A DNA stretch of 64,000 bases, taken from contig SHMX01000003.1 of assembly GCA_008080745.1 (NCBI GenBank), positions 344,971 to 408,970 of the forward strand, given 5' to 3'. The DNA is from Candidatus Thorarchaeota archaeon (GTDB lineage: Archaea; Asgardarchaeota; Thorarchaeia; Thorarchaeales; Thorarchaeaceae). A program made the position numbers and the translations under genes. Below are positions 1 through 64,000 of the stretch, in pieces (position 1 is the first letter of the stretch; each line of letters begins with the position of its first letter). The notes beneath the pieces were generated by a model. It had not been told where the DNA came from. It was given only the letters and a program-made list of their open reading frames with translations, and did no database searches.

Positions 1-102
1 GAAACGACTGCTAGTCTTGATGAGATACTATCATGGCATAATATGAAGAGGGATTTCTTTCTGAAATTTTTGCAGAATTTTGCATTCTTATTGCACAAAT
101 GA
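1..102 (+). CDS. C-terminal fragment of a gene cut by the left window edge
   Basis: Frame 1 is open from the first base to a TGA at 100-102 and encodes 33 residues (begins ETTASLDEILSW, ends NFAFLLHK). The amphipathic, aromatic-rich composition reads like the end of a real helical protein rather than spacer, but it is too short to assign a family. The rest of the gene, if real, lies to the left of the window. A chance open frame of this length is possible in AT-rich DNA. Confidence 0.35.
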   Translation, partial: ETTASLDEILSWHNMKRDFFLKFLQNFAFLLHK

Positions 103-129
103 ATGATTTTCCTCATAATTTTTGCGTAA

Positions 130-255
130 CTACTCATTCTTCAGAACATATAATTGTTCTTGCAATGTTTTAATCAAATATCCTTCAATTCCTCTAACCA
201 TATACTTAATATAATATCCTTCGCTATGACATACGTGGTTCGGTTCGGATTCCAT
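130..255 (-). CDS. Possible 41-residue small protein
   Basis: A minus-strand ORF runs from ATG at 255 to TAG at 130-132. It begins MESEPNHVCHSEGYYIKYM and ends EQLYVLKNE. A strong Shine-Dalgarno-like run (GGAGGGGGAG) ends about 9 nt upstream of the ATG, which is the main reason to list it. Directly upstream of that lies copy 1 of the 32-bp intergenic element, so the element could be this ORF's leader or promoter region. No family is recognised. It could be a functional microprotein, the remnant of a longer gene, or chance. Confidence 0.35.
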   Translation of the reverse strand: MESEPNHVCHSEGYYIKYMVRGIEGYLIKTLQEQLYVLKNE

Positions 256-280
256 TACATATATCTCCCCCTCCTAAACC

Positions 281-312
281 ACGCGAATACCTAACTACTT
301 TCTCATCCGGGC
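281..312. repeat. Intergenic 32-bp element, copy 1
   Basis: This is the first of three near-identical intergenic copies in the same orientation. It begins ACGCGAATACC and ends CATCCGGGC. It is identical to copy 2 over 34 bp when the preceding CC is included, and differs from copy 3 at two positions. It lies upstream of the strong ribosome-binding site of the 41-residue minus-strand ORF. It could be a regulatory element or a mobile-element scar. Confidence 0.75.
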
Positions 313-426
313 TGGACCACACTCTCTCTCTTTTAGAATGGATGATGACATAGGAGTGCTTGATAGTTACAACGTGTAACAATTTCTGATAAGTAAGCAT
401 ATGGATACCGATCCAAGACAGACCAT

Positions 427-678
427 CTAGTGGAAGACAGCAGGGTGGAGCAGTCGCTTGGCGAACCCATAGTCCACGAGCCCCGCCTCGAAGTGTATCT
501 CCTCGTAGGCTTCGGACTTCTTGTCGTACTGAGGGTTCCAGAGGCTCGTCACCTCGATGTCCAGCATGAAGGGCCACTGGGTACTAACAGTGATACGGTC
601 CGGTCTGGTGGCGATGATCTCCTCAAGGGTCGGGGTGAGGGTGATGTTGGGACTGTCGGTGATCTTCGAGGGTGACAT
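427..678 (-). CDS. Conserved-looking small protein, 83 residues
   Basis: The minus-strand ORF starts with ATG at 678. The product is soluble, acidic/aromatic and has no membrane segment or signal peptide; it contains ITVSTQWPFMLDIEVTSLW and ends RLLHPAVFH. An AT-rich box (TTTTTATTA on the minus strand, about 700-710) lies about 25-30 nt upstream, consistent with a nearly leaderless archaeal transcript. A plus-strand ORF covers almost the same bases (430-675), but its product has a composition typical of an antisense shadow. The family is not recognised. Confidence 0.55.
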   Translation of the reverse strand: MSPSKITDSPNITLTPTLEEIIATRPDRITVSTQWPFMLDIEVTSLWNPQYDKKSEAYEEIHFEAGLVDYGFAKRLLHPAVFH

Positions 679-716
679 ACGCTATACTCTTGTCGGCAGG
701 TAATAAAAATCGCGTA

Positions 717-902
717 TTATTCAGCCTCATGATTGTCTGTTATGTTTATTATGAATCTGATACCCTCTTTGATTTTGAGGATATCTTCCTCTTGTAGCCC
801 CCGTTGGTCATGAACGATTGAATTGCGTAGACGCCAAAAATCAGCCACATTCTCATAGTCGGATGTAGGCGTAGGATGACAGAGTGATCTTATCCAACCT
901 GT
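717..902 (-). pseudogene. Remnant of a HEPN-like domain gene (C-terminal part only)
   Basis: A minus-strand frame is open from just after a TAA (903-905) to TAA at 717-719 and lacks a usable start codon. It encodes about 61 residues with DYENVADFWRLRNSIVHD followed by a helix-forming stretch (EEDILKIKEGIRFIINI). The R-N-S-I-V-H segment is an R-x4-H motif as in HEPN nucleases and HEPN-type toxins. HEPN proteins usually have another 50-80 residues before this helix; here upstream stops remove them. I infer a decayed gene, although an unrecognised start or a frameshift in the assembly is possible. Confidence 0.5.
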
Positions 903-997
903 TTACAAGTAGCAGTGGATTGAAAGCTCAAAAATATTACGCACTATATAGAATAAGTGCAGTTGGGGGACCAGACACCTCATCAATCTCCTTTCGT

Positions 998-2065
998 CTA
1001 TTTACAGAGCAAGGTCTCACGGATTACCTCGATGGTCTGATGGATGGTCTGAAGGGCCGTGAGTTGTGAGAGTGATACATCCTCCAGATCCAGAGAGTCG
1101 ATACATACCTGTCTCTTGAGGACAATGTTCCGACTGGTCGCACATACTTGATGTGCAATAGACTCGTCAGAAAACAGAAACTCGGTCCTACCTAATCTGC
1201 TGAGGGTCCGATAGACCTTGCTGGTCTTGATGTCTGTGATGGCATCCACATCTACCTCAGATACGATATCTTGAGCAAGGCGCTCAGTGTCAACAAGAAG
1301 GTCCATGATGGTTGGGATATATCGGCTCTCATTGATCATGAGGTGGAAACATTCGATTGCACGGTGTTTCCGTTCAAGAGATTCCTCAGACACCCTCCCG
1401 TGTATCCCATCATCAAAGTGAAACTTGCCCCATCGTAGATAGGTCTCATCCTCTGGAAAATCAGCTCGGTTTACATCAGGAGTTATGATACTATCAAGAC
1501 TCAGTGGTCGTATCCCTAGAAGCGATACATTATCGATGGCTTTGGCAGTTCGTAGTGCCCAGTACTTCTGGTCAAAGTCACCCTCTGTCAGCCAGCGGTC
1601 TATGGTCAGGGACTGGTGGAAGGATGAGAGGAGGTATCGTTTAACCCAGCTGACATTGATGACATCAAAACGATCAAGGACACTAAGGGTCTCAAGGATG
1701 AGGGCAGTAGTATGGAAATCGGGGTCATCCACATAGATATCTCCATCGACAAATCCACCTCTGAAGGGACTATGCATCGATACATACCGTTCGATGATGG
1801 AATCTATAGCAGTCCAATATGACCTAGGAATAGGTCCAGTGTAGTCTTGCATGAGTCGAACCGCATCCAGCGTGGACTGAAATGTTGAGTCCAGCCCAGG
1901 CCTATCCGCAAATCCTTGTCCATCATAACATCTCATGATGTACGAGGGAAGTGAAGGCGAGTCCGCCTTGGTATCAACAGCTGCAACAGACTGCATGGAT
2001 ATCATGAATAACACAAAGAACAGGGAAACGGTAATGATTCGGGTTATCCGACTAGCTCTAAACAC
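998..2065 (-). CDS. Secreted alpha/alpha-toroid (prenyltransferase/squalene-cyclase-like repeat) protein
   Basis: The protein is about 355 residues with an N-terminal hydrophobic signal segment (IITVSLFFVLFMISM) and a likely cleavage region after SVAA. A repeat of the kind seen in prenyltransferase beta subunits and terpene-cyclase-like toroids appears near residues 100-130: GGFVDGD, then DPDFHTTALILETL. The rest is helical. Prenyltransferase zinc ligands are not evident, so no enzymatic role is claimed; a secreted glycan- or protein-binding toroid is as likely. The start is probably the GTG at 2065, because GAGG sits 8 nt upstream of it but only 2 nt upstream of the GTG at 2071. The stop is TAG. 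Confidence 0.65.
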   Translation of the reverse strand: MFRASRITRIITVSLFFVLFMISMQSVAAVDTKADSPSLPSYIMRCYDGQGFADRPGLDSTFQSTLDAVRLMQDYTGPIPRSYWTAIDSIIERYVSMHSPFRGGFVDGDIYVDDPDFHTTALILETLSVLDRFDVINVSWVKRYLLSSFHQSLTIDRWLTEGDFDQKYWALRTAKAIDNVSLLGIRPLSLDSIITPDVNRADFPEDETYLRWGKFHFDDGIHGRVSEESLERKHRAIECFHLMINESRYIPTIMDLLVDTERLAQDIVSEVDVDAITDIKTSKVYRTLSRLGRTEFLFSDESIAHQVCATSRNIVLKRQVCIDSLDLEDVSLSQLTALQTIHQTIEVIRETLLCK

Positions 2066-2071
2066 GTTCAC

Positions 2072-2401
2072 AACCTCAGATAGTTCATATACACAGGAGA
2101 GAAATATGCCCCTCTCATACGAGAGGAATCACAAGACCAATGCAATATCTTTGGGTCCAACACTGGACCGAGGGATAGGCATCCTGCCAGAGGAAGGGAT
2201 ATGGAAAGAACTCCACAAGCACAAGTAAGGGATATCCGTGTTTTGCATAGGCTAAACGGACATGATAGACCAGATTCGGAAAACGTATTGCTGAAAGTTA
2301 GCGGTTTCCGCTCCTCTTGCGGATATAATTCTGACATCCATTACTCTCTCTCCCACCAACCAACTATAGCAAAATCTAGTACTCGAAATTACTATTTAAA
2401 T
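2072..2401. other. Intergenic stretch between LRR gene and secreted toroid gene
   Basis: These 330 bp hold no convincing gene. On the minus strand an AT box (AAATTTAAATAGTA, near 2390-2403) could promote transcription toward the toroid gene with a long leader. About 50 nt downstream a GGGAGAGAG run precedes two ATGs (2341 and 2337). The ORF from 2341 encodes 29 residues and the one from 2337 encodes 89, whose second half has a non-protein-like composition. A TATA-like stretch (TGTGTATATG, about 2084-2094) lies closer to the toroid gene. Confidence 0.4.
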
Positions 2402-3949
2402 TTAATGAGCTGTTAGAGGAACTTCGAGAATATCAATTGATTCAGGCAACATTGTGATTACTTCACAATCCGATATCTGCTTCTCATCTAGAACAATCTT
2501 CACATGCTCATGATACAGAAAGGGAGAGAAATCAATAACAGATAGAGGATTATTAGACAGATCAATCTGTCCAACATGAGGAATTGTACCAAGTGGAGTA
2601 AGGTCGATATTACGAAGACGATTATCCGAGAGATTGAGAAGAAGTTGTTCAATCTCTCCCGTAATCATTGAAACGGGAGATAGATGTTTTATCAAATCAG
2701 TACGATATCTACAACTCAAAGGGCTGAGATCAAGCGAATCAATATTGTTACTGGATAAATCAAGTTCAAGAACTTGGTGTGATTTCAAAGGGCCAAGTTC
2801 TATTGAACGGACCTTATTGTGAGAAACATCGATTTTGTTACTACCATATTTGGGAAGGATGATACATTCAAGTCTATTATGAGACAGATTCAGTTCGGAT
2901 AGAAGTGTTTGATGTTGTAATGGGGAGAGATCAAGAGCAGAGAGAAGGTTGTAAGAGAAGTCAATCTTTTGTATCCGATGACTTGGAGACAACGGGGTCA
3001 TATCCAAGTGTTGTAGGTTATTGCCCCTCAAAATTAGAGAAGATAGATCCTTGTTTTTATGGAGAAATGTTAAATCCAGGGAACAAAGCTTTGCACTGGA
3101 GATGTCAATGTATTCCACAGAATTCAATCCTACCTTCTTGGGGATAATCAATTCCGTAAGGGGATTATCAGATAATTTTAATATCCTGAGTGATTGATTT
3201 GGACGCAAAAACGAGAGATCGAGACGTGATAGACAACATCTGGATAATTCTAAGCTTTCAAGAAGGACACAAGAATCCAGAGGAGTGAGATTAATACCTT
3301 GAAGAGGATTTCCACTCAGTGACAGATAAGAAAGAGATGGACAGGTCTGTAATGGAGTAATATCTACAGAAGATAGATCATTTGAATGAAGATACAGATT
3401 AGCGAGATTATAAAGGTTTGAGAGAGGATTCAGATTTACCTGCTTCAGTCGATTTCGATGAAGATAGAGTCCTACAAGATTTTCCAATTGTGTGAGTGGG
3501 GCTAAATCAATACTTGGAATCTGAGAATCAGAGATATTAAAGACACGTAGATTTTGACACGAACCTAAAGGATCTAAGGCGATAGAAGAAATTTCAGTAT
3601 TTACAATTTCCAATACTCTAAGGTCTTGACAATTCTTGAGAGGCATAAGATCCAGTGTAAGAAGACCTCTGACATCGATAACAATTTTAGATGTGGATGT
3701 ATTTCTGAGTACAGATAGATCAAGCACACTAGAAAAACCTGTAACTGTGACTTCTTGAACATTAGAATAATCAGCAACACATGTCAAATCAGACTCATTG
3801 TTTAGCGTTATTGATTGTAGAACCGCTTTATCTCTCATTGGAAATAACGGGTTCATTGTTTCTTCTAGTTTAATATCTTCATGGCTCATTGTTTTAACAC
3901 GAATAGACAACTCTGAGTTAACCGATTTCCCCATTATTACCATAGACAT
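2402..3949 (-). CDS. Leucine-rich-repeat protein
   Basis: A 515-residue cytosolic-type protein without signal peptide or membrane segment. Nearly all of it is about 17 tandem leucine-rich repeats of roughly 24 residues, with consensus LxxLxLSxNxLxxIDLxPL and a short cysteine/asparagine-rich linker (e.g. DSCVLLESLELS). LRR solenoids are protein-binding scaffolds; large LRR families are a feature of Asgard archaea and eukaryotes. No enzymatic domain is fused. The start is uncertain: a TATA-like box (TTTAAATATC on the minus strand, 3961-3970) is only about 12 nt from the first ATG, so a leaderless start at an internal ATG such as 3934 or 3889 fits better. Confidence 0.88.
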   Translation of the reverse strand: MSMVIMGKSVNSELSIRVKTMSHEDIKLEETMNPLFPMRDKAVLQSITLNNESDLTCVADYSNVQEVTVTGFSSVLDLSVLRNTSTSKIVIDVRGLLTLDLMPLKNCQDLRVLEIVNTEISSIALDPLGSCQNLRVFNISDSQIPSIDLAPLTQLENLVGLYLHRNRLKQVNLNPLSNLYNLANLYLHSNDLSSVDITPLQTCPSLSYLSLSGNPLQGINLTPLDSCVLLESLELSRCCLSRLDLSFLRPNQSLRILKLSDNPLTELIIPKKVGLNSVEYIDISSAKLCSLDLTFLHKNKDLSSLILRGNNLQHLDMTPLSPSHRIQKIDFSYNLLSALDLSPLQHQTLLSELNLSHNRLECIILPKYGSNKIDVSHNKVRSIELGPLKSHQVLELDLSSNNIDSLDLSPLSCRYRTDLIKHLSPVSMITGEIEQLLLNLSDNRLRNIDLTPLGTIPHVGQIDLSNNPLSVIDFSPFLYHEHVKIVLDEKQISDCEVITMLPESIDILEVPLTAH

Positions 3950-4042
3950 ATCTTTCCAGAGATATTTAAAGTCATACTTTTATGTTCCAAATCGGACTGC
4001 CGGGAGAAAACACCACATCATTCCGATGTGATGGGGAAGACC

Positions 4043-4074
4043 ACGCGAATACCTAACTACTTTCTCATCCGGGC
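4043..4074. repeat. Intergenic 32-bp element, copy 2
   Basis: Identical to copy 1 over 34 bp (including the CC at 4041-4042). After the shared core comes CCAATATATC, which partly matches the sequence following copy 3, so copies 2 and 3 share a few more bases on that side. It is located about 95 bp upstream of the LRR gene. Confidence 0.8.
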
Positions 4075-4279
4075 CGAACCCAATATATCTTTTTTTCCAA
4101 ATATCTCGACTGATTCTATTCACTGATAGCTGACGCTGCACGACTCAGGTAACATGCTGAGACCCTTGACCTGGTGCGTGTCCTTGAGATGAGGTGATAT
4201 TCTCATCACTCGAAGAGAAGAATAGATAGCACGCAATACACTGACATCTAGTAAAAAGGAGGGCTCCAGTGAGATGATT

Positions 4280-4311
4280 ACGCGAATACCCAACTACTTT
4301 CTCATCGGGGC
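4280..4311. repeat. Intergenic 32-bp element, copy 3
   Basis: Matches copies 1 and 2 at 30 of 32 positions (T to C at position 12, C to G near the end) in the same orientation, and is followed by CCAATATAT as in copy 2. Read on the minus strand in one frame, all three copies encode PDEKVV-(R/G)-YSR, but no shared downstream reading frame exists, so the conservation is probably at DNA level. Confidence 0.8.
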
Positions 4312-4454
4312 CCAATATATGCACTAATTAAACTACTTTCAATACAATTAAAGAAAATGAAAGCTATTAAATTATCCGACTGAGAAAATAATACGAAATC
4401 TCTTAATAGTAGAAAAACAGTTGAAATACAAATTTACTATAGTTGTGTAAAAAA

Positions 4455-4904
4455 ATGGAAAGTAGGAACCCGCTCGCTGAGTTTTTCGAAGGAATTGTGA
4501 GTTGGTTAGGTCTATCTGAAGGAGCAGCGGCGGTTCTATCAGAGATGTATCTTGAAAAATATTCAAGCAACGAATTTCTGGGAACTGAAGAGATAGCAGA
4601 GCGCACTGGATACTCTAGAACCAATGTAAATTTGATAGTGACACAATTAGAAAAACTTGGCATAATCAGATCTGAGAGAGACCTCTCAAAGACAGGGAGA
4701 GGTAGAAAAAGAATGATCTACACAGTGGTCAAAGATATTGAATCATTGGTCCACATAGGAAAAGAATATGCAAAAGAACAATTGCAGTTTCTTAGCGGAA
4801 TTATAGATTCAATCCTTGCTGAAGAGGTAGAGAACACCATCAGTGATGCCCTTACAAAGACTAAGAAGGAGATCAAAAAGATAGTCAATCGTCTAGAAAA
4901 CTAA
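4455..4904 (+). CDS. Winged-helix (MarR/GbsR-like) transcriptional regulator
   Basis: About 149 residues. Residues 20-100 form a winged-helix fold: a helix-turn-helix (TEEIAERTGYSRTNVNLIVTQLEKLGII) and a basic wing (KTGRGRKRMIYTV). A long C-terminal helix (about 100-149, Lys/Glu-rich) probably mediates dimerisation, as in GbsR/MarR-type regulators. The ATG at 4455 is preferred to an in-frame TTG at 4443. Its target is unknown; it converges on the pyrophosphatase gene, and the two share the hairpin at 4937-4953. Confidence 0.8.
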   Translation: MESRNPLAEFFEGIVSWLGLSEGAAAVLSEMYLEKYSSNEFLGTEEIAERTGYSRTNVNLIVTQLEKLGIIRSERDLSKTGRGRKRMIYTVVKDIESLVHIGKEYAKEQLQFLSGIIDSILAEEVENTISDALTKTKKEIKKIVNRLEN

Positions 4905-4936
4905 CATTCAGACGAGAAAACAAAAAGAAAATGAGA

Positions 4937-4953
4937 GGTGGCGAAGAGCCACC
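4937..4953. terminator. Bidirectional hairpin terminator between regulator and pyrophosphatase genes
   Basis: A perfect 6-bp stem (GGTGGC, loop GAAGA, GCCACC) lies between the two convergent stop codons. On the minus strand it is followed by a T-rich stretch (TCTCATTTTCTTTTTG) and on the plus strand by TCTTATTCT. Confidence 0.6.
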
Positions 4954-4961
4954 ATCTTATT

Positions 4962-7349
4962 CTAATGACTTGATGTTACAACACCAGGTTCTTCCATTCC
5001 AAAGTCTGCCTCAGCACGACTCTTCCGGATAGCCCAGAAGGTTATTAGTGTGAGAATGAGCAGAGCACCAATGAGGACCCACTCAAGACCTGGAATTGTT
5101 GCCGCAGTTGCAAAGTTGTATTGTACCAAGAGAGGTGCAATAATAAGTGCCAGAATGTTGACGACCTTGATAGCGGGGTTCAAGGCTGGACCAGCAGTAT
5201 CCTTCAGAGGGTCACCGATAGTATCACCAACAACACCACATTTGTGTCGTTCGGATCCTTTACCAGTGTTTGCCTCAGCATCTGCAGGTTCATCCTCAAT
5301 GCACTTCTTAGCGTTATCCCAAGCTCCACCACTGTTAGACATGAATACAGCCAACAGCTGACCGGAGATGATGATTCCACCAAGGAATCCTCCAAGCGCT
5401 GCGACACCCATAGCAATACCAACTATAATCGGAATTGACACCATGATGATAGACAGTGCGACAAGCTCTTTCTGAGCTGCAGTTGTGGAGATATCCACAG
5501 CACGGTCATAGTCTGGCTCCTTGGTACCTTCTAGAATACCAGGAATCTTGAACTGTCTTCTGACCTCTTGCACCATCTCACCAGCAGCTCGCGATACAGC
5601 TTTTATGTTCAGAGCTGCAAAGAGCCAGGGTAGAGCAGATCCGAGGAGGACACCAGAGAATACCATTGGGTCATCAAGATAGATGTGATCAAGACCAATG
5701 GGAGCAAGAGCAACGACAATATAGCTGTAAAATAGGGCCACGGCAGCAATGACTGCAGAAGCAATAGCTACACCTTTTGTGATTGCTTTAGTTGTGTTAC
5801 CGACTGCATCAAGTTCAGCCATTGTCTTCATGGAGCTTTCATCAAAGTCACCAGGTGAAAGTTCACCAATACCAGCAGCATTATCGCTGATTGGACCAAA
5901 GGAATCCATTGCAACGTTGTTACCAGTGTGTGAGAGCATTCCAATACCAATCAATGCGATACCATAGAGGGTCCAGAGGTTTCCACTGATAGCGGTAATG
6001 AAAAATGGAGTAGCTGCTGCTACAGCTGGTAGGAATAGAATCCATGACATGACAAAGGTTGATACGATGACAACAACTGCTGCGACTGCAGACTCATATC
6101 CGGCAACAAGACCAGATAGAATGAATGTAGCAGTCCCAGTGTCTGCGGATTTAACTATCTCTTGTACAGGTGGTTTCTTCAGCGATGTAAAGTAGCTGGT
6201 AATCGGGTTGAAGGATACAGCTAGAAATACACCTATTGCGATGAGTAATCCAAATCGTAAATCACCAACATACAACCAGGACAAGAGTAATGATAGGATG
6301 ATAGTGAAACCACTAGAAGCCTCATAGGAGAGGAACATTGCCTTCTCAGCGAACACTTTGCGCTTCTTCAAAATCCTTGGCCAGACTGGTACCATAAAGG
6401 TTCCAATCATCGAAGAGATAACACCGATAGCACGAACAAAGAGTGGGAATACCACAACAGCAAATGGGAACAACAAGAGTGTCGGATTATCCAAGTATAG
6501 AACAATTGCCAGAATCAGAGCTGAAACAATAGTGACCTCATATGACTCGAAGATGTCTGCTGCCATACCAGCACAGTCACCTACATTGTCACCCACAAGG
6601 TCTGCTACTACAGCTGCATTTCGGGGATCGTCTTCAGGGAGCCCTTGTTCAACTTTACCCACAAGATCAGCACCAACATCAGCAGCCTTTGTGTATATAC
6701 CACCACCGACTCTCATGAAGAGAGCAAGAAGAGTACCTCCAAGGCCGAATCCTAGTAGTGCGTCAGGTGCGGCGATTCCATAGATGATGAAGATAAGGGT
6801 ACCACCAATAAGCCCCAGACCATCTGTCAGCATTCCAGTAAAAGTACCTCCGCGGTAAGAGATAGTAAGAGCGCGGTTGTATCTGTCTTCACCCTCACGT
6901 GTAGCCTGTGCCACTCTGATATTGGACTCGACTGCTATTCGCATTCCGAGTTGCCCGACAATCAATGAGAAGCCTGCACCCAAAATGAACGCGACTGATC
7001 GACCAATACCGACCATGTATTGAGCTGTGGCGATACCTGTTGGGTCGTCACCAAAGAGCTCGAGTGTTCCTCGTTCAGGATGAGTGATATAAACTGTAAA
7101 GAAGAGAAGAATGGACAAGACAAAAAGGATGGGGATTATCGTCTTCAACTGTCTGTCAAGATACGATAATGCGCCTTCCCTGATACCGTTCCAGACCTTC
7201 TGCATCTGTTCAGTTCCTTTAGGGAGCTCAAGAACACCTTTCCTGAGCCACCAGGCATACACGAGACTTGCTATCGCAGCAAGGATGACTGTAAATATCA
7301 TCACTTGCTCGACGAGTTGCATACCAATAAACGTCTCGAATAGTTGCAT
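4962..7349 (-). CDS. hppA: Membrane-bound proton-translocating pyrophosphatase, K+-independent type
   Basis: The protein is about 795 residues with roughly 16 membrane segments. It hydrolyses pyrophosphate to pump ions across the cell membrane. Signature motifs are present: the PPi/Mg site DVGADLVGKVEQGLPEDD and DNVGDCAGMAADIFESYE, and later DAVGNTTKAITKG and DNAKKCIE. The residue after GNTT is lysine; in this family Lys there replaces the K+ requirement, so a K+-independent H+ pump is inferred. The ORF can be read from 7451, but the ATG at 7349 has GGTGA 7 nt upstream and begins directly before the first helix (MQLFETFIGM). A TATA box at 7461-7474 would put the transcript start below 7451, so the longer start is unlikely. 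Confidence 0.96.
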   Translation of the reverse strand: MQLFETFIGMQLVEQVMIFTVILAAIASLVYAWWLRKGVLELPKGTEQMQKVWNGIREGALSYLDRQLKTIIPILFVLSILLFFTVYITHPERGTLELFGDDPTGIATAQYMVGIGRSVAFILGAGFSLIVGQLGMRIAVESNIRVAQATREGEDRYNRALTISYRGGTFTGMLTDGLGLIGGTLIFIIYGIAAPDALLGFGLGGTLLALFMRVGGGIYTKAADVGADLVGKVEQGLPEDDPRNAAVVADLVGDNVGDCAGMAADIFESYEVTIVSALILAIVLYLDNPTLLLFPFAVVVFPLFVRAIGVISSMIGTFMVPVWPRILKKRKVFAEKAMFLSYEASSGFTIILSLLLSWLYVGDLRFGLLIAIGVFLAVSFNPITSYFTSLKKPPVQEIVKSADTGTATFILSGLVAGYESAVAAVVVIVSTFVMSWILFLPAVAAATPFFITAISGNLWTLYGIALIGIGMLSHTGNNVAMDSFGPISDNAAGIGELSPGDFDESSMKTMAELDAVGNTTKAITKGVAIASAVIAAVALFYSYIVVALAPIGLDHIYLDDPMVFSGVLLGSALPWLFAALNIKAVSRAAGEMVQEVRRQFKIPGILEGTKEPDYDRAVDISTTAAQKELVALSIIMVSIPIIVGIAMGVAALGGFLGGIIISGQLLAVFMSNSGGAWDNAKKCIEDEPADAEANTGKGSERHKCGVVGDTIGDPLKDTAGPALNPAIKVVNILALIIAPLLVQYNFATAATIPGLEWVLIGALLILTLITFWAIRKSRAEADFGMEEPGVVTSSH

Positions 7350-7460
7350 CGTTTTTTCACCGTCACTTTTTAGGGCTCTTGACTCGACTGTACCGTGATT
7401 TTGAGTCCCGGAACGTGCAAGAGTCCAAGTGCGACTTACACCATGCGGCAATTATGGTGC

Positions 7461-7474
7461 CCTTTAAGGATTTT
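7461..7474 (-). promoter_or_regulatory. TATA/BRE-like promoter of hppA
   Basis: The minus strand reads AAAATCCTTAAAGG. A transcript starting about 25 nt downstream (near 7440) would carry a leader of about 90 nt before the ATG at 7349. Confidence 0.45.
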
Positions 7475-7514
7475 CTTTAGCCCCACATTTGATACTTGAC
7501 AGACTGTGACCATG

Positions 7515-8876
7515 TTATTTTGGACATTCTACAGCATACCCAAGAGGTGCCAGTTCTCGATTGATGACCTCGATCGCGTCCTTGCAGGTCCAGCCTTTAC
7601 CAAACAAAATACTGATCAGAATCTGCTCGTAAGGAGGGATGAAAGAAAGGCCACTTGTTTCAAGGATTCGTTCGTACATATAGCGAATCTGCTCATCCTT
7701 GAGATATTTCTCCATCTGTTTGATACTCACGTCATATTTGTTAAGGAATTGAATGGTTCGTTTGATGAATGGATCTTGAGGTACTTTTGCCCCGGGTCCA
7801 AAGAATTCGCGAGTGTTTTGTTTATACCACTCCAACATCTCATCAAAGGCGTAAACGGGTTTCACAACAGGGGGCCTTTTCCCTTGATCAACGATACGGA
7901 CGAGGTCTCGGCTCTCTGCAGCTCTTGCGAAATCGCCAAACTTGGAATACCCTAATGCATTATAGTTGATTTTCTCTTTTCTAACACGTTGAACAACTGA
8001 TTCCATTCCAGTATGTTCACCCTCCGCATGCATATCTCGAACAATCTGGGCAAAACGTTCCAATGCTGCATCCAAGGAATCGGTCTGAGCTTTTGTGATT
8101 TTTGCAACTTTATCAGTAAGAACCAACTCTGCAAAGGGTTCTCCGCCCTCAACACGAACAAGGTCTTCTGCTATCGCCTGTTGGATAATCTGATCCCACC
8201 CATCAAAATGTTCGATACCTACTCTGAACTCGGGATTGAGATGTTCCACTACTGCTCGAACATAACGTATGGGTGTTGATCTGCCCAATTTGTTTAGTTT
8301 AGAGATAGACTCCTGCAATCTACGAAAGGCGGTATTCCGTACAACTTCGGGACTTGTCTTTGTAGCCCTGTCAATTTTCCATCCTTCTGTATCGGTAGGT
8401 GGAGGACGAAACGAATCAATGTCAAGATAGATATCTGATCTCAGCACTGTTTCGGGACGTGTTATCATGGGATTACTGATTATCACAGCTAACTTGTTCT
8501 GTTTTTGAATTCCTCGAACAAAGGGTTCGAAGACTGCATCCCCAGATACAATGATGTAATATTGTGTTTCTGGAGAATGAATAAGCCAATCGATCATATA
8601 GGCCGCCATTTGGCAATCAGCACTATCTTTCAGTTCATCGGGTACGTGAATGAGGTCAAAACCAATCTTATACAAGAGTCGTCCTAGAGGACGATAAGGT
8701 CCATTCCAATCTGCAAAAGCAAGCATGGCTCCCACTGTAAAATTGTCTTTCAGCCACTTTCTGAATTCTTCGGATAATCGTGGTTCATCTTTAAACGTTA
8801 CATTTTCGGCGTCCCAAAAAACTGCTGCTACCGGTCTCTTAGTGCCTTCTACTATTCTTTCTCGTTCTGGCGTCAT
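7515..8876 (-). CDS. NYN-domain ribonuclease with two LOTUS/OST-HTH-like domains
   Basis: 453 residues. Residues 12-155 form an NYN (PIN-like) nuclease domain, with acidic residues at the expected places: VFWDAENV at the first strand, KDSADCQMAAYMIDWL, and IIVSGDAVFEPF. Two winged-helix-like segments follow, at about 175-250 (STPIRYVRAVVEHLNPEF, then GWDQIIQQAIAEDLVRV) and 275-335 (GMESVVQRVRKEKINY, then FGDFARAAESRDLVRIVD). Both match the LOTUS/OST-HTH pattern. A helical C-terminal part (345-453) is not recognised. NYN-LOTUS combinations occur in some bacteria and in eukaryotic MARF1-type RNA regulators, so RNA binding and cleavage is inferred. No partner gene is adjacent. Confidence 0.85.
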   Translation of the reverse strand: MTPERERIVEGTKRPVAAVFWDAENVTFKDEPRLSEEFRKWLKDNFTVGAMLAFADWNGPYRPLGRLLYKIGFDLIHVPDELKDSADCQMAAYMIDWLIHSPETQYYIIVSGDAVFEPFVRGIQKQNKLAVIISNPMITRPETVLRSDIYLDIDSFRPPPTDTEGWKIDRATKTSPEVVRNTAFRRLQESISKLNKLGRSTPIRYVRAVVEHLNPEFRVGIEHFDGWDQIIQQAIAEDLVRVEGGEPFAELVLTDKVAKITKAQTDSLDAALERFAQIVRDMHAEGEHTGMESVVQRVRKEKINYNALGYSKFGDFARAAESRDLVRIVDQGKRPPVVKPVYAFDEMLEWYKQNTREFFGPGAKVPQDPFIKRTIQFLNKYDVSIKQMEKYLKDEQIRYMYERILETSGLSFIPPYEQILISILFGKGWTCKDAIEVINRELAPLGYAVECPK

Positions 8877-9005
8877 TAGAAATTAGACCTACCGTGAAAT
8901 AACATATGTGAAGTGTCTAGATTCTTAGAGCCCTTCATACCCTATTAGGTTTCGGATGACGTACAGACATTAGAATTTATGAGATACGGCCCCTAAGAAT
9001 TGTGA

Positions 9006-9112
9006 TGGTGGACCGGGCGTGATTTGAACACGCGACCTTCTGGATTCTTGAAGTTCTGGGGAATCCAGTGGCTATGCAAACCAGACGATCTGCCGGGCTA
9101 ATCTACCGGCCC
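9006..9112 (-). tRNA. tRNA-Ala(UGC) with intron after position 37
   Basis: Read on the minus strand this folds as a complete cloverleaf. The acceptor stem is GGGCCGG/CCGGTCC, including the G3:U70 pair that identifies alanine tRNA. The D arm is GATT/GATC, the anticodon stem TCTGG/CCAGA with loop TTTGCA-T and anticodon TGC, and the T arm GCGTG/CACGC with loop TTCAAAT. The discriminator is A and the CCA end is genome-encoded (9006-9008). A 30-nt intron (about 9045-9074) interrupts the anticodon loop between positions 37 and 38. CTGGATTC and GAATCCAG pair across the intron as the central helix of a bulge-helix-bulge splicing site. The exact splice points may be off by a base. Confidence 0.95.
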
Positions 9113-9117
9113 ATGTG

Positions 9118-9128
9118 AGTATAAAGTA
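9118..9128 (-). promoter_or_regulatory. TATA-like box of the tRNA-Ala gene
   Basis: The minus strand reads ACTTTATACTC just upstream of the mature 5' end, giving a very short 5' leader. Confidence 0.4.
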
Positions 9129-9171
9129 TTAACCCGAATACTTCTACTTCAGCCTGACTGAGGGAGGGGTT

Positions 9172-9777
9172 TTAACCCTTACGCTCTTGCACTTCTTCAC
9201 GGATGTTGTCAACCCACATTGGAGCACCTTTAAGCTGAGCGGCCTCCTCGGGAGGGATGATTTCTCGTTTGACAAGAGTCATGTCTTCAGGAAGAATCCC
9301 GCTCACTCCTGCAGGGTCCTCAATGATCAGGGTGAATTCCAACTCGCCCCTTATTGCAGAGATGATTTGTTCGAGAATCGCCTTACCTCGCTGTTTTTCT
9401 TCTTCCTCATCAGCAAAACGAATAGCACTCTCTACAACAGGTCTCACTCGATAAAGGAGTCCTTCAACGTTAGATATGAAAGACTCAGCTGCTGGACCAG
9501 GTTCCACATCGATACCAAACTCTGGAAAACGTATTGTGCCAGAACTTGATCTGACAACACGAATGTTGAGCATACGAGGTTTGGATACATGAAGAGTCCA
9601 TCTGGTTGGTTCATAGCTCTCTGCAGAGAAGATATCATTGTGTGTGAAATTGCAGCTGGAACAGGTCATTATGAACATTGCCAGCTCGTTGAAATAGGGC
9701 ACACTGTATAGCATAGATTTCACATTAAGAGTACCCTGTGAACATATAGGACAACGAGGGGTTAATTCTGAGGACAT
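9172..9777 (-). CDS. ZPR1 zinc-finger domain protein
   Basis: 201 residues with one ZPR1 module. The N-terminal Cys4 zinc ribbon (CPICSQG about residue 9, CSSCNF about residue 39) flanks the characteristic MLYSVPYFNELAMFIMTC segment and is followed by the beta-rich ZPR1 domain (residues 50-190). Eukaryotic ZPR1 has two such modules and works with translation factor eEF1A; archaeal versions have one. By analogy a role in translation-factor folding or regulation is inferred. A TATA box at 9800-9808 is about 25 nt from the ATG, so the mRNA is probably leaderless. Confidence 0.9.
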   Translation of the reverse strand: MSSELTPRCPICSQGTLNVKSMLYSVPYFNELAMFIMTCSSCNFTHNDIFSAESYEPTRWTLHVSKPRMLNIRVVRSSSGTIRFPEFGIDVEPGPAAESFISNVEGLLYRVRPVVESAIRFADEEEEKQRGKAILEQIISAIRGELEFTLIIEDPAGVSGILPEDMTLVKREIIPPEEAAQLKGAPMWVDNIREEVQERKG

Positions 9778-9799
9778 AGAGATAGAAGTTCAAAGAATG

Positions 9800-9808
9800 C
9801 TTATAGGA
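9800..9808 (-). promoter_or_regulatory. TATA-like box of the ZPR1 gene
   Basis: The minus strand reads CCTATAAGC about 25 nt upstream of the ATG at 9777, the spacing expected for a leaderless archaeal transcript. Confidence 0.45.
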
Positions 9809-9938
9809 TTTGGTGAATAGTACGAAAGGGATATTCGTCCAGACAAGTTCTAAATGCGAGTTTTCCAAAATCTACTACAAGAGGAGATGCCGTCTACGTC
9901 TCTGTTTGTCACACCACAATTCGATTGAGGATTAGAGC

Positions 9939-11138
9939 ATGGAAGTAAAGAGTCTATACATTATCAAACGAGATACTGGCGTTTGTATGTATCATCACGA
10001 CTTTACTCAGACGATTTTTGACCCTCAATTGATCTCATCCTTTATTGTGGCTATGACATCCTTTTTTGATGAAGCAACACATTCTCTGACCTCTCAAGCA
10101 CGGGCTTTTGAAGGGACTGATTACAAGATTATTGTGGAATTTGGTGAATGGACCCTTGGAGCATTAGCCGTGCTGGAAGACACTGCAGAGATGCGGGCGA
10201 AGCTGAAGAGAATCATCGATAAGTTCGAAAAACAATTCAACATTCTTCAGTGGGTAGACCTCGACCTTGCCATATACAAACGATTTGAGAAGGTGGTAAT
10301 TGAGGAGTTTATTCGAGAGCTTATTACGCCAGAAAGCGTGATATACGTCAATAGAGATTGGGATATATTCTCTAAGAATGCAGATGTTCGAAGCATGCTT
10401 CGTCTTATCCCGGATTTATGTACCGTTAAGGATGCTGCAGAGTTTCTTGAGATGCCTCTGGCATTGGTAATGAATCTGACAGCTGAAGCAATCTGGGAAA
10501 AGAGCATTAGTATTAGAAGTCAGGTAAGACCTGACGACATTTTTCAGACAACATCACGATTCCATATGGGAGATGGGCTGGCGGATGTATCTCCTGTTGC
10601 TTCGAAGGCTCTTGGTGCACTCGACGGGGAGACCCCGTTGATTATCGCTGCAGAACGAACAAAGACATCCGACATGAAAGAATTTCTCAAAGAGATCGAA
10701 CTCCTAGCAAGAAGAAGAGCAATAGAGCGGGTTTCACCAGCCCAGGCAATGTTGATTCTTCATTGTTCAACACTTGAGTCAATCTTAGAGATGGGGGCAA
10801 AAATTCTAGGTTATCGTCTAATCCGAGCCATGTTTTATACAGTAAGAAAATCTCTTCTATCACAGTACCCATGGGTCAGCTACATAGTATTGGAAGATCG
10901 GGTGGATGTGGAGATCAAGGGTTCTCTAATGGCCGCATCTATCAGAGGGCAGATTTCACCTGACACTTTGAAACAAGGTCTCATTCAACTGTTACAAAGA
11001 ATTGCAAAGGAATTTGCATGTTGTATAGGCAACGCTCCCACCAATACATCGGTTATTCGAGCAAAGCGCCTTGCACAAAAACGATTTCCAAGCATGGCTT
11101 TCGAAATTGAATGGGAGAAACTCTTTGTTTATGGATAA
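9939..11138 (+). CDS. Longin-like plus winged-helix-like cytosolic protein
   Basis: 399 residues, soluble. Residues 3-105 form an alpha/beta domain (TGVCMYHHDFTQ, then PQLISSFIVAMTSFFDEA, then YKIIVEFGEWTLGALAVLE) that aligns by eye with the cytoplasmic tails of the two giant surface proteins at 33.4-48.3 kb; its pattern fits longin-like sensory domains. A helix-turn-helix-like region (about 140-190, MLRLIPDLCTVKDAAEFLEMPLALVM) follows, again as in the surface-protein tails. The C-terminal 150 residues form another alpha/beta unit. GAGG lies 8 nt before the ATG. The next gene, a membrane protein, starts 60 nt downstream on the same strand. A regulatory or trafficking role is inferred only. 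Confidence 0.7.
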   Translation: MEVKSLYIIKRDTGVCMYHHDFTQTIFDPQLISSFIVAMTSFFDEATHSLTSQARAFEGTDYKIIVEFGEWTLGALAVLEDTAEMRAKLKRIIDKFEKQFNILQWVDLDLAIYKRFEKVVIEEFIRELITPESVIYVNRDWDIFSKNADVRSMLRLIPDLCTVKDAAEFLEMPLALVMNLTAEAIWEKSISIRSQVRPDDIFQTTSRFHMGDGLADVSPVASKALGALDGETPLIIAAERTKTSDMKEFLKEIELLARRRAIERVSPAQAMLILHCSTLESILEMGAKILGYRLIRAMFYTVRKSLLSQYPWVSYIVLEDRVDVEIKGSLMAASIRGQISPDTLKQGLIQLLQRIAKEFACCIGNAPTNTSVIRAKRLAQKRFPSMAFEIEWEKLFVYG

Positions 11139-11198
11139 AGAACGAGATAAACAGGAAAACACACAAATCATAGAATTCAAACAAGAGATTGGTATACA

Positions 11199-12005
11199 AT
11201 GACAGATAGTGACAGAAAATCGTTAGGTTCGTCATTGGCTATAGTAACTACTATTGTTGCTATCATAATTCTTGGATTTACTCTTACATCTATCTCTTTG
11301 GGCCCTACAGCATATTCAACAGCAACATTAGCAGGGTTCAGTGCCTGTTTAGCCACTATTCTCGGTTTCTGGAGTCTATACGTAATTTCTCAGGAGGGGC
11401 TACTTCGAGAAGATCCCTATCATATCATGACTCTTTCTCTTAGTATAGGACTACTCTTGTTTGCTATGGTAGATGTTGCTCGTACAGGAGCCATACTCAA
11501 CCCTACCAGTGAGATATACAGCTATACAATAAGCAGCACGATGATTGCAATCCTTGTCATATTGGTCATTGGTATCGTAGGTTATGCGAGATCAGTCAAC
11601 AGCGTACTGAATTACATGAAACAGAACGAACGAATTCTGCTCATGGTAATATCGCTGGCTTCTGCTTTTGTGGGTCTGTCATTTGTGGGTGTAGCAGGAG
11701 AACAAACAATTACTCGAACATTTAGAATGTTGATTACAACTGGGGGCTTTGCGTCTCTGTGTATCACATTGGCATATGTTGTTAATGTTCTCAGAGATGG
11801 TAGTCTTTCAAAACAGCTTGCCCATATCTTCATTGGACTAGTATTAATTTTTGTTCAGACGCTGTTAGCATGGTGGGCAACAGACTTGACAGCCAATACT
11901 ATCTCTTCAGTACTTGGAGCAGAAGCTTACCTTCTAATTAGTCTCGGAATACATCGGGGATGCGAAGAATGCGTTTTTCTTGAGGCCGGAGTAGATATAG
12001 AATAA
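11199..12005 (+). CDS. Polytopic membrane protein, unknown function
   Basis: 268 residues with about eight hydrophobic helices (e.g. LAIVTTIVAIIILGFTLTS, then ATLAGFSACLATILGFWSL) and a short acidic cytosolic tail ending EAGVDIE. No transporter or enzyme motif is visible. It lies 60 nt downstream of the longin-like protein gene and is probably co-transcribed, which suggests it may be that protein's membrane partner. Its spacing of helices does not match any family I recognise. Confidence 0.7.
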   Translation: MTDSDRKSLGSSLAIVTTIVAIIILGFTLTSISLGPTAYSTATLAGFSACLATILGFWSLYVISQEGLLREDPYHIMTLSLSIGLLLFAMVDVARTGAILNPTSEIYSYTISSTMIAILVILVIGIVGYARSVNSVLNYMKQNERILLMVISLASAFVGLSFVGVAGEQTITRTFRMLITTGGFASLCITLAYVVNVLRDGSLSKQLAHIFIGLVLIFVQTLLAWWATDLTANTISSVLGAEAYLLISLGIHRGCEECVFLEAGVDIE

Positions 12006-12009
12006 TCTA

Positions 12010-12026
12010 AGGAGAATGTTTCTCCT
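12010..12026. terminator. Bidirectional hairpin terminator
   Basis: A perfect 7-bp stem with a 3-nt loop (AGGAGAA-TGT-TTCTCCT) lies 4 nt after the membrane-protein stop and 10 nt before the convergent ABC transporter stop. Confidence 0.55.
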
Positions 12027-12035
12027 CAGAAAATT

Positions 12036-14021
12036 TTACTTTCGTGAACTCATCCTTTCTCGAATCTTCTCCATCATCTCAGGAGGAATATCCTCAGGAT
12101 CCATGCCCATTGCTCTCATTTTTTCTATTGCTTCAGGTGGTATTTCCATGGAACCACCGCCCGATGCAGAAACGGTTCTTGATACCTCAAGTGAGGCTAC
12201 GCTCGCGATATCTTCTGTTATTTCTGTAATCCCTTGATGTGCATAATATGTATCATAGAGATTCTTGAAGACTCCACCATAAGCGAGTAGTTCTTCATGG
12301 GTGCCTCTTTCAATTAGTTCACCCTGTTCAAAGACAAACACACGGGACGCATTCGCAATAGTAGTCAGTCGATGAGCAATAACAATAGTAGTCCGACCTG
12401 CAAAGAGCTTTTCCTGAGCCTCTTGAACCAGTGACTCGCTGTAAGCGTCTAACCTACTGGTCGCTTCATCAAGAATCAGGATTTTTGGGTCCGCCAACAT
12501 GGTTCGAGCGATAGTGATCATCTGTTTCTGACCTGCACTAAGATTCTTTCCGTCCTCTATGATATAGGTATCATAACCATCAGCGAGTACATCAATGAAA
12601 TCATCAGCTCCAATTAATCGACATAGTTCCTTAATCTCTTCGTTCGTTGCAGAAGCATTCCCATAACGAATATTCTCGATAATCGTTCCATCAAAGAGAT
12701 ACGGAATCTGAGGAATCAAGGATAGATTATCATGAAGGGACTCCAGCTTAATATTTCGTAAGTCCTGATCACCTATCTTGATACAACCCGAATCAGGGTC
12801 ATAGAACCTATTGATGAGAGCAGCAACCGTTGTTTTCCCTGCTCCAGTATGACCGACTAAGGCGACGGTTTCCCCTGGTTTAATATGAAAATCAATATTT
12901 TTCAAGACAAGAGTGCCTTCAACATATGAAAAAGTGACATCACGAAAGGTAATTCCATCACTCTCTTCGTGCAATGGTTCTGATTCAGGGGTATCTGCAA
13001 TTGCAGGTTCCGCCTCTATAACATCAGAGATTCGGTCCATAGCAGCTAATGATGCCTGAACTTGGGATGCCATCATTGCAAGATGAAGCAAGGGCCACAT
13101 AAAATTGCTCACCAGAATAACACCTAGGAAAAGATCAGCAGTAGTGAGAATCGCTGCAGTTCCTGCTACCAATGATCCTCCAACAAACAATATTGCAGCG
13201 ATAGCGAAAATACCAATCGAACGCACCATAGGTTGTAGAGCACTCATCAATATCATAAAACGGAAACCATGCTTGTATGCTTTCTCATTTAATTCAAGCA
13301 TTTTTTCTGCGATTTCATCCTCACGATTGAAGGCCTTTGCAATGTGAACACCTGAGAGATTCTCAGCAATCTGTCCAGAAACCTTCCCATAAGCACGACG
13401 GCTGGCAAGCATTATCTTTTGACCAACTGTACCAAATAAGACAGCAATGAATACAACACCAGGTACTACAACTAATGATGTAAGAGCGATTGTTGGAGAG
13501 ATTAATACTAGGACGATGAATGTACCAATAAGTAGAGTCATCTGACTAGCTACATCAATGAAAATTTGGATACCAATTCCAAGACTCTCTGTATCAGAAG
13601 TTACTCGTGAAGTGACATCACCAGATTGTTCAGATTTATGATACGAAAGATCTGTGTCAATAAGATGATTATAGACATCTTGCTGAATCTTTTGGACAAA
13701 TCCAGCTTGTGCTCCAGATAATACCCAGGTGTATCCTCCATTGAGAAGCCAGCCAAGTATTCTCAGAATCAGATAGAAAACTACTAAGAATAAGACAGCT
13801 TCGATTGTGCTTCCTTCAAGACCCAAAACCGTGAGCCCTTCTCGTAGAACTAGAGGGTTAATCAGATTAACAACCGTTCCAATAAGAGAGAGAATTGCAC
13901 CAATTGCAACTAGTTTTCTAAATTTACCAAGATAACCAAACATTCGTCTGAGTAAAGTACCAACAGGACGGCTGCGCTTTTCTTTATGTCCAAGTAGGCC
14001 TCTGGGTCCTCTATGTGCCAT
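12036..14021 (-). CDS. ABC exporter subunit with consensus Walker B and variant signature (heterodimer half 2)
   Basis: 661 residues: a six-helix transmembrane domain (about 30-340) fused to a nucleotide-binding domain (about 360-600). Walker A is GHTGAGKTT, Walker B ILILDEATSRLD has the catalytic Glu, and the H-loop histidine is present (VIAHRL). The signature is LSAGQ instead of LSGGQ. The partner subunit upstream has a degenerate Walker B and H-loop, so the two defects fall in the same composite ATP site, as in heterodimeric exporters such as TM287/288. A 45-residue Met/Glu/Pro-rich tail follows the NBD (EIPPEAIEKMRAMGMDPED). The start codon overlaps the upstream stop by one base. The substrate is unknown; lipid or drug export is typical. 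Confidence 0.93.
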   Translation of the reverse strand: MAHRGPRGLLGHKEKRSRPVGTLLRRMFGYLGKFRKLVAIGAILSLIGTVVNLINPLVLREGLTVLGLEGSTIEAVLFLVVFYLILRILGWLLNGGYTWVLSGAQAGFVQKIQQDVYNHLIDTDLSYHKSEQSGDVTSRVTSDTESLGIGIQIFIDVASQMTLLIGTFIVLVLISPTIALTSLVVVPGVVFIAVLFGTVGQKIMLASRRAYGKVSGQIAENLSGVHIAKAFNREDEIAEKMLELNEKAYKHGFRFMILMSALQPMVRSIGIFAIAAILFVGGSLVAGTAAILTTADLFLGVILVSNFMWPLLHLAMMASQVQASLAAMDRISDVIEAEPAIADTPESEPLHEESDGITFRDVTFSYVEGTLVLKNIDFHIKPGETVALVGHTGAGKTTVAALINRFYDPDSGCIKIGDQDLRNIKLESLHDNLSLIPQIPYLFDGTIIENIRYGNASATNEEIKELCRLIGADDFIDVLADGYDTYIIEDGKNLSAGQKQMITIARTMLADPKILILDEATSRLDAYSESLVQEAQEKLFAGRTTIVIAHRLTTIANASRVFVFEQGELIERGTHEELLAYGGVFKNLYDTYYAHQGITEITEDIASVASLEVSRTVSASGGGSMEIPPEAIEKMRAMGMDPEDIPPEMMEKIRERMSSRK

Positions 14022-15865
14022 TATGCAATATCTCCTTCATAAGCGACGGTCTCCAGAACTTGTTCAGCACCAGGTAATCTTCGGAATATCTGTCGATAAT
14101 GCTTTGATGTGCGTAGGAGGTCCTCATGACATCCAGATGCAATCAGCTTTCCCTTATCCACAATTATCACGAGGTCAGACTCCAATAGAGTTCGTAACCG
14201 TTGAGTTACAGTGATACTTGTTCGCCCCATCATAACCTCCGAGAGTGCCTTTCTCATCATGAATTCAGTCTGGGCGTCAACTGCACTAACTGAATCATCC
14301 AATAGTAGAATCTTAGGGTCTTGAATCAATGCTCTCGCAATAGCCAACCTCTGACGTTGACCACCACTTAATGTCATTCCTCGTTCGCCAATCCTTGCGT
14401 CATATTCCTCCTCTAAATCAAGAATGAATTCTTCAGCTTGTGCTCTCTGAGCTGCTAGAGCTATCTCCTCATCCGTAGCCTCTTCTCGTCCAAAAGCTAT
14501 ATTGTCCTTGATAGACATTCTGAATAGGAAGATATCCTGTTCAACCAGACCTACATTATCCCTTACCGTTTCTGTTCTAATTTGCCGTATGTCAGTTCCT
14601 CCCACACTTACACAACCTTCCGTGGGATCATAGAAACGAAGTAGGAGTTTGAGTATAGTGCTTTTGCCGCCACCTGGGCCTCCAATCAAGGCTACACGGG
14701 AACCGCCAGGGATTCTGATGCTAAAATCTTTGAGCGCATAATGAACATTGTCGCCCCCATTATTATAGGTGAAGCTTACATTATCAAAAACAATTTCACC
14801 AGTCCAATCAATTTGTTCAGATTCTTTCTTGGGCTCTACAAGTGGGTCTTCCCAGTTCAAAATATCCACAATTCTTCTAGCATTGACATATCCACCCCTA
14901 AGAACAAGAAGCATTCGGGGTAACATGAAATTGAATCCTGAAATTGTAATGAGGAGAGATAACACCTCGATCATCTTTCCTACCGTGATATAGCCCTCTA
15001 GAACTGCATAACTACCATAGAAGAAAGCAACTGTTGTCATGCCAATGAGAATTAGAGCAGGAATATAGAAGGCTGCCAATCTACCCTCCTTTGCAACCAG
15101 TTTTTCATATGTTTTGCTAACATCTTCAAATCTCTTTTTCTCCACATCTTCAGCACCAAAGGCTCGTACAACTTCAATCCCACGAAACACTCCCTGTGAA
15201 ACTGATGTTAGTTCCTCCATCTGTTCTGATTTCTCTCTTCTTACTGGCTCGATTGTATTTGCATAACGGTATGCAAAGTATAGATATATCGGAGACCCGA
15301 GAAGCATGGTTAAGCTGAATACATGAAGTGGAAAGCCCAATATGGTGAAGGGAGGATTGACAATGATGGTGAAATCAATCTGAATCAGAAGAATGCTTGT
15401 TATCCCGAATGAAGCAAGAGCAAAGACAAGATTTCGTAGGGCCGGATTTAGAGAGAAACGGACCCAATTTATATCCTGCATAGCTACAGAGAGTAATTTC
15501 TTACTATCTATCTCATCATGGAAAGCCATGCTATTATCTTGAAGGATTTCAAAGAACTCCTGACGAGCATCTCGTTCCCATCTTAGGGTTACTACAGCCC
15601 AAGAGTAACCGACTATGAAGTACATTACTAGGTAAGTAACACCGATTACAAATATGGTTAGGATAATAGTATTGAATTCTTCGCCCAAACCAACTGTATC
15701 TAAAACATCAATTGCTTCACCCAATAGAACGTTGGGAAACAGAACTAGAACTGAAGAAATCACTGTGAGAACAAGAGCTCCAAATATTACACCTGGCGAC
15801 TTTGCCAGGCCAGAAAACATATAGTTAGATGCACTTTTGTATTTTTTACGACGTTTATCTGCCAC
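14021..15865 (-). CDS. ABC exporter subunit with degenerate catalytic site (heterodimer half 1)
   Basis: 614 residues: a six-helix transmembrane domain (about 25-330) and a nucleotide-binding domain (about 355-600). Walker A is GGPGGGKST and the signature LSGGQRQR is canonical. Walker B reads ILLLDDSVSAVD, with Asp in place of the catalytic Glu, and the H-loop His is Gln (VTQRL). These are the hallmarks of the non-hydrolysing half of an asymmetric exporter. Its canonical signature would complete the active site of the partner subunit. The gene starts directly after the PadR stop and ends one base into the partner gene, giving a three-gene operon. Confidence 0.93.
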   Translation of the reverse strand: MADKRRKKYKSASNYMFSGLAKSPGVIFGALVLTVISSVLVLFPNVLLGEAIDVLDTVGLGEEFNTIILTIFVIGVTYLVMYFIVGYSWAVVTLRWERDARQEFFEILQDNSMAFHDEIDSKKLLSVAMQDINWVRFSLNPALRNLVFALASFGITSILLIQIDFTIIVNPPFTILGFPLHVFSLTMLLGSPIYLYFAYRYANTIEPVRREKSEQMEELTSVSQGVFRGIEVVRAFGAEDVEKKRFEDVSKTYEKLVAKEGRLAAFYIPALILIGMTTVAFFYGSYAVLEGYITVGKMIEVLSLLITISGFNFMLPRMLLVLRGGYVNARRIVDILNWEDPLVEPKKESEQIDWTGEIVFDNVSFTYNNGGDNVHYALKDFSIRIPGGSRVALIGGPGGGKSTILKLLLRFYDPTEGCVSVGGTDIRQIRTETVRDNVGLVEQDIFLFRMSIKDNIAFGREEATDEEIALAAQRAQAEEFILDLEEEYDARIGERGMTLSGGQRQRLAIARALIQDPKILLLDDSVSAVDAQTEFMMRKALSEVMMGRTSITVTQRLRTLLESDLVIIVDKGKLIASGCHEDLLRTSKHYRQIFRRLPGAEQVLETVAYEGDIA

Positions 15866-16396
15866 TTAGTATTCCTCCATTCTCTCCTTTATTTTTTCGA
15901 TCTTATCAGATAACAAATCCAACTGTTTACGAAGGAACTTGAGTTTAGGTTCGTCTAACTCGGAGATTTCTTCAAGTAGGATATCCAACCCAAAATGCAT
16001 TGCTTGCAGATGTAGATCTATTCTATCATTCACATCAATGAGTATATTCCAGATAACTCGACCAATTCGTACACGATGGTCGACATCAACCTTCTGTTCA
16101 AGCATTGTCCGCAACTTGTCAGCCCCAAGCTCCGAGGTCTTGTAGATTCGGCTTCGTCCCTCTGTTCTCACCTCGTGTATCAGACCGTCCTCTTCCATTG
16201 AGGAGAGGAGGGGGTAGATTGACCCGGGACTTGGAGTCCATTTTCCATCGCTATGCGCACTTAAGGTCTGCATTACATCCGCACCAGACATCTCATCATC
16301 CATCATCATTCGTAGAATGGCAAAACGAAGAAGACCTCTAGGTACTGATTGAGGCATTCGAATGTGATCACAGTCATGCTCTGAGTGGGGGTTCAT
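15866..16396 (-). CDS. PadR-family transcriptional repressor of the ABC exporter operon
   Basis: 176 residues. The N-terminal winged helix (residues 17-100) has the PadR hallmark segment SPGSIYPLLSSMEEDGLI and the wing RTEGRSRIYKTSELG. A C-terminal coiled helix (about 130-176) is the dimerisation arm. PadR proteins repress efflux operons until an effector binds. The gene is first in a PadR-ABC-ABC operon with no gap to the next gene, and palindromes overlap its predicted start site (16405-16453), which supports autoregulation. Confidence 0.9.
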   Translation of the reverse strand: MNPHSEHDCDHIRMPQSVPRGLLRFAILRMMMDDEMSGADVMQTLSAHSDGKWTPSPGSIYPLLSSMEEDGLIHEVRTEGRSRIYKTSELGADKLRTMLEQKVDVDHRVRIGRVIWNILIDVNDRIDLHLQAMHFGLDILLEEISELDEPKLKFLRKQLDLLSDKIEKIKERMEEY

Positions 16397-16404
16397 TCTT
16401 CGCT

Positions 16405-16459
16405 ACATCCGTAATATCGTATCCGATTATCGGATGTGATTATCGAATGCGATATAAAG
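16405..16459 (-). promoter_or_regulatory. Promoter and candidate PadR operator
   Basis: The minus-strand TATA-like box (TCTTTATATC) is at about 16451-16459. Between it and the PadR ATG lie nested inverted repeats: ATCCGAT-T-ATCGGAT at 16421-16435, ACATCCG (16405-16411) matching CGGATGT (16431-16437), and ATCG-AATG-CGAT at 16442-16453. The central palindrome covers the expected transcript start, a classic repressor position. TATAAAGATATG on the plus strand could also serve the divergent DUF2070 gene, so one protein bound here might control both directions. Confidence 0.65.
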
Positions 16460-16542
16460 ATATGGATTTCTGCCATTTCTGTCAGGTGGGAAGTTTGATA
16501 AGAGAAAGGCTAATGAGAGTAACAGATTGCGGAGGAAAGAAG

Positions 16543-18387
16543 ATGGCGGAGAAGGCAAAGGTCAAGGAAACCGTTGGCCTATATTCAAAAATCTGGCAAT
16601 TGCCCTCATTCAAGGGAATTGCGGGTCTGCTGATTGTGAGCGTCTTAGTGTTGGCATTAGGTCTCGGTACTCTGAAAGCACTAAGCTATCCTACCACGGA
16701 ACTCTCAGAGATTTATCTGATATATCTGGCCCTTTTTGCAATTCCAATCTTTTTAGGTACCGCAATGCTTTATCTTCTCGTACGAAAGGAGGGCTCACCT
16801 CTAGATCTCAGGAGAACTCTAGGTGCTGTACTCTTTGGTATTTTTGCATGGGTTGCTTTTGGAATAATTGGAGGATTGATTGATTTTGTTTTTAATTTGC
16901 AGTTTTATGAAGGGCGATTTCTCCTAATTGGTCTAGGCGTTGCTTATGCATTGTTTTCATTTCTGGTCATTGGAATGAGTGATTATCATCCTGTTAGAAA
17001 TATTATAGCTGCTTTATTCCTTCCACTCCTCTGGTTTGGTATGATGATTTTTCTGAGTGGTTATAGCGGGATTGTTCCGGTACTCCCTCAAAATTGGGTA
17101 ATTCTGGTCAGCATAATATTTGGCGCTTATACGGTTGCAGTCAATTATATCTATACAGCAGTAAGCAGACCCTTTGAAAGAGACCTCGGTATAAATGGTC
17201 CAGAACTACTTCGAGCATTTGGGTATGACTATCTAGCAAATAATCCAGAACCATTTGAACAGCTCATTACAACCATCGCAAAGAAGGAAGACATTCCCAT
17301 CGAGATAGCGGTCTTCAAAAGTGAGGAGAAACTAATAGCAGTCGCAGTAGCACTCTATGTTCATCCTGGCCCTTTCAGAGATATTGGAAGTAGTTCAATT
17401 CCCTCGTATGTAAAAGATCATATCGAAGAGAAATATAATGTTCCTGCATTCATCATGCATGGAACTTGTACTCACCACCAAAATCTAACAACGAAGGATG
17501 ATTTTGATAAAGTGGTAAGAGAGATAGATAGACTCATTGAGGAAACCCCCTCTTTCAAAACCATTGGTGGTCCGTTCTTTTCCAACTCGGGAAAATTCAA
17601 AGTCTGGTCTATCTTTGTTGGAAATGATGTACTCAATATCACCACAAGTGCTCCGGAATTTACTGATGATATCGCTTTACAAGTGGGCCGAGATACAGCA
17701 GATATGATCAGGAGTCGAGTTCCGGATATTGATGGAGTTGTCATGATAGACGCCCATAACTGCATTGGAAATGATGCAGAATCAATTATGCCTGGCGATG
17801 ATGAAGCTAGTGAATATGTAGGAACAGTATCCAGTGCGGTCTTTGCTCAATCTGAGTTCCCACGAGAGAGGTTCCAAATTGGGCTAGCACAGGTTGGAGT
17901 GGAGGGTGTAGGACAGAAAGAAGGTATTGGACCTGGAGGCATAACTGTCTTGGCAATTAAGACAGAGAGCAGACTTATCGCCCTAGTTAGCATAGATGGA
18001 AACAATATGCAGCCGGGTTATCGCGAAGAGATCATCAAAGCTCTTATTGATCAGGGTTATACAGCCGCCGAGGTGCTAACAACAGATACACATGTTGTAA
18101 ATGCTATTTCACTCTCAAGCAAAGGATATCCACCCGTTGGAAAATATGAACCATTAAAGATTAAGGAAACAATTGTAATAGCAGGTGAACAGGCAATGAA
18201 ACAGATGGTTCCTGCTTCTATGGGGTTAGGATTTGGAGAGGCAAACGGCCTGCGTACTTTTGGAGAAAAGGGGTTCGACACCCTTACCAAGGATATTGTT
18301 GAGGCTGCCAAGATTGCAAAAAGAACAGGGCTTGGAGTTACAGGTTCAGTCTTTCTTCTATCATTTCTACTGAGTTTCATGTTCTAG
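16543..18387 (+). CDS. DUF2070 family archaeal membrane protein
   Basis: About 614 residues. Six or seven membrane helices fill residues 20-200; a long extramembrane region (220-590) contains PGPFRDIGSSSIPSYVK and MHGTCTHHQNLTTKDD, followed by a C-terminal hydrophobic anchor (VTGSVFLLSFLLSFM). This matches the archaeal DUF2070 family, whose function is unknown; the conserved HPGPF, H-x-x-C-x-H-H and DAHNC residues suggest a metal site in the soluble domain. The start at 16543 is chosen because GGAGG lies 7 nt upstream; the ORF can be extended to 16447 but that is upstream of the likely transcript start. ubiX follows 44 nt downstream. Confidence 0.85.
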   Translation: MAEKAKVKETVGLYSKIWQLPSFKGIAGLLIVSVLVLALGLGTLKALSYPTTELSEIYLIYLALFAIPIFLGTAMLYLLVRKEGSPLDLRRTLGAVLFGIFAWVAFGIIGGLIDFVFNLQFYEGRFLLIGLGVAYALFSFLVIGMSDYHPVRNIIAALFLPLLWFGMMIFLSGYSGIVPVLPQNWVILVSIIFGAYTVAVNYIYTAVSRPFERDLGINGPELLRAFGYDYLANNPEPFEQLITTIAKKEDIPIEIAVFKSEEKLIAVAVALYVHPGPFRDIGSSSIPSYVKDHIEEKYNVPAFIMHGTCTHHQNLTTKDDFDKVVREIDRLIEETPSFKTIGGPFFSNSGKFKVWSIFVGNDVLNITTSAPEFTDDIALQVGRDTADMIRSRVPDIDGVVMIDAHNCIGNDAESIMPGDDEASEYVGTVSSAVFAQSEFPRERFQIGLAQVGVEGVGQKEGIGPGGITVLAIKTESRLIALVSIDGNNMQPGYREEIIKALIDQGYTAAEVLTTDTHVVNAISLSSKGYPPVGKYEPLKIKETIVIAGEQAMKQMVPASMGLGFGEANGLRTFGEKGFDTLTKDIVEAAKIAKRTGLGVTGSVFLLSFLLSFMF

Positions 18388-18431
18388 TTGAATAGAAAAG
18401 AAATTATACGCCGGACGGGAATATTACAGAG

Positions 18432-19007
18432 ATGGTACCTATGACAGGAAAACGTATCCTAGTATGTCTGACAGGAGCCAGTGGAGCCATCTATGGAGTC
18501 AAGCTGATTCAGACACTTAGCCAACGAGGCCATGAAGTACAGCTCATTGTTAGTAAATGGGGCCATGAAACCTTGAGTCACGAAACTGGTCTCTCAGTTG
18601 AGGACTTGAAAAAGTATGCTGAAGTTGTTTATGATGAAACTGATTTGACAGCGGGTCCTGCAAGTGGTAGCTATCATTTGGATGCAATGGCAATAGTTCC
18701 CTGTTCTATGAAAACATTAGCAGGGATTGCAAATGGATATGCTGACAATCTCGTGGGGCGAGCTGCAGATTGCGCACTAAAGGAGAGACGGCCTTTGGTA
18801 ATTGTACCAAGAGAAACGCCTCTCAATCTCATTCATATCAGAAACATGGAGAGGGTGACCGAGGCGGGAGCTATTCTCCTTCCTGCAAGTCCTGCTTTCT
18901 GGCATAAACCAGAAAACATAGATCAACTGGTTGACTCGATTGTAGACAGAATCATACCTCATCTTGGTCTTTCCAGAACTGAAATTGAATGGACAGGTGA
19001 CATATGA
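18432..19007 (+). CDS. ubiX: UbiX-type flavin prenyltransferase
   Basis: 191 residues, the normal length for UbiX/Pad1. The family makes prenylated FMN from dimethylallyl phosphate and FMN for UbiD-type decarboxylases. Motifs are the N-terminal flavin-binding GASGAIYGVKL, the segment IVPCSMKTLAGIANGYADNL, and the C-terminal RETPLNLIHIRNM and PASPAFWHKP. An ATG three codons downstream (18441) is an equally good start. No ubiD partner is in the window. The stop is one base from the convergent zinc-ribbon gene. Confidence 0.93.
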   Translation: MVPMTGKRILVCLTGASGAIYGVKLIQTLSQRGHEVQLIVSKWGHETLSHETGLSVEDLKKYAEVVYDETDLTAGPASGSYHLDAMAIVPCSMKTLAGIANGYADNLVGRAADCALKERRPLVIVPRETPLNLIHIRNMERVTEAGAILLPASPAFWHKPENIDQLVDSIVDRIIPHLGLSRTEIEWTGDI

Positions 19008-19008
19008 T

Positions 19009-21297
19009 CTATCTCAGATAGAGTGCGATTGTTAGAGAATGAGCACAGTATTTGCAACGGATAGGTTTTCGTTGACCCATCTCATGAATCTGATCCGATT
19101 CGAGAGGAGCACCACATCGTAAGCATATCCATGAGTCCATAGTATCTGCTAATTCGTCAATTGTTGTTGGGAGCATAGCGATATCTTCACCCAATGCCTC
19201 AACTTTCACTGTGGCATGACGGCCATTCTCTGGACCCATTATCATGAAGACAACAGCAACCTGCTTACCAGTATACTTACCTTTTGCAAATCCGCGTATA
19301 GTACCAATGAATTGACCTCCAACTATTTTCTCCTCCATGTCAACCACATGGAAATTCTTGGTGGGAAGGAGCTTCTCGGCCTTGGTGAATAAAACCTGAG
19401 CATTCCAATCAAGGGTCTGTTCTTGTGATGTACACGTCAAATCCTGAAGGATGAGGTCGAATTCTTGTGTTGTAGCCTCTGATGGTTTTAGAAGGTCACA
19501 CACAGAACGGATAAGATAGGGTTCTACTTGTAGAGTGTGTAGATGATCTCGGAAATCGATGTAGGAAACAGTTGCTACAATTTTTCCCTGAACACAATCC
19601 TTTGTGGGATAGAGGGTAAATTGAGGGCTTCTAAACCCGCCCACCTCAACCCGTGAGATTGTCTTACCGGACTCGCCAGCTAACTCCATGCAGTCTTGAG
19701 GATAAGCAACTAAGGACACGGTTACATTTGTGATGACATATCCCGTATCATTTATGATTTTCACTTTGTAATCGAATTTCCCACCGATGATTTCACAACC
19801 TCGTGCAATACGTACTTCATCTGATGCCTCATCAGAGATGGATGGATCCTCTTCTATCACAGGATCGGATTCCATTTCTTCTACTTCAACAGGAGGTTTC
19901 TTTCTATCTGCTTGAATCTCTTCATAGGCAACCTGCATTGCCTCAGCATGGTCGTGAGGGACATCTAACACAAACTTACCATGCAATGAGCAGAGTAAAA
20001 CTACTCTAGATTCCTTCCCTTCTGGTTTAGCATAGACAAGGTCCAGAGGATCATGACATTCCGGACATTTGTAGAAATGTTTGTAGATGTCAACCAAGAT
20101 GTTTTGATCTAATCCGGGTACAAAAAATCTTCGATCTCTATGACCACTTCGACACTCCACATCAAATTCGATTAATCCTCGTCTGTCTTCAACATCTCTG
20201 AGAAAGAGGGGTAATTTGCATCTACGACAGATTAGGCTGCGAACAATCGAGGGAATCCGGTCAATAGCGGTAAGATGTTCCTGTAAGTATCCAAAAATAT
20301 CAGTAGGCACCTTTCGATCCATGGTTCCATGAATGGGACAGACTATCCGAAATTCTACATCGTTACGTTTCTTCCTTATATCCATTACATGAGTTAGTAA
20401 TCCACATTCGTCACATGTCACGATAGATTTTGCGATTCTTTCCTTTACACTCTCAGACCAGCTAATCGGAACTACACGAGTTGTGGTATGACCATCATGT
20501 GGACAAATACACTTGAATTTCAAGCCATCCTTATGTTCCTCGATTTCACGAATGGACAGGGGACGTCTACAGTCTGATGAGTTAAGCATTGCTCGTACGA
20601 CTGCATCCTCAGGAATCTCACTTACCGCCTCCCGAAGTATGCCTACTTTATCCAGTGGTATCTCCTTTCGGTCATTGCCGTGAACAGGACATGAAACATA
20701 CACCCGGGCATCATTGCGTCGTTCTTCAATCTCAACTATATGACCTGGTAGACTACATCGACTACAATGGGCAACCCGTTGAAGAATCTTCTTCAAAACT
20801 GATTCTTCAATAGAGCTCACCAGATAACGGCGGTCTTTGTGACCATTGGGACACCGTACATATACTTCAAGAATGCCATTTCGATTTTCAATATCACTTA
20901 CTGCGTATACATGTCCGCATTCTGGACAACGAAACGACTCGATGATAGCTCTATTGGGATTAACATCTGCACCTAATAGGCTGACCGCAGGAAGGAATGG
21001 CGTTGGAAACTCACGCTTTTGCGGTCCATGGATAGGACAGAGTAAAATGGAATGTACAGTTTCACCATCAACCTCAGTAGATATTTGAGCCATCTCCGAA
21101 CCACATTCTAAACAATAGAACATCTTCGTGAACAGGTCCGCTGACATGTCCTGTGCTTGATGTTCAGCAAGTCTTCGAATGCCTTTATGACCATTGATAC
21201 ATTGAACTTCCATCGTCAGTATCTTGTCTTTTATCTCGGCACTTCTGATATAGAGAGGTTCATTGCATTTTCTACATGAGAACACGTTATCCACCAT
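19009..21297 (-). CDS. Multi-zinc-ribbon protein with a coat-adaptor appendage-like C-terminus
   Basis: 762 residues, soluble. Eight zinc-ribbon-like modules fill residues 1-460. Each has a CxxC knuckle, 22-30 residues, and a C-x2-HG or C-x2-GH half (CINGH, CPIHG, CPNGH, CPVHG, CPHDGH, CPIHG, CRSGH, CSLHG), and the two half-site forms mostly alternate. Module 5 has lost its first Cys (SSDC). After an acidic linker (460-490) come a beta-sandwich (about 500-600, FDYKVKIINDTGYVITNVTV) and a second alpha/beta unit (605-715, GGQFIGTIRGFAKGKYTG). A final ribbon (CLRCGAPL, CKYCAHS) closes the protein. The sandwich-plus-platform layout resembles gamma-COP/AP-2 appendages; this is inference from pattern. 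Function unknown. Confidence 0.75.
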   Translation of the reverse strand: MVDNVFSCRKCNEPLYIRSAEIKDKILTMEVQCINGHKGIRRLAEHQAQDMSADLFTKMFYCLECGSEMAQISTEVDGETVHSILLCPIHGPQKREFPTPFLPAVSLLGADVNPNRAIIESFRCPECGHVYAVSDIENRNGILEVYVRCPNGHKDRRYLVSSIEESVLKKILQRVAHCSRCSLPGHIVEIEERRNDARVYVSCPVHGNDRKEIPLDKVGILREAVSEIPEDAVVRAMLNSSDCRRPLSIREIEEHKDGLKFKCICPHDGHTTTRVVPISWSESVKERIAKSIVTCDECGLLTHVMDIRKKRNDVEFRIVCPIHGTMDRKVPTDIFGYLQEHLTAIDRIPSIVRSLICRRCKLPLFLRDVEDRRGLIEFDVECRSGHRDRRFFVPGLDQNILVDIYKHFYKCPECHDPLDLVYAKPEGKESRVVLLCSLHGKFVLDVPHDHAEAMQVAYEEIQADRKKPPVEVEEMESDPVIEEDPSISDEASDEVRIARGCEIIGGKFDYKVKIINDTGYVITNVTVSLVAYPQDCMELAGESGKTISRVEVGGFRSPQFTLYPTKDCVQGKIVATVSYIDFRDHLHTLQVEPYLIRSVCDLLKPSEATTQEFDLILQDLTCTSQEQTLDWNAQVLFTKAEKLLPTKNFHVVDMEEKIVGGQFIGTIRGFAKGKYTGKQVAVVFMIMGPENGRHATVKVEALGEDIAMLPTTIDELADTMDSWICLRCGAPLESDQIHEMGQRKPIRCKYCAHSLTIALYLR

Positions 21298-21365
21298 GAC
21301 TGAAGTATCAACTTCAGAATAGACTAAATAAAAATAGTATATGGACCTTTTTCAGAGAAACAAGA

Positions 21366-21387
21366 GGCTTGGTACATAGACCAAGCC
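21366..21387 (-). terminator. Hairpin terminator of the 179-residue membrane protein gene
   Basis: A perfect 8-bp stem with a 6-nt loop (GGCTTGGT/ACCAAGCC) lies 17 nt after the minus-strand stop at 21404 and is followed on that strand by TCTTGTTTCTC. Confidence 0.6.
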
Positions 21388-21403
21388 AATCATATCTTTG
21401 AGG

Positions 21404-21943
21404 TTATTCGGTTGTTTCGGTTTCTTCTGTTTTCTCTTCTTCAGTCCCAGTAGAAACTGATTCTTCAGCTTTCTCAGCTTGCTTCCTAACAATCTTCAAA
21501 GCACCCTCAAGGGGTACGTTGCCTTGTTGAACAGCAATGGGAATAATGAAGAATAGAATCAGAGTCATACCCACTTTCTGGAAGGGATCTGTAAGAAGCC
21601 AAATGAATGGGAACAAGCTAAAGATCCATCCAACAATGTAAAGAAGTATACCGATTATTACTCCAGGCCAAGCTGTAGTTAAGGGTCTCTTAAAAGAAGT
21701 AGCAGTGACCGCATAAGCTGTAAGCATGAATCCTCCAAGAACTACTAAGAAATCTATGAGGGGTATCCAAGGACCAATAATCCAGACTGCAACACCAACC
21801 AATATAATGTAGAAATTAGGGTCGCTAGTAAAGCTAGCTATTGCCTGGCCGAAATCTTCCTTATCAGGAGTCCTATCAAAATCCTCGGCAGCGGGCTTTT
21901 CCGCGCCTCTTGTAGGGTCTATATCACTCAATATATTCACCAA
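21404..21943 (-). CDS. Small membrane protein with acidic tail
   Basis: 179 residues. About four hydrophobic segments (residues 42-140; e.g. FYIILVGVAVWIIGPWIPL) are followed by a Glu/Thr-rich cytosolic tail (TGTEEEKTEETETTE). There is no signal peptide and no known motif. The gene lies 47 nt downstream of the HD-domain gene on the same strand, so the two may be co-transcribed. Confidence 0.7.
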   Translation of the reverse strand: MVNILSDIDPTRGAEKPAAEDFDRTPDKEDFGQAIASFTSDPNFYIILVGVAVWIIGPWIPLIDFLVVLGGFMLTAYAVTATSFKRPLTTAWPGVIIGILLYIVGWIFSLFPFIWLLTDPFQKVGMTLILFFIIPIAVQQGNVPLEGALKIVRKQAEKAEESVSTGTEEEKTEETETTE

Positions 21944-21990
21944 TTAACCATAGTTGAGCCCTATATAATATATCTTCGGAATGGTACTTT

Positions 21991-23277
21991 TCATTTTGAA
22001 GTAGGCTCATCGATGCTCTCCAGAAACTGCTCAGCGACTTTTCTTAGCTTTGTTCTATAACCGCGAGTTGTATAGACTCTAATCGATTTGAGAACTCTGT
22101 AGAACGATCTAGCTACCTGACTAGTTTCAGGGAGTGAGAAGAACTCATACCCCCGCGATCCTCGTTCAAACAAGACCAAATCATCAAGAGGATGCATACC
22201 TGGATAGAACATTACAGAGAGACGATCGGGATAATCAAGATAAACATTTGATGGGTCAAGGTCGGCTTCTTCAGCGATTTCGGTTTCAATTTTATAGAGC
22301 CCATCTGGTGTGGCAATTTTCTTCAAGAAATCAGCATTAGTAACCGAACGTTGTGCAGCAAGCTTGATGAGGTTTCTCTTTCGATATTCGCGAAATATTT
22401 TACCTGCCTCCTGCATTTCTTCAGAGTCTTCAGGGCCAGCATGAAGCAGTACGTCATGAAATGATATGTCATCAAATCGGATGTATGCTTCTATATCATC
22501 AGTAGGAAAAGGAACAAGTTCCGTCCCAGCCAACTCAAGAATTCTAAGAAGCATCAAATCCGCCGCACGAACGGTTTTATGATAGTAGACAGCATCAAAC
22601 ATATTTGCTCCCGCAGAGAGATAAGATTCAAGGGTAAAGAGGGCCCCTCTGTTAATAGCTATCTTGTTTTTCGCGATTCGTGTTGAGGCAAATAGTCGCC
22701 TGTATTCCAGCTGTGCATACTCTACTCCTGCAAAATAGGCATCACGTTCCAATCTATCCACCAAAGTTGGATTGATGGGGTTTTCCAGCAAATTTACTCT
22801 GACACTCTTTAGAGGAACACCTTTTTCTAGAAAATCAATAACCTCAATCTTCGTTAGTGGAGATTTTTCAATAACATCACCTAACTCAGTCCCTTCTATT
22901 GCTAGTTTGAGCACTTTGGTCCTACTGATACCCCTTATCGCCAGATATTCTTCCATGACATTTTCCCAAGCACCTCTACCCAGAATCAATAAGAGAGCAG
23001 TCAATCGACCAGCCTGTATCTCATTCACGTCACCACCAAGATAGTCCATGAACACATCTGTTACATGAATCACACCAACAACGTGTCCAAACAAGGAGGG
23101 ATCAGCACCCGGAAAGACTAGGTGGATACAGGTCGGAGCTTTGATATTTCTCAGACGCTGTGCCATCCGAAGGTCCAGAATGTCTTTCTCAATATCCGAA
23201 ATGGATACATAGCCATGAATGGGGTCTTTTATCTCCAATGCTTTTTTGATGCTTGTCAATCTTTGGAACGCCTCCAA
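21991..23277 (-). CDS. HD-domain (SAMHD1/dGTPase-like) protein lacking the catalytic HD pair
   Basis: 428 residues. The N-terminal half follows the SamHD1-like HD phosphohydrolase pattern: IKDPIHGYVSISDIEKDIL, RLRNIKAPTCIHLVFPGA, FGHVVGVIHVT and the late VDRLERDAYFAGVEY. Where active members read LLHDIGHGPFSH, this protein reads LLLILGRGAWEN, so both metal-binding residues of the HD pair and the two following histidines are gone. The first His (FGHVVG) and the last Asp (VDRLERD) survive. I infer a non-catalytic, binding or regulatory homologue. The length and the rest of the fold look complete. Confidence 0.8.
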   Translation of the reverse strand: MEAFQRLTSIKKALEIKDPIHGYVSISDIEKDILDLRMAQRLRNIKAPTCIHLVFPGADPSLFGHVVGVIHVTDVFMDYLGGDVNEIQAGRLTALLLILGRGAWENVMEEYLAIRGISRTKVLKLAIEGTELGDVIEKSPLTKIEVIDFLEKGVPLKSVRVNLLENPINPTLVDRLERDAYFAGVEYAQLEYRRLFASTRIAKNKIAINRGALFTLESYLSAGANMFDAVYYHKTVRAADLMLLRILELAGTELVPFPTDDIEAYIRFDDISFHDVLLHAGPEDSEEMQEAGKIFREYRKRNLIKLAAQRSVTNADFLKKIATPDGLYKIETEIAEEADLDPSNVYLDYPDRLSVMFYPGMHPLDDLVLFERGSRGYEFFSLPETSQVARSFYRVLKSIRVYTTRGYRTKLRKVAEQFLESIDEPTSK

Positions 23278-23388
23278 GAGGGATTTCTATCTATGTAAGA
23301 GCCTCTTGAAATATGTAACTATTTCAAGTCAATTTTGAAATATAGCCAGAATCAAAATACTATTAGATATACAGACGATAATCAAACT

Positions 23389-25179
23389 ATGCCATCCCGT
23401 TCTTTCACTATCTTCACTTTGATGTTACTCTTGATGAGCACTCTATCTCAAAGTCAAATGAGTATTGCAACGATCCAAGAGAGTAATAATCCTAGTTTTC
23501 CTGATAGGTCTAATGAGAAGGATATTGTAAATCAGGTCGCTTCACTAATTTCGGGGCAATTGGTAAAAAATCATATCAAAGCTCTCTCTGAAAACGGTTC
23601 AAGACCTTATGGTTCCTATCAAAATTATATTGCTCAGAAATACATAGAGCACCAGTTGCTTGAGCTTTCTGAGAACAAGATAGAGATTGAGATTGTAGGC
23701 CAATATAAAAATATACTTGGAAGACTTCCCGGATGGCTCAATGTATCAACACCTGTTATTCTAATCGGTGGACATTACGATTCGGTAAGTAATGCTCCAG
23801 GTGCTAATGATGATGGAACGGGAATTGCTACAATCTTAGAGTTAGCACGAGTACTATCACAGTTTGAATGGCCTTTGGATATCTATTTCTGTGCTTGGAA
23901 TGCAGAAGAGAATGGCTTGTTGGGAAGCGATGAAGTCGCAAAAAGTATGGCTGACTCAGGTATCGAGATTCTACAGTATTACAACATAGACATGTTGCTT
24001 GTTCAAAATGAGGAAGCACCCCCTGATGAACGGGTCTGGGCGGTATACAATAATGGTCCGGGAGTGACATATCATGAGAGCCATTATTGGGCAGACCTTA
24101 TGCGGATGATGAGTAACAACTATGGGAAAAATCTAATTCTTCCTCTACCCAGTACTAGTTTTGACTCATGGTCTAGATCAGACCATTATTCATTTGTAAA
24201 ATATGGCTATCCCAATGTAATTTTTGCCTTTGAGAGTGGTGCAGAGTGGGACAATGCGTATCACCAACCAACCGATACGTGGGATAATCCGATGTACAAT
24301 TACACACTGACAGAAGACACAGTTGCTGCGATCGGATGTAGTATTGCCTTTACTCTATCACGAGAATATCAGGTCATGACCTCACTGGATTATTCAGGAG
24401 TGTTGGAACAAGGAGAGTTTCAACGATATTATTTTGCTATAACTACAGAAACAGAATTTGTACTTAATGCAACTTGGAGTAATTCTGCCATAGAATTTTC
24501 TATGTTTCACCCTGATGGATATCTCATCTCAGAGAGTTTAGAGGAAACCTCCTCACAACCAAAAATAGTGTTGAATGAAACACTCTCAGACTGGGGTCTA
24601 TATTCAGTCTATGTTGAAAATAGTGATGTTGAAACCCTAGAATATTCAATCACGGCTATTTACGAATCAGATGTTGAAAAAGACTCCATACCAGACTCGG
24701 AGCAATTCTGGTTCGAGCAAATGTACTGGAGCATGGATCGAGATAATGATGGATTATCGGATGCAGAAGAATTTCTGTTACGCACATCACCCCTGCTTGT
24801 AGATACAGATTCCGATCAGATTCCTGATGCATACGAAATCTCTAATGGATTGAATCCCTTGATAGACGACGCTGATTTTGATTTTGACCAGGACAATCTG
24901 TCAAATTTGCAGGAATATCAGGCGGGTACAAATCCCCTTGCTTCCGATTCAGACCAGGATGGTATTGACGATTATTGGGAAATACAAAATGGTCTTGACC
25001 CTTTGGTAGATGATGCCATGGAAGACAGAGACGGAGACCTATTGACAAACTATGAGGAATACTTGCTTGGAAGAAATCCAAACGTCAATGAGGATGCATT
25101 TTTACCCATTCTGTTAGCAACCTTAGTAATAGGATTAGTTATCCTAGGACTTTTCGTAAAACAGAAACATCATGCCTAA
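23389..25179 (+). CDS. Secreted, membrane-anchored M28 metallopeptidase with calcium-binding repeats
   Basis: About 596 residues: signal peptide (residues 1-25), then an M28 zinc aminopeptidase domain (60-350). The five metal ligands and the catalytic Glu can be placed: GGHYDS (His), GANDDGTG (Asp), NAEENGLLGS (Glu pair), YYNIDM (Asp) and AYHQPTD (His). A beta-sandwich follows (about 360-440), then five thrombospondin-type-3-like DxDxDG repeats (DRDNDGLSDAEE, DSDQDGIDDYWE and others), then a C-terminal transmembrane helix (PILLATLVIGLVILGLF) with a short basic tail. The ORF opens at a TTG (23335), but the ATG at 23389 starts the signal peptide and sits about 22 nt from a TATA-like TTAGATATA. 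Confidence 0.9.
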   Translation: MPSRSFTIFTLMLLLMSTLSQSQMSIATIQESNNPSFPDRSNEKDIVNQVASLISGQLVKNHIKALSENGSRPYGSYQNYIAQKYIEHQLLELSENKIEIEIVGQYKNILGRLPGWLNVSTPVILIGGHYDSVSNAPGANDDGTGIATILELARVLSQFEWPLDIYFCAWNAEENGLLGSDEVAKSMADSGIEILQYYNIDMLLVQNEEAPPDERVWAVYNNGPGVTYHESHYWADLMRMMSNNYGKNLILPLPSTSFDSWSRSDHYSFVKYGYPNVIFAFESGAEWDNAYHQPTDTWDNPMYNYTLTEDTVAAIGCSIAFTLSREYQVMTSLDYSGVLEQGEFQRYYFAITTETEFVLNATWSNSAIEFSMFHPDGYLISESLEETSSQPKIVLNETLSDWGLYSVYVENSDVETLEYSITAIYESDVEKDSIPDSEQFWFEQMYWSMDRDNDGLSDAEEFLLRTSPLLVDTDSDQIPDAYEISNGLNPLIDDADFDFDQDNLSNLQEYQAGTNPLASDSDQDGIDDYWEIQNGLDPLVDDAMEDRDGDLLTNYEEYLLGRNPNVNEDAFLPILLATLVIGLVILGLFVKQKHHA

Positions 25180-25262
25180 GTCTATCACACATTCGAATAT
25201 ATTACTTCGAATCAGACATTGTATGGGGCATTGGGACTGTCCTATGAAACGGTGATGCGCAA

Positions 25263-26402
25263 GTGTATGTACCAGAAGAACGAGTGTTGAGGTTAGTTGA
25301 AATCCAAGAGAGTGTTCTTCCTGAAGAAGAATGGATTATAGGAGTTTCCGATTTGGGCTATTTCAAAGGAGTAGGCTTCTCCATGCCGCTTGCTTTTGGT
25401 GAAGATCCATTTGATGAAGAAGATTTGCTTATGGTGGAGGGTGATGATAAGCATTTTCAGCTCATTAACAAAGGGGACAAAATTCTCCATCCAGTCGAAA
25501 GAACAGAAATAGACGATGATCCACTACTGGAATATGCAACCAACATGGAACTTGAGGTAATAAGCTCATCAGATTCGATAGAACGGGATGGGGTGCATCC
25601 AGATATACTCGACGAATATGATTTAGTTGTATCCATGGAACAAGATCTCTCGAAAGGGAATCTATACGCCTTTTTACCGGGTCTCTTCTATTGCTCATCA
25701 CATCATGCCTCAGTTGATGCGATACTGGTTGAAGTGACTCAGAGAGACATTTTCGGAATGACCCTTCCCAGTTTCAGGCCAGAGGATGTGCGATCATTCG
25801 ATGTCAGCAAAGGAATAGTTGTTGATGAAGAAGGAAAGACAAAGACAGTAGAAATGAGTACGGATACACTTGGTAAATTTACGATTGACATATCCTCAGA
25901 AATAGCTGAATCTGCCATGGAGATTGCAGGAGAAGTAACTAGTATGGGAGAAGTTACTGGAACTCAAGAGATTGAGGTTGCACTGGCCCTTGCAGATAGG
26001 ATACCTGTTCAAGATTTGAAGGAGGCTTACGTCTCAGGAGCAATACTTGCAGGTAAACTGATGACTCTCATGCACGATATCGAAACGAAAGGACTACGAC
26101 TCCGAAATCGAATTTATGTTAGGAACGAGAGATTTCCAAATGGCAAAATCATCAGTGTGAACTATGGAATTCTCCATAGTATAATCGAATTATGTTCAAG
26201 GCCGGGTATAGATTGTCCACAAGAAGTAGACCTCGGAATGGAACTTAGAAGACTCTCTTTCACAAGATTAGTTGGCGCAGGAAAGGAGGTCGATGTCGAG
26301 GAGGCAATTTTAGATCTATTCAGATTATTGCAGCAAGAGTTTGGATCTAATGCAACCAAAGATCAGATTCTAAGACTGTTGTTTTCGGGGGGTAATCAAT
26401 GA
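25263..26402 (+). CDS. Unknown protein, first gene of a two-gene operon
   Basis: 379 residues, soluble, acidic, GTG start. Two parts are visible: an N-terminal beta-rich region (1-200; e.g. EEWIIGVSDLGYFKGVGF, DDDPLLEYATNMELEV) and a helical C-terminal region (220-379; e.g. IPVQDLKEAYVSGAILAGK). No known catalytic motif is seen. The stop overlaps the next start by four bases (ATGA), so the two proteins are translationally coupled and probably act together. Confidence 0.7.
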   Translation: MYVPEERVLRLVEIQESVLPEEEWIIGVSDLGYFKGVGFSMPLAFGEDPFDEEDLLMVEGDDKHFQLINKGDKILHPVERTEIDDDPLLEYATNMELEVISSSDSIERDGVHPDILDEYDLVVSMEQDLSKGNLYAFLPGLFYCSSHHASVDAILVEVTQRDIFGMTLPSFRPEDVRSFDVSKGIVVDEEGKTKTVEMSTDTLGKFTIDISSEIAESAMEIAGEVTSMGEVTGTQEIEVALALADRIPVQDLKEAYVSGAILAGKLMTLMHDIETKGLRLRNRIYVRNERFPNGKIISVNYGILHSIIELCSRPGIDCPQEVDLGMELRRLSFTRLVGAGKEVDVEEAILDLFRLLQQEFGSNATKDQILRLLFSGGNQ

Positions 26403-27928
26403 AAACCATGCTCACTAATTTAGCAAGGACCATCGGGAGTAATTTACAATACTCGTTCATATACAGAGTCATCCAAGAGATATCACGAACTGATTCCTAT
26501 ACATTACGTCAGAAAGTCCAAAAAAAATTGGGCTCAGAGGAGGCCATGACACCAATTGCGGTGTTTGAAAGCATTAGAGAATACTATATCACAAGAGGAA
26601 TCAATGATGAATCAATTGCTGAACAACTACTAAAGATTCCTAAGTGGATAGGTTATAGACCAGTTTTTGGAAACTCAGGATATGCAGGAGATGAGGTCTT
26701 CATCGCAGCTAAGAATTCTGCTCTTGCAACATTATGGTTGGCAGCAATCCCAAATGTAACTGTCAGCCGAACTGCTCTTCCAGGAGAATACAGAGAACAA
26801 GACGTGGAAACTTTAGTTTCGAAGATTATACATTCCCCTACCACAAGAAGAGAAATATCACTCCTGCTCAATATTGAGTTTGAAAGAAGAGGTATGAACC
26901 CCTCGGATTTTGCAATAGAGGGAATACTTGATGGTTTTGAGGCTAATAGTGAAATAAGTAATAATCGAAGACCAATTCTATTTTCACTGTTCATAATGAT
27001 ATCCACCTGCTTAGAACTGGACCTGGATCAGATTCTAATTCTCGACGAGAAGAATTTAGCTCGTCAGACAGCATCCTTCATCTACGCAAAACAAACTATG
27101 GAATTCATTCGTTCCACCATACAAGGAAGTGACAAAAAGACCCCTTTTGATTGGCCAATTGTGGGTAGTCGAAAAATCTGTAATCACATATTCTCCTATC
27201 TGGATACACTACGAGATTTCGCAACGGATGCTCACGCCTGCAAAACCTTCGAAACGGTCTTTCAAGATCAATCAATGAAAATGACTGAAATTGACTTTAT
27301 CATGCTTCTATTGGATATGATATGCGATCATTATGAAGGGATTATGGAGAGTAAGAAGGGAAGAGGAAAACAAGAAGATTTACAGAACTTCATCAAATTC
27401 ATCAGAGGCGAACGGGGAAGAATTGCACAGGAAGTAATTGGTTCTGACGAGAGAGGAGTCATACTATACAATCAGCTCCAAGAACTTAAACGACGAGCGA
27501 AAGCAGGACATAAACCATACGTAAGCCCTGAAAAGAAATACCGCGACTCGCTCAATGCTTTAGAGCTTAGAGTCAAAATGAGACGTTCTGGAAAAACTGA
27601 TGGCAAAGAATTGGTAAAGGATGTTAGTCCCGTATTTGATGCGATAACAGAGATAATCAATAAAAACAAAGATATTCTACGAGAGGACACGGATCAATTT
27701 ACTGAAGCACTCTGTTTCGAGACCTGCTTTAGAATCCTTGAGTATCTTGACCTGGGTCATTTGATTATGGATCTACCCTGGGTCTGCAGATTCATTGCTG
27801 AAGAAGCAGTAAAGGGATACACCATGATGGGTATCTATGATGTTATGAGCGAAGAACACAGAACCGAGAGAATAGTTGCAGCATTCATGGGCGGAATTAC
27901 TTACTTGGTGTTACAATCTAACAAATAG
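26399..27928 (+). CDS. Unknown helical protein, second gene of a two-gene operon
   Basis: 509 residues, soluble, almost entirely alpha-helical by composition. The central part has SVTF-free helical stretches and a basic segment (QELKRRAKAGHKPYVSPEKKY, about residues 360-380). The N-terminus (IGSNLQYSFIYRVIQEISR) is not a signal peptide. No family is recognised. It overlaps the upstream gene by four bases and ends before a shared hairpin terminator. Its dependence on the upstream protein is inferred from coupling only. Confidence 0.7.
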   Translation: MKTMLTNLARTIGSNLQYSFIYRVIQEISRTDSYTLRQKVQKKLGSEEAMTPIAVFESIREYYITRGINDESIAEQLLKIPKWIGYRPVFGNSGYAGDEVFIAAKNSALATLWLAAIPNVTVSRTALPGEYREQDVETLVSKIIHSPTTRREISLLLNIEFERRGMNPSDFAIEGILDGFEANSEISNNRRPILFSLFIMISTCLELDLDQILILDEKNLARQTASFIYAKQTMEFIRSTIQGSDKKTPFDWPIVGSRKICNHIFSYLDTLRDFATDAHACKTFETVFQDQSMKMTEIDFIMLLLDMICDHYEGIMESKKGRGKQEDLQNFIKFIRGERGRIAQEVIGSDERGVILYNQLQELKRRAKAGHKPYVSPEKKYRDSLNALELRVKMRRSGKTDGKELVKDVSPVFDAITEIINKNKDILREDTDQFTEALCFETCFRILEYLDLGHLIMDLPWVCRFIAEEAVKGYTMMGIYDVMSEEHRTERIVAAFMGGITYLVLQSNK

Positions 27929-27935
27929 AATTAGA

Positions 27936-27971
27936 AAAGGAGAGTGAATGCACTGTTGCATACCCTCCTTT
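27936..27971. terminator. Bidirectional hairpin terminator
   Basis: An outer 7-bp stem (AAAGGAG/CTCCTTT) and an inner stem (ATGCA-CTGT-TGCAT) form one hairpin between the convergent stop codons of the 509-residue protein and porB. Confidence 0.55.
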
Positions 27972-27983
27972 CATAAGAAGATA

Positions 27984-28898
27984 TTATGTCAAGGTCTTAA
28001 GAAGAATATCCCAACGATGTTGAATATAATCCTCTATTTCCTTGATTTTTTCTTCGTCCTTTTCAGGCTTGAAAAGTCGAGAGAAGCGTCCCTGAAGTTT
28101 TAAGAAGTCCTCAATGGGTTTTCTCTTAGATGGGTCTTGGAATCTCTTGCTGTGGCGTCCAAGCTCGAACTTGTCACCAATCCGTTCCCACATAATCCAA
28201 TAACCGGTCTCAACTGCGAGTTTCCCGATTTCTACACCTTTTTCAACAGGGTAATTCCATGCCTGTGGACATGGAATGAATATATGGATGAACTTGGGAC
28301 CTTTGATCTCCTTTGCTCTCTTGAATTTATCAAAGAGGTCTCGAGGATAAGCAGCATTAGCTGTCGCCTGATAAGCAGGCTCATGCATAGCAACAATGAG
28401 ATCTAGCAATTTCTCGGGTTCTCTCTTACCAAACCAAGTGGTGGTTGTCTGTGCATAGAGAGGGGTCGCACCAGAACGCTGTGTTCCTGTATTGCTGTAT
28501 ACCTGATTATTGTAACAGACATAGAGCATATCTGTTCGACGTTCAAAGGCTCCACTCAATGCTTGAAGACCAATGTCAAATGTGCCACCATCACCGGCCC
28601 AGACCATTACAGTAGTATCATCTTTTCCTTTTGCTCTGAGAGCTGCTTTAACTCCAGAAGCAGTAGCACCTGATGCCATGAACGCAGTATTGAGAATGGG
28701 TATATTCATACCAACTTTTGGCCAGAGGGATTGGACAACACTAGTACAACAAGCGGGTACTACCTGAATCACATCACCCTCCAAAGCCTTGTGAGCGTGA
28801 CGCAGTGCCACCATATCTTGGCAGCCAGCACAGGCAGCATTTCCTTTCAATACGTATTCCTTTAGGGGTATTTCTTTCGTTGCAACCATCATAATCAC
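27984..28898 (-). CDS. porB: 2-oxoacid:ferredoxin oxidoreductase beta subunit (pyruvate type likely)
   Basis: 304 residues. It carries the thiamine diphosphate site (GDGGTFDIGLQALSGAFE then CYNNQVYSNTGTQRSG) and iron-sulfur cysteines at the N-terminus (CAGCQD) with a further CC (VPACCTSVVQ). The family oxidatively decarboxylates pyruvate or a related 2-oxoacid to acyl-CoA, reducing ferredoxin. SNTGTQRSGATP is the sequence typical of pyruvate enzymes, but substrate choice is not proven. It overlaps porA by four bases, as the last gene of D-A-B. Confidence 0.93.
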   Translation of the reverse strand: MIMMVATKEIPLKEYVLKGNAACAGCQDMVALRHAHKALEGDVIQVVPACCTSVVQSLWPKVGMNIPILNTAFMASGATASGVKAALRAKGKDDTTVMVWAGDGGTFDIGLQALSGAFERRTDMLYVCYNNQVYSNTGTQRSGATPLYAQTTTTWFGKREPEKLLDLIVAMHEPAYQATANAAYPRDLFDKFKRAKEIKGPKFIHIFIPCPQAWNYPVEKGVEIGKLAVETGYWIMWERIGDKFELGRHSKRFQDPSKRKPIEDFLKLQGRFSRLFKPEKDEEKIKEIEDYIQHRWDILLKTLT

Positions 28899-30070
28899 CT
28901 CAGGTCATGCCAGGTCTCTTCAGGACCTGCCTCACCACTTTCTTCATGTTTGATAAGATCAAGTAGAATCTCTTTGATATCTGGAACAGTAATATCGCGT
29001 CCTCCTAGTCCACCGATATAGCTCTTAATTAGTGGACGGATATCAGTTGCATAGAGCGATGCCCGAATATCATTGGCAACGGGTCCACCAAAGCCATATG
29101 ACACGGATCGATCAAAACTTGCAATTGCCTTCTTGCCTTTAGCAAGGTCTCTGATATGGTCTATTGGGAAAGGACGATACATCCGAATTCGAGCGCTGCC
29201 AACCTTGTAGCCATCTTTCCGGAGTTGATCGATTGCATCACGAGCCTCTGCACCAATTGTTCCCTGAGATGTCATGATGTAATCAGCATCATCACATTTG
29301 TAACATTCAATAGGGCCACCAAAGTATTTGCCGAATAATTTCTTGTATTCTGCTTCAATTTCAAGATAGACATCAAGAGCATTCTTGGTTCCTTCATGCA
29401 TACTATATCTAAACTCTTGATAATGTTCAGGAAATACAATATTGCCGTGAGCAACGGGGTTCTCTGGGTCCATCACCCAATGTGGTGGACTGTAAGGTTG
29501 AAGGAATTTATCCACTTCTTCTGGCTCAAGATAATCATATCTCGATACAGTATGGCTTAGGACGAAACCATCGGCATTCACCATTGTAGGCATGAGAACT
29601 CGTTCATCTTCAGCCAGCTTGAAAGCCTGAATTATAGTATGATAGAATTCGTCAACACTTGAAACATAAAATTGAATCCATCCGGTATCTCTCTTGGACA
29701 TGCTATCATCATGACTTACATGGATGTTCCAACTTGGAGATACTGAACGATTGATATTAGCAAGAACAATAGGTAATCGAGCTGCTGAAGCCCAATGTAA
29801 AGCTTCATCCATCAAAAGCAATCCGTTAGAAGAAGTAGCTGTGAAGGCTCTTGCTCCTGTTGAACTTGCTCCAATACATGCAAACATTGCTGAATGTTCT
29901 GACTCTACTCGGATGAATTCACCCTTGTAGATACCCTTCTCACTAAGAAGAGCAATCTGTTCAGGTACTGTGGTTGCAGGTGTGATTGGATAGGCAGCCA
30001 CTACTTCAACTCGAGCAGAAACAACCGCACGAGCAGCTGCATAGTTTGCACTCATTAGTTCAGTTTTCAT
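28895..30070 (-). CDS. porA: 2-oxoacid:ferredoxin oxidoreductase alpha subunit
   Basis: 391 residues with the alpha-subunit hallmarks: YPITPATTVPEQIA, ESEHSAMFACIGAS and TATSSNGLLLMDEALHWA, then the C-terminal domain ending near GGLGGRDITVPD. It binds the diphosphate and pyrimidine ends of thiamine diphosphate together with the beta subunit. It overlaps porD and porB by four bases each, so the three subunits are made from one message. Confidence 0.94.
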   Translation of the reverse strand: MKTELMSANYAAARAVVSARVEVVAAYPITPATTVPEQIALLSEKGIYKGEFIRVESEHSAMFACIGASSTGARAFTATSSNGLLLMDEALHWASAARLPIVLANINRSVSPSWNIHVSHDDSMSKRDTGWIQFYVSSVDEFYHTIIQAFKLAEDERVLMPTMVNADGFVLSHTVSRYDYLEPEEVDKFLQPYSPPHWVMDPENPVAHGNIVFPEHYQEFRYSMHEGTKNALDVYLEIEAEYKKLFGKYFGGPIECYKCDDADYIMTSQGTIGAEARDAIDQLRKDGYKVGSARIRMYRPFPIDHIRDLAKGKKAIASFDRSVSYGFGGPVANDIRASLYATDIRPLIKSYIGGLGGRDITVPDIKEILLDLIKHEESGEAGPEETWHDLR

Positions 30071-30432
30071 TCTTCGTCCTCCTCATCTCGGGTTCCTTTT
30101 CGCACCATGTCTATACACTTGCGCGGGCATACTTGGGCACATATACCGCAACCCTTGCAATAGTCATAATCGATATGGGGAGTTCCATCATCTTCCAGAG
30201 TAATAACAGCCTCAGGACAGTATAACCAACAGGTTCTGCATTTACTACATTCTTTGTAGTTTATGACAGGATCAAATGTACGCCAGCTTCCAGTCTTTCC
30301 AGTAGCACCAACACTAGGTTTGGAATAGGAAGTCTTGGGCATATTTGCTCTGCCCTCGGGCTCTGTGTTTACTTCATTGACCACAAGAACACATCCAGAG
30401 TGGGCTCTGCATGACCTCACTCGAAGGGACAT
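30067..30432 (-). CDS. porD: 2-oxoacid:ferredoxin oxidoreductase delta subunit (2 x [4Fe-4S])
   Basis: 121 residues as drawn. Two ferredoxin cluster motifs are present: CSKCRTCWLYCPE and CKGCGICAQVCPRKC. The segment TGSWRTFDPVINY just before is typical of delta subunits. The true start may be the ATG at 30342 (MPKTSYSKPSVGATG), because delta subunits are usually about 90 residues and a GAGG lies upstream of it; the first 30 residues (MSLRVRSCRAH...) are unusual. No gamma subunit gene lies upstream: the next gene is the broken histidine kinase. Confidence 0.88.
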   Translation of the reverse strand: MSLRVRSCRAHSGCVLVVNEVNTEPEGRANMPKTSYSKPSVGATGKTGSWRTFDPVINYKECSKCRTCWLYCPEAVITLEDDGTPHIDYDYCKGCGICAQVCPRKCIDMVRKGTRDEEDEE

Positions 30433-30459
30433 ATTAAGGATTATTATCTAGGATTTCTT

Positions 30460-31671
30460 TCAGGTTTCACTTGAAGCTGAGATATCAGCTGAGGGAATCC
30501 AGAATCGAAACAAACTACCCTGACTCGGAGAACCTGGTATTCGGTCTGAGACCTCAAGAAAACCATCATAGGTTTCAAGAATTTGACAACTCTGATGAAT
30601 TCCAATACCCACCCTTCTCTGGCTAGTATCAAAGAGGATGGATTTCATTTCGGGTGTTATTCCAGGCCCATTATCAGAGATGGAAACTTGATATCCATCA
30701 CGTACTGTTTCTAGTGTGACCCAAATGCGTTTGACCGGACGTGGGTTGTGCCGCACTGCATTCTGAAGAAGGTTCCAAATCATTTCGTCCAAGAGATCAT
30801 TTGCCTGTACCACTGCGGAATCGGTATGATATCTGATTTCTACCAATGCATCGCTATAACATTGGGAGAGAAGATTCACAGAGTCCTTAATCGCAGCAAT
30901 AAGGGATCGACATGTAAGAGGTTCCTCTTGAAGTTGTTCAGAGATCTCAATTCGAGATATCATTCGAGCGCTCCTCCAGACTGAATGTTCGATTACCTTG
31001 AGAAGATGTTCGATTTCTTCAGCAGCTGGCTATGCTCTAAGAAGTGATGTGCTGTGTAGAATTGTCTGCAGATGATTACGAATATCATGACTTAGGACAC
31101 TGAAGTAAAGTTTTGCCCGCTCTAGAGCGATACTCTCACTGTCTTGAGATTGCCTTCGTAGTATGCTCTGAGTTTTTGTGGCATTTTTGAGATGGTAGAC
31201 ATAGCTCAAATATTGACTAATTGTCTTTGCAATACGAAGGTCCAATTCGTGAAATTCGCTACTATTCCTGCCTATGTCAAATATAGCTAAAAGGTGCCCA
31301 TGATAGATGATGGGAACTACCAGACAAAAGGAATCAACAAATCTATCTTCATTTTCAGTAATTTGATATTGTACCAGGGAACGCTGACTCATTGCCTGCA
31401 ACCAATATTGATTGAGACTATGAGGAGAGAGAGAATATATTGGTTCATTACGTCTAATGTTTTGCCACCGTGAACCACTTGCGGATATGATGGTTAGTGC
31501 ATCGTCTGAGCTAACCACTGCAAAAGCAGCACTATCTGCGTGGAATATATCTATTACAATCCCGAGAAGTTCATCATTCGTTTTATTATCAGAGTTTTGG
31601 GAGAAGAACTGAATGATTTTCTGAATTGCCTCTAATACAGGATTGACAGAATCGGGCATCTCAAATTTCAC
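30460..31671 (-). pseudogene. GAF-HisKA-HATPase sensor histidine kinase interrupted by an in-frame TAG
   Basis: Read through, this is a single frame of about 403 codons. Residues 1-213 hold a GAF-type sensor domain (about 40-170) and the phospho-acceptor helix (SVLSHDIRNHLQT). TAG at 31030-31032 then interrupts the frame; 22 more codons (beginning PAAEEIEHLLKVIEH) lead in the same frame to an ATG at 30963. The remainder is the kinase domain: N box LLQNAVRHNP, G1 ISDNGPGI, G2 RRVGIGIH. The stop falls between the two helices of the dimerisation domain, so the halves are unlikely to work as designed separate genes. No response regulator lies nearby. Cytosolic; no membrane helices. Confidence 0.8.
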
Positions 31672-31865
31672 TCTTTATCCCTCCGATAATTTGATTGAAT
31701 CTACATTCAACTGAGATTCATCTTCTCCTTTGTCTCAAGCTAATATTGAATAAGTAAAGGGTTAAGCATAAGGTTTTCTCATATTTTTATCCGCGAATCT
31801 CTTTTCAGAGGATATTAACTAAATCTTAAGTCGGATAGATGAGCTCTTATCATGAGGAACTCAAC

Positions 31866-32672
31866 ATGACAGAATTTCGTGTCACTCTTTTGCAGATACC
31901 CTGTATCGAGGGGAATAGAGAGAAAAATTATGATCGGGTCTGGAAGCTTTTAGAAAGTCATCCCTATAACGATCCATTGGAATTCATAGTTCTCCCGGAA
32001 TTGTTTGCAATTGGATTCAGGCATGAGGATTATGGAAAACTTGGACCAGGAATTCCTGGACCGACTGAGAACTTTTTACATAAACTGGCTGAAGAACATG
32101 GGGTATATACCATTGCTACAGGAATCGAGTCAGCAGGTTCCAAATGGTATAACACAATGCTCGTGGCAGGACCAAATGGAAAGACCATTGGAAAATATCA
32201 AAAAATCCATCCATTTCAGGAAGAGAAAGCTGTGTTCAAGGGAGGAGAAAGACTCGTAATTTTTGACATCGAAGGACTGAAAGTCGGAGCACAAATCTGT
32301 TATGATGTCCGATTTCCTGAAATAAGCAGAAAGTTAGCATTAGAGGGAGCTGAGCTCTTCATAATACCTGCTGCATTTCCGGACCCGAGAGGGGAGCATT
32401 GGGATACGTTGATTAGAGCGAGAGCAATCGAGAATCAGGTATTTGTTGCGGCGACCAATAGAATGGGGCTGTCCTTTGATGGCAAGACCTATTTTGGACA
32501 TACACAATTCGTAGATCCATGGGGTGTGCGGCGTACTAGAATAAACTCGGAAGAGAGAGTTGTTTCAGATGTTGGCAATACCGACGCCATAGAAGGAGTA
32601 CGAAATCAAATAACAGTGTATCAAGATAGAGTCTCTGAGGCATATGACAGATTCGAAATCATCAAGGCATAG
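31866..32672 (+). CDS. Carbon-nitrogen hydrolase (nitrilase superfamily, omega-amidase/Nit2-like)
   Basis: About 268 residues, single-domain. The catalytic Glu-Lys-Cys triad is visible: VLPELF (Glu), YQKIHPF (Lys) and QICYDVRFPE (Cys). The C-terminus carries the usual ENQVFVAATNRMG and GHTQFVDPWG. It hydrolyses a small amide or nitrile; the sequence around the Cys resembles omega-amidases that deaminate alpha-ketoglutaramate, but the substrate is not proven. The ATG at 31866 is preferred to one nine codons upstream because GAGG lies 8 nt before it. Confidence 0.92.
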   Translation: MTEFRVTLLQIPCIEGNREKNYDRVWKLLESHPYNDPLEFIVLPELFAIGFRHEDYGKLGPGIPGPTENFLHKLAEEHGVYTIATGIESAGSKWYNTMLVAGPNGKTIGKYQKIHPFQEEKAVFKGGERLVIFDIEGLKVGAQICYDVRFPEISRKLALEGAELFIIPAAFPDPRGEHWDTLIRARAIENQVFVAATNRMGLSFDGKTYFGHTQFVDPWGVRRTRINSEERVVSDVGNTDAIEGVRNQITVYQDRVSEAYDRFEIIKA

Positions 32673-32726
32673 AATTGCACAACTATTAAGTGATAGTCAT
32701 ACTTACCGAGTATAGGAGACATCTCA

Positions 32727-33242
32727 ATGAGCACATTGACCCCGGATGAAATTAAAGATAAAGTACGTGAGTGGTTCTCTGCTGAGGGCTCAAAAGTTGA
32801 GAGTATTACCAACCCACGAGCTGAATTCGTGTTCAAGGTCAAATTCATGAGATTCTTCTTCACTGTGGTAAGACCCAATGAGCGTGACTTCATTCAGATT
32901 GAATCACAAGTCATGATCTCACCACAACATCTCAAAGTGCTTACGGGTGAGAAGATGAAGCAATTTCAGATGGAAGCTATGAAGTTTGCCTTCTCTCAGG
33001 GAATTAATCTGGGTTTCATCCAACCCCGTCCAGGACAACAGGGACAAAAACCACCCGGCCCTGGTTTTGTAGTTTCGGATAGGATTTATGATGATGCCGT
33101 CAGTAATGATAGAATCTGGCAGACCATGCGCAGACTACATTCCGCGGTAGATATGGTTATTGCGTTGCTCAACGACGCCACTGGTCAGACACCAGGAAAG
33201 GCACCAGAACCTCCGGATCAAGGTCCGTCATACTATACCTGA
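32727..33242 (+). CDS. DUF2299-like small protein
   Basis: 171 residues. The N-terminal alpha/beta part (TPDEIKDKVREWFSAEG, then FMRFFFTVVRPNERDFI, then VMISPQHLKVL) follows the pattern of the archaeal DUF2299 family, a probable dimeric alpha/beta domain of unknown role. The tail is Gly/Pro/Gln-rich (RPGQQGQKPPGPG, then GKAPEPPDQGPSYYT) and probably disordered. The ATG has GGAG 9 nt upstream. It is transcribed in line with the amidase gene 54 nt before it. Confidence 0.65.
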   Translation: MSTLTPDEIKDKVREWFSAEGSKVESITNPRAEFVFKVKFMRFFFTVVRPNERDFIQIESQVMISPQHLKVLTGEKMKQFQMEAMKFAFSQGINLGFIQPRPGQQGQKPPGPGFVVSDRIYDDAVSNDRIWQTMRRLHSAVDMVIALLNDATGQTPGKAPEPPDQGPSYYT

Positions 33243-33435
33243 AACCCAAGTCGATTTTCCGAATAGGGGAATCAAAAAATCACTTATATCATTATATGCA
33301 AATATAGTCATATCCAACCAGTCAAAAGTGAGATTGCTGGTGAATCAAAAATAAAACATAGAAGATAAATTGACCTTCTGTGCCAAGTATTATCTGTTGA
33401 GAACAGATTCCGGGACCATTTGAATCGGTGATTAA

Positions 33436-36400
33436 ATGAAACTGAAAATATTCATAGCAGTTTTTGTAGTTCTACTATTGCTAATACCCACTACATCGGA
33501 TAATATAGTAGAAAATCAATCCTCAACAACAACTCCATTATTTCATAAATCGTCCTTCGTCGCTTCTTCATTGGGGTCAGGAAGTAATTCGGATTCAGTC
33601 ATGTATTTTGAGAGAACCATTAGCTATCAAGAAATGCTCCTGCAAAACTCATATGCTACCCCAAATAATCACCAAGAGGGATTGTCATTCGAGCAATATC
33701 ATATTTCTGGCTGGTCACTTTACAAGGCTGAAATGAAGATCGATAACATCACAGCTGGACTCGAATTTGAGGTATTAGGAGTATCAAAGGATGATTTATC
33801 CTCATTTAGCATAAATAACAGCACAGGAGATCCATACGATATTCTTTCACAAGAATTGTATAATCAACCTCATAATGGACTCCTAGAGAATTATTCATTT
33901 TATTATTCAAATGAAAATTATAATCCAACATATCAGAACTATGCTTTCCTAGTCATAAGGTCCAAAAAATCTGATCCAAGTACAAATATGACAAGTGCAC
34001 ATGCATTACCCAGTAAGGCTAACTTCGAACAAAGCTGGTATACAATAACTGAACAAACAAATCTTTCAGCAGATATCTCATACTATCTATTACTTGACGG
34101 AGAAAAGTTGGTAGAATATTTTTCGACATATCCAGTATTCAAATGGATTTGCGAAACTGGTGCAGGTAGTTATGCTACACAACGACATTATTCTTTTGGC
34201 GATCAATGGACACTATTCAATCGTAATGCACTATTGAATTATACTTATACTCCATGGGATACCAACACCAATTCCGCATTGGTATTTAACAGTCCAGAAG
34301 AAATTTTCCTACAGGCAAATGGTACTAACCTATCTGGAGATACTTGGTCTTGGACTACAACTGATAACAATCTAGAACAAATTATCTTTAGCTCAAATCA
34401 GTCAATTTCAATATACAATAATATCACCTTATATTACAAAAAGACAGGAGTCGCAGAAAATACATGGTCTATTGAAACTTCTGGAAGTGATGTCACATGG
34501 AACACCACAACCATGGTTTCGTATCCTGATGACGCAGATAGTAATTCTATGAAATTGAATCTGACTATTCAGAGTGAATGGGGTACAAATGGATTGTACA
34601 AAGATACCAGTCCTGAAAACAACCATACATTTTACACAAGAGAGGGAAATGTAATTATTAGTACCGATATTACCAATGGGACTTGGACACTTTCATCGAC
34701 AGGATTTAACTATGTAAGAGAAATAGGCATATTCCAACAATCAGATTATTCAAAATCAATTCAAATACTGAAAATAACTGATATTTTGGATGTCATTCCA
34801 GTGATAAAGGATGGAGCAGGTATGAATGCTACATCGGGTAGCACAAATCTCACTCTATGGCATGACTCAGAGGTGAAATGGGCACCAGAAAATGAAACAC
34901 TGATCAATGGTTCTACAAATTATACTTGGAATGTTTCTTCAACAACATCAGAAAATGGGAAATATAGAATCGAAGTATACTGGACAAATGGAACAGAAGC
35001 AGGATATCTAACAGAAATTATTGACATCTATTATACAACTTTTCTAACAGCAATAACTGATAGTCTGACAGCTTTTACTGAGAGTTCATTTGAAATCGAG
35101 GTACAATATTATAATAACTTCAGTGATATTGGAATAGATGAAACAGGTGCAAGTTTAGTATATGATTTCGGCGGGACAAATTACACGATGTCACATCAAA
35201 CGAACGGAACTTGGAAAGCAACTGTAAATACAATTGGTTTTTCTAATGGCCCACACAGCATAACTGTCTATGCAGAGGGATATGGATATCACAACAGGAC
35301 CGTAGCTATTGATGTAATACTCTTGCATGAAGCCAAACTCGATTTGAGTTGGGAGAGTAAATCTATCGATTGGACAGAAAGCACGATTTTCTCTGTGAAT
35401 TATACTAAATTAGATGGGAGCTTGATTAGTGGAGCAAACCAGTTAGACCTTTACATTGATTCCCAATTATTAGAACTACAAGGAACAAATGGAACATATT
35501 GGATCGAGTTGAACAATACTTTTGGTCTTGGTGTTCATTCGCTAGAACTAAACATCAGCAAGCAATATTTTGAATCTGTATTTAACGACACGGTATCTTT
35601 CGAAATTACCGAAGCTAATACCACTCTTGCTATCAATTGGGACTCATCAGAAATCAATTATTTGGAGACATTCAATCTTACAGTTAGTTATACATATACA
35701 CCAACTGGTACGTTCATAGATGCCATTGCAGATAATGTTAACATCACTATTGATGGCACCACAACTTTAAACATGAATAATTCAGGAAACTTTTGGATAG
35801 CAAACTTGACTGGATTCTATTTAGATTTGGGATCACATGAATTAACAATAGAGGCATGGAAGTATGGTTATGTCTACAGAACAGATACTCTCAATATTTC
35901 TGTACTAAATGTTTCTACATCAATGAGTGTTTCTTGGAATCCTGCTAATGTAGAGATTCAACATGTGGACAATTTGGAGTTAAATGTTGATTACACTTAT
36001 GATACGGGTGATGTTCCAGATGATGCCCTCGTGAATGTTACAATTAATGGAAATATATACAATTTAGCATATACCGATGGAAGCTGGAGTACAATAATTC
36101 CCTGTAAATATTTGGGGGTAGGCGAATATTCAGCCACTATTGAGGCTTGGAGGTATGGCTATTCGTATCAAACAAATATAACCTATGGAATCAACATCAC
36201 TATTGCTTATACAACCATGATGGCTCATTGGAATTTCTTAGAAATAGACTATATTGGGCAACTTGATTTGACTGTAAATTATACTATGAATATCAATGGT
36301 ACATCTGTGCCCACTTCATCTACATTCATGAACATTACTATTGATGGTGGTAGCTCTATTGAGTTGAATCAATCTGGAAATCTATGGACTGCAAATTTGA

Positions 36401-39400
36401 CTGGAATTTATTTGGATTTGGGTACACACAACATTACCATCAAAGCTTGGTCGGTCGATTTTGAGTATCAAGTGATATATTCATCTGTAAATGTAACAAC
36501 AGTATTAACAAGCTTACAGGTGACTTGGAATCCTAACGATGTGACTATCGAACATGTACAAAATCTGAGTGTTTCAGCAGATTACACCTATCATAGTGGG
36601 GATGTACCAGATAGTGCAATAGTAAATGTATCAATTGATGGAAAATACTACCAATTTTCCTACACTGGTGCTGTATGGGAATGTCAAATTACTGGTTCCG
36701 ATTTTGATGTAGGGTTTTACGAAGCTAATGTCACAGCATGGGCATATGGTTTTGATGTAAAAATCAATATTACAGCAGGTGTGAATATTACTCAAGCAAG
36801 TACTTCATTAACCCTTGTTTGGACAAGTACTTCCACAGACTATCTTGGTTGGATCAATCTAACAGCCAGTTATGTAGTCTTAGAAACCGGAGAATCAGTT
36901 CCATTAAGCACACCGAACATCAATATTACTATCGATGGATCAACACCACTTGCATTGAATCAATCTGGGAATTATTGGGTAGCAAACCTAACAGGTTCAT
37001 ATCTGAATCTTGGAACTCATAATGTGGTTATACTTGCTTGGAGTAATACGTACCAAGAACAGGAAATCCTAGAGAGCCTTGTTATCAATAATGTCACAAC
37101 TAGTCTATCGGTAATCTGGAATCCAAATAATGGAAAAATTGAACGTGTTGAAAATTTCGCATTAAGTGTAGACTATACCTTTTTCGGTGGCGATGTTCCT
37201 ACCCCGGCTCATGTTAATGTATCCATTGACGACAATGACTATACTTTGACATATTCATCAGGAGTCTGGAGTGTTACTATCTCCGGGCTAGATTTTTCTG
37301 TTGGAGAATACTCGGCTGTTATCCATTGTTGGAAATATGGATATGCATATCAGACAAACACTACAACGATAAATATCACGATAACTGAAACCAATTTAGA
37401 TTTGAATTGGTCTTCTTTGGAGATAGACTACCTTGGGCAAATTGATCTGGTATTGAACTATACAGTTAGTATCACTGGAGATTATGTTCCCGCATTATCA
37501 TCAAATATCAACATCACAATTGATGGAAAGACTGCAATTTCGTTGAATCAGTCTGGAAATGTATGGACTGCTAATCTTACAGGAATATATCTTGACCTGG
37601 GTAATCATAGTGTTACAATAAATGCTTGGAGTGATAGCTATGCCGCTCAAGAATACTCAACTTATCTAAATGTATCAGAAGTACTCACATTCATGACTGT
37701 AACTTGGAACCCATCAGATGTCGAGATTGAACATGTGGAGAATCTTACCTTAATTATAGATTACACATACTCTGAAGGAGATGTTCCGATTAGTGCTCAA
37801 GTTAACACGACCATAAATGGAATTACATATTCTCTAACATATAATGGTTCTAACTGGCAAGTACTGATTTCAGGATCAGACATCGGTGTTGGAGTTTTCA
37901 GTGCCACAGTTAGTTCGTGGAGGTATGGTTATGCATACGCTTTGAATACAACAAGTGGAATAAATGTGACAGATGCACAAACAAATCTTTCACTGGCTTG
38001 GACAGATACAACATTAGATTACTTGGGACAAATTGAACTTACAGTTAACTATTCGGTTCTAATTACGGGCGAAGTTGTTCCAGCAGTACCATCTGAAATG
38101 AATGTTACCATTGATGGAATAACAACGATTTCACTGAATCAAAGTGGCGATTTATGGATAGCTAATCTCACTGGAATTTATCTGGATTTAGGAGACCATC
38201 TATTAATAGTACAAGCCTACGCTGATACTTACGAATTTTCTCAAGCCTCAGAAACGATTACAGTATTAAATGTTTCAACAAATCCATTGCAAGTCATATG
38301 GCAACCAGAGAATGTCACCATAGAATACACTCAGTATCTCAATTTGTCTGTGGCCTATACCTATGGAGTTGAAGATGTTCCAGGAACAGCTTTAGTGAAT
38401 ATTACTATCAATTCACTTACTTGGTCTTTGAATTACTCCAATGGTTTTTGGGAGGGTTCAATAATTGGTGAAGACATTGGTATTGGTATATTTACAGCTG
38501 AAATCGCTGCATGGTTATATGGATACGAGGAACAGCTAAATCTGACCTATAACGTCAATATCACAGAAGCCTCAAACACCTATGTGGTTATTTGGGAGCC
38601 GTCAGACAGAACAATATCCTACATTGAATTATTCAATATATCAGTAATTTACACGCATAATTATGAACCGATTTCCGATGCAATAATCAACGTTACATTT
38701 GATGGTAGTATCACATATAATCTGACATTTAGTGAAACAGATGAGAGATGGCACTTCTCAATAAATGGCACTAACCTAGACTTAGGCGTACATAACATCC
38801 TAATAGAAGCGTGGGCTCAAGGCTATAAAACAGGACTAACAATCAGTTCTGTGTTCGTGTCGAACGTTACAACATGGTTCAATATGGATTGGAACCCTCT
38901 GGATGCTAAGGTTGATCATCTTAGTAAAATCAATCTGACTTTGGACTATCAACACTCATCTGGAAATGTACCTTCTGATGCAATTCTAAATCTAACTATC
39001 AATGGAATGACATCTCCACTCATCTTGATAAACAATAGATGGTATATATCAATTAATGGATCGGATTTGGGTAAAGGGGAATTTTCTGCATATATTCAAG
39101 GGTGGAGATATGGATTTGAATATATAACTAACACAACCAATGTAAATATCACAATAGCTTTTACTAATATTGAATACAAGAATAGTAATCTTTCATTTCA
39201 GTATATGGGCCAATTTGACATTCAATTTAATTATTCATATTCTATTTCTGGAGAAACAATTAATATTCTTAGTCCAAATGCAAACCTGACCATTGATGGT
39301 GAAACAACAATCGAACTTAATCAAACAGGGGACACATGGACGGCAAACATTACTGGTGAATTTCTTGACTTGGGAGAGCATGAAATTATTTTCAGTTTCT

Positions 39401-42400
39401 GGGCAGAAGGTTATCAGGAGCAACTGTTGATTTTATCGCTCTATGTTGAAAATGAATCAACATACCTATCCGTAGATTGGAATCCATCAAATGTTACAAT
39501 CCAATATACCGAAACATTAGAAATTTTTGTTGACTATGAATATGACACCTCCGATGTACCAGATACTTCGATTGTTAATGTAACAATAGATGCTCATCAT
39601 TACTCATTATCTTATAATGGAGGACAATGGTATATTTCGATTCCTGGTGAAACAATCGGAATAGGTGTATTTGAAGCAGTTATAGAAGCATGGACATATG
39701 GATTTGAGTACAAAACGAATACCACTTTTGGAATCAATATCACTCTTGCTGCTAATTCGTTTATTGTAGATTGGTGCCCAGATGTATTAGAAACATCATT
39801 CATTACAGAATTTGAGATAAGAGTGTATTTCACTCACGATTGGCAACCAATTCTTGGGGCTAATGTGTGTTTAATCAAAAACGGAACTATAATTGATTAT
39901 TTCAGCTATAATTCAACTAACGAGTCTTATGACCTCCTTATTTCAGCGAAAACAATTGATTTGGGATTATGGAATATAACCGTATATGCGAATAAAATAG
40001 GTTATGAAAATCAATGGGATTCTAAAATATATACTGTGATCGAAGATAGCACAACACATCAGCTGTCATGGACGACGATGCAAATATCCTATGTTAATTC
40101 TACAACACTTAGAGTGAATCTAACAGCATCAGATCATACTCCGCTCCCTTCGGTCACATTCCAAGCGACAATAGACAACAAAATATTTTCAGGAAATGAG
40201 GTTGTCGAGGGTTGCTACGAGTTCATCTTGGGTCCCGAACTATCCATTGGGATTCATAATATAACATTTGATGCTTCGAAATATGGCTATAGTTTCAATT
40301 TGCCGACACCATCAATAGAAATTATTGAAGCAGCTACAGAGGCATTCTTTCACATCAACAATAAAGAGCTATATTATGATGAAGCATTATCACTGTCCAT
40401 TATCTATGAATTGACAAATGGCAGTGTTATTGAATCAGCAACGTGTCAGCTTGAAATTGATGACAAACCTATTTCGGTTCAATGGGATTTTGATCATTGG
40501 TACGTGACTATTTTTTCAAACTCTTTAGGAATCGGAAATCATAATGGCTCATTAAATCTAACGCTATATGGCTACGAATCTCAAACGATTGATTTCAATT
40601 TGACTATTCAGAATATACCGACCAGATTGGATGTTTCTGGAAGCTTCTTCAGCTATGTCAATCAATCATTTACTCTTGAGATAGTACTAACCGACCTGAG
40701 AAATAATTCTCCAATTACACCAGTTACATTTGATATTTCATGGTCCGAATTGTTCCATATTGATGTTAATTCTTCAGAAGTTTATCAAATTGTCTTTATC
40801 ACTGAAGGATTTCATGTTGGAAGTGTTCCACTTGCGATTAGTATACTTAATGAAGGAATTAGTGATTCGGAATGGACAGGTAGTATTGATATTCGAGCTA
40901 TTCCGCTCAATATCATGACGGAGGAGGAGATTTCTCAATATGAAAATGAGATGGTGAATATCTCTGTTAGTATTAGAAACGCAATCACGGACGATAATGT
41001 GTGTTGGAGCAAAGTGGACCTGAGTTCGGATATCATCAATACAACTCTCTATTGGAACGATATTTCCCAATACGAAGTTAGTTTTGAATTGCCATCAGAT
41101 AACCCTGGGAACTATACACTGATTCTTTCTATTGAGACATATGATTGTGAAAATTACACATTATCCATCGAGCTTGAGATTCTGGAAAAAGCAACCATAA
41201 CAATCACTCTATCTTCTGAAGCAGAGGTTATTGCTGGAGAAGATCTTCAAGTTAGTGCGTTGGTTGAGAGAAATAATCAGCCAGTAATGGGTGCAATAAT
41301 AGAATTTCATGCAACTATACTAATGAATGACGGTTCTGAAAGAATACTCGAGGACTCTCAAATTTCTAACAACGAGGGTATATGTACCGCCACATTTAGC
41401 ATTCCACTTGAGGCTAAATCATTGCAAGTGTGGGCATCTTATGATGGGAATGTTCAAAATCATAATGCCACATCGAGTTTCAGTTCAGTATCAGTTTATT
41501 CTGCAAGAGCCCAGATTGGAGAACTCCTGTGGAATACCTTTTCTAATCCATTGGCTTTGATTCTGTTTGCAGGATTGATTTCAATTATCTTGATCAGAAA
41601 ATCCAGCCAAAATAGAAGTTCTGTTAAAGAAGAACCCATCGAAGAAGATATCGTCCTTGAGGCTTTTGATGTTGAAGATAGTACTGCATTGTCAGTATCA
41701 ACGGAAATTCCTCCTGATGATGAATCAATAGAGGTATCGCTCATATCCGAAGAGGTATTTGTCCCAGAATTCCTAATTATAATAGAAAATAGAGAACCAA
41801 TTCTTTCCTACTCATTACAAGGAAATGAGATAGCACCACATCTCATAATTGCAATTTCAAATGAGATTATCAGAAGAAGTCCAAGGATAGGTGATAATTT
41901 TGATATTTCACTATCAGATTTGAGATTACAATGTTACCGAAATGAAGATGCGATAGGGGTAATTGTTGCTCATTCACAACTTACATCTGATCAAAAAATG
42001 AATCTTGAATCACTCATTGATATGATAACACCCATTCATTCAAAATTAGAGGATAACGAGTCTGAAATAAACCAATTACTGATTGCTCAGACAAATTCGC
42101 TATTTTACGCAAAGATTCTTGATAATCTGAAGATTGATGATATTGGAGAGTTAGAGAATATCGATAAAGAGTTAGCTATTGCTCTTCAGAAAATTATTGA
42201 TATAGACCAAGAATTTACTGTCAAAGCAATTAAGGATCAAATTTGTATGGAGCTTGATATTAATTCAGCTATCCTGCTATCGAGAATAGAATATCTTGTT
42301 TCAAAATCGGTGATACAGCCCCACTACTCAGAGGATAAATTACTCATTTCTAAGAATTTAGAACTAAGTGACGAGGAGCGAATTTTGGCTAAACTTGCAT

Positions 42401-42558
42401 TCTCAGATGGAATGACTAGAGCAAAAATTGCAGTTGCATTAGATATGCCCATTTCACGTGTTGGACGTATTATCAGAGAACTATTGAAGACTAAACCAGG
42501 TTTAGATGAAATCAGAGATGGGCGGAAAAGACTAGTGGTATATAGTTATAAATTATAA
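33436..42558 (+). CDS. Giant Ig-repeat surface protein with cytoplasmic longin-like/winged-helix tail
   Basis: 3040 residues. A signal peptide (LKIFIAVFVVLLLLIP) precedes an N-terminal ectodomain (about 60-600) shared with the next gene (YHISGWSLYKAEM, NQPHNGLLENYSFYY). Then come about 21 tandem Ig-like beta-sandwich modules of 95-100 residues (about 630-2690). Most alternate between type A (WNPxxV...GDVP...VNVTING) and type B (DYLGQ...NITIDG...LNQSGNxWTANLTG), with WKYGY-like strands. N-x-S/T sequons are extremely frequent. One transmembrane helix (about 2703-2721, LALILFAGLISIILI) is followed by an acidic linker, a longin-like domain (about 2780-2870) and a winged-helix end (GMTRAKIAVALDMPISRVGRII). 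The ectodomain is probably a glycosylated cell-surface stalk or adhesin. Confidence 0.9.
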   Translation: MKLKIFIAVFVVLLLLIPTTSDNIVENQSSTTTPLFHKSSFVASSLGSGSNSDSVMYFERTISYQEMLLQNSYATPNNHQEGLSFEQYHISGWSLYKAEMKIDNITAGLEFEVLGVSKDDLSSFSINNSTGDPYDILSQELYNQPHNGLLENYSFYYSNENYNPTYQNYAFLVIRSKKSDPSTNMTSAHALPSKANFEQSWYTITEQTNLSADISYYLLLDGEKLVEYFSTYPVFKWICETGAGSYATQRHYSFGDQWTLFNRNALLNYTYTPWDTNTNSALVFNSPEEIFLQANGTNLSGDTWSWTTTDNNLEQIIFSSNQSISIYNNITLYYKKTGVAENTWSIETSGSDVTWNTTTMVSYPDDADSNSMKLNLTIQSEWGTNGLYKDTSPENNHTFYTREGNVIISTDITNGTWTLSSTGFNYVREIGIFQQSDYSKSIQILKITDILDVIPVIKDGAGMNATSGSTNLTLWHDSEVKWAPENETLINGSTNYTWNVSSTTSENGKYRIEVYWTNGTEAGYLTEIIDIYYTTFLTAITDSLTAFTESSFEIEVQYYNNFSDIGIDETGASLVYDFGGTNYTMSHQTNGTWKATVNTIGFSNGPHSITVYAEGYGYHNRTVAIDVILLHEAKLDLSWESKSIDWTESTIFSVNYTKLDGSLISGANQLDLYIDSQLLELQGTNGTYWIELNNTFGLGVHSLELNISKQYFESVFNDTVSFEITEANTTLAINWDSSEINYLETFNLTVSYTYTPTGTFIDAIADNVNITIDGTTTLNMNNSGNFWIANLTGFYLDLGSHELTIEAWKYGYVYRTDTLNISVLNVSTSMSVSWNPANVEIQHVDNLELNVDYTYDTGDVPDDALVNVTINGNIYNLAYTDGSWSTIIPCKYLGVGEYSATIEAWRYGYSYQTNITYGINITIAYTTMMAHWNFLEIDYIGQLDLTVNYTMNINGTSVPTSSTFMNITIDGGSSIELNQSGNLWTANLTGIYLDLGTHNITIKAWSVDFEYQVIYSSVNVTTVLTSLQVTWNPNDVTIEHVQNLSVSADYTYHSGDVPDSAIVNVSIDGKYYQFSYTGAVWECQITGSDFDVGFYEANVTAWAYGFDVKINITAGVNITQASTSLTLVWTSTSTDYLGWINLTASYVVLETGESVPLSTPNINITIDGSTPLALNQSGNYWVANLTGSYLNLGTHNVVILAWSNTYQEQEILESLVINNVTTSLSVIWNPNNGKIERVENFALSVDYTFFGGDVPTPAHVNVSIDDNDYTLTYSSGVWSVTISGLDFSVGEYSAVIHCWKYGYAYQTNTTTINITITETNLDLNWSSLEIDYLGQIDLVLNYTVSITGDYVPALSSNINITIDGKTAISLNQSGNVWTANLTGIYLDLGNHSVTINAWSDSYAAQEYSTYLNVSEVLTFMTVTWNPSDVEIEHVENLTLIIDYTYSEGDVPISAQVNTTINGITYSLTYNGSNWQVLISGSDIGVGVFSATVSSWRYGYAYALNTTSGINVTDAQTNLSLAWTDTTLDYLGQIELTVNYSVLITGEVVPAVPSEMNVTIDGITTISLNQSGDLWIANLTGIYLDLGDHLLIVQAYADTYEFSQASETITVLNVSTNPLQVIWQPENVTIEYTQYLNLSVAYTYGVEDVPGTALVNITINSLTWSLNYSNGFWEGSIIGEDIGIGIFTAEIAAWLYGYEEQLNLTYNVNITEASNTYVVIWEPSDRTISYIELFNISVIYTHNYEPISDAIINVTFDGSITYNLTFSETDERWHFSINGTNLDLGVHNILIEAWAQGYKTGLTISSVFVSNVTTWFNMDWNPLDAKVDHLSKINLTLDYQHSSGNVPSDAILNLTINGMTSPLILINNRWYISINGSDLGKGEFSAYIQGWRYGFEYITNTTNVNITIAFTNIEYKNSNLSFQYMGQFDIQFNYSYSISGETINILSPNANLTIDGETTIELNQTGDTWTANITGEFLDLGEHEIIFSFWAEGYQEQLLILSLYVENESTYLSVDWNPSNVTIQYTETLEIFVDYEYDTSDVPDTSIVNVTIDAHHYSLSYNGGQWYISIPGETIGIGVFEAVIEAWTYGFEYKTNTTFGINITLAANSFIVDWCPDVLETSFITEFEIRVYFTHDWQPILGANVCLIKNGTIIDYFSYNSTNESYDLLISAKTIDLGLWNITVYANKIGYENQWDSKIYTVIEDSTTHQLSWTTMQISYVNSTTLRVNLTASDHTPLPSVTFQATIDNKIFSGNEVVEGCYEFILGPELSIGIHNITFDASKYGYSFNLPTPSIEIIEAATEAFFHINNKELYYDEALSLSIIYELTNGSVIESATCQLEIDDKPISVQWDFDHWYVTIFSNSLGIGNHNGSLNLTLYGYESQTIDFNLTIQNIPTRLDVSGSFFSYVNQSFTLEIVLTDLRNNSPITPVTFDISWSELFHIDVNSSEVYQIVFITEGFHVGSVPLAISILNEGISDSEWTGSIDIRAIPLNIMTEEEISQYENEMVNISVSIRNAITDDNVCWSKVDLSSDIINTTLYWNDISQYEVSFELPSDNPGNYTLILSIETYDCENYTLSIELEILEKATITITLSSEAEVIAGEDLQVSALVERNNQPVMGAIIEFHATILMNDGSERILEDSQISNNEGICTATFSIPLEAKSLQVWASYDGNVQNHNATSSFSSVSVYSARAQIGELLWNTFSNPLALILFAGLISIILIRKSSQNRSSVKEEPIEEDIVLEAFDVEDSTALSVSTEIPPDDESIEVSLISEEVFVPEFLIIIENREPILSYSLQGNEIAPHLIIAISNEIIRRSPRIGDNFDISLSDLRLQCYRNEDAIGVIVAHSQLTSDQKMNLESLIDMITPIHSKLEDNESEINQLLIAQTNSLFYAKILDNLKIDDIGELENIDKELAIALQKIIDIDQEFTVKAIKDQICMELDINSAILLSRIEYLVSKSVIQPHYSEDKLLISKNLELSDEERILAKLAFSDGMTRAKIAVALDMPISRVGRIIRELLKTKPGLDEIRDGRKRLVVYSYKL

Positions 42559-42766
42559 TGCCTTTCGAAATATCGAAATTGGTTAGAGCCCAGTGTATTG
42601 AAATAGTCTTATGTAGGTAAAGTTATCACGACCCAAGTGAAATTCCGTTGAATATAGAAAGAAGGATAGATACGTACACAATTCGTATAAGGGATAATTA
42701 TCCAACAACATTGTATTGCGTATATCCACAAGAAGACACATCATGCTACACTTGTGAGGGACCACA

Positions 42767-45700
42767 ATGAAGAGAGCATTCCTGTCAATAATGGCAATCG
42801 TTCTGTTGACTGTGACAATTGCATCACCGCAATTTGCCACCCATCAGAATAATCTAGAAACAGCTAGTAATCCACTACTAAAACAAGAAACGGTGTTATC
42901 ATCTGTAGTAGAAAGTGGAGATGAAATTTCATCTATACAACATATGATACGGGAAATACCAAATCAGCAGACTACAATTCTAAATTCGTACGTAAATCCA
43001 AATACGCATAATTTAGTATTAGATTTCTCACAGTATCATGTTCCAGGTTGGTCCCTATACAAAGCAGATATGGATATTGAAAATATAACTGCAGGATTAG
43101 AATTCGAAGTATTAGGTGTTTCAAAAGACGATAGCACATCTTTTAGCATAAATAATGACACGGGAGATCCCTACGATATTTTGTCACAAGGTTTCTATAA
43201 TCAACCTCATAACGGACTGTTGCAGAACTATTCTTTCTATTATCAGGATGTTGGTTATAACCCGGATTTTCAAAATTATGCATTCTCAGTAATAAGGTCA
43301 GATAGATCCAACCCTAGTACAAACATGACCAGTCCTGTTGCTTTATCTACTACAAGTCTCGCTTTTGTTTGGCGAACAATAACTGAACAAACAAACTTGT
43401 CAGCATATACAACCTATTATACCCTCATTGACGGAGAGGCATTAGTTGAATATACTGGTAACTATCCTGATTTTCATTGGGTCTGCGAGAGCGGAGCAGG
43501 TGATTTTAATACTGAACGTCATTATTCCTTCGGAGACCAGTGGACAATATTCAATCGAGAAGCTCTATTGAATTACACATATACACCATGGAATGTTTCG
43601 ACAAATTCAGCTCTAATATTTCAGAATCCTGAAGAAATACTGTTGCAAGCAAATAGCAGTGACTTATCAGGAAGCATGTGGTCATGGACAACCTCTACTG
43701 ACAATCTTGAACAGATTACATTTAGTTCCAATCAGTCGGTCAATATATTCAACAACCTAACTCTGTACTACAAACAAACCGTGACAAGTACAACACAATG
43801 GTCAATAGAAACAACTGGCGATCCAGTTACTTGGAATGTTACAACTGCATTATCATATCCAGAAGTTACAGGTATTACGGAGAAGAATTTGAATATAAGT
43901 ATCCAATCGGATTGGGACACATCGGGACTATATAATATTACTACACCGTCCACCAATCATAGCACATATGAAAGGTATCTGGATATTGTTGTCTGTAGCA
44001 GTCTTACAAACGGTACTTGGACTTTAGTTTCAACAGGATTCAACTATATGACCGATTTAGCAGCCTATCAACAGAGTGACCATTTGAACCCTGTATCAGT
44101 TTCTGTCATTACGGACACGCTTGATATCATATCTCAAATTGAAGATGAGGGAGGTACTAATGCAACTACAGGAAGTACTAACCTAACTATATGGTACGAA
44201 GGATCAGTAATCTGGGCACCTACTAATGAATCAGTTATCGATGGCTCGACAGAATACACCTGGGATATTTCCACAATTACATCAGGTAACGGAGAATATA
44301 CCATAGAAGAATACTGGACTAACGGTACTGAAGCAGGATACAGAGCGTATAGCATTGTGGTGTATTTCCCAACAGATCTGACTCCAAGCTCATCCACTAT
44401 TTTCGCGTATGCTGAAAATTCGTTTACATTTAGTGTCCAATTTGATGATACATTCACTCCAAAAGGGTTGAATGACTCAGTTGCATCCGTTGAGTATTCA
44501 TTTGATGGAGGAGTATATACTGCAATGACCCATGATGCTGGGGGAAACTGGTCAGCCACTGTTTCAACAATTGGAAAGACAGAGGGAAGCTATAATCTTA
44601 TAGTAAATGCAACTGGTTTTGCACTAGAAAACCAAAGTATCACGATATCCGTCGAACTAGTATATGAAACACTTGCTCTTGAATGTACATGGTCACTTCC
44701 AAACGAGGATAATATATCATACTTGGAGAACACTGAACTCACTGTTAGATATCAGACCACGGGATACAACATATCCGACGCAATTGTCAATGTCACTATT
44801 GATGTATACACTTGGGACCTGACATTCGATGCTACAACAGAAACTTACAAAGTCCAGGTTAATGGTACAGATTTCCAAGATGGTCTGGGCACATTCCCCG
44901 TTACAATTGAGGCATGGAGTCCTGGACACGCACCCCAAACGAATACAAGTCTCGAACTTACCATCATGGCTGAAGCAACCTCAATGACCGATATCTGGAC
45001 GGGTCTATCGATTGATTATCTGGGACAGGTTGATGTCACAATTGATTATACCATTGTTTCGACAGCATCAGAGGTTCCTATGGGAGAAGTAGTAGGCAAT
45101 ATTACCATAGATGGAACTACAGTAATTTCGCTCACACAATCAGGTACTCAGTGGATTGCCAACCTCACAGGGGCCACGATTGATCTTGGAACACACACAG
45201 CTGTGATTCATATTTGGGCTTATGGATACCAATACAGAACAGCTAGTGAAACTCTTGATGTCAGTAATGTCACAACATCCATAGATGTATCTTGGACACC
45301 ATTGAATCTAACCAGACAATATTCTGGTTATTATGATGTAGTTGTTGATTACACCTATTATGGAGGAGATGTTCCTGGTTCAGCACTTGTCAATGTTACA
45401 ATCAATGGACAGACTTTCGGACTCTCATATTCCACAGGGGCATGGAGAGTATCGATTGCTGCATCAAATCTTGATATTGGAGAGTATTCAGCCTCAATCA
45501 GTGCTTGGCTCTATGGATACGCACACCAGACAAATACTACTTCAACTCTAAATATCACACTTGCAAATACAACAATAGTCACAAATTGGTCCAACTATGA
45601 TCTGTACTTTACTCATTCCGTAGACCTTAACATTACATTACTTGATATCTATGCACAGCCAATTACTACAGCTCTTGTTAATGCATCTTATGAAGGAACG

Positions 45701-48316
45701 AATTATACGCTAAGTTATTTGGGAGGAGGAACACACCGACTTGTCTTCAATGGATCAGACGGCCTCGGAACCTATCCAATCCAAATTTACACTTGGAATT
45801 ATGGATTCTATAATGAAACAACATCAATTACTCTGAACATAGTGCAAACACCCACAAGTATCGATGCATCTACAAAAATACAAGGTTATAGTGAGAGTAT
45901 TTTATATCATGATGGAAAGGTGACCTACTCAGTTCTGTTTGAAGATATCGATAGCAATCGGATTGATTCAGCCCTAGTGAACTTTACTATAGATGGGATA
46001 ATTTACAATATGACAGCTCTCGGAAATGGTAATTACACCATATCCTTTGATGGAGAGGACCTGGGTGTAGGCTCATTCGCTGTTGAACTACACGCATGGA
46101 AATACGGATATGCTCCCCAAACCTTGACGCCAACAATAGTGGTCAATCCAAACCCCACCTATATAGAAATTATCGAAGATACAGAAACGACTATCTTTCT
46201 TAATGACACCAGAACAGTAAGAGTACGATACATAGACAATCACACTGGAATGATTCTCTCGATTGATACAGAATACATCTCTTGGCCCGGAACTATATCA
46301 TATAACAATCCTTCAGCAGGAGAGTATGAGATTGAGTTCTCAACATTTTACACCCTAGGTAATCATATTCTCAATGTCACATTGGTAAAGGAAAACTACA
46401 CAATAGGTCAAAAAATATGGGAGATAACCATACGCCCAGTCAATACAATATTCATACCTATTGGTGAGTATACCGAATATGAGAATGAAAGTATTACCTT
46501 TAGTGCTAATTATACCGATATAGATCATCATGAGTTCATCTATTGGGGAAATGTGAGCATTACAATTGATGGTGTAACATATCAGTTAGAATACACCACA
46601 AGTGGAATATATAGTCGTACAATACCTCTCACTATTGAAGATGGGGATTATACAATCACCTTTGAGGCGATAGCTGACGGATGTGCGACAAATACCACTT
46701 ATGTTCTTCTTAACCTCCTTACTAAGACGGATGTGCAATTAGTTTTAGAAGTACCAAACACAGCTACGGAGGGGAATACTATTGGAATACAAGCTATACT
46801 TACTGATGCCGTAGATAATCCAATAACCTTTGCAACAGTGACCTTTTCCGTGGATGTTCGATTCGAAAATGGTACAGTTAGACAATTTACCTATTCAGAC
46901 ACGACTAATGCAAATGGTGAAGCTAATTGGGCATACGTAGTACCAGACGGAGGGGAGAATAGAGTGAACTCCCTTACAGTCAATGCGTATTATGATCCCA
47001 CGGTTGATAACGTAAAGAGCAATTGGGATGCTTCAGCTAGCGCTGTAGAGATATCGGTCTCTTTACCATGGGATAGACAACTGGTCTCCTTTGCCCTTAG
47101 TAGAGAAGGATTGATGATAATTGGAATACTTCTCATAGTAGGAGCAGTCGCCACATACTATAACAAGTCAGTAAAGCCGAAGAGATTTGCAGAAACAAGA
47201 GCCCTTGAGAAACAGCTAAGTGATTTCAAAGACCTTGAAGGATTACAACATTTCATGGCAGTTTATCTTGACCGTGGAACCTGTGTATTCTACCATCCTT
47301 TCACAGAAACACGTATCCAGCCAGACCTGATTAGCGGATTCATTGCTGCAATTACCAGTGTCTATGGAGAGATTAAAGGTGATGGCGTCCAAGGAACTCT
47401 GGAGGAAATCAATTACCATGGTCTCAAACTTAATAGCTACAGTGGTAAATATGTGATTGGTATTCTTATTGTAGAGGGAGATATGACACCATTGCTGCGC
47501 GATAGATTGCAATGGTTTGTGGAATTATTTGAGCAACAATACGATGCGGACCTCGATGGTTGGATGGGAGTGATGGACTGCTTCAATCCAGAATGGATAG
47601 TATCCAATCTACATGCAGCCTTCAATTATCATTGGTTGCTACCTCATCGAGTAGGAGATATAACAAGCATTTCAAAGAAAGATGCAAAATATCTAGAAGT
47701 TATTGTTGAGAATCTTGATGAAAAAGGAGAGATTCGGCTTCAAGATGTTATCGAGCCACTTGCGGAAAGGATGAATATAGATGACTTTGAAGTCTTGGAA
47801 TATCTTCTTAATATGACCGATCGACAGGTCCTCGTCCCTATTAGTATAAATATTGTCTTACAAAGAAAGGGACTGGGTCTCGGTGGGGCAAGTGTATCTG
47901 ATGATTTGGACGATTATGAAGAGGTCTATATTGATGAAACCGACCCTGAAGTCGAAACTACACCAGATCCTGATACCGAGGAAACATTGGATGTAGTAAA
48001 AGAGCCAATAGAATCCGATTCAGAGATTCCAACACCCGAGGAGGGAATAGAGGAAGTAGAATTGGATAAGGCAACTTTACTAGAGACTGAGGAAGAGAAA
48101 GATACGGAAATGGAAAAAATTTCTGACCAAGAGAGTCTTGATTTCGAACTTCCAGATTTCACAGAGGATGAACTTGAACACCATCAAGCACCAATTGAAG
48201 ATGTTGTTCAAGAAGAGGAGGAACCAGAAGCTGAAGTGGATCCGAAAGAGGCATTTGCTTCAGAGTTGATAGGCATCTTATCAAAGGAAAAGAAAAAAGA
48301 AAAGAAGGAAGAGTGA
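42767..48316 (+). CDS. Paralogous Ig-repeat surface protein with longin-like cytoplasmic tail
   Basis: 1849 residues, a tandem paralogue of the upstream giant. It has a signal peptide (MKRAFLSIMAIVLLTVTIA), the shared N-terminal ectodomain (YHVPGWSLYKADM, NQPHNGLLQNYSFYY, HYSFGDQWTIFNREALLNY), about nine Ig-like modules (about 540-1430) and many N-glycosylation sequons. One transmembrane helix follows (about 1446-1464, LMIIGILLIVGAVATYY), then a longin-like domain (about 1485-1590; RGTCVFYHPFTETRIQ, LISGFIAAITSVYGEI) and a winged-helix-like segment (GEIRLQDVIEPLAERM). The tail is strongly acidic and ends KKEKKEE. GAGGG lies just before the ATG. It shares architecture with the upstream gene but has fewer modules. 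Confidence 0.9.
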   Translation: MKRAFLSIMAIVLLTVTIASPQFATHQNNLETASNPLLKQETVLSSVVESGDEISSIQHMIREIPNQQTTILNSYVNPNTHNLVLDFSQYHVPGWSLYKADMDIENITAGLEFEVLGVSKDDSTSFSINNDTGDPYDILSQGFYNQPHNGLLQNYSFYYQDVGYNPDFQNYAFSVIRSDRSNPSTNMTSPVALSTTSLAFVWRTITEQTNLSAYTTYYTLIDGEALVEYTGNYPDFHWVCESGAGDFNTERHYSFGDQWTIFNREALLNYTYTPWNVSTNSALIFQNPEEILLQANSSDLSGSMWSWTTSTDNLEQITFSSNQSVNIFNNLTLYYKQTVTSTTQWSIETTGDPVTWNVTTALSYPEVTGITEKNLNISIQSDWDTSGLYNITTPSTNHSTYERYLDIVVCSSLTNGTWTLVSTGFNYMTDLAAYQQSDHLNPVSVSVITDTLDIISQIEDEGGTNATTGSTNLTIWYEGSVIWAPTNESVIDGSTEYTWDISTITSGNGEYTIEEYWTNGTEAGYRAYSIVVYFPTDLTPSSSTIFAYAENSFTFSVQFDDTFTPKGLNDSVASVEYSFDGGVYTAMTHDAGGNWSATVSTIGKTEGSYNLIVNATGFALENQSITISVELVYETLALECTWSLPNEDNISYLENTELTVRYQTTGYNISDAIVNVTIDVYTWDLTFDATTETYKVQVNGTDFQDGLGTFPVTIEAWSPGHAPQTNTSLELTIMAEATSMTDIWTGLSIDYLGQVDVTIDYTIVSTASEVPMGEVVGNITIDGTTVISLTQSGTQWIANLTGATIDLGTHTAVIHIWAYGYQYRTASETLDVSNVTTSIDVSWTPLNLTRQYSGYYDVVVDYTYYGGDVPGSALVNVTINGQTFGLSYSTGAWRVSIAASNLDIGEYSASISAWLYGYAHQTNTTSTLNITLANTTIVTNWSNYDLYFTHSVDLNITLLDIYAQPITTALVNASYEGTNYTLSYLGGGTHRLVFNGSDGLGTYPIQIYTWNYGFYNETTSITLNIVQTPTSIDASTKIQGYSESILYHDGKVTYSVLFEDIDSNRIDSALVNFTIDGIIYNMTALGNGNYTISFDGEDLGVGSFAVELHAWKYGYAPQTLTPTIVVNPNPTYIEIIEDTETTIFLNDTRTVRVRYIDNHTGMILSIDTEYISWPGTISYNNPSAGEYEIEFSTFYTLGNHILNVTLVKENYTIGQKIWEITIRPVNTIFIPIGEYTEYENESITFSANYTDIDHHEFIYWGNVSITIDGVTYQLEYTTSGIYSRTIPLTIEDGDYTITFEAIADGCATNTTYVLLNLLTKTDVQLVLEVPNTATEGNTIGIQAILTDAVDNPITFATVTFSVDVRFENGTVRQFTYSDTTNANGEANWAYVVPDGGENRVNSLTVNAYYDPTVDNVKSNWDASASAVEISVSLPWDRQLVSFALSREGLMIIGILLIVGAVATYYNKSVKPKRFAETRALEKQLSDFKDLEGLQHFMAVYLDRGTCVFYHPFTETRIQPDLISGFIAAITSVYGEIKGDGVQGTLEEINYHGLKLNSYSGKYVIGILIVEGDMTPLLRDRLQWFVELFEQQYDADLDGWMGVMDCFNPEWIVSNLHAAFNYHWLLPHRVGDITSISKKDAKYLEVIVENLDEKGEIRLQDVIEPLAERMNIDDFEVLEYLLNMTDRQVLVPISINIVLQRKGLGLGGASVSDDLDDYEEVYIDETDPEVETTPDPDTEETLDVVKEPIESDSEIPTPEEGIEEVELDKATLLETEEEKDTEMEKISDQESLDFELPDFTEDELEHHQAPIEDVVQEEEEPEAEVDPKEAFASELIGILSKEKKKEKKEE

Positions 48317-48382
48317 TTGAGAAATCACCAAGCGAATAAAACTTATCAATCGCTCTTTCCGTTCATTCTTGAGTGTTGAACA

Positions 48383-48682
48383 TTGCCATGGCACATTGAT
48401 AACTACTACATACACAGTGGAGCAGTACTCTGCGTGGAGATATCTATTCCACTTATTGATTTCCTATTGACTGATATCGACGATGTGAGAAATGCGTGGT
48501 TTAGCATGCTCCAATCATTTGTAGATCAAAATCCTGGATTCGAGCTATCCTGGGAGATGGAGCCAAGAGATGAAGATGCACTGGTCATTGTTCGAATAGC
48601 AAAAATTGGCAAGCTTAAACAATTTACCGACCTTGAGAAAAAGGCAGCACTTTCAGCAGCTGATGCGCTATTCGACGAATAA
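48383..48682 (+). CDS. Small unknown protein
   Basis: Up to 99 residues; the start is uncertain. The frame opens at a TTG, while a GTG at about 48436 would begin VEISIPLIDFLLTDID. The product is a soluble alpha/beta protein ending KKAALSAADALFDE, with WFSMLQSFVDQNPGFELSW in the middle. No family is recognised. It follows the second giant protein gene by 66 nt and could be part of its transcript. Confidence 0.55.
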   Translation: MPWHIDNYYIHSGAVLCVEISIPLIDFLLTDIDDVRNAWFSMLQSFVDQNPGFELSWEMEPRDEDALVIVRIAKIGKLKQFTDLEKKAALSAADALFDE

Positions 48683-48718
48683 TCTCCTTAGAATAGTTAC
48701 GAGTCAAGGAAATTAGAG

Positions 48719-49978
48719 CTAGCTGACTTTAGGAATAATACTTTGGCTATTTTGTAAGACTGCAATACGACTCCTAGTTCCAGTTATTTTGCGTGCTAGT
48801 TCGAACCCTTCTTGAGGGTCTCGAACCGAACTGGCTTGTAATTTGCCTTCAACTATAGCAGGATTCAACCTAGAGCAGACTATGATTTTTCGGTCAGATA
48901 GAATTTTCCAGTAGACTCTTGCTCGTTCCATACCAAGTTCAAAACCATTCTGTGCCTGAAGCTGAACATCAATCTCAGAGTTAGCAGCTGTAATTGAATT
49001 AACAAAACCCTCCGGACCAGGTCCTTCGGGACATTCTGCTACCAATAGAATTACACCATTATGTCTTGTGAATTGGAACCCATTATAGAGGCTATTGATA
49101 CTATCAAAAAGAGTTCTATCATAGGGAGAACCACCAGCACATACCACTGCAATATCATATCGTTGTTTCGGAGTAATGGATGCAATACTGTGACACGCAT
49201 GTGCGCCCTGATTCCAAGCAGTTTTTGGATCTCCAACAGATAATGTTGCAAGATTCCCCTGATAATCTTCAACAAGATTTAGAACGAAATCCAGTTCTGC
49301 AATCTCTGCGGCTTCTATCATATCCTGACTAGAATTGCTCATCAAGTCATAACCTCTGAAAGGAGAGGTGGTCTGTAATTTCAAATTAGCACTTACAGAT
49401 TTGAATCCTGCAACGCCTGGAAGTACAGCAGTTCGTCCTCCCGTTGCACCTATGAAGAGATCCGGGATAATGGTTCCGACACCTATCCGGAGCTCAGCAG
49501 AGAGAAATGAATTATTGAGATATAGAGGTGTGGAATGGGTGGGTGTATCCCCAATGTGACGAATATTGTTGGAGTGCAAAGAACTATGGATTTCAATGTT
49601 CATATCAAACTGGGACGGATAATGTAGTATAGAATCAATATTAGAGAGATTAGATTCATTGGTTGAAAAAAGGAAAGTTATCGTTTTTGATCCGGTTGAG
49701 GAATTGTTCAATATCCTCACAAGGGTCCGAGTAACTTGTTGGATTAATCGATTTTGGATATTCTCAACAGCGATACAAATGGAGTTTGCTTCAGATATCA
49801 GGCTACTTAGAGGTAAGGATTCAACAGGGTTTTCAATTGCGTGAAGTATAGATTTTGGAATATCTTGAAATCCGATAACTGAGCGAGGTTGATATTTGTC
49901 CATTAGAGATATAGTGCCATTTTCTATCGGTAGATAGCCTTCGCCATATTTCAAATCTAACCTCATCTTCAAACCCAA
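48719..49978 (-). CDS. LarA/DUF2088-like protein lacking the cofactor-tethering lysine
   Basis: About 415 residues. The fold pattern is that of the nickel-dependent lactate racemase family (DUF2088): IGVGTIIPDLFIGATGGRTAVLPGVAGF in the middle and AVVCAGGSPYDRTLFDSINSL in the C-terminal domain. In characterised LarA the nickel-pincer nucleotide is bound to a lysine in the GG-x-K-x-x-x-PG motif, and a histidine precedes it in the EPH segment. Here these positions read GGRTAVLPG (Thr for Lys) and IPD (Asp for His). A different reaction or a non-nickel role is inferred. The likely start is the ATG four codons in. No larB, larC or larE is nearby. Confidence 0.75.
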   Translation of the reverse strand: MGLKMRLDLKYGEGYLPIENGTISLMDKYQPRSVIGFQDIPKSILHAIENPVESLPLSSLISEANSICIAVENIQNRLIQQVTRTLVRILNNSSTGSKTITFLFSTNESNLSNIDSILHYPSQFDMNIEIHSSLHSNNIRHIGDTPTHSTPLYLNNSFLSAELRIGVGTIIPDLFIGATGGRTAVLPGVAGFKSVSANLKLQTTSPFRGYDLMSNSSQDMIEAAEIAELDFVLNLVEDYQGNLATLSVGDPKTAWNQGAHACHSIASITPKQRYDIAVVCAGGSPYDRTLFDSINSLYNGFQFTRHNGVILLVAECPEGPGPEGFVNSITAANSEIDVQLQAQNGFELGMERARVYWKILSDRKIIVCSRLNPAIVEGKLQASSVRDPQEGFELARKITGTRSRIAVLQNSQSIIPKVS

Positions 49979-50075
49979 TGATAACGTTCAGCTCTTGCCT
50001 CTTAAGGTTAGCATTATTAGGGTATCACATACTTGATGGGCGGGGATATTTGTACAGAAAAGAAGTTTCATAACT

Positions 50076-50825
50076 ATGAAAAGAAAGGCCCGAACACCGA
50101 TGAAGCTCCAAAAGACAGACCTCATATTTTTATTTGTCCTGAGTTTAATTGGTTTGTATTCTCTCATTTCCTTTATGTTCCCAAATACATTCAATCTGAT
50201 AATTACAAGTTATGAAATCGTTGTGTCTTTCTCATTGTTCGTGGGATATCCTGGAGCATTTGTGATTTCGCTTCTTGGAAATGCAACCATCTTATTCCCA
50301 TTTCCCTATATTGGAGTACCGTTCATATTAGGCGGAATACGGGATGGTGTATCTGGAGTGTTTTTGTATGACCCCATCATTATTGGAATAGTAGCAGGAA
50401 TAGGGGCTACAATTGGTGAGATGACAGGATATCTAATTGGATATGCAGGGGGATGTCTACTTGATCAAGAAAACGTTTCAGGATTTCGTAGATATGCAGA
50501 TAGTCACCCTCGTTCTATCCCACTCCTAATATGGTTTTTAGCAGCAACACCAATTCCTGATGATGTTTTACTCGTTCCTTTGGGAGCATCAAAATACCAT
50601 TGGATGAAAGTGCTAATACCACAACTGATTGGAAAAATCATGTTCCTTCTAACAATAGCTTGGGCAGGACGGTTTGGTTTAGACTGGATTGGCGAACTAA
50701 TCCTGTCATCGGACCCACTAAATTGGATGACTAGGATAACCGAGATAGTCGCCATCCTGATGGTTGTGATAGTGATCTACCTAATGATTAGATTCGATTG
50801 GAATAAACATGCAACCAGCAGCTAA
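50076..50825 (+). CDS. VTT-domain (DedA/SNARE-associated type) membrane protein
   Basis: 249 residues with five or six membrane segments. The VTT hallmark region is present: GIVAGIGATIGEMTGYLIGYAGG, and after a soluble loop AATPIPDDVLLVPLGASKYHW. This family (DedA in bacteria, TMEM41/VMP1 in eukaryotes) moves or scrambles lipids across membranes, so a lipid transport role is likely. An ATG nine codons in (MKLQKTDLIFLF) is an alternative start. The stop overlaps that of the convergent 331-residue protein by four bases. Confidence 0.85.
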   Translation: MKRKARTPMKLQKTDLIFLFVLSLIGLYSLISFMFPNTFNLIITSYEIVVSFSLFVGYPGAFVISLLGNATILFPFPYIGVPFILGGIRDGVSGVFLYDPIIIGIVAGIGATIGEMTGYLIGYAGGCLLDQENVSGFRRYADSHPRSIPLLIWFLAATPIPDDVLLVPLGASKYHWMKVLIPQLIGKIMFLLTIAWAGRFGLDWIGELILSSDPLNWMTRITEIVAILMVVIVIYLMIRFDWNKHATSS

Positions 50826-51817
50826 ACTTCCTCATCGTCCTTTGTTCTCTGGAAACCCTCTAATATTGCTCGTCCAAAATTCGTGAGAGATACTAGACCG
50901 CCTCTAAGGAGATCATTGATGGCAGCAAGGTTAATTCCACCTTTGAAAGAAGCTGGCAACTGAATCATACCAACTTGGTTCATCTCGATTAGAAGTTTAA
51001 CGAATGCACCCATCCTATGTAAAGCAAAGATACCCACACATTTGCTGAATGCACGTTTGGTTCCTTCAATTATTGCCTGTCTTGGATCCTCAAATTCTAC
51101 TAATGCCCGTTCAATTTCCAAGAAGGCACAACACATGGTCTGTGATTCTTCATCTGGAGAGTCCATAAAGTGTCCAGGTGCCTGAAGTGAAAAAGGGTCG
51201 AGGAGATAATTGTTAATCTTAAGACGTGGTTCTTCTTCAGTGATATTCCACCATGCTTGAAGATGAGCATCTGTTAGTGGCTGAACCTCAAGACCAGAAT
51301 CCACTTCATGATCACCCAGATTTCCATCAGGTAAAAATGAATGCCATCCTGGAATCATCCGAAACCCTTGTTTTTTCCCATCCTTACTAAACAGGTCCAA
51401 TCGTCTACTGCAATAATGAACAAGGTCATAAATTGCATGATTTCCATCCTTATCTAGGAATACAAATATGGGCTCATAATCAGCCTCATGGGCTGGAACA
51501 GCTTGATAATCCCATACATAGAGATATTGCAGACATTTCGCTCCACGCCAACCATTCTGTTCAATAACTCGCCCAAACACGCCAACGAATTCAGTTTTGT
51601 TTAGGGCATCGACTGTTTCTTCAGGAATAATCTTACCGAGAGTCAATGCTAGTGTCTTATCTCCTGAAAGAACACCAGATGTCCTAGGTAGATATTGTTT
51701 TAGTAACTTCTCATCATATTTTGCCTTGAGACCAGAACCACACTGTTGAAAAGACATGTCAGCCGGAGACACTTTCATGTGAAGGATATCGCGAAATTTC
51801 TTCAATACCGATTGCAC
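50822..51817 (-). CDS. Unknown soluble protein, 331 residues
   Basis: No family is recognised. The middle (about 100-160) is Trp/Tyr-rich (WRGAKCLQYLYVWDYQAVPAH), followed by YDLVHYCSRRLDLFSKDG and HSFLPDGNLGDHEVD. The last 100 residues are helical (CVGIFALHRMGAFVKLLIEM). His/Cys/Asp residues in the middle could form a metal site, but no motif is diagnostic. It is monocistronic: convergent with the VTT gene and 96 bp from the DUF35 gene. Confidence 0.6.
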   Translation of the reverse strand: MQSVLKKFRDILHMKVSPADMSFQQCGSGLKAKYDEKLLKQYLPRTSGVLSGDKTLALTLGKIIPEETVDALNKTEFVGVFGRVIEQNGWRGAKCLQYLYVWDYQAVPAHEADYEPIFVFLDKDGNHAIYDLVHYCSRRLDLFSKDGKKQGFRMIPGWHSFLPDGNLGDHEVDSGLEVQPLTDAHLQAWWNITEEEPRLKINNYLLDPFSLQAPGHFMDSPDEESQTMCCAFLEIERALVEFEDPRQAIIEGTKRAFSKCVGIFALHRMGAFVKLLIEMNQVGMIQLPASFKGGINLAAINDLLRGGLVSLTNFGRAILEGFQRTKDDEEV

Positions 51818-51878
51818 CTACCATATGGATTTCACTAGGAGTTATCAACATTCGCATCTTGGTGTAAAAAAGAAAAAT

Positions 51879-51909
51879 GGATTAGAAGAGAACTAGATCT
51901 CTCCTATCC
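51879..51909 (-). terminator. Hairpin terminator of the thiolase-DUF35 operon
   Basis: An imperfect long stem (GGATAGGAGAGA pairing with a near-complement) lies 5 nt after the DUF35 stop and is followed on the minus strand by ATTTTTCTTTTTT. Confidence 0.65.
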
Positions 51910-51913
51910 AAAG

Positions 51914-52300
51914 TTATGTAGGTTTAAAGGCCAGGTAAGTCTTTTCACCCTCGGTGATGTATGTCAAAGATACAGGAACTCCAAGTTCAACTTCTTCTGG
52001 TTTGAGTGGATCGAAACCCTCCAGTCTGCAAGTGACTCTGCTTCCTTCTTCAAGTTCAATGATTGCAATGTAATACGGAGCTTCATCAACGAACTCATCT
52101 GGTGCAATATGAATCACTGTGAAAGATACGAGTGTACCTTTTCCGCTGACATCGGTCCAGTCCATTTCATTGTTTCCACAACTGTAACAAGTCCCAGAGG
52201 GAGGAGTAATTACGGCACCACATCCAACACATTTGTATGCTTGGAATTGTTTGTTAGTAATTTTAGCTCTGTATTCTTCAATAGTGGGTCTATCGCTCAT
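51914..52300 (-). CDS. DUF35 zinc-ribbon/OB-fold acyl-CoA-binding partner of thiolase
   Basis: 128 residues. A rubredoxin-like Cys4 zinc ribbon (CVGCGAVI, then CYSCGNNE) leads into an OB fold (SGKGTLVSFTVIHIAPDEF). Archaeal DUF35 proteins join thiolase to the next enzyme so that acetoacetyl-CoA is channelled. The start overlaps the thiolase stop by four bases (ATGA), typical for this pair. Confidence 0.93.
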   Translation of the reverse strand: MSDRPTIEEYRAKITNKQFQAYKCVGCGAVITPPSGTCYSCGNNEMDWTDVSGKGTLVSFTVIHIAPDEFVDEAPYYIAIIELEEGSRVTCRLEGFDPLKPEEVELGVPVSLTYITEGEKTYLAFKPT

Positions 52301-53469
52301 GCATCAGCCCTCCTCATGACATTTACAACACATGTTGCACCAGTACCACCGAAATTATGCATAATTGCAGTATCGTGGTTCTGAACCTGATTTGCACCAG
52401 CCTCACCAATTAATTCCTTGTAGATTACTACTGCTTGTTTGACACCAGTAGCACCAACCGGATGTCCCACAGCCTTGAGACCACCCATTGGATTGATTGG
52501 CTTATCACCATCGAGAGCGGTTACACCATCTCGGACAGCTTTAGCACCCTCTCCAGGTTTAAAGAAACCAATGTCTTCACTTGCGATAATCTCTGCAATT
52601 GTGAAACAGTCATGAACTACGGCAAAGTCCATATCTTTAGGACTTAGTTTAGCCATATCATAAGCTTGTTTGCTTGCGGCAACCGAAGCTTCGAAGGAGG
52701 TCAGTTCTTTTCTGCCGCAGAGATTCATAGATGCGGATGCTTGACCTGTTCCCAGAATTCGCACCGGAGTGTCAGTGTATTGCTTAGCTTTCTCTGCAGA
52801 AGTCAATACGATTGCTGCTGCTCCATCAGAGATAGGAGAGCAATCAAACAGTTTTAGCGGCCATGCAATGTACCGGGGCGTCATAGCCTTTTCAAGAGAT
52901 ATCTCTTTCTGGAATTGGGCTAGAGGATTGGTTGAAGCATTCTTATGAGCTTTTACTGCTACTCGAGCCATGTCTTCTTCGGTAGTACCGTACTTTTGCA
53001 TATGAGAAACAGCAGCAATACCAAAAACACCGGGGAAGGTGAGTCCAATGCTTGATTCAAAGGTATCATCTGCTGCAGCAGCAAGAGCCTCGGTGGCTTT
53101 GTTGGTAGATACAGAAGTCATTTTTTCAGCACCCACAACAAGAACAGTGTCGTAGATTCCAGACTCGATAGCCATTATTCCTGCACGTAAAGCCGTCGCA
53201 CCAGATGCACAAGCTGCCTCGTGTCTGGTTGCTGGCAGTCCCTTCAATCCCGCATAGTCAAGCAGCAAAGGAGCTGTATGACCCTGATGAACTAGCATCT
53301 CAGGAATGAAAGTTCCAATGAATGCAGCTTGGATATCCTCTTTTGGAACGCCTGCATCCACTGTCGCCTTATCAACGGCCTCAGAGAATATTTCTCGGAG
53401 CGTTAGCCCGTCAAGTTTTCCGAACTTGGTCTGAGCTGCGCTTACTATATTGGTCGTCTTTAGCGGCAA
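52297..53469 (-). CDS. Archaeal SCP2-type thiolase (acetyl-CoA C-acetyltransferase)
   Basis: 390 residues. The nucleophilic Cys is in ACASGATALRAG, and the later motifs are HDCFTIAEII, GGLKAVGHPVGATG and HNFGGTGATCV, which lacks the second-Cys arrangement of bacterial thiolases, as usual in SCP2/archaeal types. It condenses or cleaves acyl-CoA units. HMG-CoA synthase, the usual third gene in mevalonate clusters, is absent; instead an acyl-CoA dehydrogenase is divergent, so fatty-acid or butyryl-type metabolism is as plausible as isoprenoid synthesis. The start is a TTG. Confidence 0.93.
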   Translation of the reverse strand: MPLKTTNIVSAAQTKFGKLDGLTLREIFSEAVDKATVDAGVPKEDIQAAFIGTFIPEMLVHQGHTAPLLLDYAGLKGLPATRHEAACASGATALRAGIMAIESGIYDTVLVVGAEKMTSVSTNKATEALAAAADDTFESSIGLTFPGVFGIAAVSHMQKYGTTEEDMARVAVKAHKNASTNPLAQFQKEISLEKAMTPRYIAWPLKLFDCSPISDGAAAIVLTSAEKAKQYTDTPVRILGTGQASASMNLCGRKELTSFEASVAASKQAYDMAKLSPKDMDFAVVHDCFTIAEIIASEDIGFFKPGEGAKAVRDGVTALDGDKPINPMGGLKAVGHPVGATGVKQAVVIYKELIGEAGANQVQNHDTAIMHNFGGTGATCVVNVMRRADA

Positions 53470-53519
53470 GTTCTGTTTTACACCTCGTAAATAGGATACC
53501 CGCGGAATGGAAAGTGCCC

Positions 53520-53527
53520 ATATAAAG
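53520..53527 (-). promoter_or_regulatory. TATA-like box of thiolase-DUF35 operon
   Basis: The minus strand reads CCTTTATATGG about 50 nt upstream of the TTG start, with a GAGGTG between, so a short leader with a Shine-Dalgarno site is expected. Confidence 0.5.
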
Positions 53528-53605
53528 GTTTGAGAATACTACTAAAATTAAATTGGATTTTCAACTATCAACTGAAAATTACTCATTTTTACACTCTGCC
53601 AAAGG

Positions 53606-53614
53606 CATAAAAAG
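53606..53614 (+). promoter_or_regulatory. TATA-like box of the acyl-CoA dehydrogenase gene
   Basis: GCATAAAAAGCC is centred about 37 nt upstream of the ATG. AGAGGA lies 6-7 nt before the ATG. It is divergent from the thiolase promoter within 180 bp, so joint control of the two is plausible. Confidence 0.5.
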
Positions 53615-53646
53615 CCGGAAGCATTTCGACCATCAGAGGAATTACG

Positions 53647-54849
53647 ATGGACTTCTCACTAACAAAAGAGGAACAAGAGCTCTATGAGAAAGCTAAAACT
53701 TTCACAAAGGAGCATATTACTCCAAAGGCTCACGAGCTTGAAAAGAAAGATGAATTCCCAGCAGATGTTGTCCAAAAAGCCTACGAAGCTGGGCTCATGA
53801 ACTTGCATATACCTAAGGAAGCTGGTGGTCCGGGAATGTCCTTGTTAGCAGAAACTTTTGTGTCTGAAGCAACAGGATATGGATGTGCAGGAATTGCTAC
53901 CTCAATTATGTGTAACAACTTAGCTTTTGCTCCACTTGTAATTGGTGCGACTATTGATCAACTCAAGAAATACGTTCAGCCACTTATAACAGAAAAGGAA
54001 CCAAAGTTTGGAGGATTCTGTCTTACTGAGAGAAAGGCAGGATCTGATGCCGCAGGCGTGGCAACCCGAGCTGAACGAGATGGCGATGAATACATCATAA
54101 ACGGTACAAAATGCTTCATTACGAATGGACCTCAATCATCCCTATTTACAGTATTTGCCTCAACACAGCCCGAATTGAAACATAAAGGGCTCTCTGTATT
54201 CATGGTTCCCAAACAAAAGGGTGTCAAGATAGGACATATTGAGAATAAGATGGGACAGCTCAACTCAGTTCAATCAGAGGTCATCTTTGAAGATGTACGA
54301 GTACCTCAAGATTGTCTTGTTGGAAAAGAAGGTGAAGGATTCAAGATTGCAATGATGACTCTTGACAAGACTCGAGCAGGTATTGCCGCTATTGCAACTG
54401 GTGTTGCCCAGAGAGCGCTTGATGAAGCTGCTCGATTTGCAAATATCCGTCATCAGTTTGGTAAGCCAATTGGTAGATTCCAAGGAATTAGTTTCAAGCT
54501 TGCTGACATGGGTGCACGAGTCGCAGCTGCAAGGCTTCTTACAAGATACGCTGCTTGGTTGGCGGACCGAGACCTCCCTGTATCAAAAGACTCATCCTAT
54601 GCAAAGTTCTTCGCTTCCGATGCGGCTATGGAGAACGCAACTGATGCGGTGCAGATTATGGGTGGATATGGCTATCTCAGTGAGTATCCTGTTGAAAAAT
54701 TGATGAGGGATGCAAAACTATTGCAGATTTATGAGGGAACCAATGAAGTTCAAAGATTGGTTGCTGGTGGAGCAATCCTCAAGGACAGTATCAACTTAGA
54801 CACTGGATTCCATGTAGAATATGATGGAAAAGACGCTCCTACTTTCTGA
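53647..54849 (+). CDS. Acyl-CoA dehydrogenase
   Basis: 400 residues, the normal length for a soluble FAD-dependent acyl-CoA dehydrogenase. It oxidises acyl-CoA to the trans-2-enoyl-CoA, passing electrons to an electron-transfer flavoprotein. Motifs are FCLTERKAGSDAAGV, NGTKCFITNG, ARFANIRHQFGKPI, IMGGYGYLSEYP and QIYEGTNEVQRL, whose Glu is in the place of the catalytic base. No ETF genes are in the window. Chain-length preference cannot be read from the sequence. Confidence 0.95.
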   Translation: MDFSLTKEEQELYEKAKTFTKEHITPKAHELEKKDEFPADVVQKAYEAGLMNLHIPKEAGGPGMSLLAETFVSEATGYGCAGIATSIMCNNLAFAPLVIGATIDQLKKYVQPLITEKEPKFGGFCLTERKAGSDAAGVATRAERDGDEYIINGTKCFITNGPQSSLFTVFASTQPELKHKGLSVFMVPKQKGVKIGHIENKMGQLNSVQSEVIFEDVRVPQDCLVGKEGEGFKIAMMTLDKTRAGIAAIATGVAQRALDEAARFANIRHQFGKPIGRFQGISFKLADMGARVAAARLLTRYAAWLADRDLPVSKDSSYAKFFASDAAMENATDAVQIMGGYGYLSEYPVEKLMRDAKLLQIYEGTNEVQRLVAGGAILKDSINLDTGFHVEYDGKDAPTF

Positions 54850-54859
54850 GAAAATATAT

Positions 54860-54885
54860 ACCGAGTGGACTTCAATCCACTTGGT
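54860..54885 (+). terminator. Hairpin terminator after the acyl-CoA dehydrogenase gene
   Basis: A 10-bp stem with one G-T pair (ACCGAGTGGA, loop CTTCAA, TCCACTTGGT) is followed by AATCTTCTTTTATTTT. Confidence 0.7.
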
Positions 54886-55052
54886 AATCTTCTTTTATTT
54901 TGAAGATAGCCAAGAATTATGGTAAACGGATAGCTGAGGTAACACGATCTCTATTTGATTAAGAGTTATTATTAGAGAAGTTCTCATCTTCCGCCACACT
55001 TAAGACTACCAAGTCTTTCAACGTCAACATCATTCGATGGAGAGACCCATCT

Positions 55053-55796
55053 TTGGAAGACAATGAAGTCATCAGGATGATCAAAAACAGAAGAGCAATC
55101 AGAGACTATGATACCTCAAAGGATGTTTCTGATGAACTCATCTATAAAATAATTGAAGCGGGTGGTTATGCGCCTAGTGCTGAAAATCAACAGCCCTGGC
55201 GTGTTATCGTCGTACGAGATAAAGAATTGCAGAAGTTCATTGGTCAAAAGGCTGTTGAAAGAACAATCCTGCTCTTTGGTCGCGCAACACCCCGGGAAGA
55301 ACTCGAACGCAGACTCAGCTATATCAAGTCAAAGGCATCACTGGAAAGAACCATTGATATTTTGATTTCTGGAGCTAGATTCGAATATATCAAAGGTGAA
55401 CCTGAAACTGATGGTGCACCAGTACTATTGGTCCTCTGTATCGACCAGACACATGTTGGAAACTCACAACCAACTCTAAGGGGTACTGGTGGCGTCTATG
55501 GTTGGTCAAGCCCACGTCATGCAGTGATAGCAGGATCTATGATGATGCAGAATATGGCACTTGCAGCAGCAGCATTAGGACTTGGAACCTGTGTATCCTC
55601 AGTGCAACTGGATCACTTTGACGATATCGAAGAAATTAGCGATAAGTTAGGTGTTCCATTACCTCACTGGAAACCGATATTGTGTCTTACTGTGGGATAT
55701 CCGAAATTCGAGAGAACATTAGGTCCTCCCAGACAACCCCCAGAAGAGATAGCATTTCTGAATCATTGGGATAAACCATTTGAGGTCAAGGAGTGA
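55053..55796 (+). CDS. Nitroreductase-family FMN oxidoreductase
   Basis: About 247 residues. The N-terminal FMN site RRAIRDYDTSKDV and GYAPSAENQQPWRVI are typical, and the C-terminal GTCVSSVQLD and LTVGYPKFER segments close the flavin site. These enzymes are homodimers reducing various substrates with NAD(P)H; the physiological substrate is unknown. The frame starts with TTG (55053); an ATG eight codons in (55077) would remove little. It is followed by the 182-residue protein with a ribosome-binding site overlapping its last codons. Confidence 0.88.
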   Translation: MEDNEVIRMIKNRRAIRDYDTSKDVSDELIYKIIEAGGYAPSAENQQPWRVIVVRDKELQKFIGQKAVERTILLFGRATPREELERRLSYIKSKASLERTIDILISGARFEYIKGEPETDGAPVLLVLCIDQTHVGNSQPTLRGTGGVYGWSSPRHAVIAGSMMMQNMALAAAALGLGTCVSSVQLDHFDDIEEISDKLGVPLPHWKPILCLTVGYPKFERTLGPPRQPPEEIAFLNHWDKPFEVKE

Positions 55797-55801
55797 TAAG
55801 A

Positions 55802-56350
55802 ATGACTGAACTTACAATTCTAAGAAAAGCATTTGTTACCGTGCTTGATGGATTATGGTGGGGACTCAGGGATAATACCGGACCATTATCAATGTATGAT
55901 GGGTACATCCGTGGGTTCCATGACGTAGGGAAAGAAGCTGCTGAAAATGCAGATGGTAAGGGAGCAAAAGACGCTGCCAAGATTGCCTTGGATGTATTCA
56001 CCGCAATTGGCCTCGATGCCGAACTTGAAGGAACAACCATCAAGGTAAAAGAATGTCCTTTGTGGGAGAGAATCAAGGAGAAAGGCCTCGAATATGCATG
56101 GCATGTGGAAGAAATCTGTTGGAAGCCTATGTTAGAAGGTATTGGTGAGAAAACAGGTTCGAAAGCTACTGTTGAAACATCACTTCGACTGATTCACAAT
56201 GAACATGCCCGGGTTGAATACCGAAAGGGTAAAGCGCAGAGAAATCTTGATGCTGGCAAAATAGATGAAACAGAATACAAAAAGCAGATTTCTGTTTTGG
56301 AAGAGAGCATCAAGACTCTTCCTGAAGTAGGTATCTACCGATTCGAATAA
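55802..56350 (+). CDS. Unknown protein with conserved-looking Cys/His residues
   Basis: About 182 residues, soluble. The segment GTTIKVKECPLWERI, followed by AWHVEEICWKPMLEGI, places cysteines next to aromatic residues, as in V4R-like or ligand-binding domains, but I cannot assign a family. The C-terminal 60 residues form a coiled helix (EHARVEYRKGKAQRN). The ATG at 55802 is chosen because AAGGAG ends 8 nt upstream; the frame can start three codons earlier at a GTG. It lies between the nitroreductase and LeuA-like genes in one direction. Confidence 0.65.
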   Translation: MTELTILRKAFVTVLDGLWWGLRDNTGPLSMYDGYIRGFHDVGKEAAENADGKGAKDAAKIALDVFTAIGLDAELEGTTIKVKECPLWERIKEKGLEYAWHVEEICWKPMLEGIGEKTGSKATVETSLRLIHNEHARVEYRKGKAQRNLDAGKIDETEYKKQISVLEESIKTLPEVGIYRFE

Positions 56351-56396
56351 AGGCAAACAAAAACATATTGACCACAGACCTTGGAAGTTCGTCACA

Positions 56397-57662
56397 ATGG
56401 AAAATCTCGAAAAAGCTGGTCTTGCAGTCAACTACAATAGAATTGAATCAACCCGACCGAAAACTCTACCTAAAAGAGTGCACATCTGGGATGAAACACT
56501 TCGTGATGGAGAGCAGACCCCGGGTGTGGCTCTTACTATTGACGAAAAGATCGAAATAGCAAAAATGCTTGATGAGATTGGTTGTAGTATAGTTGTTGTC
56601 GGATTTCCAGCCGTGAGCGATGACGAGAAAAGGTCTGTGGCAACTATTGCAAGAGAGGGCCTCAGCAAAGCAATTGTTGGGGCTCCTGCTCGTGCTGTAA
56701 TTTCTGACATTGATGCCTGTATTGAAGCAGATGTTACCGAGGTACCTATCTTCATTGCCACATCAGATTTTAGATTGAAATACCAGCTGAGAATGACCCG
56801 TGAAGAAGTGCTTGAGCGATTAACCAAGTGTGTAGAGTATGGGAAAGATCACGGACTAACTATTGATTATATCGCAGAGGATTCGACCCGTAGTGATATT
56901 GAATTTCTATGTAAAGCATACAAGACAGCTATCGATGCAGGAGCTGACAAAATATGTGTTGCAGATACTGTTGGATTCGTCAGGCCTCTGGTAATGAAAC
57001 ACATCATGAAAGAAATCAAGAGTCGGCTTTGGAAAGATAAGAGATACAAAGTACCCATTGCAGTTCATTGTCATGATGATTTTGGATTAGCCTGCGCAAA
57101 CACATTAGCAGCAGTGGAGGAAGGAGCAACATATACACATGTTTGTGTCAATGGTTATGGTGAACGTGCTGGAAATGCAGCCTTTGAAGAGGTAGTAATG
57201 TCACTCGAGGAGCTCTATCAAGTAGATACCGGAATTGATACCGAACGAATCTACGCATTATCAAGAGTGGTTGAGAAGCATTTCATGGTTCCTTTGCCAC
57301 TTCATAAAGCGATCACAGGAGATAATGCATTTACACATTCAAGTGGAATCCATTCTCATGGACAACTCACCCATTCTATGACCTATGAGCCCATTAGCCC
57401 CAGTAGAGTAGGAAGAAGAAGAGAATTTCATCTTGGAAAATTTGTTGGAAGGCACTTTGTTGAATATCTGCTCAAGATGGGTGGCATTCAAGCTTCTCCA
57501 GTAGAAGTGAGAGAGATTACAGACCGAGTAAAGAGAACACACGAAGATTTGAAGAAAGGTCAGTCAAAGGACCATTTTGAAGAAATAAAGCAAAATCTCC
57601 AAGACTTGCGAACAGGAGTGTCTGAACGCGAATTCTGGGCAATCGTTTTTGATATAGTTTAG
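56397..57662 (+). CDS. LeuA-family acyltransferase (homocitrate/isopropylmalate/citramalate-synthase type)
   Basis: 421 residues: an N-terminal TIM-barrel (about 30-310) with IWDETLRDGEQTPGVALT, DYIAEDSTRSDIEFL, VHCHDDFGLACANTLAA and NGYGERAGNAAFEEVV, giving the divalent metal Asp and the two His. A shorter C-terminal region follows (GDNAFTHSSGIHSHGQL). The usual LeuA C-terminal feedback domain is missing, as in homocitrate synthases, (R)-citrate-forming and some archaeal citramalate enzymes. The acyl acceptor is 2-oxoglutarate, 2-oxoisovalerate, pyruvate or oxaloacetate and cannot be fixed from sequence. The stop overlaps the convergent membrane gene by four bases. Confidence 0.9.
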   Translation: MENLEKAGLAVNYNRIESTRPKTLPKRVHIWDETLRDGEQTPGVALTIDEKIEIAKMLDEIGCSIVVVGFPAVSDDEKRSVATIAREGLSKAIVGAPARAVISDIDACIEADVTEVPIFIATSDFRLKYQLRMTREEVLERLTKCVEYGKDHGLTIDYIAEDSTRSDIEFLCKAYKTAIDAGADKICVADTVGFVRPLVMKHIMKEIKSRLWKDKRYKVPIAVHCHDDFGLACANTLAAVEEGATYTHVCVNGYGERAGNAAFEEVVMSLEELYQVDTGIDTERIYALSRVVEKHFMVPLPLHKAITGDNAFTHSSGIHSHGQLTHSMTYEPISPSRVGRRREFHLGKFVGRHFVEYLLKMGGIQASPVEVREITDRVKRTHEDLKKGQSKDHFEEIKQNLQDLRTGVSEREFWAIVFDIV

Positions 57663-58402
57663 TTCTCCGATTCTTCATCGAGTTGTTTTTCTAATCTATG
57701 CCGCAGAATAACCCCTACATCAGTTATCAATATGCATGTTAGAAAGGTCAAGCCAAAAATTGTGATAGCAGTAATGTCCGATAGCCATTCGTTCATCCAT
57801 ATTCTGAAGGCAATCTGAGCAATAAAGAATAAGGTACCAACTAGTAGAGAGAGTTTAACCCCCACCTCAAATACCTGAGTAGCTCGATTCGAAGACTTTG
57901 TGATAGATTCCAAATTAATCGAATTCTTTGGTGCTTCAACCCTAACAAAATTGCCCGCTATTAGTTGTTTCTTAACAAATTCATTCAGTAGTTTGGGAGG
58001 TAGCTTTGTTGGTTCGACCTCGATAAATGTCCCTCGAATGTATTTGAGAGCTACACCGCCCGTGAACAATGCCAATACAATCATGACAATAAAGTAGATT
58101 ACAATCTGCCAAAAGGCGAAGAGAGCTAGGGTAATCAACATGATAGCAAATACGCATATGATTTCAAATATGCCCCCTGCACTCTCAACTCCACCATCAA
58201 AAAGGAAGAGCAAACGCTTCATTGCGCGAACATTCACCCAAGTATGATATGAATGTTGATCACAATCACCAATATTTTCTTTGAAAGATGTAAGAACCGA
58301 ACGTTCTTCTCCACCATACACAGTGATTATCACAGACCGCTCTCCATCTATTATTGATGGTTCGAAAGGCTCTATGTCATTTTCACTTGTTGGTGATGCC
58401 AT
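57659..58402 (-). CDS. Membrane protein, unknown function
   Basis: 247 residues with four hydrophobic segments, two in the centre (FEIICVFAIMLITLALFAF, then IYFIVMIVLALFTGGVAL) and two near the C-terminus (LSLLVGTLFFIAQIAF, ITIFGLTFLTCILITDVGV). A 90-residue cytosolic N-terminus and a soluble loop between the pairs are charged. No family is recognised. Confidence 0.7.
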   Translation of the reverse strand: MASPTSENDIEPFEPSIIDGERSVIITVYGGEERSVLTSFKENIGDCDQHSYHTWVNVRAMKRLLFLFDGGVESAGGIFEIICVFAIMLITLALFAFWQIVIYFIVMIVLALFTGGVALKYIRGTFIEVEPTKLPPKLLNEFVKKQLIAGNFVRVEAPKNSINLESITKSSNRATQVFEVGVKLSLLVGTLFFIAQIAFRIWMNEWLSDITAITIFGLTFLTCILITDVGVILRHRLEKQLDEESEN

Positions 58403-58485
58403 GATGAGTCAGTAATCTGAAACTAACAGGATTATATGAAACTATTGAGCATTATATTTATTTTAAGTAGCAATCAAATCAGGAT

Positions 58486-59196
58486 ATGTCTGATGTCTTT
58501 GGTAAAATTATGGAGGATGCAATAGCAGGAGTCAAGGCAGTCTATACCATTGAACGAGATGATGGATACACAACCGAAGGACCGGTAGAACAATACATTG
58601 CAGCTATTGATGAATGGTTTGAATGTGAACGAGATGCTATTGTCTTAGCAAAAGGAAAGGTGCTTGACATAGGATCTGGAGCAGGTCGGGTTTTACAATA
58701 TCTACATGGAAAAGGAATCGAAGCAGTAGGAATAGACAATTCTTCAGCGGCAATCGCTGCGTGCAAGTCTCAAGGTATTACGAATGTAGAGATCATGTCA
58801 GCAACAGAATTAGATTTTGAGGAAAATACATTCGATACCGTTGTGATGTATGGAAATAATTTTGGTATTCTTGGAGATGTGGATATGGTCGTAGAAATGT
58901 TAAGGGATATTCACAGGATTACCAAAAAAGATTCCATTATTTTAGCATGTAGCAGAGATCCAGAGAAAACCGATAACGAAGCACATCTAAGATATCACCA
59001 ACAGAATCGTGAAAAGGGTCTATTACCAGGATTGGTCAAACTCAGAATCAAATACAAAGGTCTGATTGGGGACTGGTTTGATCTATTGATGGTTAATCAA
59101 CAAGATATGGAGAAAATAGCCACACAGGCCGGTTGGACTGTAGACAGAATATTCACTTCCGACAGCCTTTATGTAGGAGTATTGAAAAAAGGTTAG
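58486..59196 (+). CDS. Class I SAM-dependent methyltransferase
   Basis: 236 residues. The SAM-binding motif I is VLDIGSGAGRVLQYL, followed by the acidic residue in GIDNSSAAI and motif IV FDTVVMYGNNFGILG. It probably methylates a small molecule; the C-terminal region (GLIGDWFDLLMVNQQDM) gives no substrate clue. The ATG is leaderless or nearly so, with an AT-rich stretch (GAGCATTATATTTATT) about 35 nt upstream. Confidence 0.88.
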   Translation: MSDVFGKIMEDAIAGVKAVYTIERDDGYTTEGPVEQYIAAIDEWFECERDAIVLAKGKVLDIGSGAGRVLQYLHGKGIEAVGIDNSSAAIAACKSQGITNVEIMSATELDFEENTFDTVVMYGNNFGILGDVDMVVEMLRDIHRITKKDSIILACSRDPEKTDNEAHLRYHQQNREKGLLPGLVKLRIKYKGLIGDWFDLLMVNQQDMEKIATQAGWTVDRIFTSDSLYVGVLKKG

Positions 59197-59507
59197 AAGG
59201 TCATTAGTAGATAGATTCAGTTTTATCTCCTATTAGTTCAATGTAATCTAGGATTGCTCTTTCAGATTCGTCTTTGTGAGATAGTTTATCCATAGGGTGT
59301 CAAACAGATGCTAATAACTTGGACATATCTGGACAAAAAACGATAGGAGCTTAGATAGGGTGATACAGAATGAAGTGCTGGTTGAAAGACATAGTATCCC
59401 TGACCATGACAGAATCTGGCCCAGTACCGTTGCCTGGGAGGCCAACGCTCTGATGTCCAAGATTGTCTATAAAACAATGAACGGTGTGCATCTAACGTTG
59501 TAACAGT
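59197..59507. other. Intergenic region with two possible gene remnants
   Basis: A 311-bp region without an intact gene. On the minus strand 59204-59293 encodes 29 residues (begins MDKLSHKDESERAILD) with protein-like helical composition but no ribosome-binding site. On the plus strand 59318-59503 is open without a start (see next entry). Confidence 0.4.
59318..59503 (+). pseudogene. Start-less coding remnant, C-terminal fragment
   Basis: The frame is open from just after TAA (59315-59317) to TAA at 59501-59503 and encodes 61 residues, including RSLDRVIQNEVLVERHSIP and HDRIWPSTVAWEANALMSK. It has protein-like composition and third positions richer in G/C than the neighbours, but no start codon at its N-terminus apart from an internal GTG. 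I take it as the end of a gene whose front has been deleted. No family is recognised. Confidence 0.4.
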
Positions 59508-59999
59508 CTAAACCTCTGTAGTTGTATCAATACTAGCCGTGGTCTTGAAAAATGGAACCTGACTGCTTCTGCTAAGAATCAGAGGAACTGGTACAACTAA
59601 AATGTAAGTTAGTAGAGCAAAAGTGGCAACAATTTGAGCTGGATAGATATCGAGAAATCCATTACGAAAGACGAACCATAGTAACGTGAAACAAATGGAA
59701 TGTCCAACCGCTACATCTATCCCCTTTGTCCATGTGAATACAGGCTTCACAAATTTCGTGGTACCTTTCACGAGGTTAGATCTATTAGATGGAAGAAAGT
59801 AAACCAAAACGAAAGAGCTCAGAATTCCACCAAGTATAGGTAATGTGAATATTTCAGGTATAAGAGAATTGATAATCCAGAAATAACAAAGTATGCCAGA
59901 AAGAGCTGCGCAGAGAATACCCCATGCTGGATGCTCTTCAAAAATGTACCTGAGTTCCTTCTCTTTCTTTTCTTGTTCCGTATCCACAGGTGATTCCAT
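59508..59999 (-). CDS. Small membrane protein, unknown function
   Basis: 163 residues. A charged N-terminus (TEQEKKEKELRYIFEEH) is followed by four hydrophobic segments (WGILCAALSGILCYFWII, then LPILGGILSSFVLVYFL, ICFTLLWFVF, IVATFALLTYILVVPVPLIL). No motif is recognised. Confidence 0.7.
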   Translation of the reverse strand: MESPVDTEQEKKEKELRYIFEEHPAWGILCAALSGILCYFWIINSLIPEIFTLPILGGILSSFVLVYFLPSNRSNLVKGTTKFVKPVFTWTKGIDVAVGHSICFTLLWFVFRNGFLDIYPAQIVATFALLTYILVVPVPLILSRSSQVPFFKTTASIDTTTEV

Positions 60000-60098
60000 A
60001 GCGTTCTATCGATATTTGACCCATATAACAATTCTCGCATTGTGCAGACACTATACTTTTAGAGGGCTTTTCCCTAGTGGGATATGGAGAAAATCACA

Positions 60099-60497
60099 AT
60101 GCCAGAGTTCTCATTTCGACAATACTGCAGTGTGTGCGGAAACAAAATCCAACATACAATAAAAGTAGCCATTGCACCAGAGATGACCCGTGCGGAGGTA
60201 ACCTGTGATAAATGTCAGGACCATACGAACATGCTTCTGACCACATGTCCAGATTGTCTGAAGGCCTTTCAGTACTTCATCTCAGATTTGGATTTTGTAG
60301 AGGAAGTTCAACGTTTGTCTGGTGCCTATGTAAGACTGATTGCAGGAATTCGAGACAGCTTGAAAGAAGTGATTGAAGAATTCAAGGTACCCGTACCAAA
60401 GAAATGGTCTGTTGGTTTAGAATGCACATGTGGGAATGAATTCACTGCTGAAGTGCCATTACCCCAATTAGAGGATATGAAGAGTGGAACCAGCTAG
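60099..60497 (+). CDS. Small zinc-ribbon protein
   Basis: About 132 residues. The N-terminal half carries CSVCGNKIQ, CDKCQDHTN and CPDCLKA; the C-terminus has CTCGNEFTAEVPL. These four Cys pairs could bind two zinc ions. The middle is helical. The ATG at 60099 (MPEFSFRQYCS) has GGAG 9 nt upstream and is preferred to the ATG at 60084. No family is recognised; the layout recalls the ribbon modules of the 762-residue protein at 19-21 kb. Confidence 0.7.
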   Translation: MPEFSFRQYCSVCGNKIQHTIKVAIAPEMTRAEVTCDKCQDHTNMLLTTCPDCLKAFQYFISDLDFVEEVQRLSGAYVRLIAGIRDSLKEVIEEFKVPVPKKWSVGLECTCGNEFTAEVPLPQLEDMKSGTS

Positions 60498-60543
60498 AAG
60501 AAAATAACTCCGAAAAGTCTAGCATTCTACGTTACTAAGAGAA

Positions 60544-61005
60544 CTATTCTACTACTACTATCTCTGCATTCAGATGAACGGGACAGCTCATTGAATTAGA
60601 AACTACGCAGTAACGATGAGCTCGATCAGCTGCCTTCTCCATTTTCTTCTTGTCCTTTGCTGTAGGGACAGTGATGGTGGCATTGATAGTCATTTCAGCA
60701 AATTCCCAACCATATTCGCCCTGTTTGAGATGACCCTCTACGGAGATGTCAAAAGAATGAAATTCTGCACGATATTTTTTCGACACCCCAGAGAGTGACA
60801 CACCATAACAAGACACTGCAGATGCTAAAAATAGATCTTCTGGAGATAAAATACCCTCTGGAGATTCCTCCCAGAAATCAGGAGGTGTAGCAACCTCGAA
60901 CTCGGGCTTCCCGGCAATCCTAATGCTAACAATCTTGTCGCTTACAAATCTACTTGTCAATTCATATTTGTGCTCCTCGGTCATGTAACCACCAACATCC
61001 ATCAT
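60544..61005 (-). CDS. OsmC/Ohr-family peroxiredoxin-like protein
   Basis: 153 residues with the two redox cysteines in the usual places: ASAVSCYGVSLSG and CVVSNSMSCPVHLN. OsmC proteins reduce organic peroxides with dithiols. The true start is probably the second Met (61002) since AAGGA lies 7 nt upstream of it. Confidence 0.88.
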   Translation of the reverse strand: MMDVGGYMTEEHKYELTSRFVSDKIVSIRIAGKPEFEVATPPDFWEESPEGILSPEDLFLASAVSCYGVSLSGVSKKYRAEFHSFDISVEGHLKQGEYGWEFAEMTINATITVPTAKDKKKMEKAADRAHRYCVVSNSMSCPVHLNAEIVVVE

Positions 61006-61263
61006 ATTTCCTTCAAATTGAATGATGTGGTAGTGGAAATTTTACAAAAATCAAAGAAGATATTAGGAAGTTCTGCAGGACTATTAGTGGTGGTCGAGGT
61101 TGCAGGGCACCTAGTTTCTGTAAACCTTCAATCAGTACGATTGTAAGGCAGACCATGCCCTCATAACTCCCCCCTCCTACCAGTTGCCCCGCGGACCGAA
61201 ACCACCACTTGATTAATTCAATATCTTGCTGTGGTTTACGTTTGGAGAAAATCAGTATGCAAG

Positions 61264-62157
61264 TTACCGTTTCTTCCGCAGCTGTCTGATTGCTTCTTTG
61301 ACATCTTCTTCATCTAATTCTTCTTCGGCCACTTCAACGCTCTCACTTCTATCTGCCGCTGATGGCGCAGACATGTCGACAGAGTGACGTACTGCACGCT
61401 TCATGACACCTTTTGCTTTGAGTCTGCTTGCTATTTCGGAGATTTTAGCACTTGAGAGGTCTTCTTCATCGGGCAAATCTTCCATATCGACACCCAAGTC
61501 CTCTAGTATCTGTTGCTGAATAGCGATTTTGTCGATTTCTTCCACCGCAATACCTGTTATTAGTTCTACAAGCAATTCTGCCTTGTTTAACGGGAAGAAA
61601 TTACCTTTAGTAATCTCAGCAATCTTCTCAAAAGTCTTTACAGCATTTTGATAACGGGCAATCTCTGGAAAACAGCCTACTGAGTGAATAACGATACCTT
61701 TGTCAAATGCTTTCTTAGCTTCGTCCTCCCAACTAATTCCTTCTGGGCATTTATCCCATCTATCACCAGGTTCAACACCGTGTGGAGGAGCATCTCCTAT
61801 GAGAATCAGTACTTTTGCAGCATCTGAGAGATACTCCATTCGAATAGCTGCTTCAATACCGTCAGCTACCGCTTCAGGTCCGTCTCCACCACCACTGGCA
61901 GACATGCTCATGACTGCCTCCTCAATTTTGTGAGTATCATTAGTCAGATGATGCCGTTGAATAACGTAAGTGGTTTCTTCAGGGGGGTGATCCCGATATG
62001 AGATGACTCCAACTCGGAGTCTATGGACCAGCTCCTCCTTTTTGATTGTTCTAATGATTTGAATAATTTTTTCCTGAACTGTGCGAATATATGGGCCCAT
62101 TGAGCCTGTATTGTCAACCACGAAGGAAACATCGAGTTGACCGAGTTTATCTGACAT
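61264..62157 (-). CDS. VWA-domain protein
   Basis: 297 residues. The von Willebrand factor A domain spans about 5-210, with MIDAS residues in VVDNTGSMG (a DxTxS form of the usual DxSxS), the strand ASGGGDGPEAVADGI and VLILIGDAPPHG. The C-terminal 80 residues are acidic and helical with SSAKISEIASRLKAKGV, ending in a basic KKR. The GGGDGPE form resembles VWA domains linked to alpha-kinases, but no kinase is fused. A role in metal-dependent protein assembly is inferred. The gene is divergent from the 229-residue membrane protein. Confidence 0.85.
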   Translation of the reverse strand: MSDKLGQLDVSFVVDNTGSMGPYIRTVQEKIIQIIRTIKKEELVHRLRVGVISYRDHPPEETTYVIQRHHLTNDTHKIEEAVMSMSASGGGDGPEAVADGIEAAIRMEYLSDAAKVLILIGDAPPHGVEPGDRWDKCPEGISWEDEAKKAFDKGIVIHSVGCFPEIARYQNAVKTFEKIAEITKGNFFPLNKAELLVELITGIAVEEIDKIAIQQQILEDLGVDMEDLPDEEDLSSAKISEIASRLKAKGVMKRAVRHSVDMSAPSAADRSESVEVAEEELDEEDVKEAIRQLRKKR

Positions 62158-62318
62158 TGTTTACTTCCTCTCTGTTATCTAAAAATTAGATAGTCGAAAA
62201 TAGTCCAGCGTGAAACTAGATAAGTATGTTTACTCCAAAAAATGCTACAGTTTATGAGTCGGTTTTTGCATGTATATTGCATAGTTAGTCCATCATTATG
62301 CTGTGAGGAGATGAAGAG

Positions 62319-63008
62319 ATGGAGAAAATCAAAGAACCATATATTCGAGACTTGTTGATACTACATGGTCTATTTGCAATCTTTACAATAGTAGCATTGA
62401 TTTTGCCGCTTGGTGTGCAAATTGGACCTAGGTTATTCGTATTGGTGATTGCATATAATCTTATGATACCCATTGGAGGGTATTATTGGGGGCATAGGGA
62501 CTGGATCGCATTATGGTCATTTTCATTTCTAGTCAGTTTGTTTATGATATTCCCCGATTGGTTCTTGGCAGCGGAGCTTGGTGTTCTGGTATTTCCGGCT
62601 GATGGACTCTTCAAAATAGGTCCTGTATCAGGGTATATGGCAGGTCTCTGGACAATTCCAATTTTTATTATTGTCTTTATCGGGCGAGAGATTCAAAAGA
62701 ATCACTCCTACATGAAGTCGTACCTTGTGGTAGCTATTCTTTCACTGGTAATCTTTTTCACTGCCGAAGCAACTATGTGGATGCTCCCGTCGTGGTATGC
62801 TCAAAATGTAGCAATGATTGGTCCAGTTGCAATATACATCATAATTCCAGAGATAATACTTGGAATAACAGCTCATGTCGCATATGACATTATAATTGAG
62901 AGGAGTGTATTTGCATACATTCTGGCTGCCTTTTCTGTAATGATCATTTATATGGGAACCATTTCTTTCTTCCACTTGTTAATCGAGAAAATTATTCTGG
63001 GAGTTTGA
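62319..63008 (+). CDS. Polytopic membrane protein, unknown function
   Basis: 229 residues with six or seven transmembrane segments (e.g. LLILHGLFAIFTIVALIL, then LFVLVIAYNLMIPIGGYYWG, then VVAILSLVIFFTAEATMWML). No family motif is recognised. The stop codon abuts the stop of the convergent NAD+ synthetase gene with no base between. Confidence 0.7.
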   Translation: MEKIKEPYIRDLLILHGLFAIFTIVALILPLGVQIGPRLFVLVIAYNLMIPIGGYYWGHRDWIALWSFSFLVSLFMIFPDWFLAAELGVLVFPADGLFKIGPVSGYMAGLWTIPIFIIVFIGREIQKNHSYMKSYLVVAILSLVIFFTAEATMWMLPSWYAQNVAMIGPVAIYIIIPEIILGITAHVAYDIIIERSVFAYILAAFSVMIIYMGTISFFHLLIEKIILGV

Positions 63009-64000
63009 TTATTCCCGATACCAATTGACAATGGGCATCTTCCAGCCCATCCCAAAGGAGCGAGGTGTCACCCGAATACAGGGTGGCGCTTGCCATCGTT
63101 TATACTCAGATTTTCGTACTCGAGAATATACATCATCTACCACATCGGGAGGATAACCCATCTCAATTAGCTCTTGTTTTCCTCTACGATTCTCAACAAT
63201 CTCATCAACCATAGGACTAACAATGTCGAAATCAAACGGGTCATACTGGTCAAATTTCAACTCTGCAGATGGTTTCTTCCTTAGAGTACCTTCTGGGACG
63301 ATTTCTCTACCTTCGCGTTCATTAACATAGTGAGCCAATTTGTAGACCTCAAGTTTGCTAACATCTCCAATGACTCCGACACCACCCGTCATATCACCGT
63401 ATAGAGTACAGTAACCAAGTGCCAATTCTGTCTTGTTCCCCGTATTTAATACCAGTATTTTCAGAGCTTGTAATCGATTGGAGAAATCCATCAGGCAATT
63501 TGCTCTTGTCCGAGGCTGTATATTTTCATCTGCAACAGGATCGTCCTGATCTTTCGAAATACCATATGACTCCCGTATCTTTGCAAGCGGTTCCTCCAAT
63601 GTCTGATGATATGTATCTACAATATCCTGTATTGAAAATTTGAGAAAGCGAATTCCTAGATTTTCTGCTAATTTCTCTGCATCGGTCTTGCTATGTAGGC
63701 TTGAGTACTTGGAGGGCATGGACATACCAATGACATTATCCTTACCAAGAGCATCCACAGCAATACAAGCAGTAAGAGCGGAATCAATGCCTCCACTAAG
63801 TCCAAGTATACCTCGTTCAAATCCAGTCTTTCGGAAATAGTCCCGAACACCTAAGACCAGAGCATTGTACATCTCTGCTTCTTCGTGATATTCAGGGAGT
63901 GAAGTTGATGGTCCTATTCCTGTGGATATATCAAAGTCTACGAGAACTAAATCCTCCTCAAATTGTGCACAATATGCCATCACATTTCCTTCCGAATCTA
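63009..64000 (-). CDS. nadE: Glutamine-dependent NAD+ synthetase, synthetase domain (5' part beyond window)
   Basis: The frame stays open to the right edge. Upstream of the GTG at 63983 the in-frame residues DSEGN continue into VMAYCAQFEEDLVLVDFD, the junction between the nitrilase-type glutaminase domain and the synthetase domain in glutamine-dependent enzymes. The synthetase part is complete: the ATP pyrophosphatase P-loop LGLSGGIDSALTAC, NTGNKTELALGYCTLYGD, MTGGVGVIGDVSKLEVY and the C-terminal PPCIRVTPRSFGMG. It amidates nicotinate adenine dinucleotide to NAD+. An ammonia-dependent NadE starting at 63983 would lack reason for this linker, so a two-domain enzyme is preferred. Confidence 0.92.
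   Translation of the reverse strand, partial: DSEGNVMAYCAQFEEDLVLVDFDISTGIGPSTSLPEYHEEAEMYNALVLGVRDYFRKTGFERGILGLSGGIDSALTACIAVDALGKDNVIGMSMPSKYSSLHSKTDAEKLAENLGIRFLKFSIQDIVDTYHQTLEEPLAKIRESYGISKDQDDPVADENIQPRTRANCLMDFSNRLQALKILVLNTGNKTELALGYCTLYGDMTGGVGVIGDVSKLEVYKLAHYVNEREGREIVPEGTLRKKPSAELKFDQYDPFDFDIVSPMVDEIVENRRGKQELIEMGYPPDVVDDVYSRVRKSEYKRWQAPPCIRVTPRSFGMGWKMPIVNWYRE

Follow-up and report, generated by a model that had tools for sequence, protein, structure and literature searches.

Plexins carry Ig-like (IPT) modules in their ectodomain, a single transmembrane (TM) helix, and a cytoplasmic domain that acts on Ras-family GTPases. The two archaeal receptors described here, designated P0001 and P0002, are likened to plexins only in how they might work, and no homology is claimed: plexin tails have a GAP fold, unlike the longin/roadblock tail of P0002, and the ectodomains differ too. 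The fold of the P0002 tail is shared instead with the Roadblock/LC7 and longin proteins, which include MglB, LAMTOR/Ragulator, and the small subunits of TRAPP, as well as Thor-RB and the MK-D1 roadblocks of Asgard archaea (PMC10933270). These known proteins are mostly soluble or peripheral, whereas in P0002 the domain serves as the cytoplasmic tail of a receptor that crosses the membrane once and bears a huge ectodomain, and a winged helix follows the domain.

Two further groups of Asgard proteins come close. Multidomain proteins likewise combine longin domains with Ig-like, HTH, and TPR modules; they are portrayed as patchy in occurrence and ESCRT-related, and the accessible parts of the reports describe no signal peptide, TM-separated ectodomain, or near-universal family (PMC11188069, PMC10936438). 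The giants of Thorarchaeota and the aloposons also include tandem homologous giant neighbours; these are discussed as possible mobile elements, and the accessible part of that report mentions neither a tail fold nor a receptor architecture (PMC8813620). The receptor architecture was not found described in the open-access full-text literature, a search scope outside which most subscription papers and bioRxiv fall, and its novelty is therefore provisional.

The window (the whole 64,000-nucleotide stretch of a Candidatus Thorarchaeota contig that was analysed) contains both receptor genes in tandem (Table 1). A preliminary description had reported two adjacent ORFs of 3040 and 1849 residues, each encoding a signal peptide, a shared N-terminal ectodomain, about 21 or 9 Ig-like modules, and one TM helix. 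The coordinates and lengths proved exact, with both frames intact, and an iterated module HMM counts 21 and 8 modules (of about 97 residues each in P0001). Sub-threshold Pfam matches add one divergent module in each protein, so that the preliminary count is correct. Hydropathy likewise gives each protein a single helix resembling a signal peptide and one clear TM helix near the C terminus, and the N-terminal ectodomain is indeed shared, the two proteins being 41% identical when aligned from residue 1 to about 1323.

Table 1. Features of the receptor locus, in positions of the window.
Feature	Coordinates	Strand	Basis or remark
Giant receptor P0001, 3040 aa	33436..42558	+	Frame open without stops
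P0001 signal peptide, aa 1-22	33436..33501	+	Hydropathy
P0001 shared N-terminal ectodomain, aa 60-534	33613..35037	+	About 61% identical to that of P0002; family-wide
P0001 21 tandem Ig-like modules, aa 535-2585	35038..41190	+	Module HMM
P0001 divergent membrane-proximal Ig-like module, aa 2593-2687	41212..41496	+	Sub-threshold Big_3_5/YtkA matches
P0001 TM helix, aa 2702-2720	41539..41595	+	Hydropathy
P0001 divergent longin-like domain, aa 2773-2886	41752..42093	+	Tail profile, alignment A4
P0001 first winged-helix-like segment	42148..42333	+	Inside same tail-profile match as longin-like domain
P0001 C-terminal winged helix (wHTH2)	42361..42546	+	Alignment A5; retained by all giants seen
Receptor P0002, 1849 aa	42767..48316	+	Frame open without stops
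P0002 signal peptide	42767..42838	+	Hydropathy
P0002 shared N-terminal ectodomain, aa 60-535, chain of beta-sandwiches	42944..44371	+	AlphaFold
P0002 8 Ig-like modules, aa 536-1320	44372..46726	+	Module HMM
P0002 membrane-proximal Big_1-like module	46760..47071	+	Sub-threshold Pfam match, aa 1332-1389
P0002 TM helix, about aa 1440-1460	47084..47152	+	Hydropathy
P0002 juxtamembrane helix, tail residues 10-30	47177..47239	+	AlphaFold, pLDDT about 91-94
P0002 longin/roadblock-like domain, tail residues 32-163	47243..47638	+	AlphaFold, Foldseek
P0002 winged-helix-like domain, tail residues 176-240	47675..47869	+	AlphaFold; weak TnsA_C and MCM_C winged-helix matches
P0002 acidic disordered linker	47885..48229	+	pLDDT about 40-48 over most of stretch
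P0002 conserved C-terminal helix/peptide (xxFxxEVExLLxKE)	48230..48310	+	Orthologues; helix in AlphaFold model
Small conserved gene, 99 aa, TTG start	48383..48682	+	66 bp after P0002 stop

Basic residues follow each TM helix, and therefore the tail is expected inside the cell. Sequons are about twice as frequent as chance in both ectodomains (125 against 49 ± 6 in shuffled sequence for P0001; 54 against 24 ± 4 for P0002) and nearly absent from the tails, which have two each. Each protein thus possesses the signal peptide, Ig-like array, single TM helix, and cytoplasmic tail of a single-pass surface receptor with Ig-like repeats. The best explanation of these sequence features is that P0001 and P0002 are tandem single-pass cell-surface receptors or adhesins of an Asgard-wide family, and that they are probably glycosylated. 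AlphaFold models residues 25–745 of P0002 with a mean pLDDT of 88.9; a fold search with the ectodomain gave no single global match in the PDB and only partial ones to assorted beta-sandwich chains, and hence no ligand is named.

Giants also stand beside a P0002-type gene in seven other genomes (G017, G025, G059, G061, G064, G067, and G033). In a tree of the N-terminal regions, giants and small receptors separate by type in four genomes of genus g6, while in this genome and in G017 the two receptors of the pair cluster together. The grouping by genome may reflect either separate duplications or gene conversion.

The tail of P0002 was modelled with AlphaFold using 22 relatives. Its core is confidently predicted as a five-stranded sheet in the order beta-beta-alpha-beta-beta-beta-alpha, the order of the longin/roadblock superfamily. 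Beyond the core come further helices, a part resembling a winged helix, an acidic linker predicted to be disordered, and a helix at the very end; the tail as a whole has a net charge of −59. A fold search, which the preliminary description had proposed for both tails, was run on that of P0002, and the 50 best Foldseek matches in the PDB are all members of this superfamily or complexes containing them (best E 7.9e-5). The top matches comprise a chain of a TRAPP subassembly, MK-D1 Roadblock3, small subunits of adaptor and COPI complexes, Fuzzy-Inturned, and LAMTOR. Many of the 50 are regulators or effectors of GTPases, namely TRAPP, LAMTOR/Ragulator, Mon1-Ccz1, Fuzzy-Inturned, and Arf1-bound adaptors. 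An N-terminal helix marks the roadblock subtype and an extra C-terminal helix the longin subtype; in the model, strand 1 is preceded by a helix and strand 5 is followed by helices. Sequence similarity to solved members is usual in the superfamily but is not required for membership, and neither phmmer nor a profile search against PDB sequences matched the P0002 tail to solved longin or roadblock proteins. Single-protein searches of Pfam and of PDB sequences assigned no family to either tail, and the fold search alone was informative. The predicted structure supports placing the P0002 tail within the longin/roadblock superfamily as a whole. The C-terminal peptide is retained in orthologues and seemingly doubled in some; its spacing was compared by eye with that of an ESCRT-III MIM1, but the residues differ, and no such identity is claimed.

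One reading of the locus makes both proteins passive surface stalks or adhesins, in which the ectodomain does the work, the tail does no more than anchor and dimerise the protein at the membrane, and the whole partly substitutes for an ordered S-layer. The huge, sequon-rich Ig stalks fit this reading, as do the many unordered surface structures of 'Ca. L. ossiferum', which has no highly ordered S-layer (PMC9834061). Against it stands the distribution of constraint: among Thorarchaeal orthologues of P0002, the longin core has a mean pairwise identity of 62%, compared with 41%–44% for parts of the ectodomain and 36% for the winged helix, and is the most conserved part measured. Its central helix reaches 90% mean column identity; as in the Roadblock/LC7 and longin proteins, conservation thus peaks at the helix through which roadblock dimers pair (PMC10933270). 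The recurrence of the longin module on unrelated membrane and soluble proteins and the dedicated small gene that follows the receptor, both described below, also argue against passive stalks, and we regard that reading as unlikely.

The preliminary description had assigned a longin-like domain plus a winged-helix-like segment to both tails. AlphaFold and Foldseek bear this out for P0002, whereas the two tails turn out not to be equivalent. The tail profile matches residues 2824–2962 of P0001 at 15.0 bits on the full protein (the maximum in reversed ORFs being 5.0), and the match misses the first strands and the central helix of the longin domain. The P0001 tail is only 22% identical to its same-genus counterpart, compared with 75% between P0002 tails, and in the giants of genus g6 the longin part is absent, leaving the terminal winged helix as the sole recognisable tail domain. 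From these comparisons, the putative longin part of P0001 is judged divergent or degenerate in a lineage-specific manner. Most orthologous giants keep only the membrane-tethered winged helix, and a profile comparison does not recognise this as the same domain as the winged helix of P0002 (0.4%).

Across members, the terminal winged helix matches HTH_24 (8e-6), MarR_2, DUF7343, and HTH_23 in Pfam and also resembles TrmB. The likeness to DNA-binding winged helices (HTH_24, MarR_2, TrmB), together with the state of the g6 giants, would suit membrane-tethered transcription regulators whose winged helices are cut free by proteases or engage DNA at the membrane. The strongly acidic tail of P0002 and the poor conservation of its winged-helix region speak against such a role; moreover, protein interactions are the presumed role of HTH/PCI domains in Asgard multidomain proteins (PMC11188069). 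Regulation of this kind is accordingly considered very unlikely. In the receptor reading, the giant would mainly present a membrane-tethered winged helix and is probably the longer-reaching co-receptor.

The genes around the pair follow a conserved order of oxidoreductase genes, CN hydrolase, DUF2299, receptor(s), small gene, LarA, and VTT protein. Most of the loci compared preserve it across genera; the exceptions are L047, which has none of the usual upstream genes, and L052 (G016), which is non-syntenic. The DUF2299 protein (32727–33242, + strand) lies directly upstream of the receptor pair and is kept there in most compared genomes; adjoining genes for a GAF-domain protein and a histidine-kinase-type ATPase (30460–31671, − strand) are situated just upstream of the locus.

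In two Thorarchaeota MAGs, tandem giant genes with homologous neighbours were reported and related to the aloposons of Heimdallarchaeum (PMC8813620), which would fit a reading of the receptors as cargo of such a mobile element. The aloposon hallmarks, a tRNA integration site and a MinD/ParA gene set beside the tandem giants, were not found at this locus: the window holds no tRNA, the upstream genes are metabolic rather than of the MinD/ParA set, and the same chromosomal neighbours are kept in most compared genomes. An origin as aloposon cargo is thus disfavoured and appears extremely improbable.

The small gene downstream is not mentioned in the preliminary description. Where the contig extends past a P0002-type receptor gene in Thorarchaea, a profile nearly always finds a homologue of the small gene directly 3′ of the receptor. 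Of the 47 genomes in the family, 34 carry a single copy, and the 52 genomes from other families have none; in G016, it lies far from the receptor (C1:1291988-1292296 and C1:620005-625149, respectively). The 99-residue product has no confident match in Pfam or the PDB, and hhalign does not recognise it as a piece of the longin tail (0.3%). In some orthologues its tail is rich in lysine, with a charge opposite to that of the receptor's acidic linker.

The N-terminal ectodomain of P0002 matches 26 of 59 genomes, and the complete relatives that were fetched have a signal-like helix, a TM helix near the C terminus, and a tail. The tail profile reaches much further, matching 144 of 147 genomes of the Asgard phylum at E ≤ 1e-8; among the matches listed, 128 of 150 sit in frames of at least 700 residues. 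Twenty regions were picked for their long frames and hence form a biased sample; apart from L175, which belongs to this genome, the remaining 19 all come from other families. In all 20, the TM helix starts 20–34 residues ahead of the tail match, with 29–108 sequons before that match, and 18 have a hydrophobic N-terminal helix; of the exceptions, L161 is a complete frame with no helix above threshold and L174 is cut at a contig edge. About half of the 20 are matched by the ectodomain profile too, which in the Lokiarchaeal L096 and L097 covers part of the N-terminal region as well as Ig modules. All 40 confirmed loci of one narrow-pattern genome scan bear an Asgard or unnamed-archaeon title. Judged by these profile matches, related receptors appear near-universal, occurring in nearly every Asgard genome examined. 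The preliminary description had called the pairing of ectodomain and tail unusual; this stands against known biology, but within Asgard archaea the pairing is standard. The tail HMM search of Asgard genomes, a check that it had proposed, shows the linkage to be conserved, and because the linkage recurs in dozens of independent assemblies with conserved gene order, a joining of the tails by assembly error is ruled out.

Lokiarchaeal and some other members have about 200–400 extra residues after the tail, with weak TPR/MIT-like similarity. These helical extensions may hint at membrane cargo or curvature receptors of an ESCRT- or trafficking-like machinery, in which the tail and its extensions recruit membrane-remodelling factors. 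Such a function would accord with Asgard multidomain proteins that join longin to Vps28-C, Ig-like, HTH/PCI, and TPR modules (PMC11188069, PMC10936438), and with the position of some surface assemblies of 'Ca. L. ossiferum' at high membrane curvature (PMC9834061). The MIT and TPR matches, however, fall below Pfam cut-offs, the Thorarchaeal receptors carry no such extension, and no ESCRT gene is found among the annotated neighbouring genes, rendering a trafficking role quite unlikely.

The tail domain is not confined to receptors. Heimdallarchaeal and Helarchaeal loci also encode soluble proteins with it, and the same longin subfamily occurs on MFS-like or other multi-TM membrane proteins and on TPR-like or other soluble proteins (L008, L011, L005, L012, and L200). 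Its presence on unrelated proteins of this genome, such as multi-TM proteins and TPR-like arrays, is as would be expected of an output module. Elsewhere in the window, a 399-residue soluble protein without a Pfam match (9939–11138, + strand) starts with the receptor-tail longin subfamily and resembles in layout the ~425-residue Heimdallarchaeal proteins L100, L101, and L104–L106.

Ras-family matches number 32 in this genome. One protein, L196 (G000:C4:194604-196502), joins an Arf/Rag-like GTPase to a downstream longin-family domain, and its end resembles a winged helix; its overall layout is longin-GTPase-longin. A broad longin profile scores the longin domain at 20.5 bits (at most 6.5 in 825 reversed ORFs), whereas the strict receptor-tail profile gives 4.4 bits, within the control (maximum 5.0). 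Relatives of L196, full-length or in parts, occur in many Thorarchaeal genomes. As a link between receptors and GTPases, the GTPase-fused longin domain is suggestive only, and the conserved neighbourhood of the receptor pair contains no GTPase gene. The preliminary idea of a surface system that reports to a membrane-traffic-like machinery is supported in part: the P0002 fold and the conserved linkage bear it out, and a GTPase or membrane-traffic partner is putative, argued from that fold, the 32 Ras-family matches, and L196.

We propose that the stalk would contact a matrix, other cells, or protrusions of the same cell, and that contact would cluster the receptors. The tails might then pair in the manner of roadblock dimers, through the strongly conserved central helix, and the tail dimer would sit at the membrane as a platform for recruiting or regulating a GTPase of the Ras superfamily, with the winged helix, the terminal peptide, and the small partner adding binding specificity. 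Longin and roadblock domains also serve as plain scaffolds. Such a scaffold role has been suggested for one Thorarchaeal roadblock (PMC10933270). Contact, dimerisation, and binding are all inferred, and we hold the proposal of contact receptors whose dimerising longin/roadblock tail acts as a GTPase platform to be the leading, if not yet a probable, reading.

The GTPase link is open to experiment now, since receptor tails, small partner, and GTPases alike are ordinary soluble proteins. E. coli has already been used to produce proteins of Thorarchaeal SMTZ1-45 (PMC10933270). Ras-like GTPases and longin/roadblock domains abound in Asgard genomes, but the papers found leave unsaid how the outside of the cell is reported to this machinery; the receptors are concrete candidates for that task. 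'Ca. L. ossiferum' displays unidentified surface structures, some of whose densities connect protrusions or occur where curvature is high (PMC9834061), and the receptor family supplies candidates for these too. In its broadest form, which we put forward more tentatively, the proposal is that near-universal Asgard receptors tie extracellular contact to control of Ras/Rab/Rag-type GTPases through a longin/roadblock tail, that this arrangement would predate eukaryotic endomembranes, and that the receptors could account for some of the unidentified surface densities of Asgard archaea. Relatives of the eukaryotic ancestor may thus pass surface contact straight to GTPase control.
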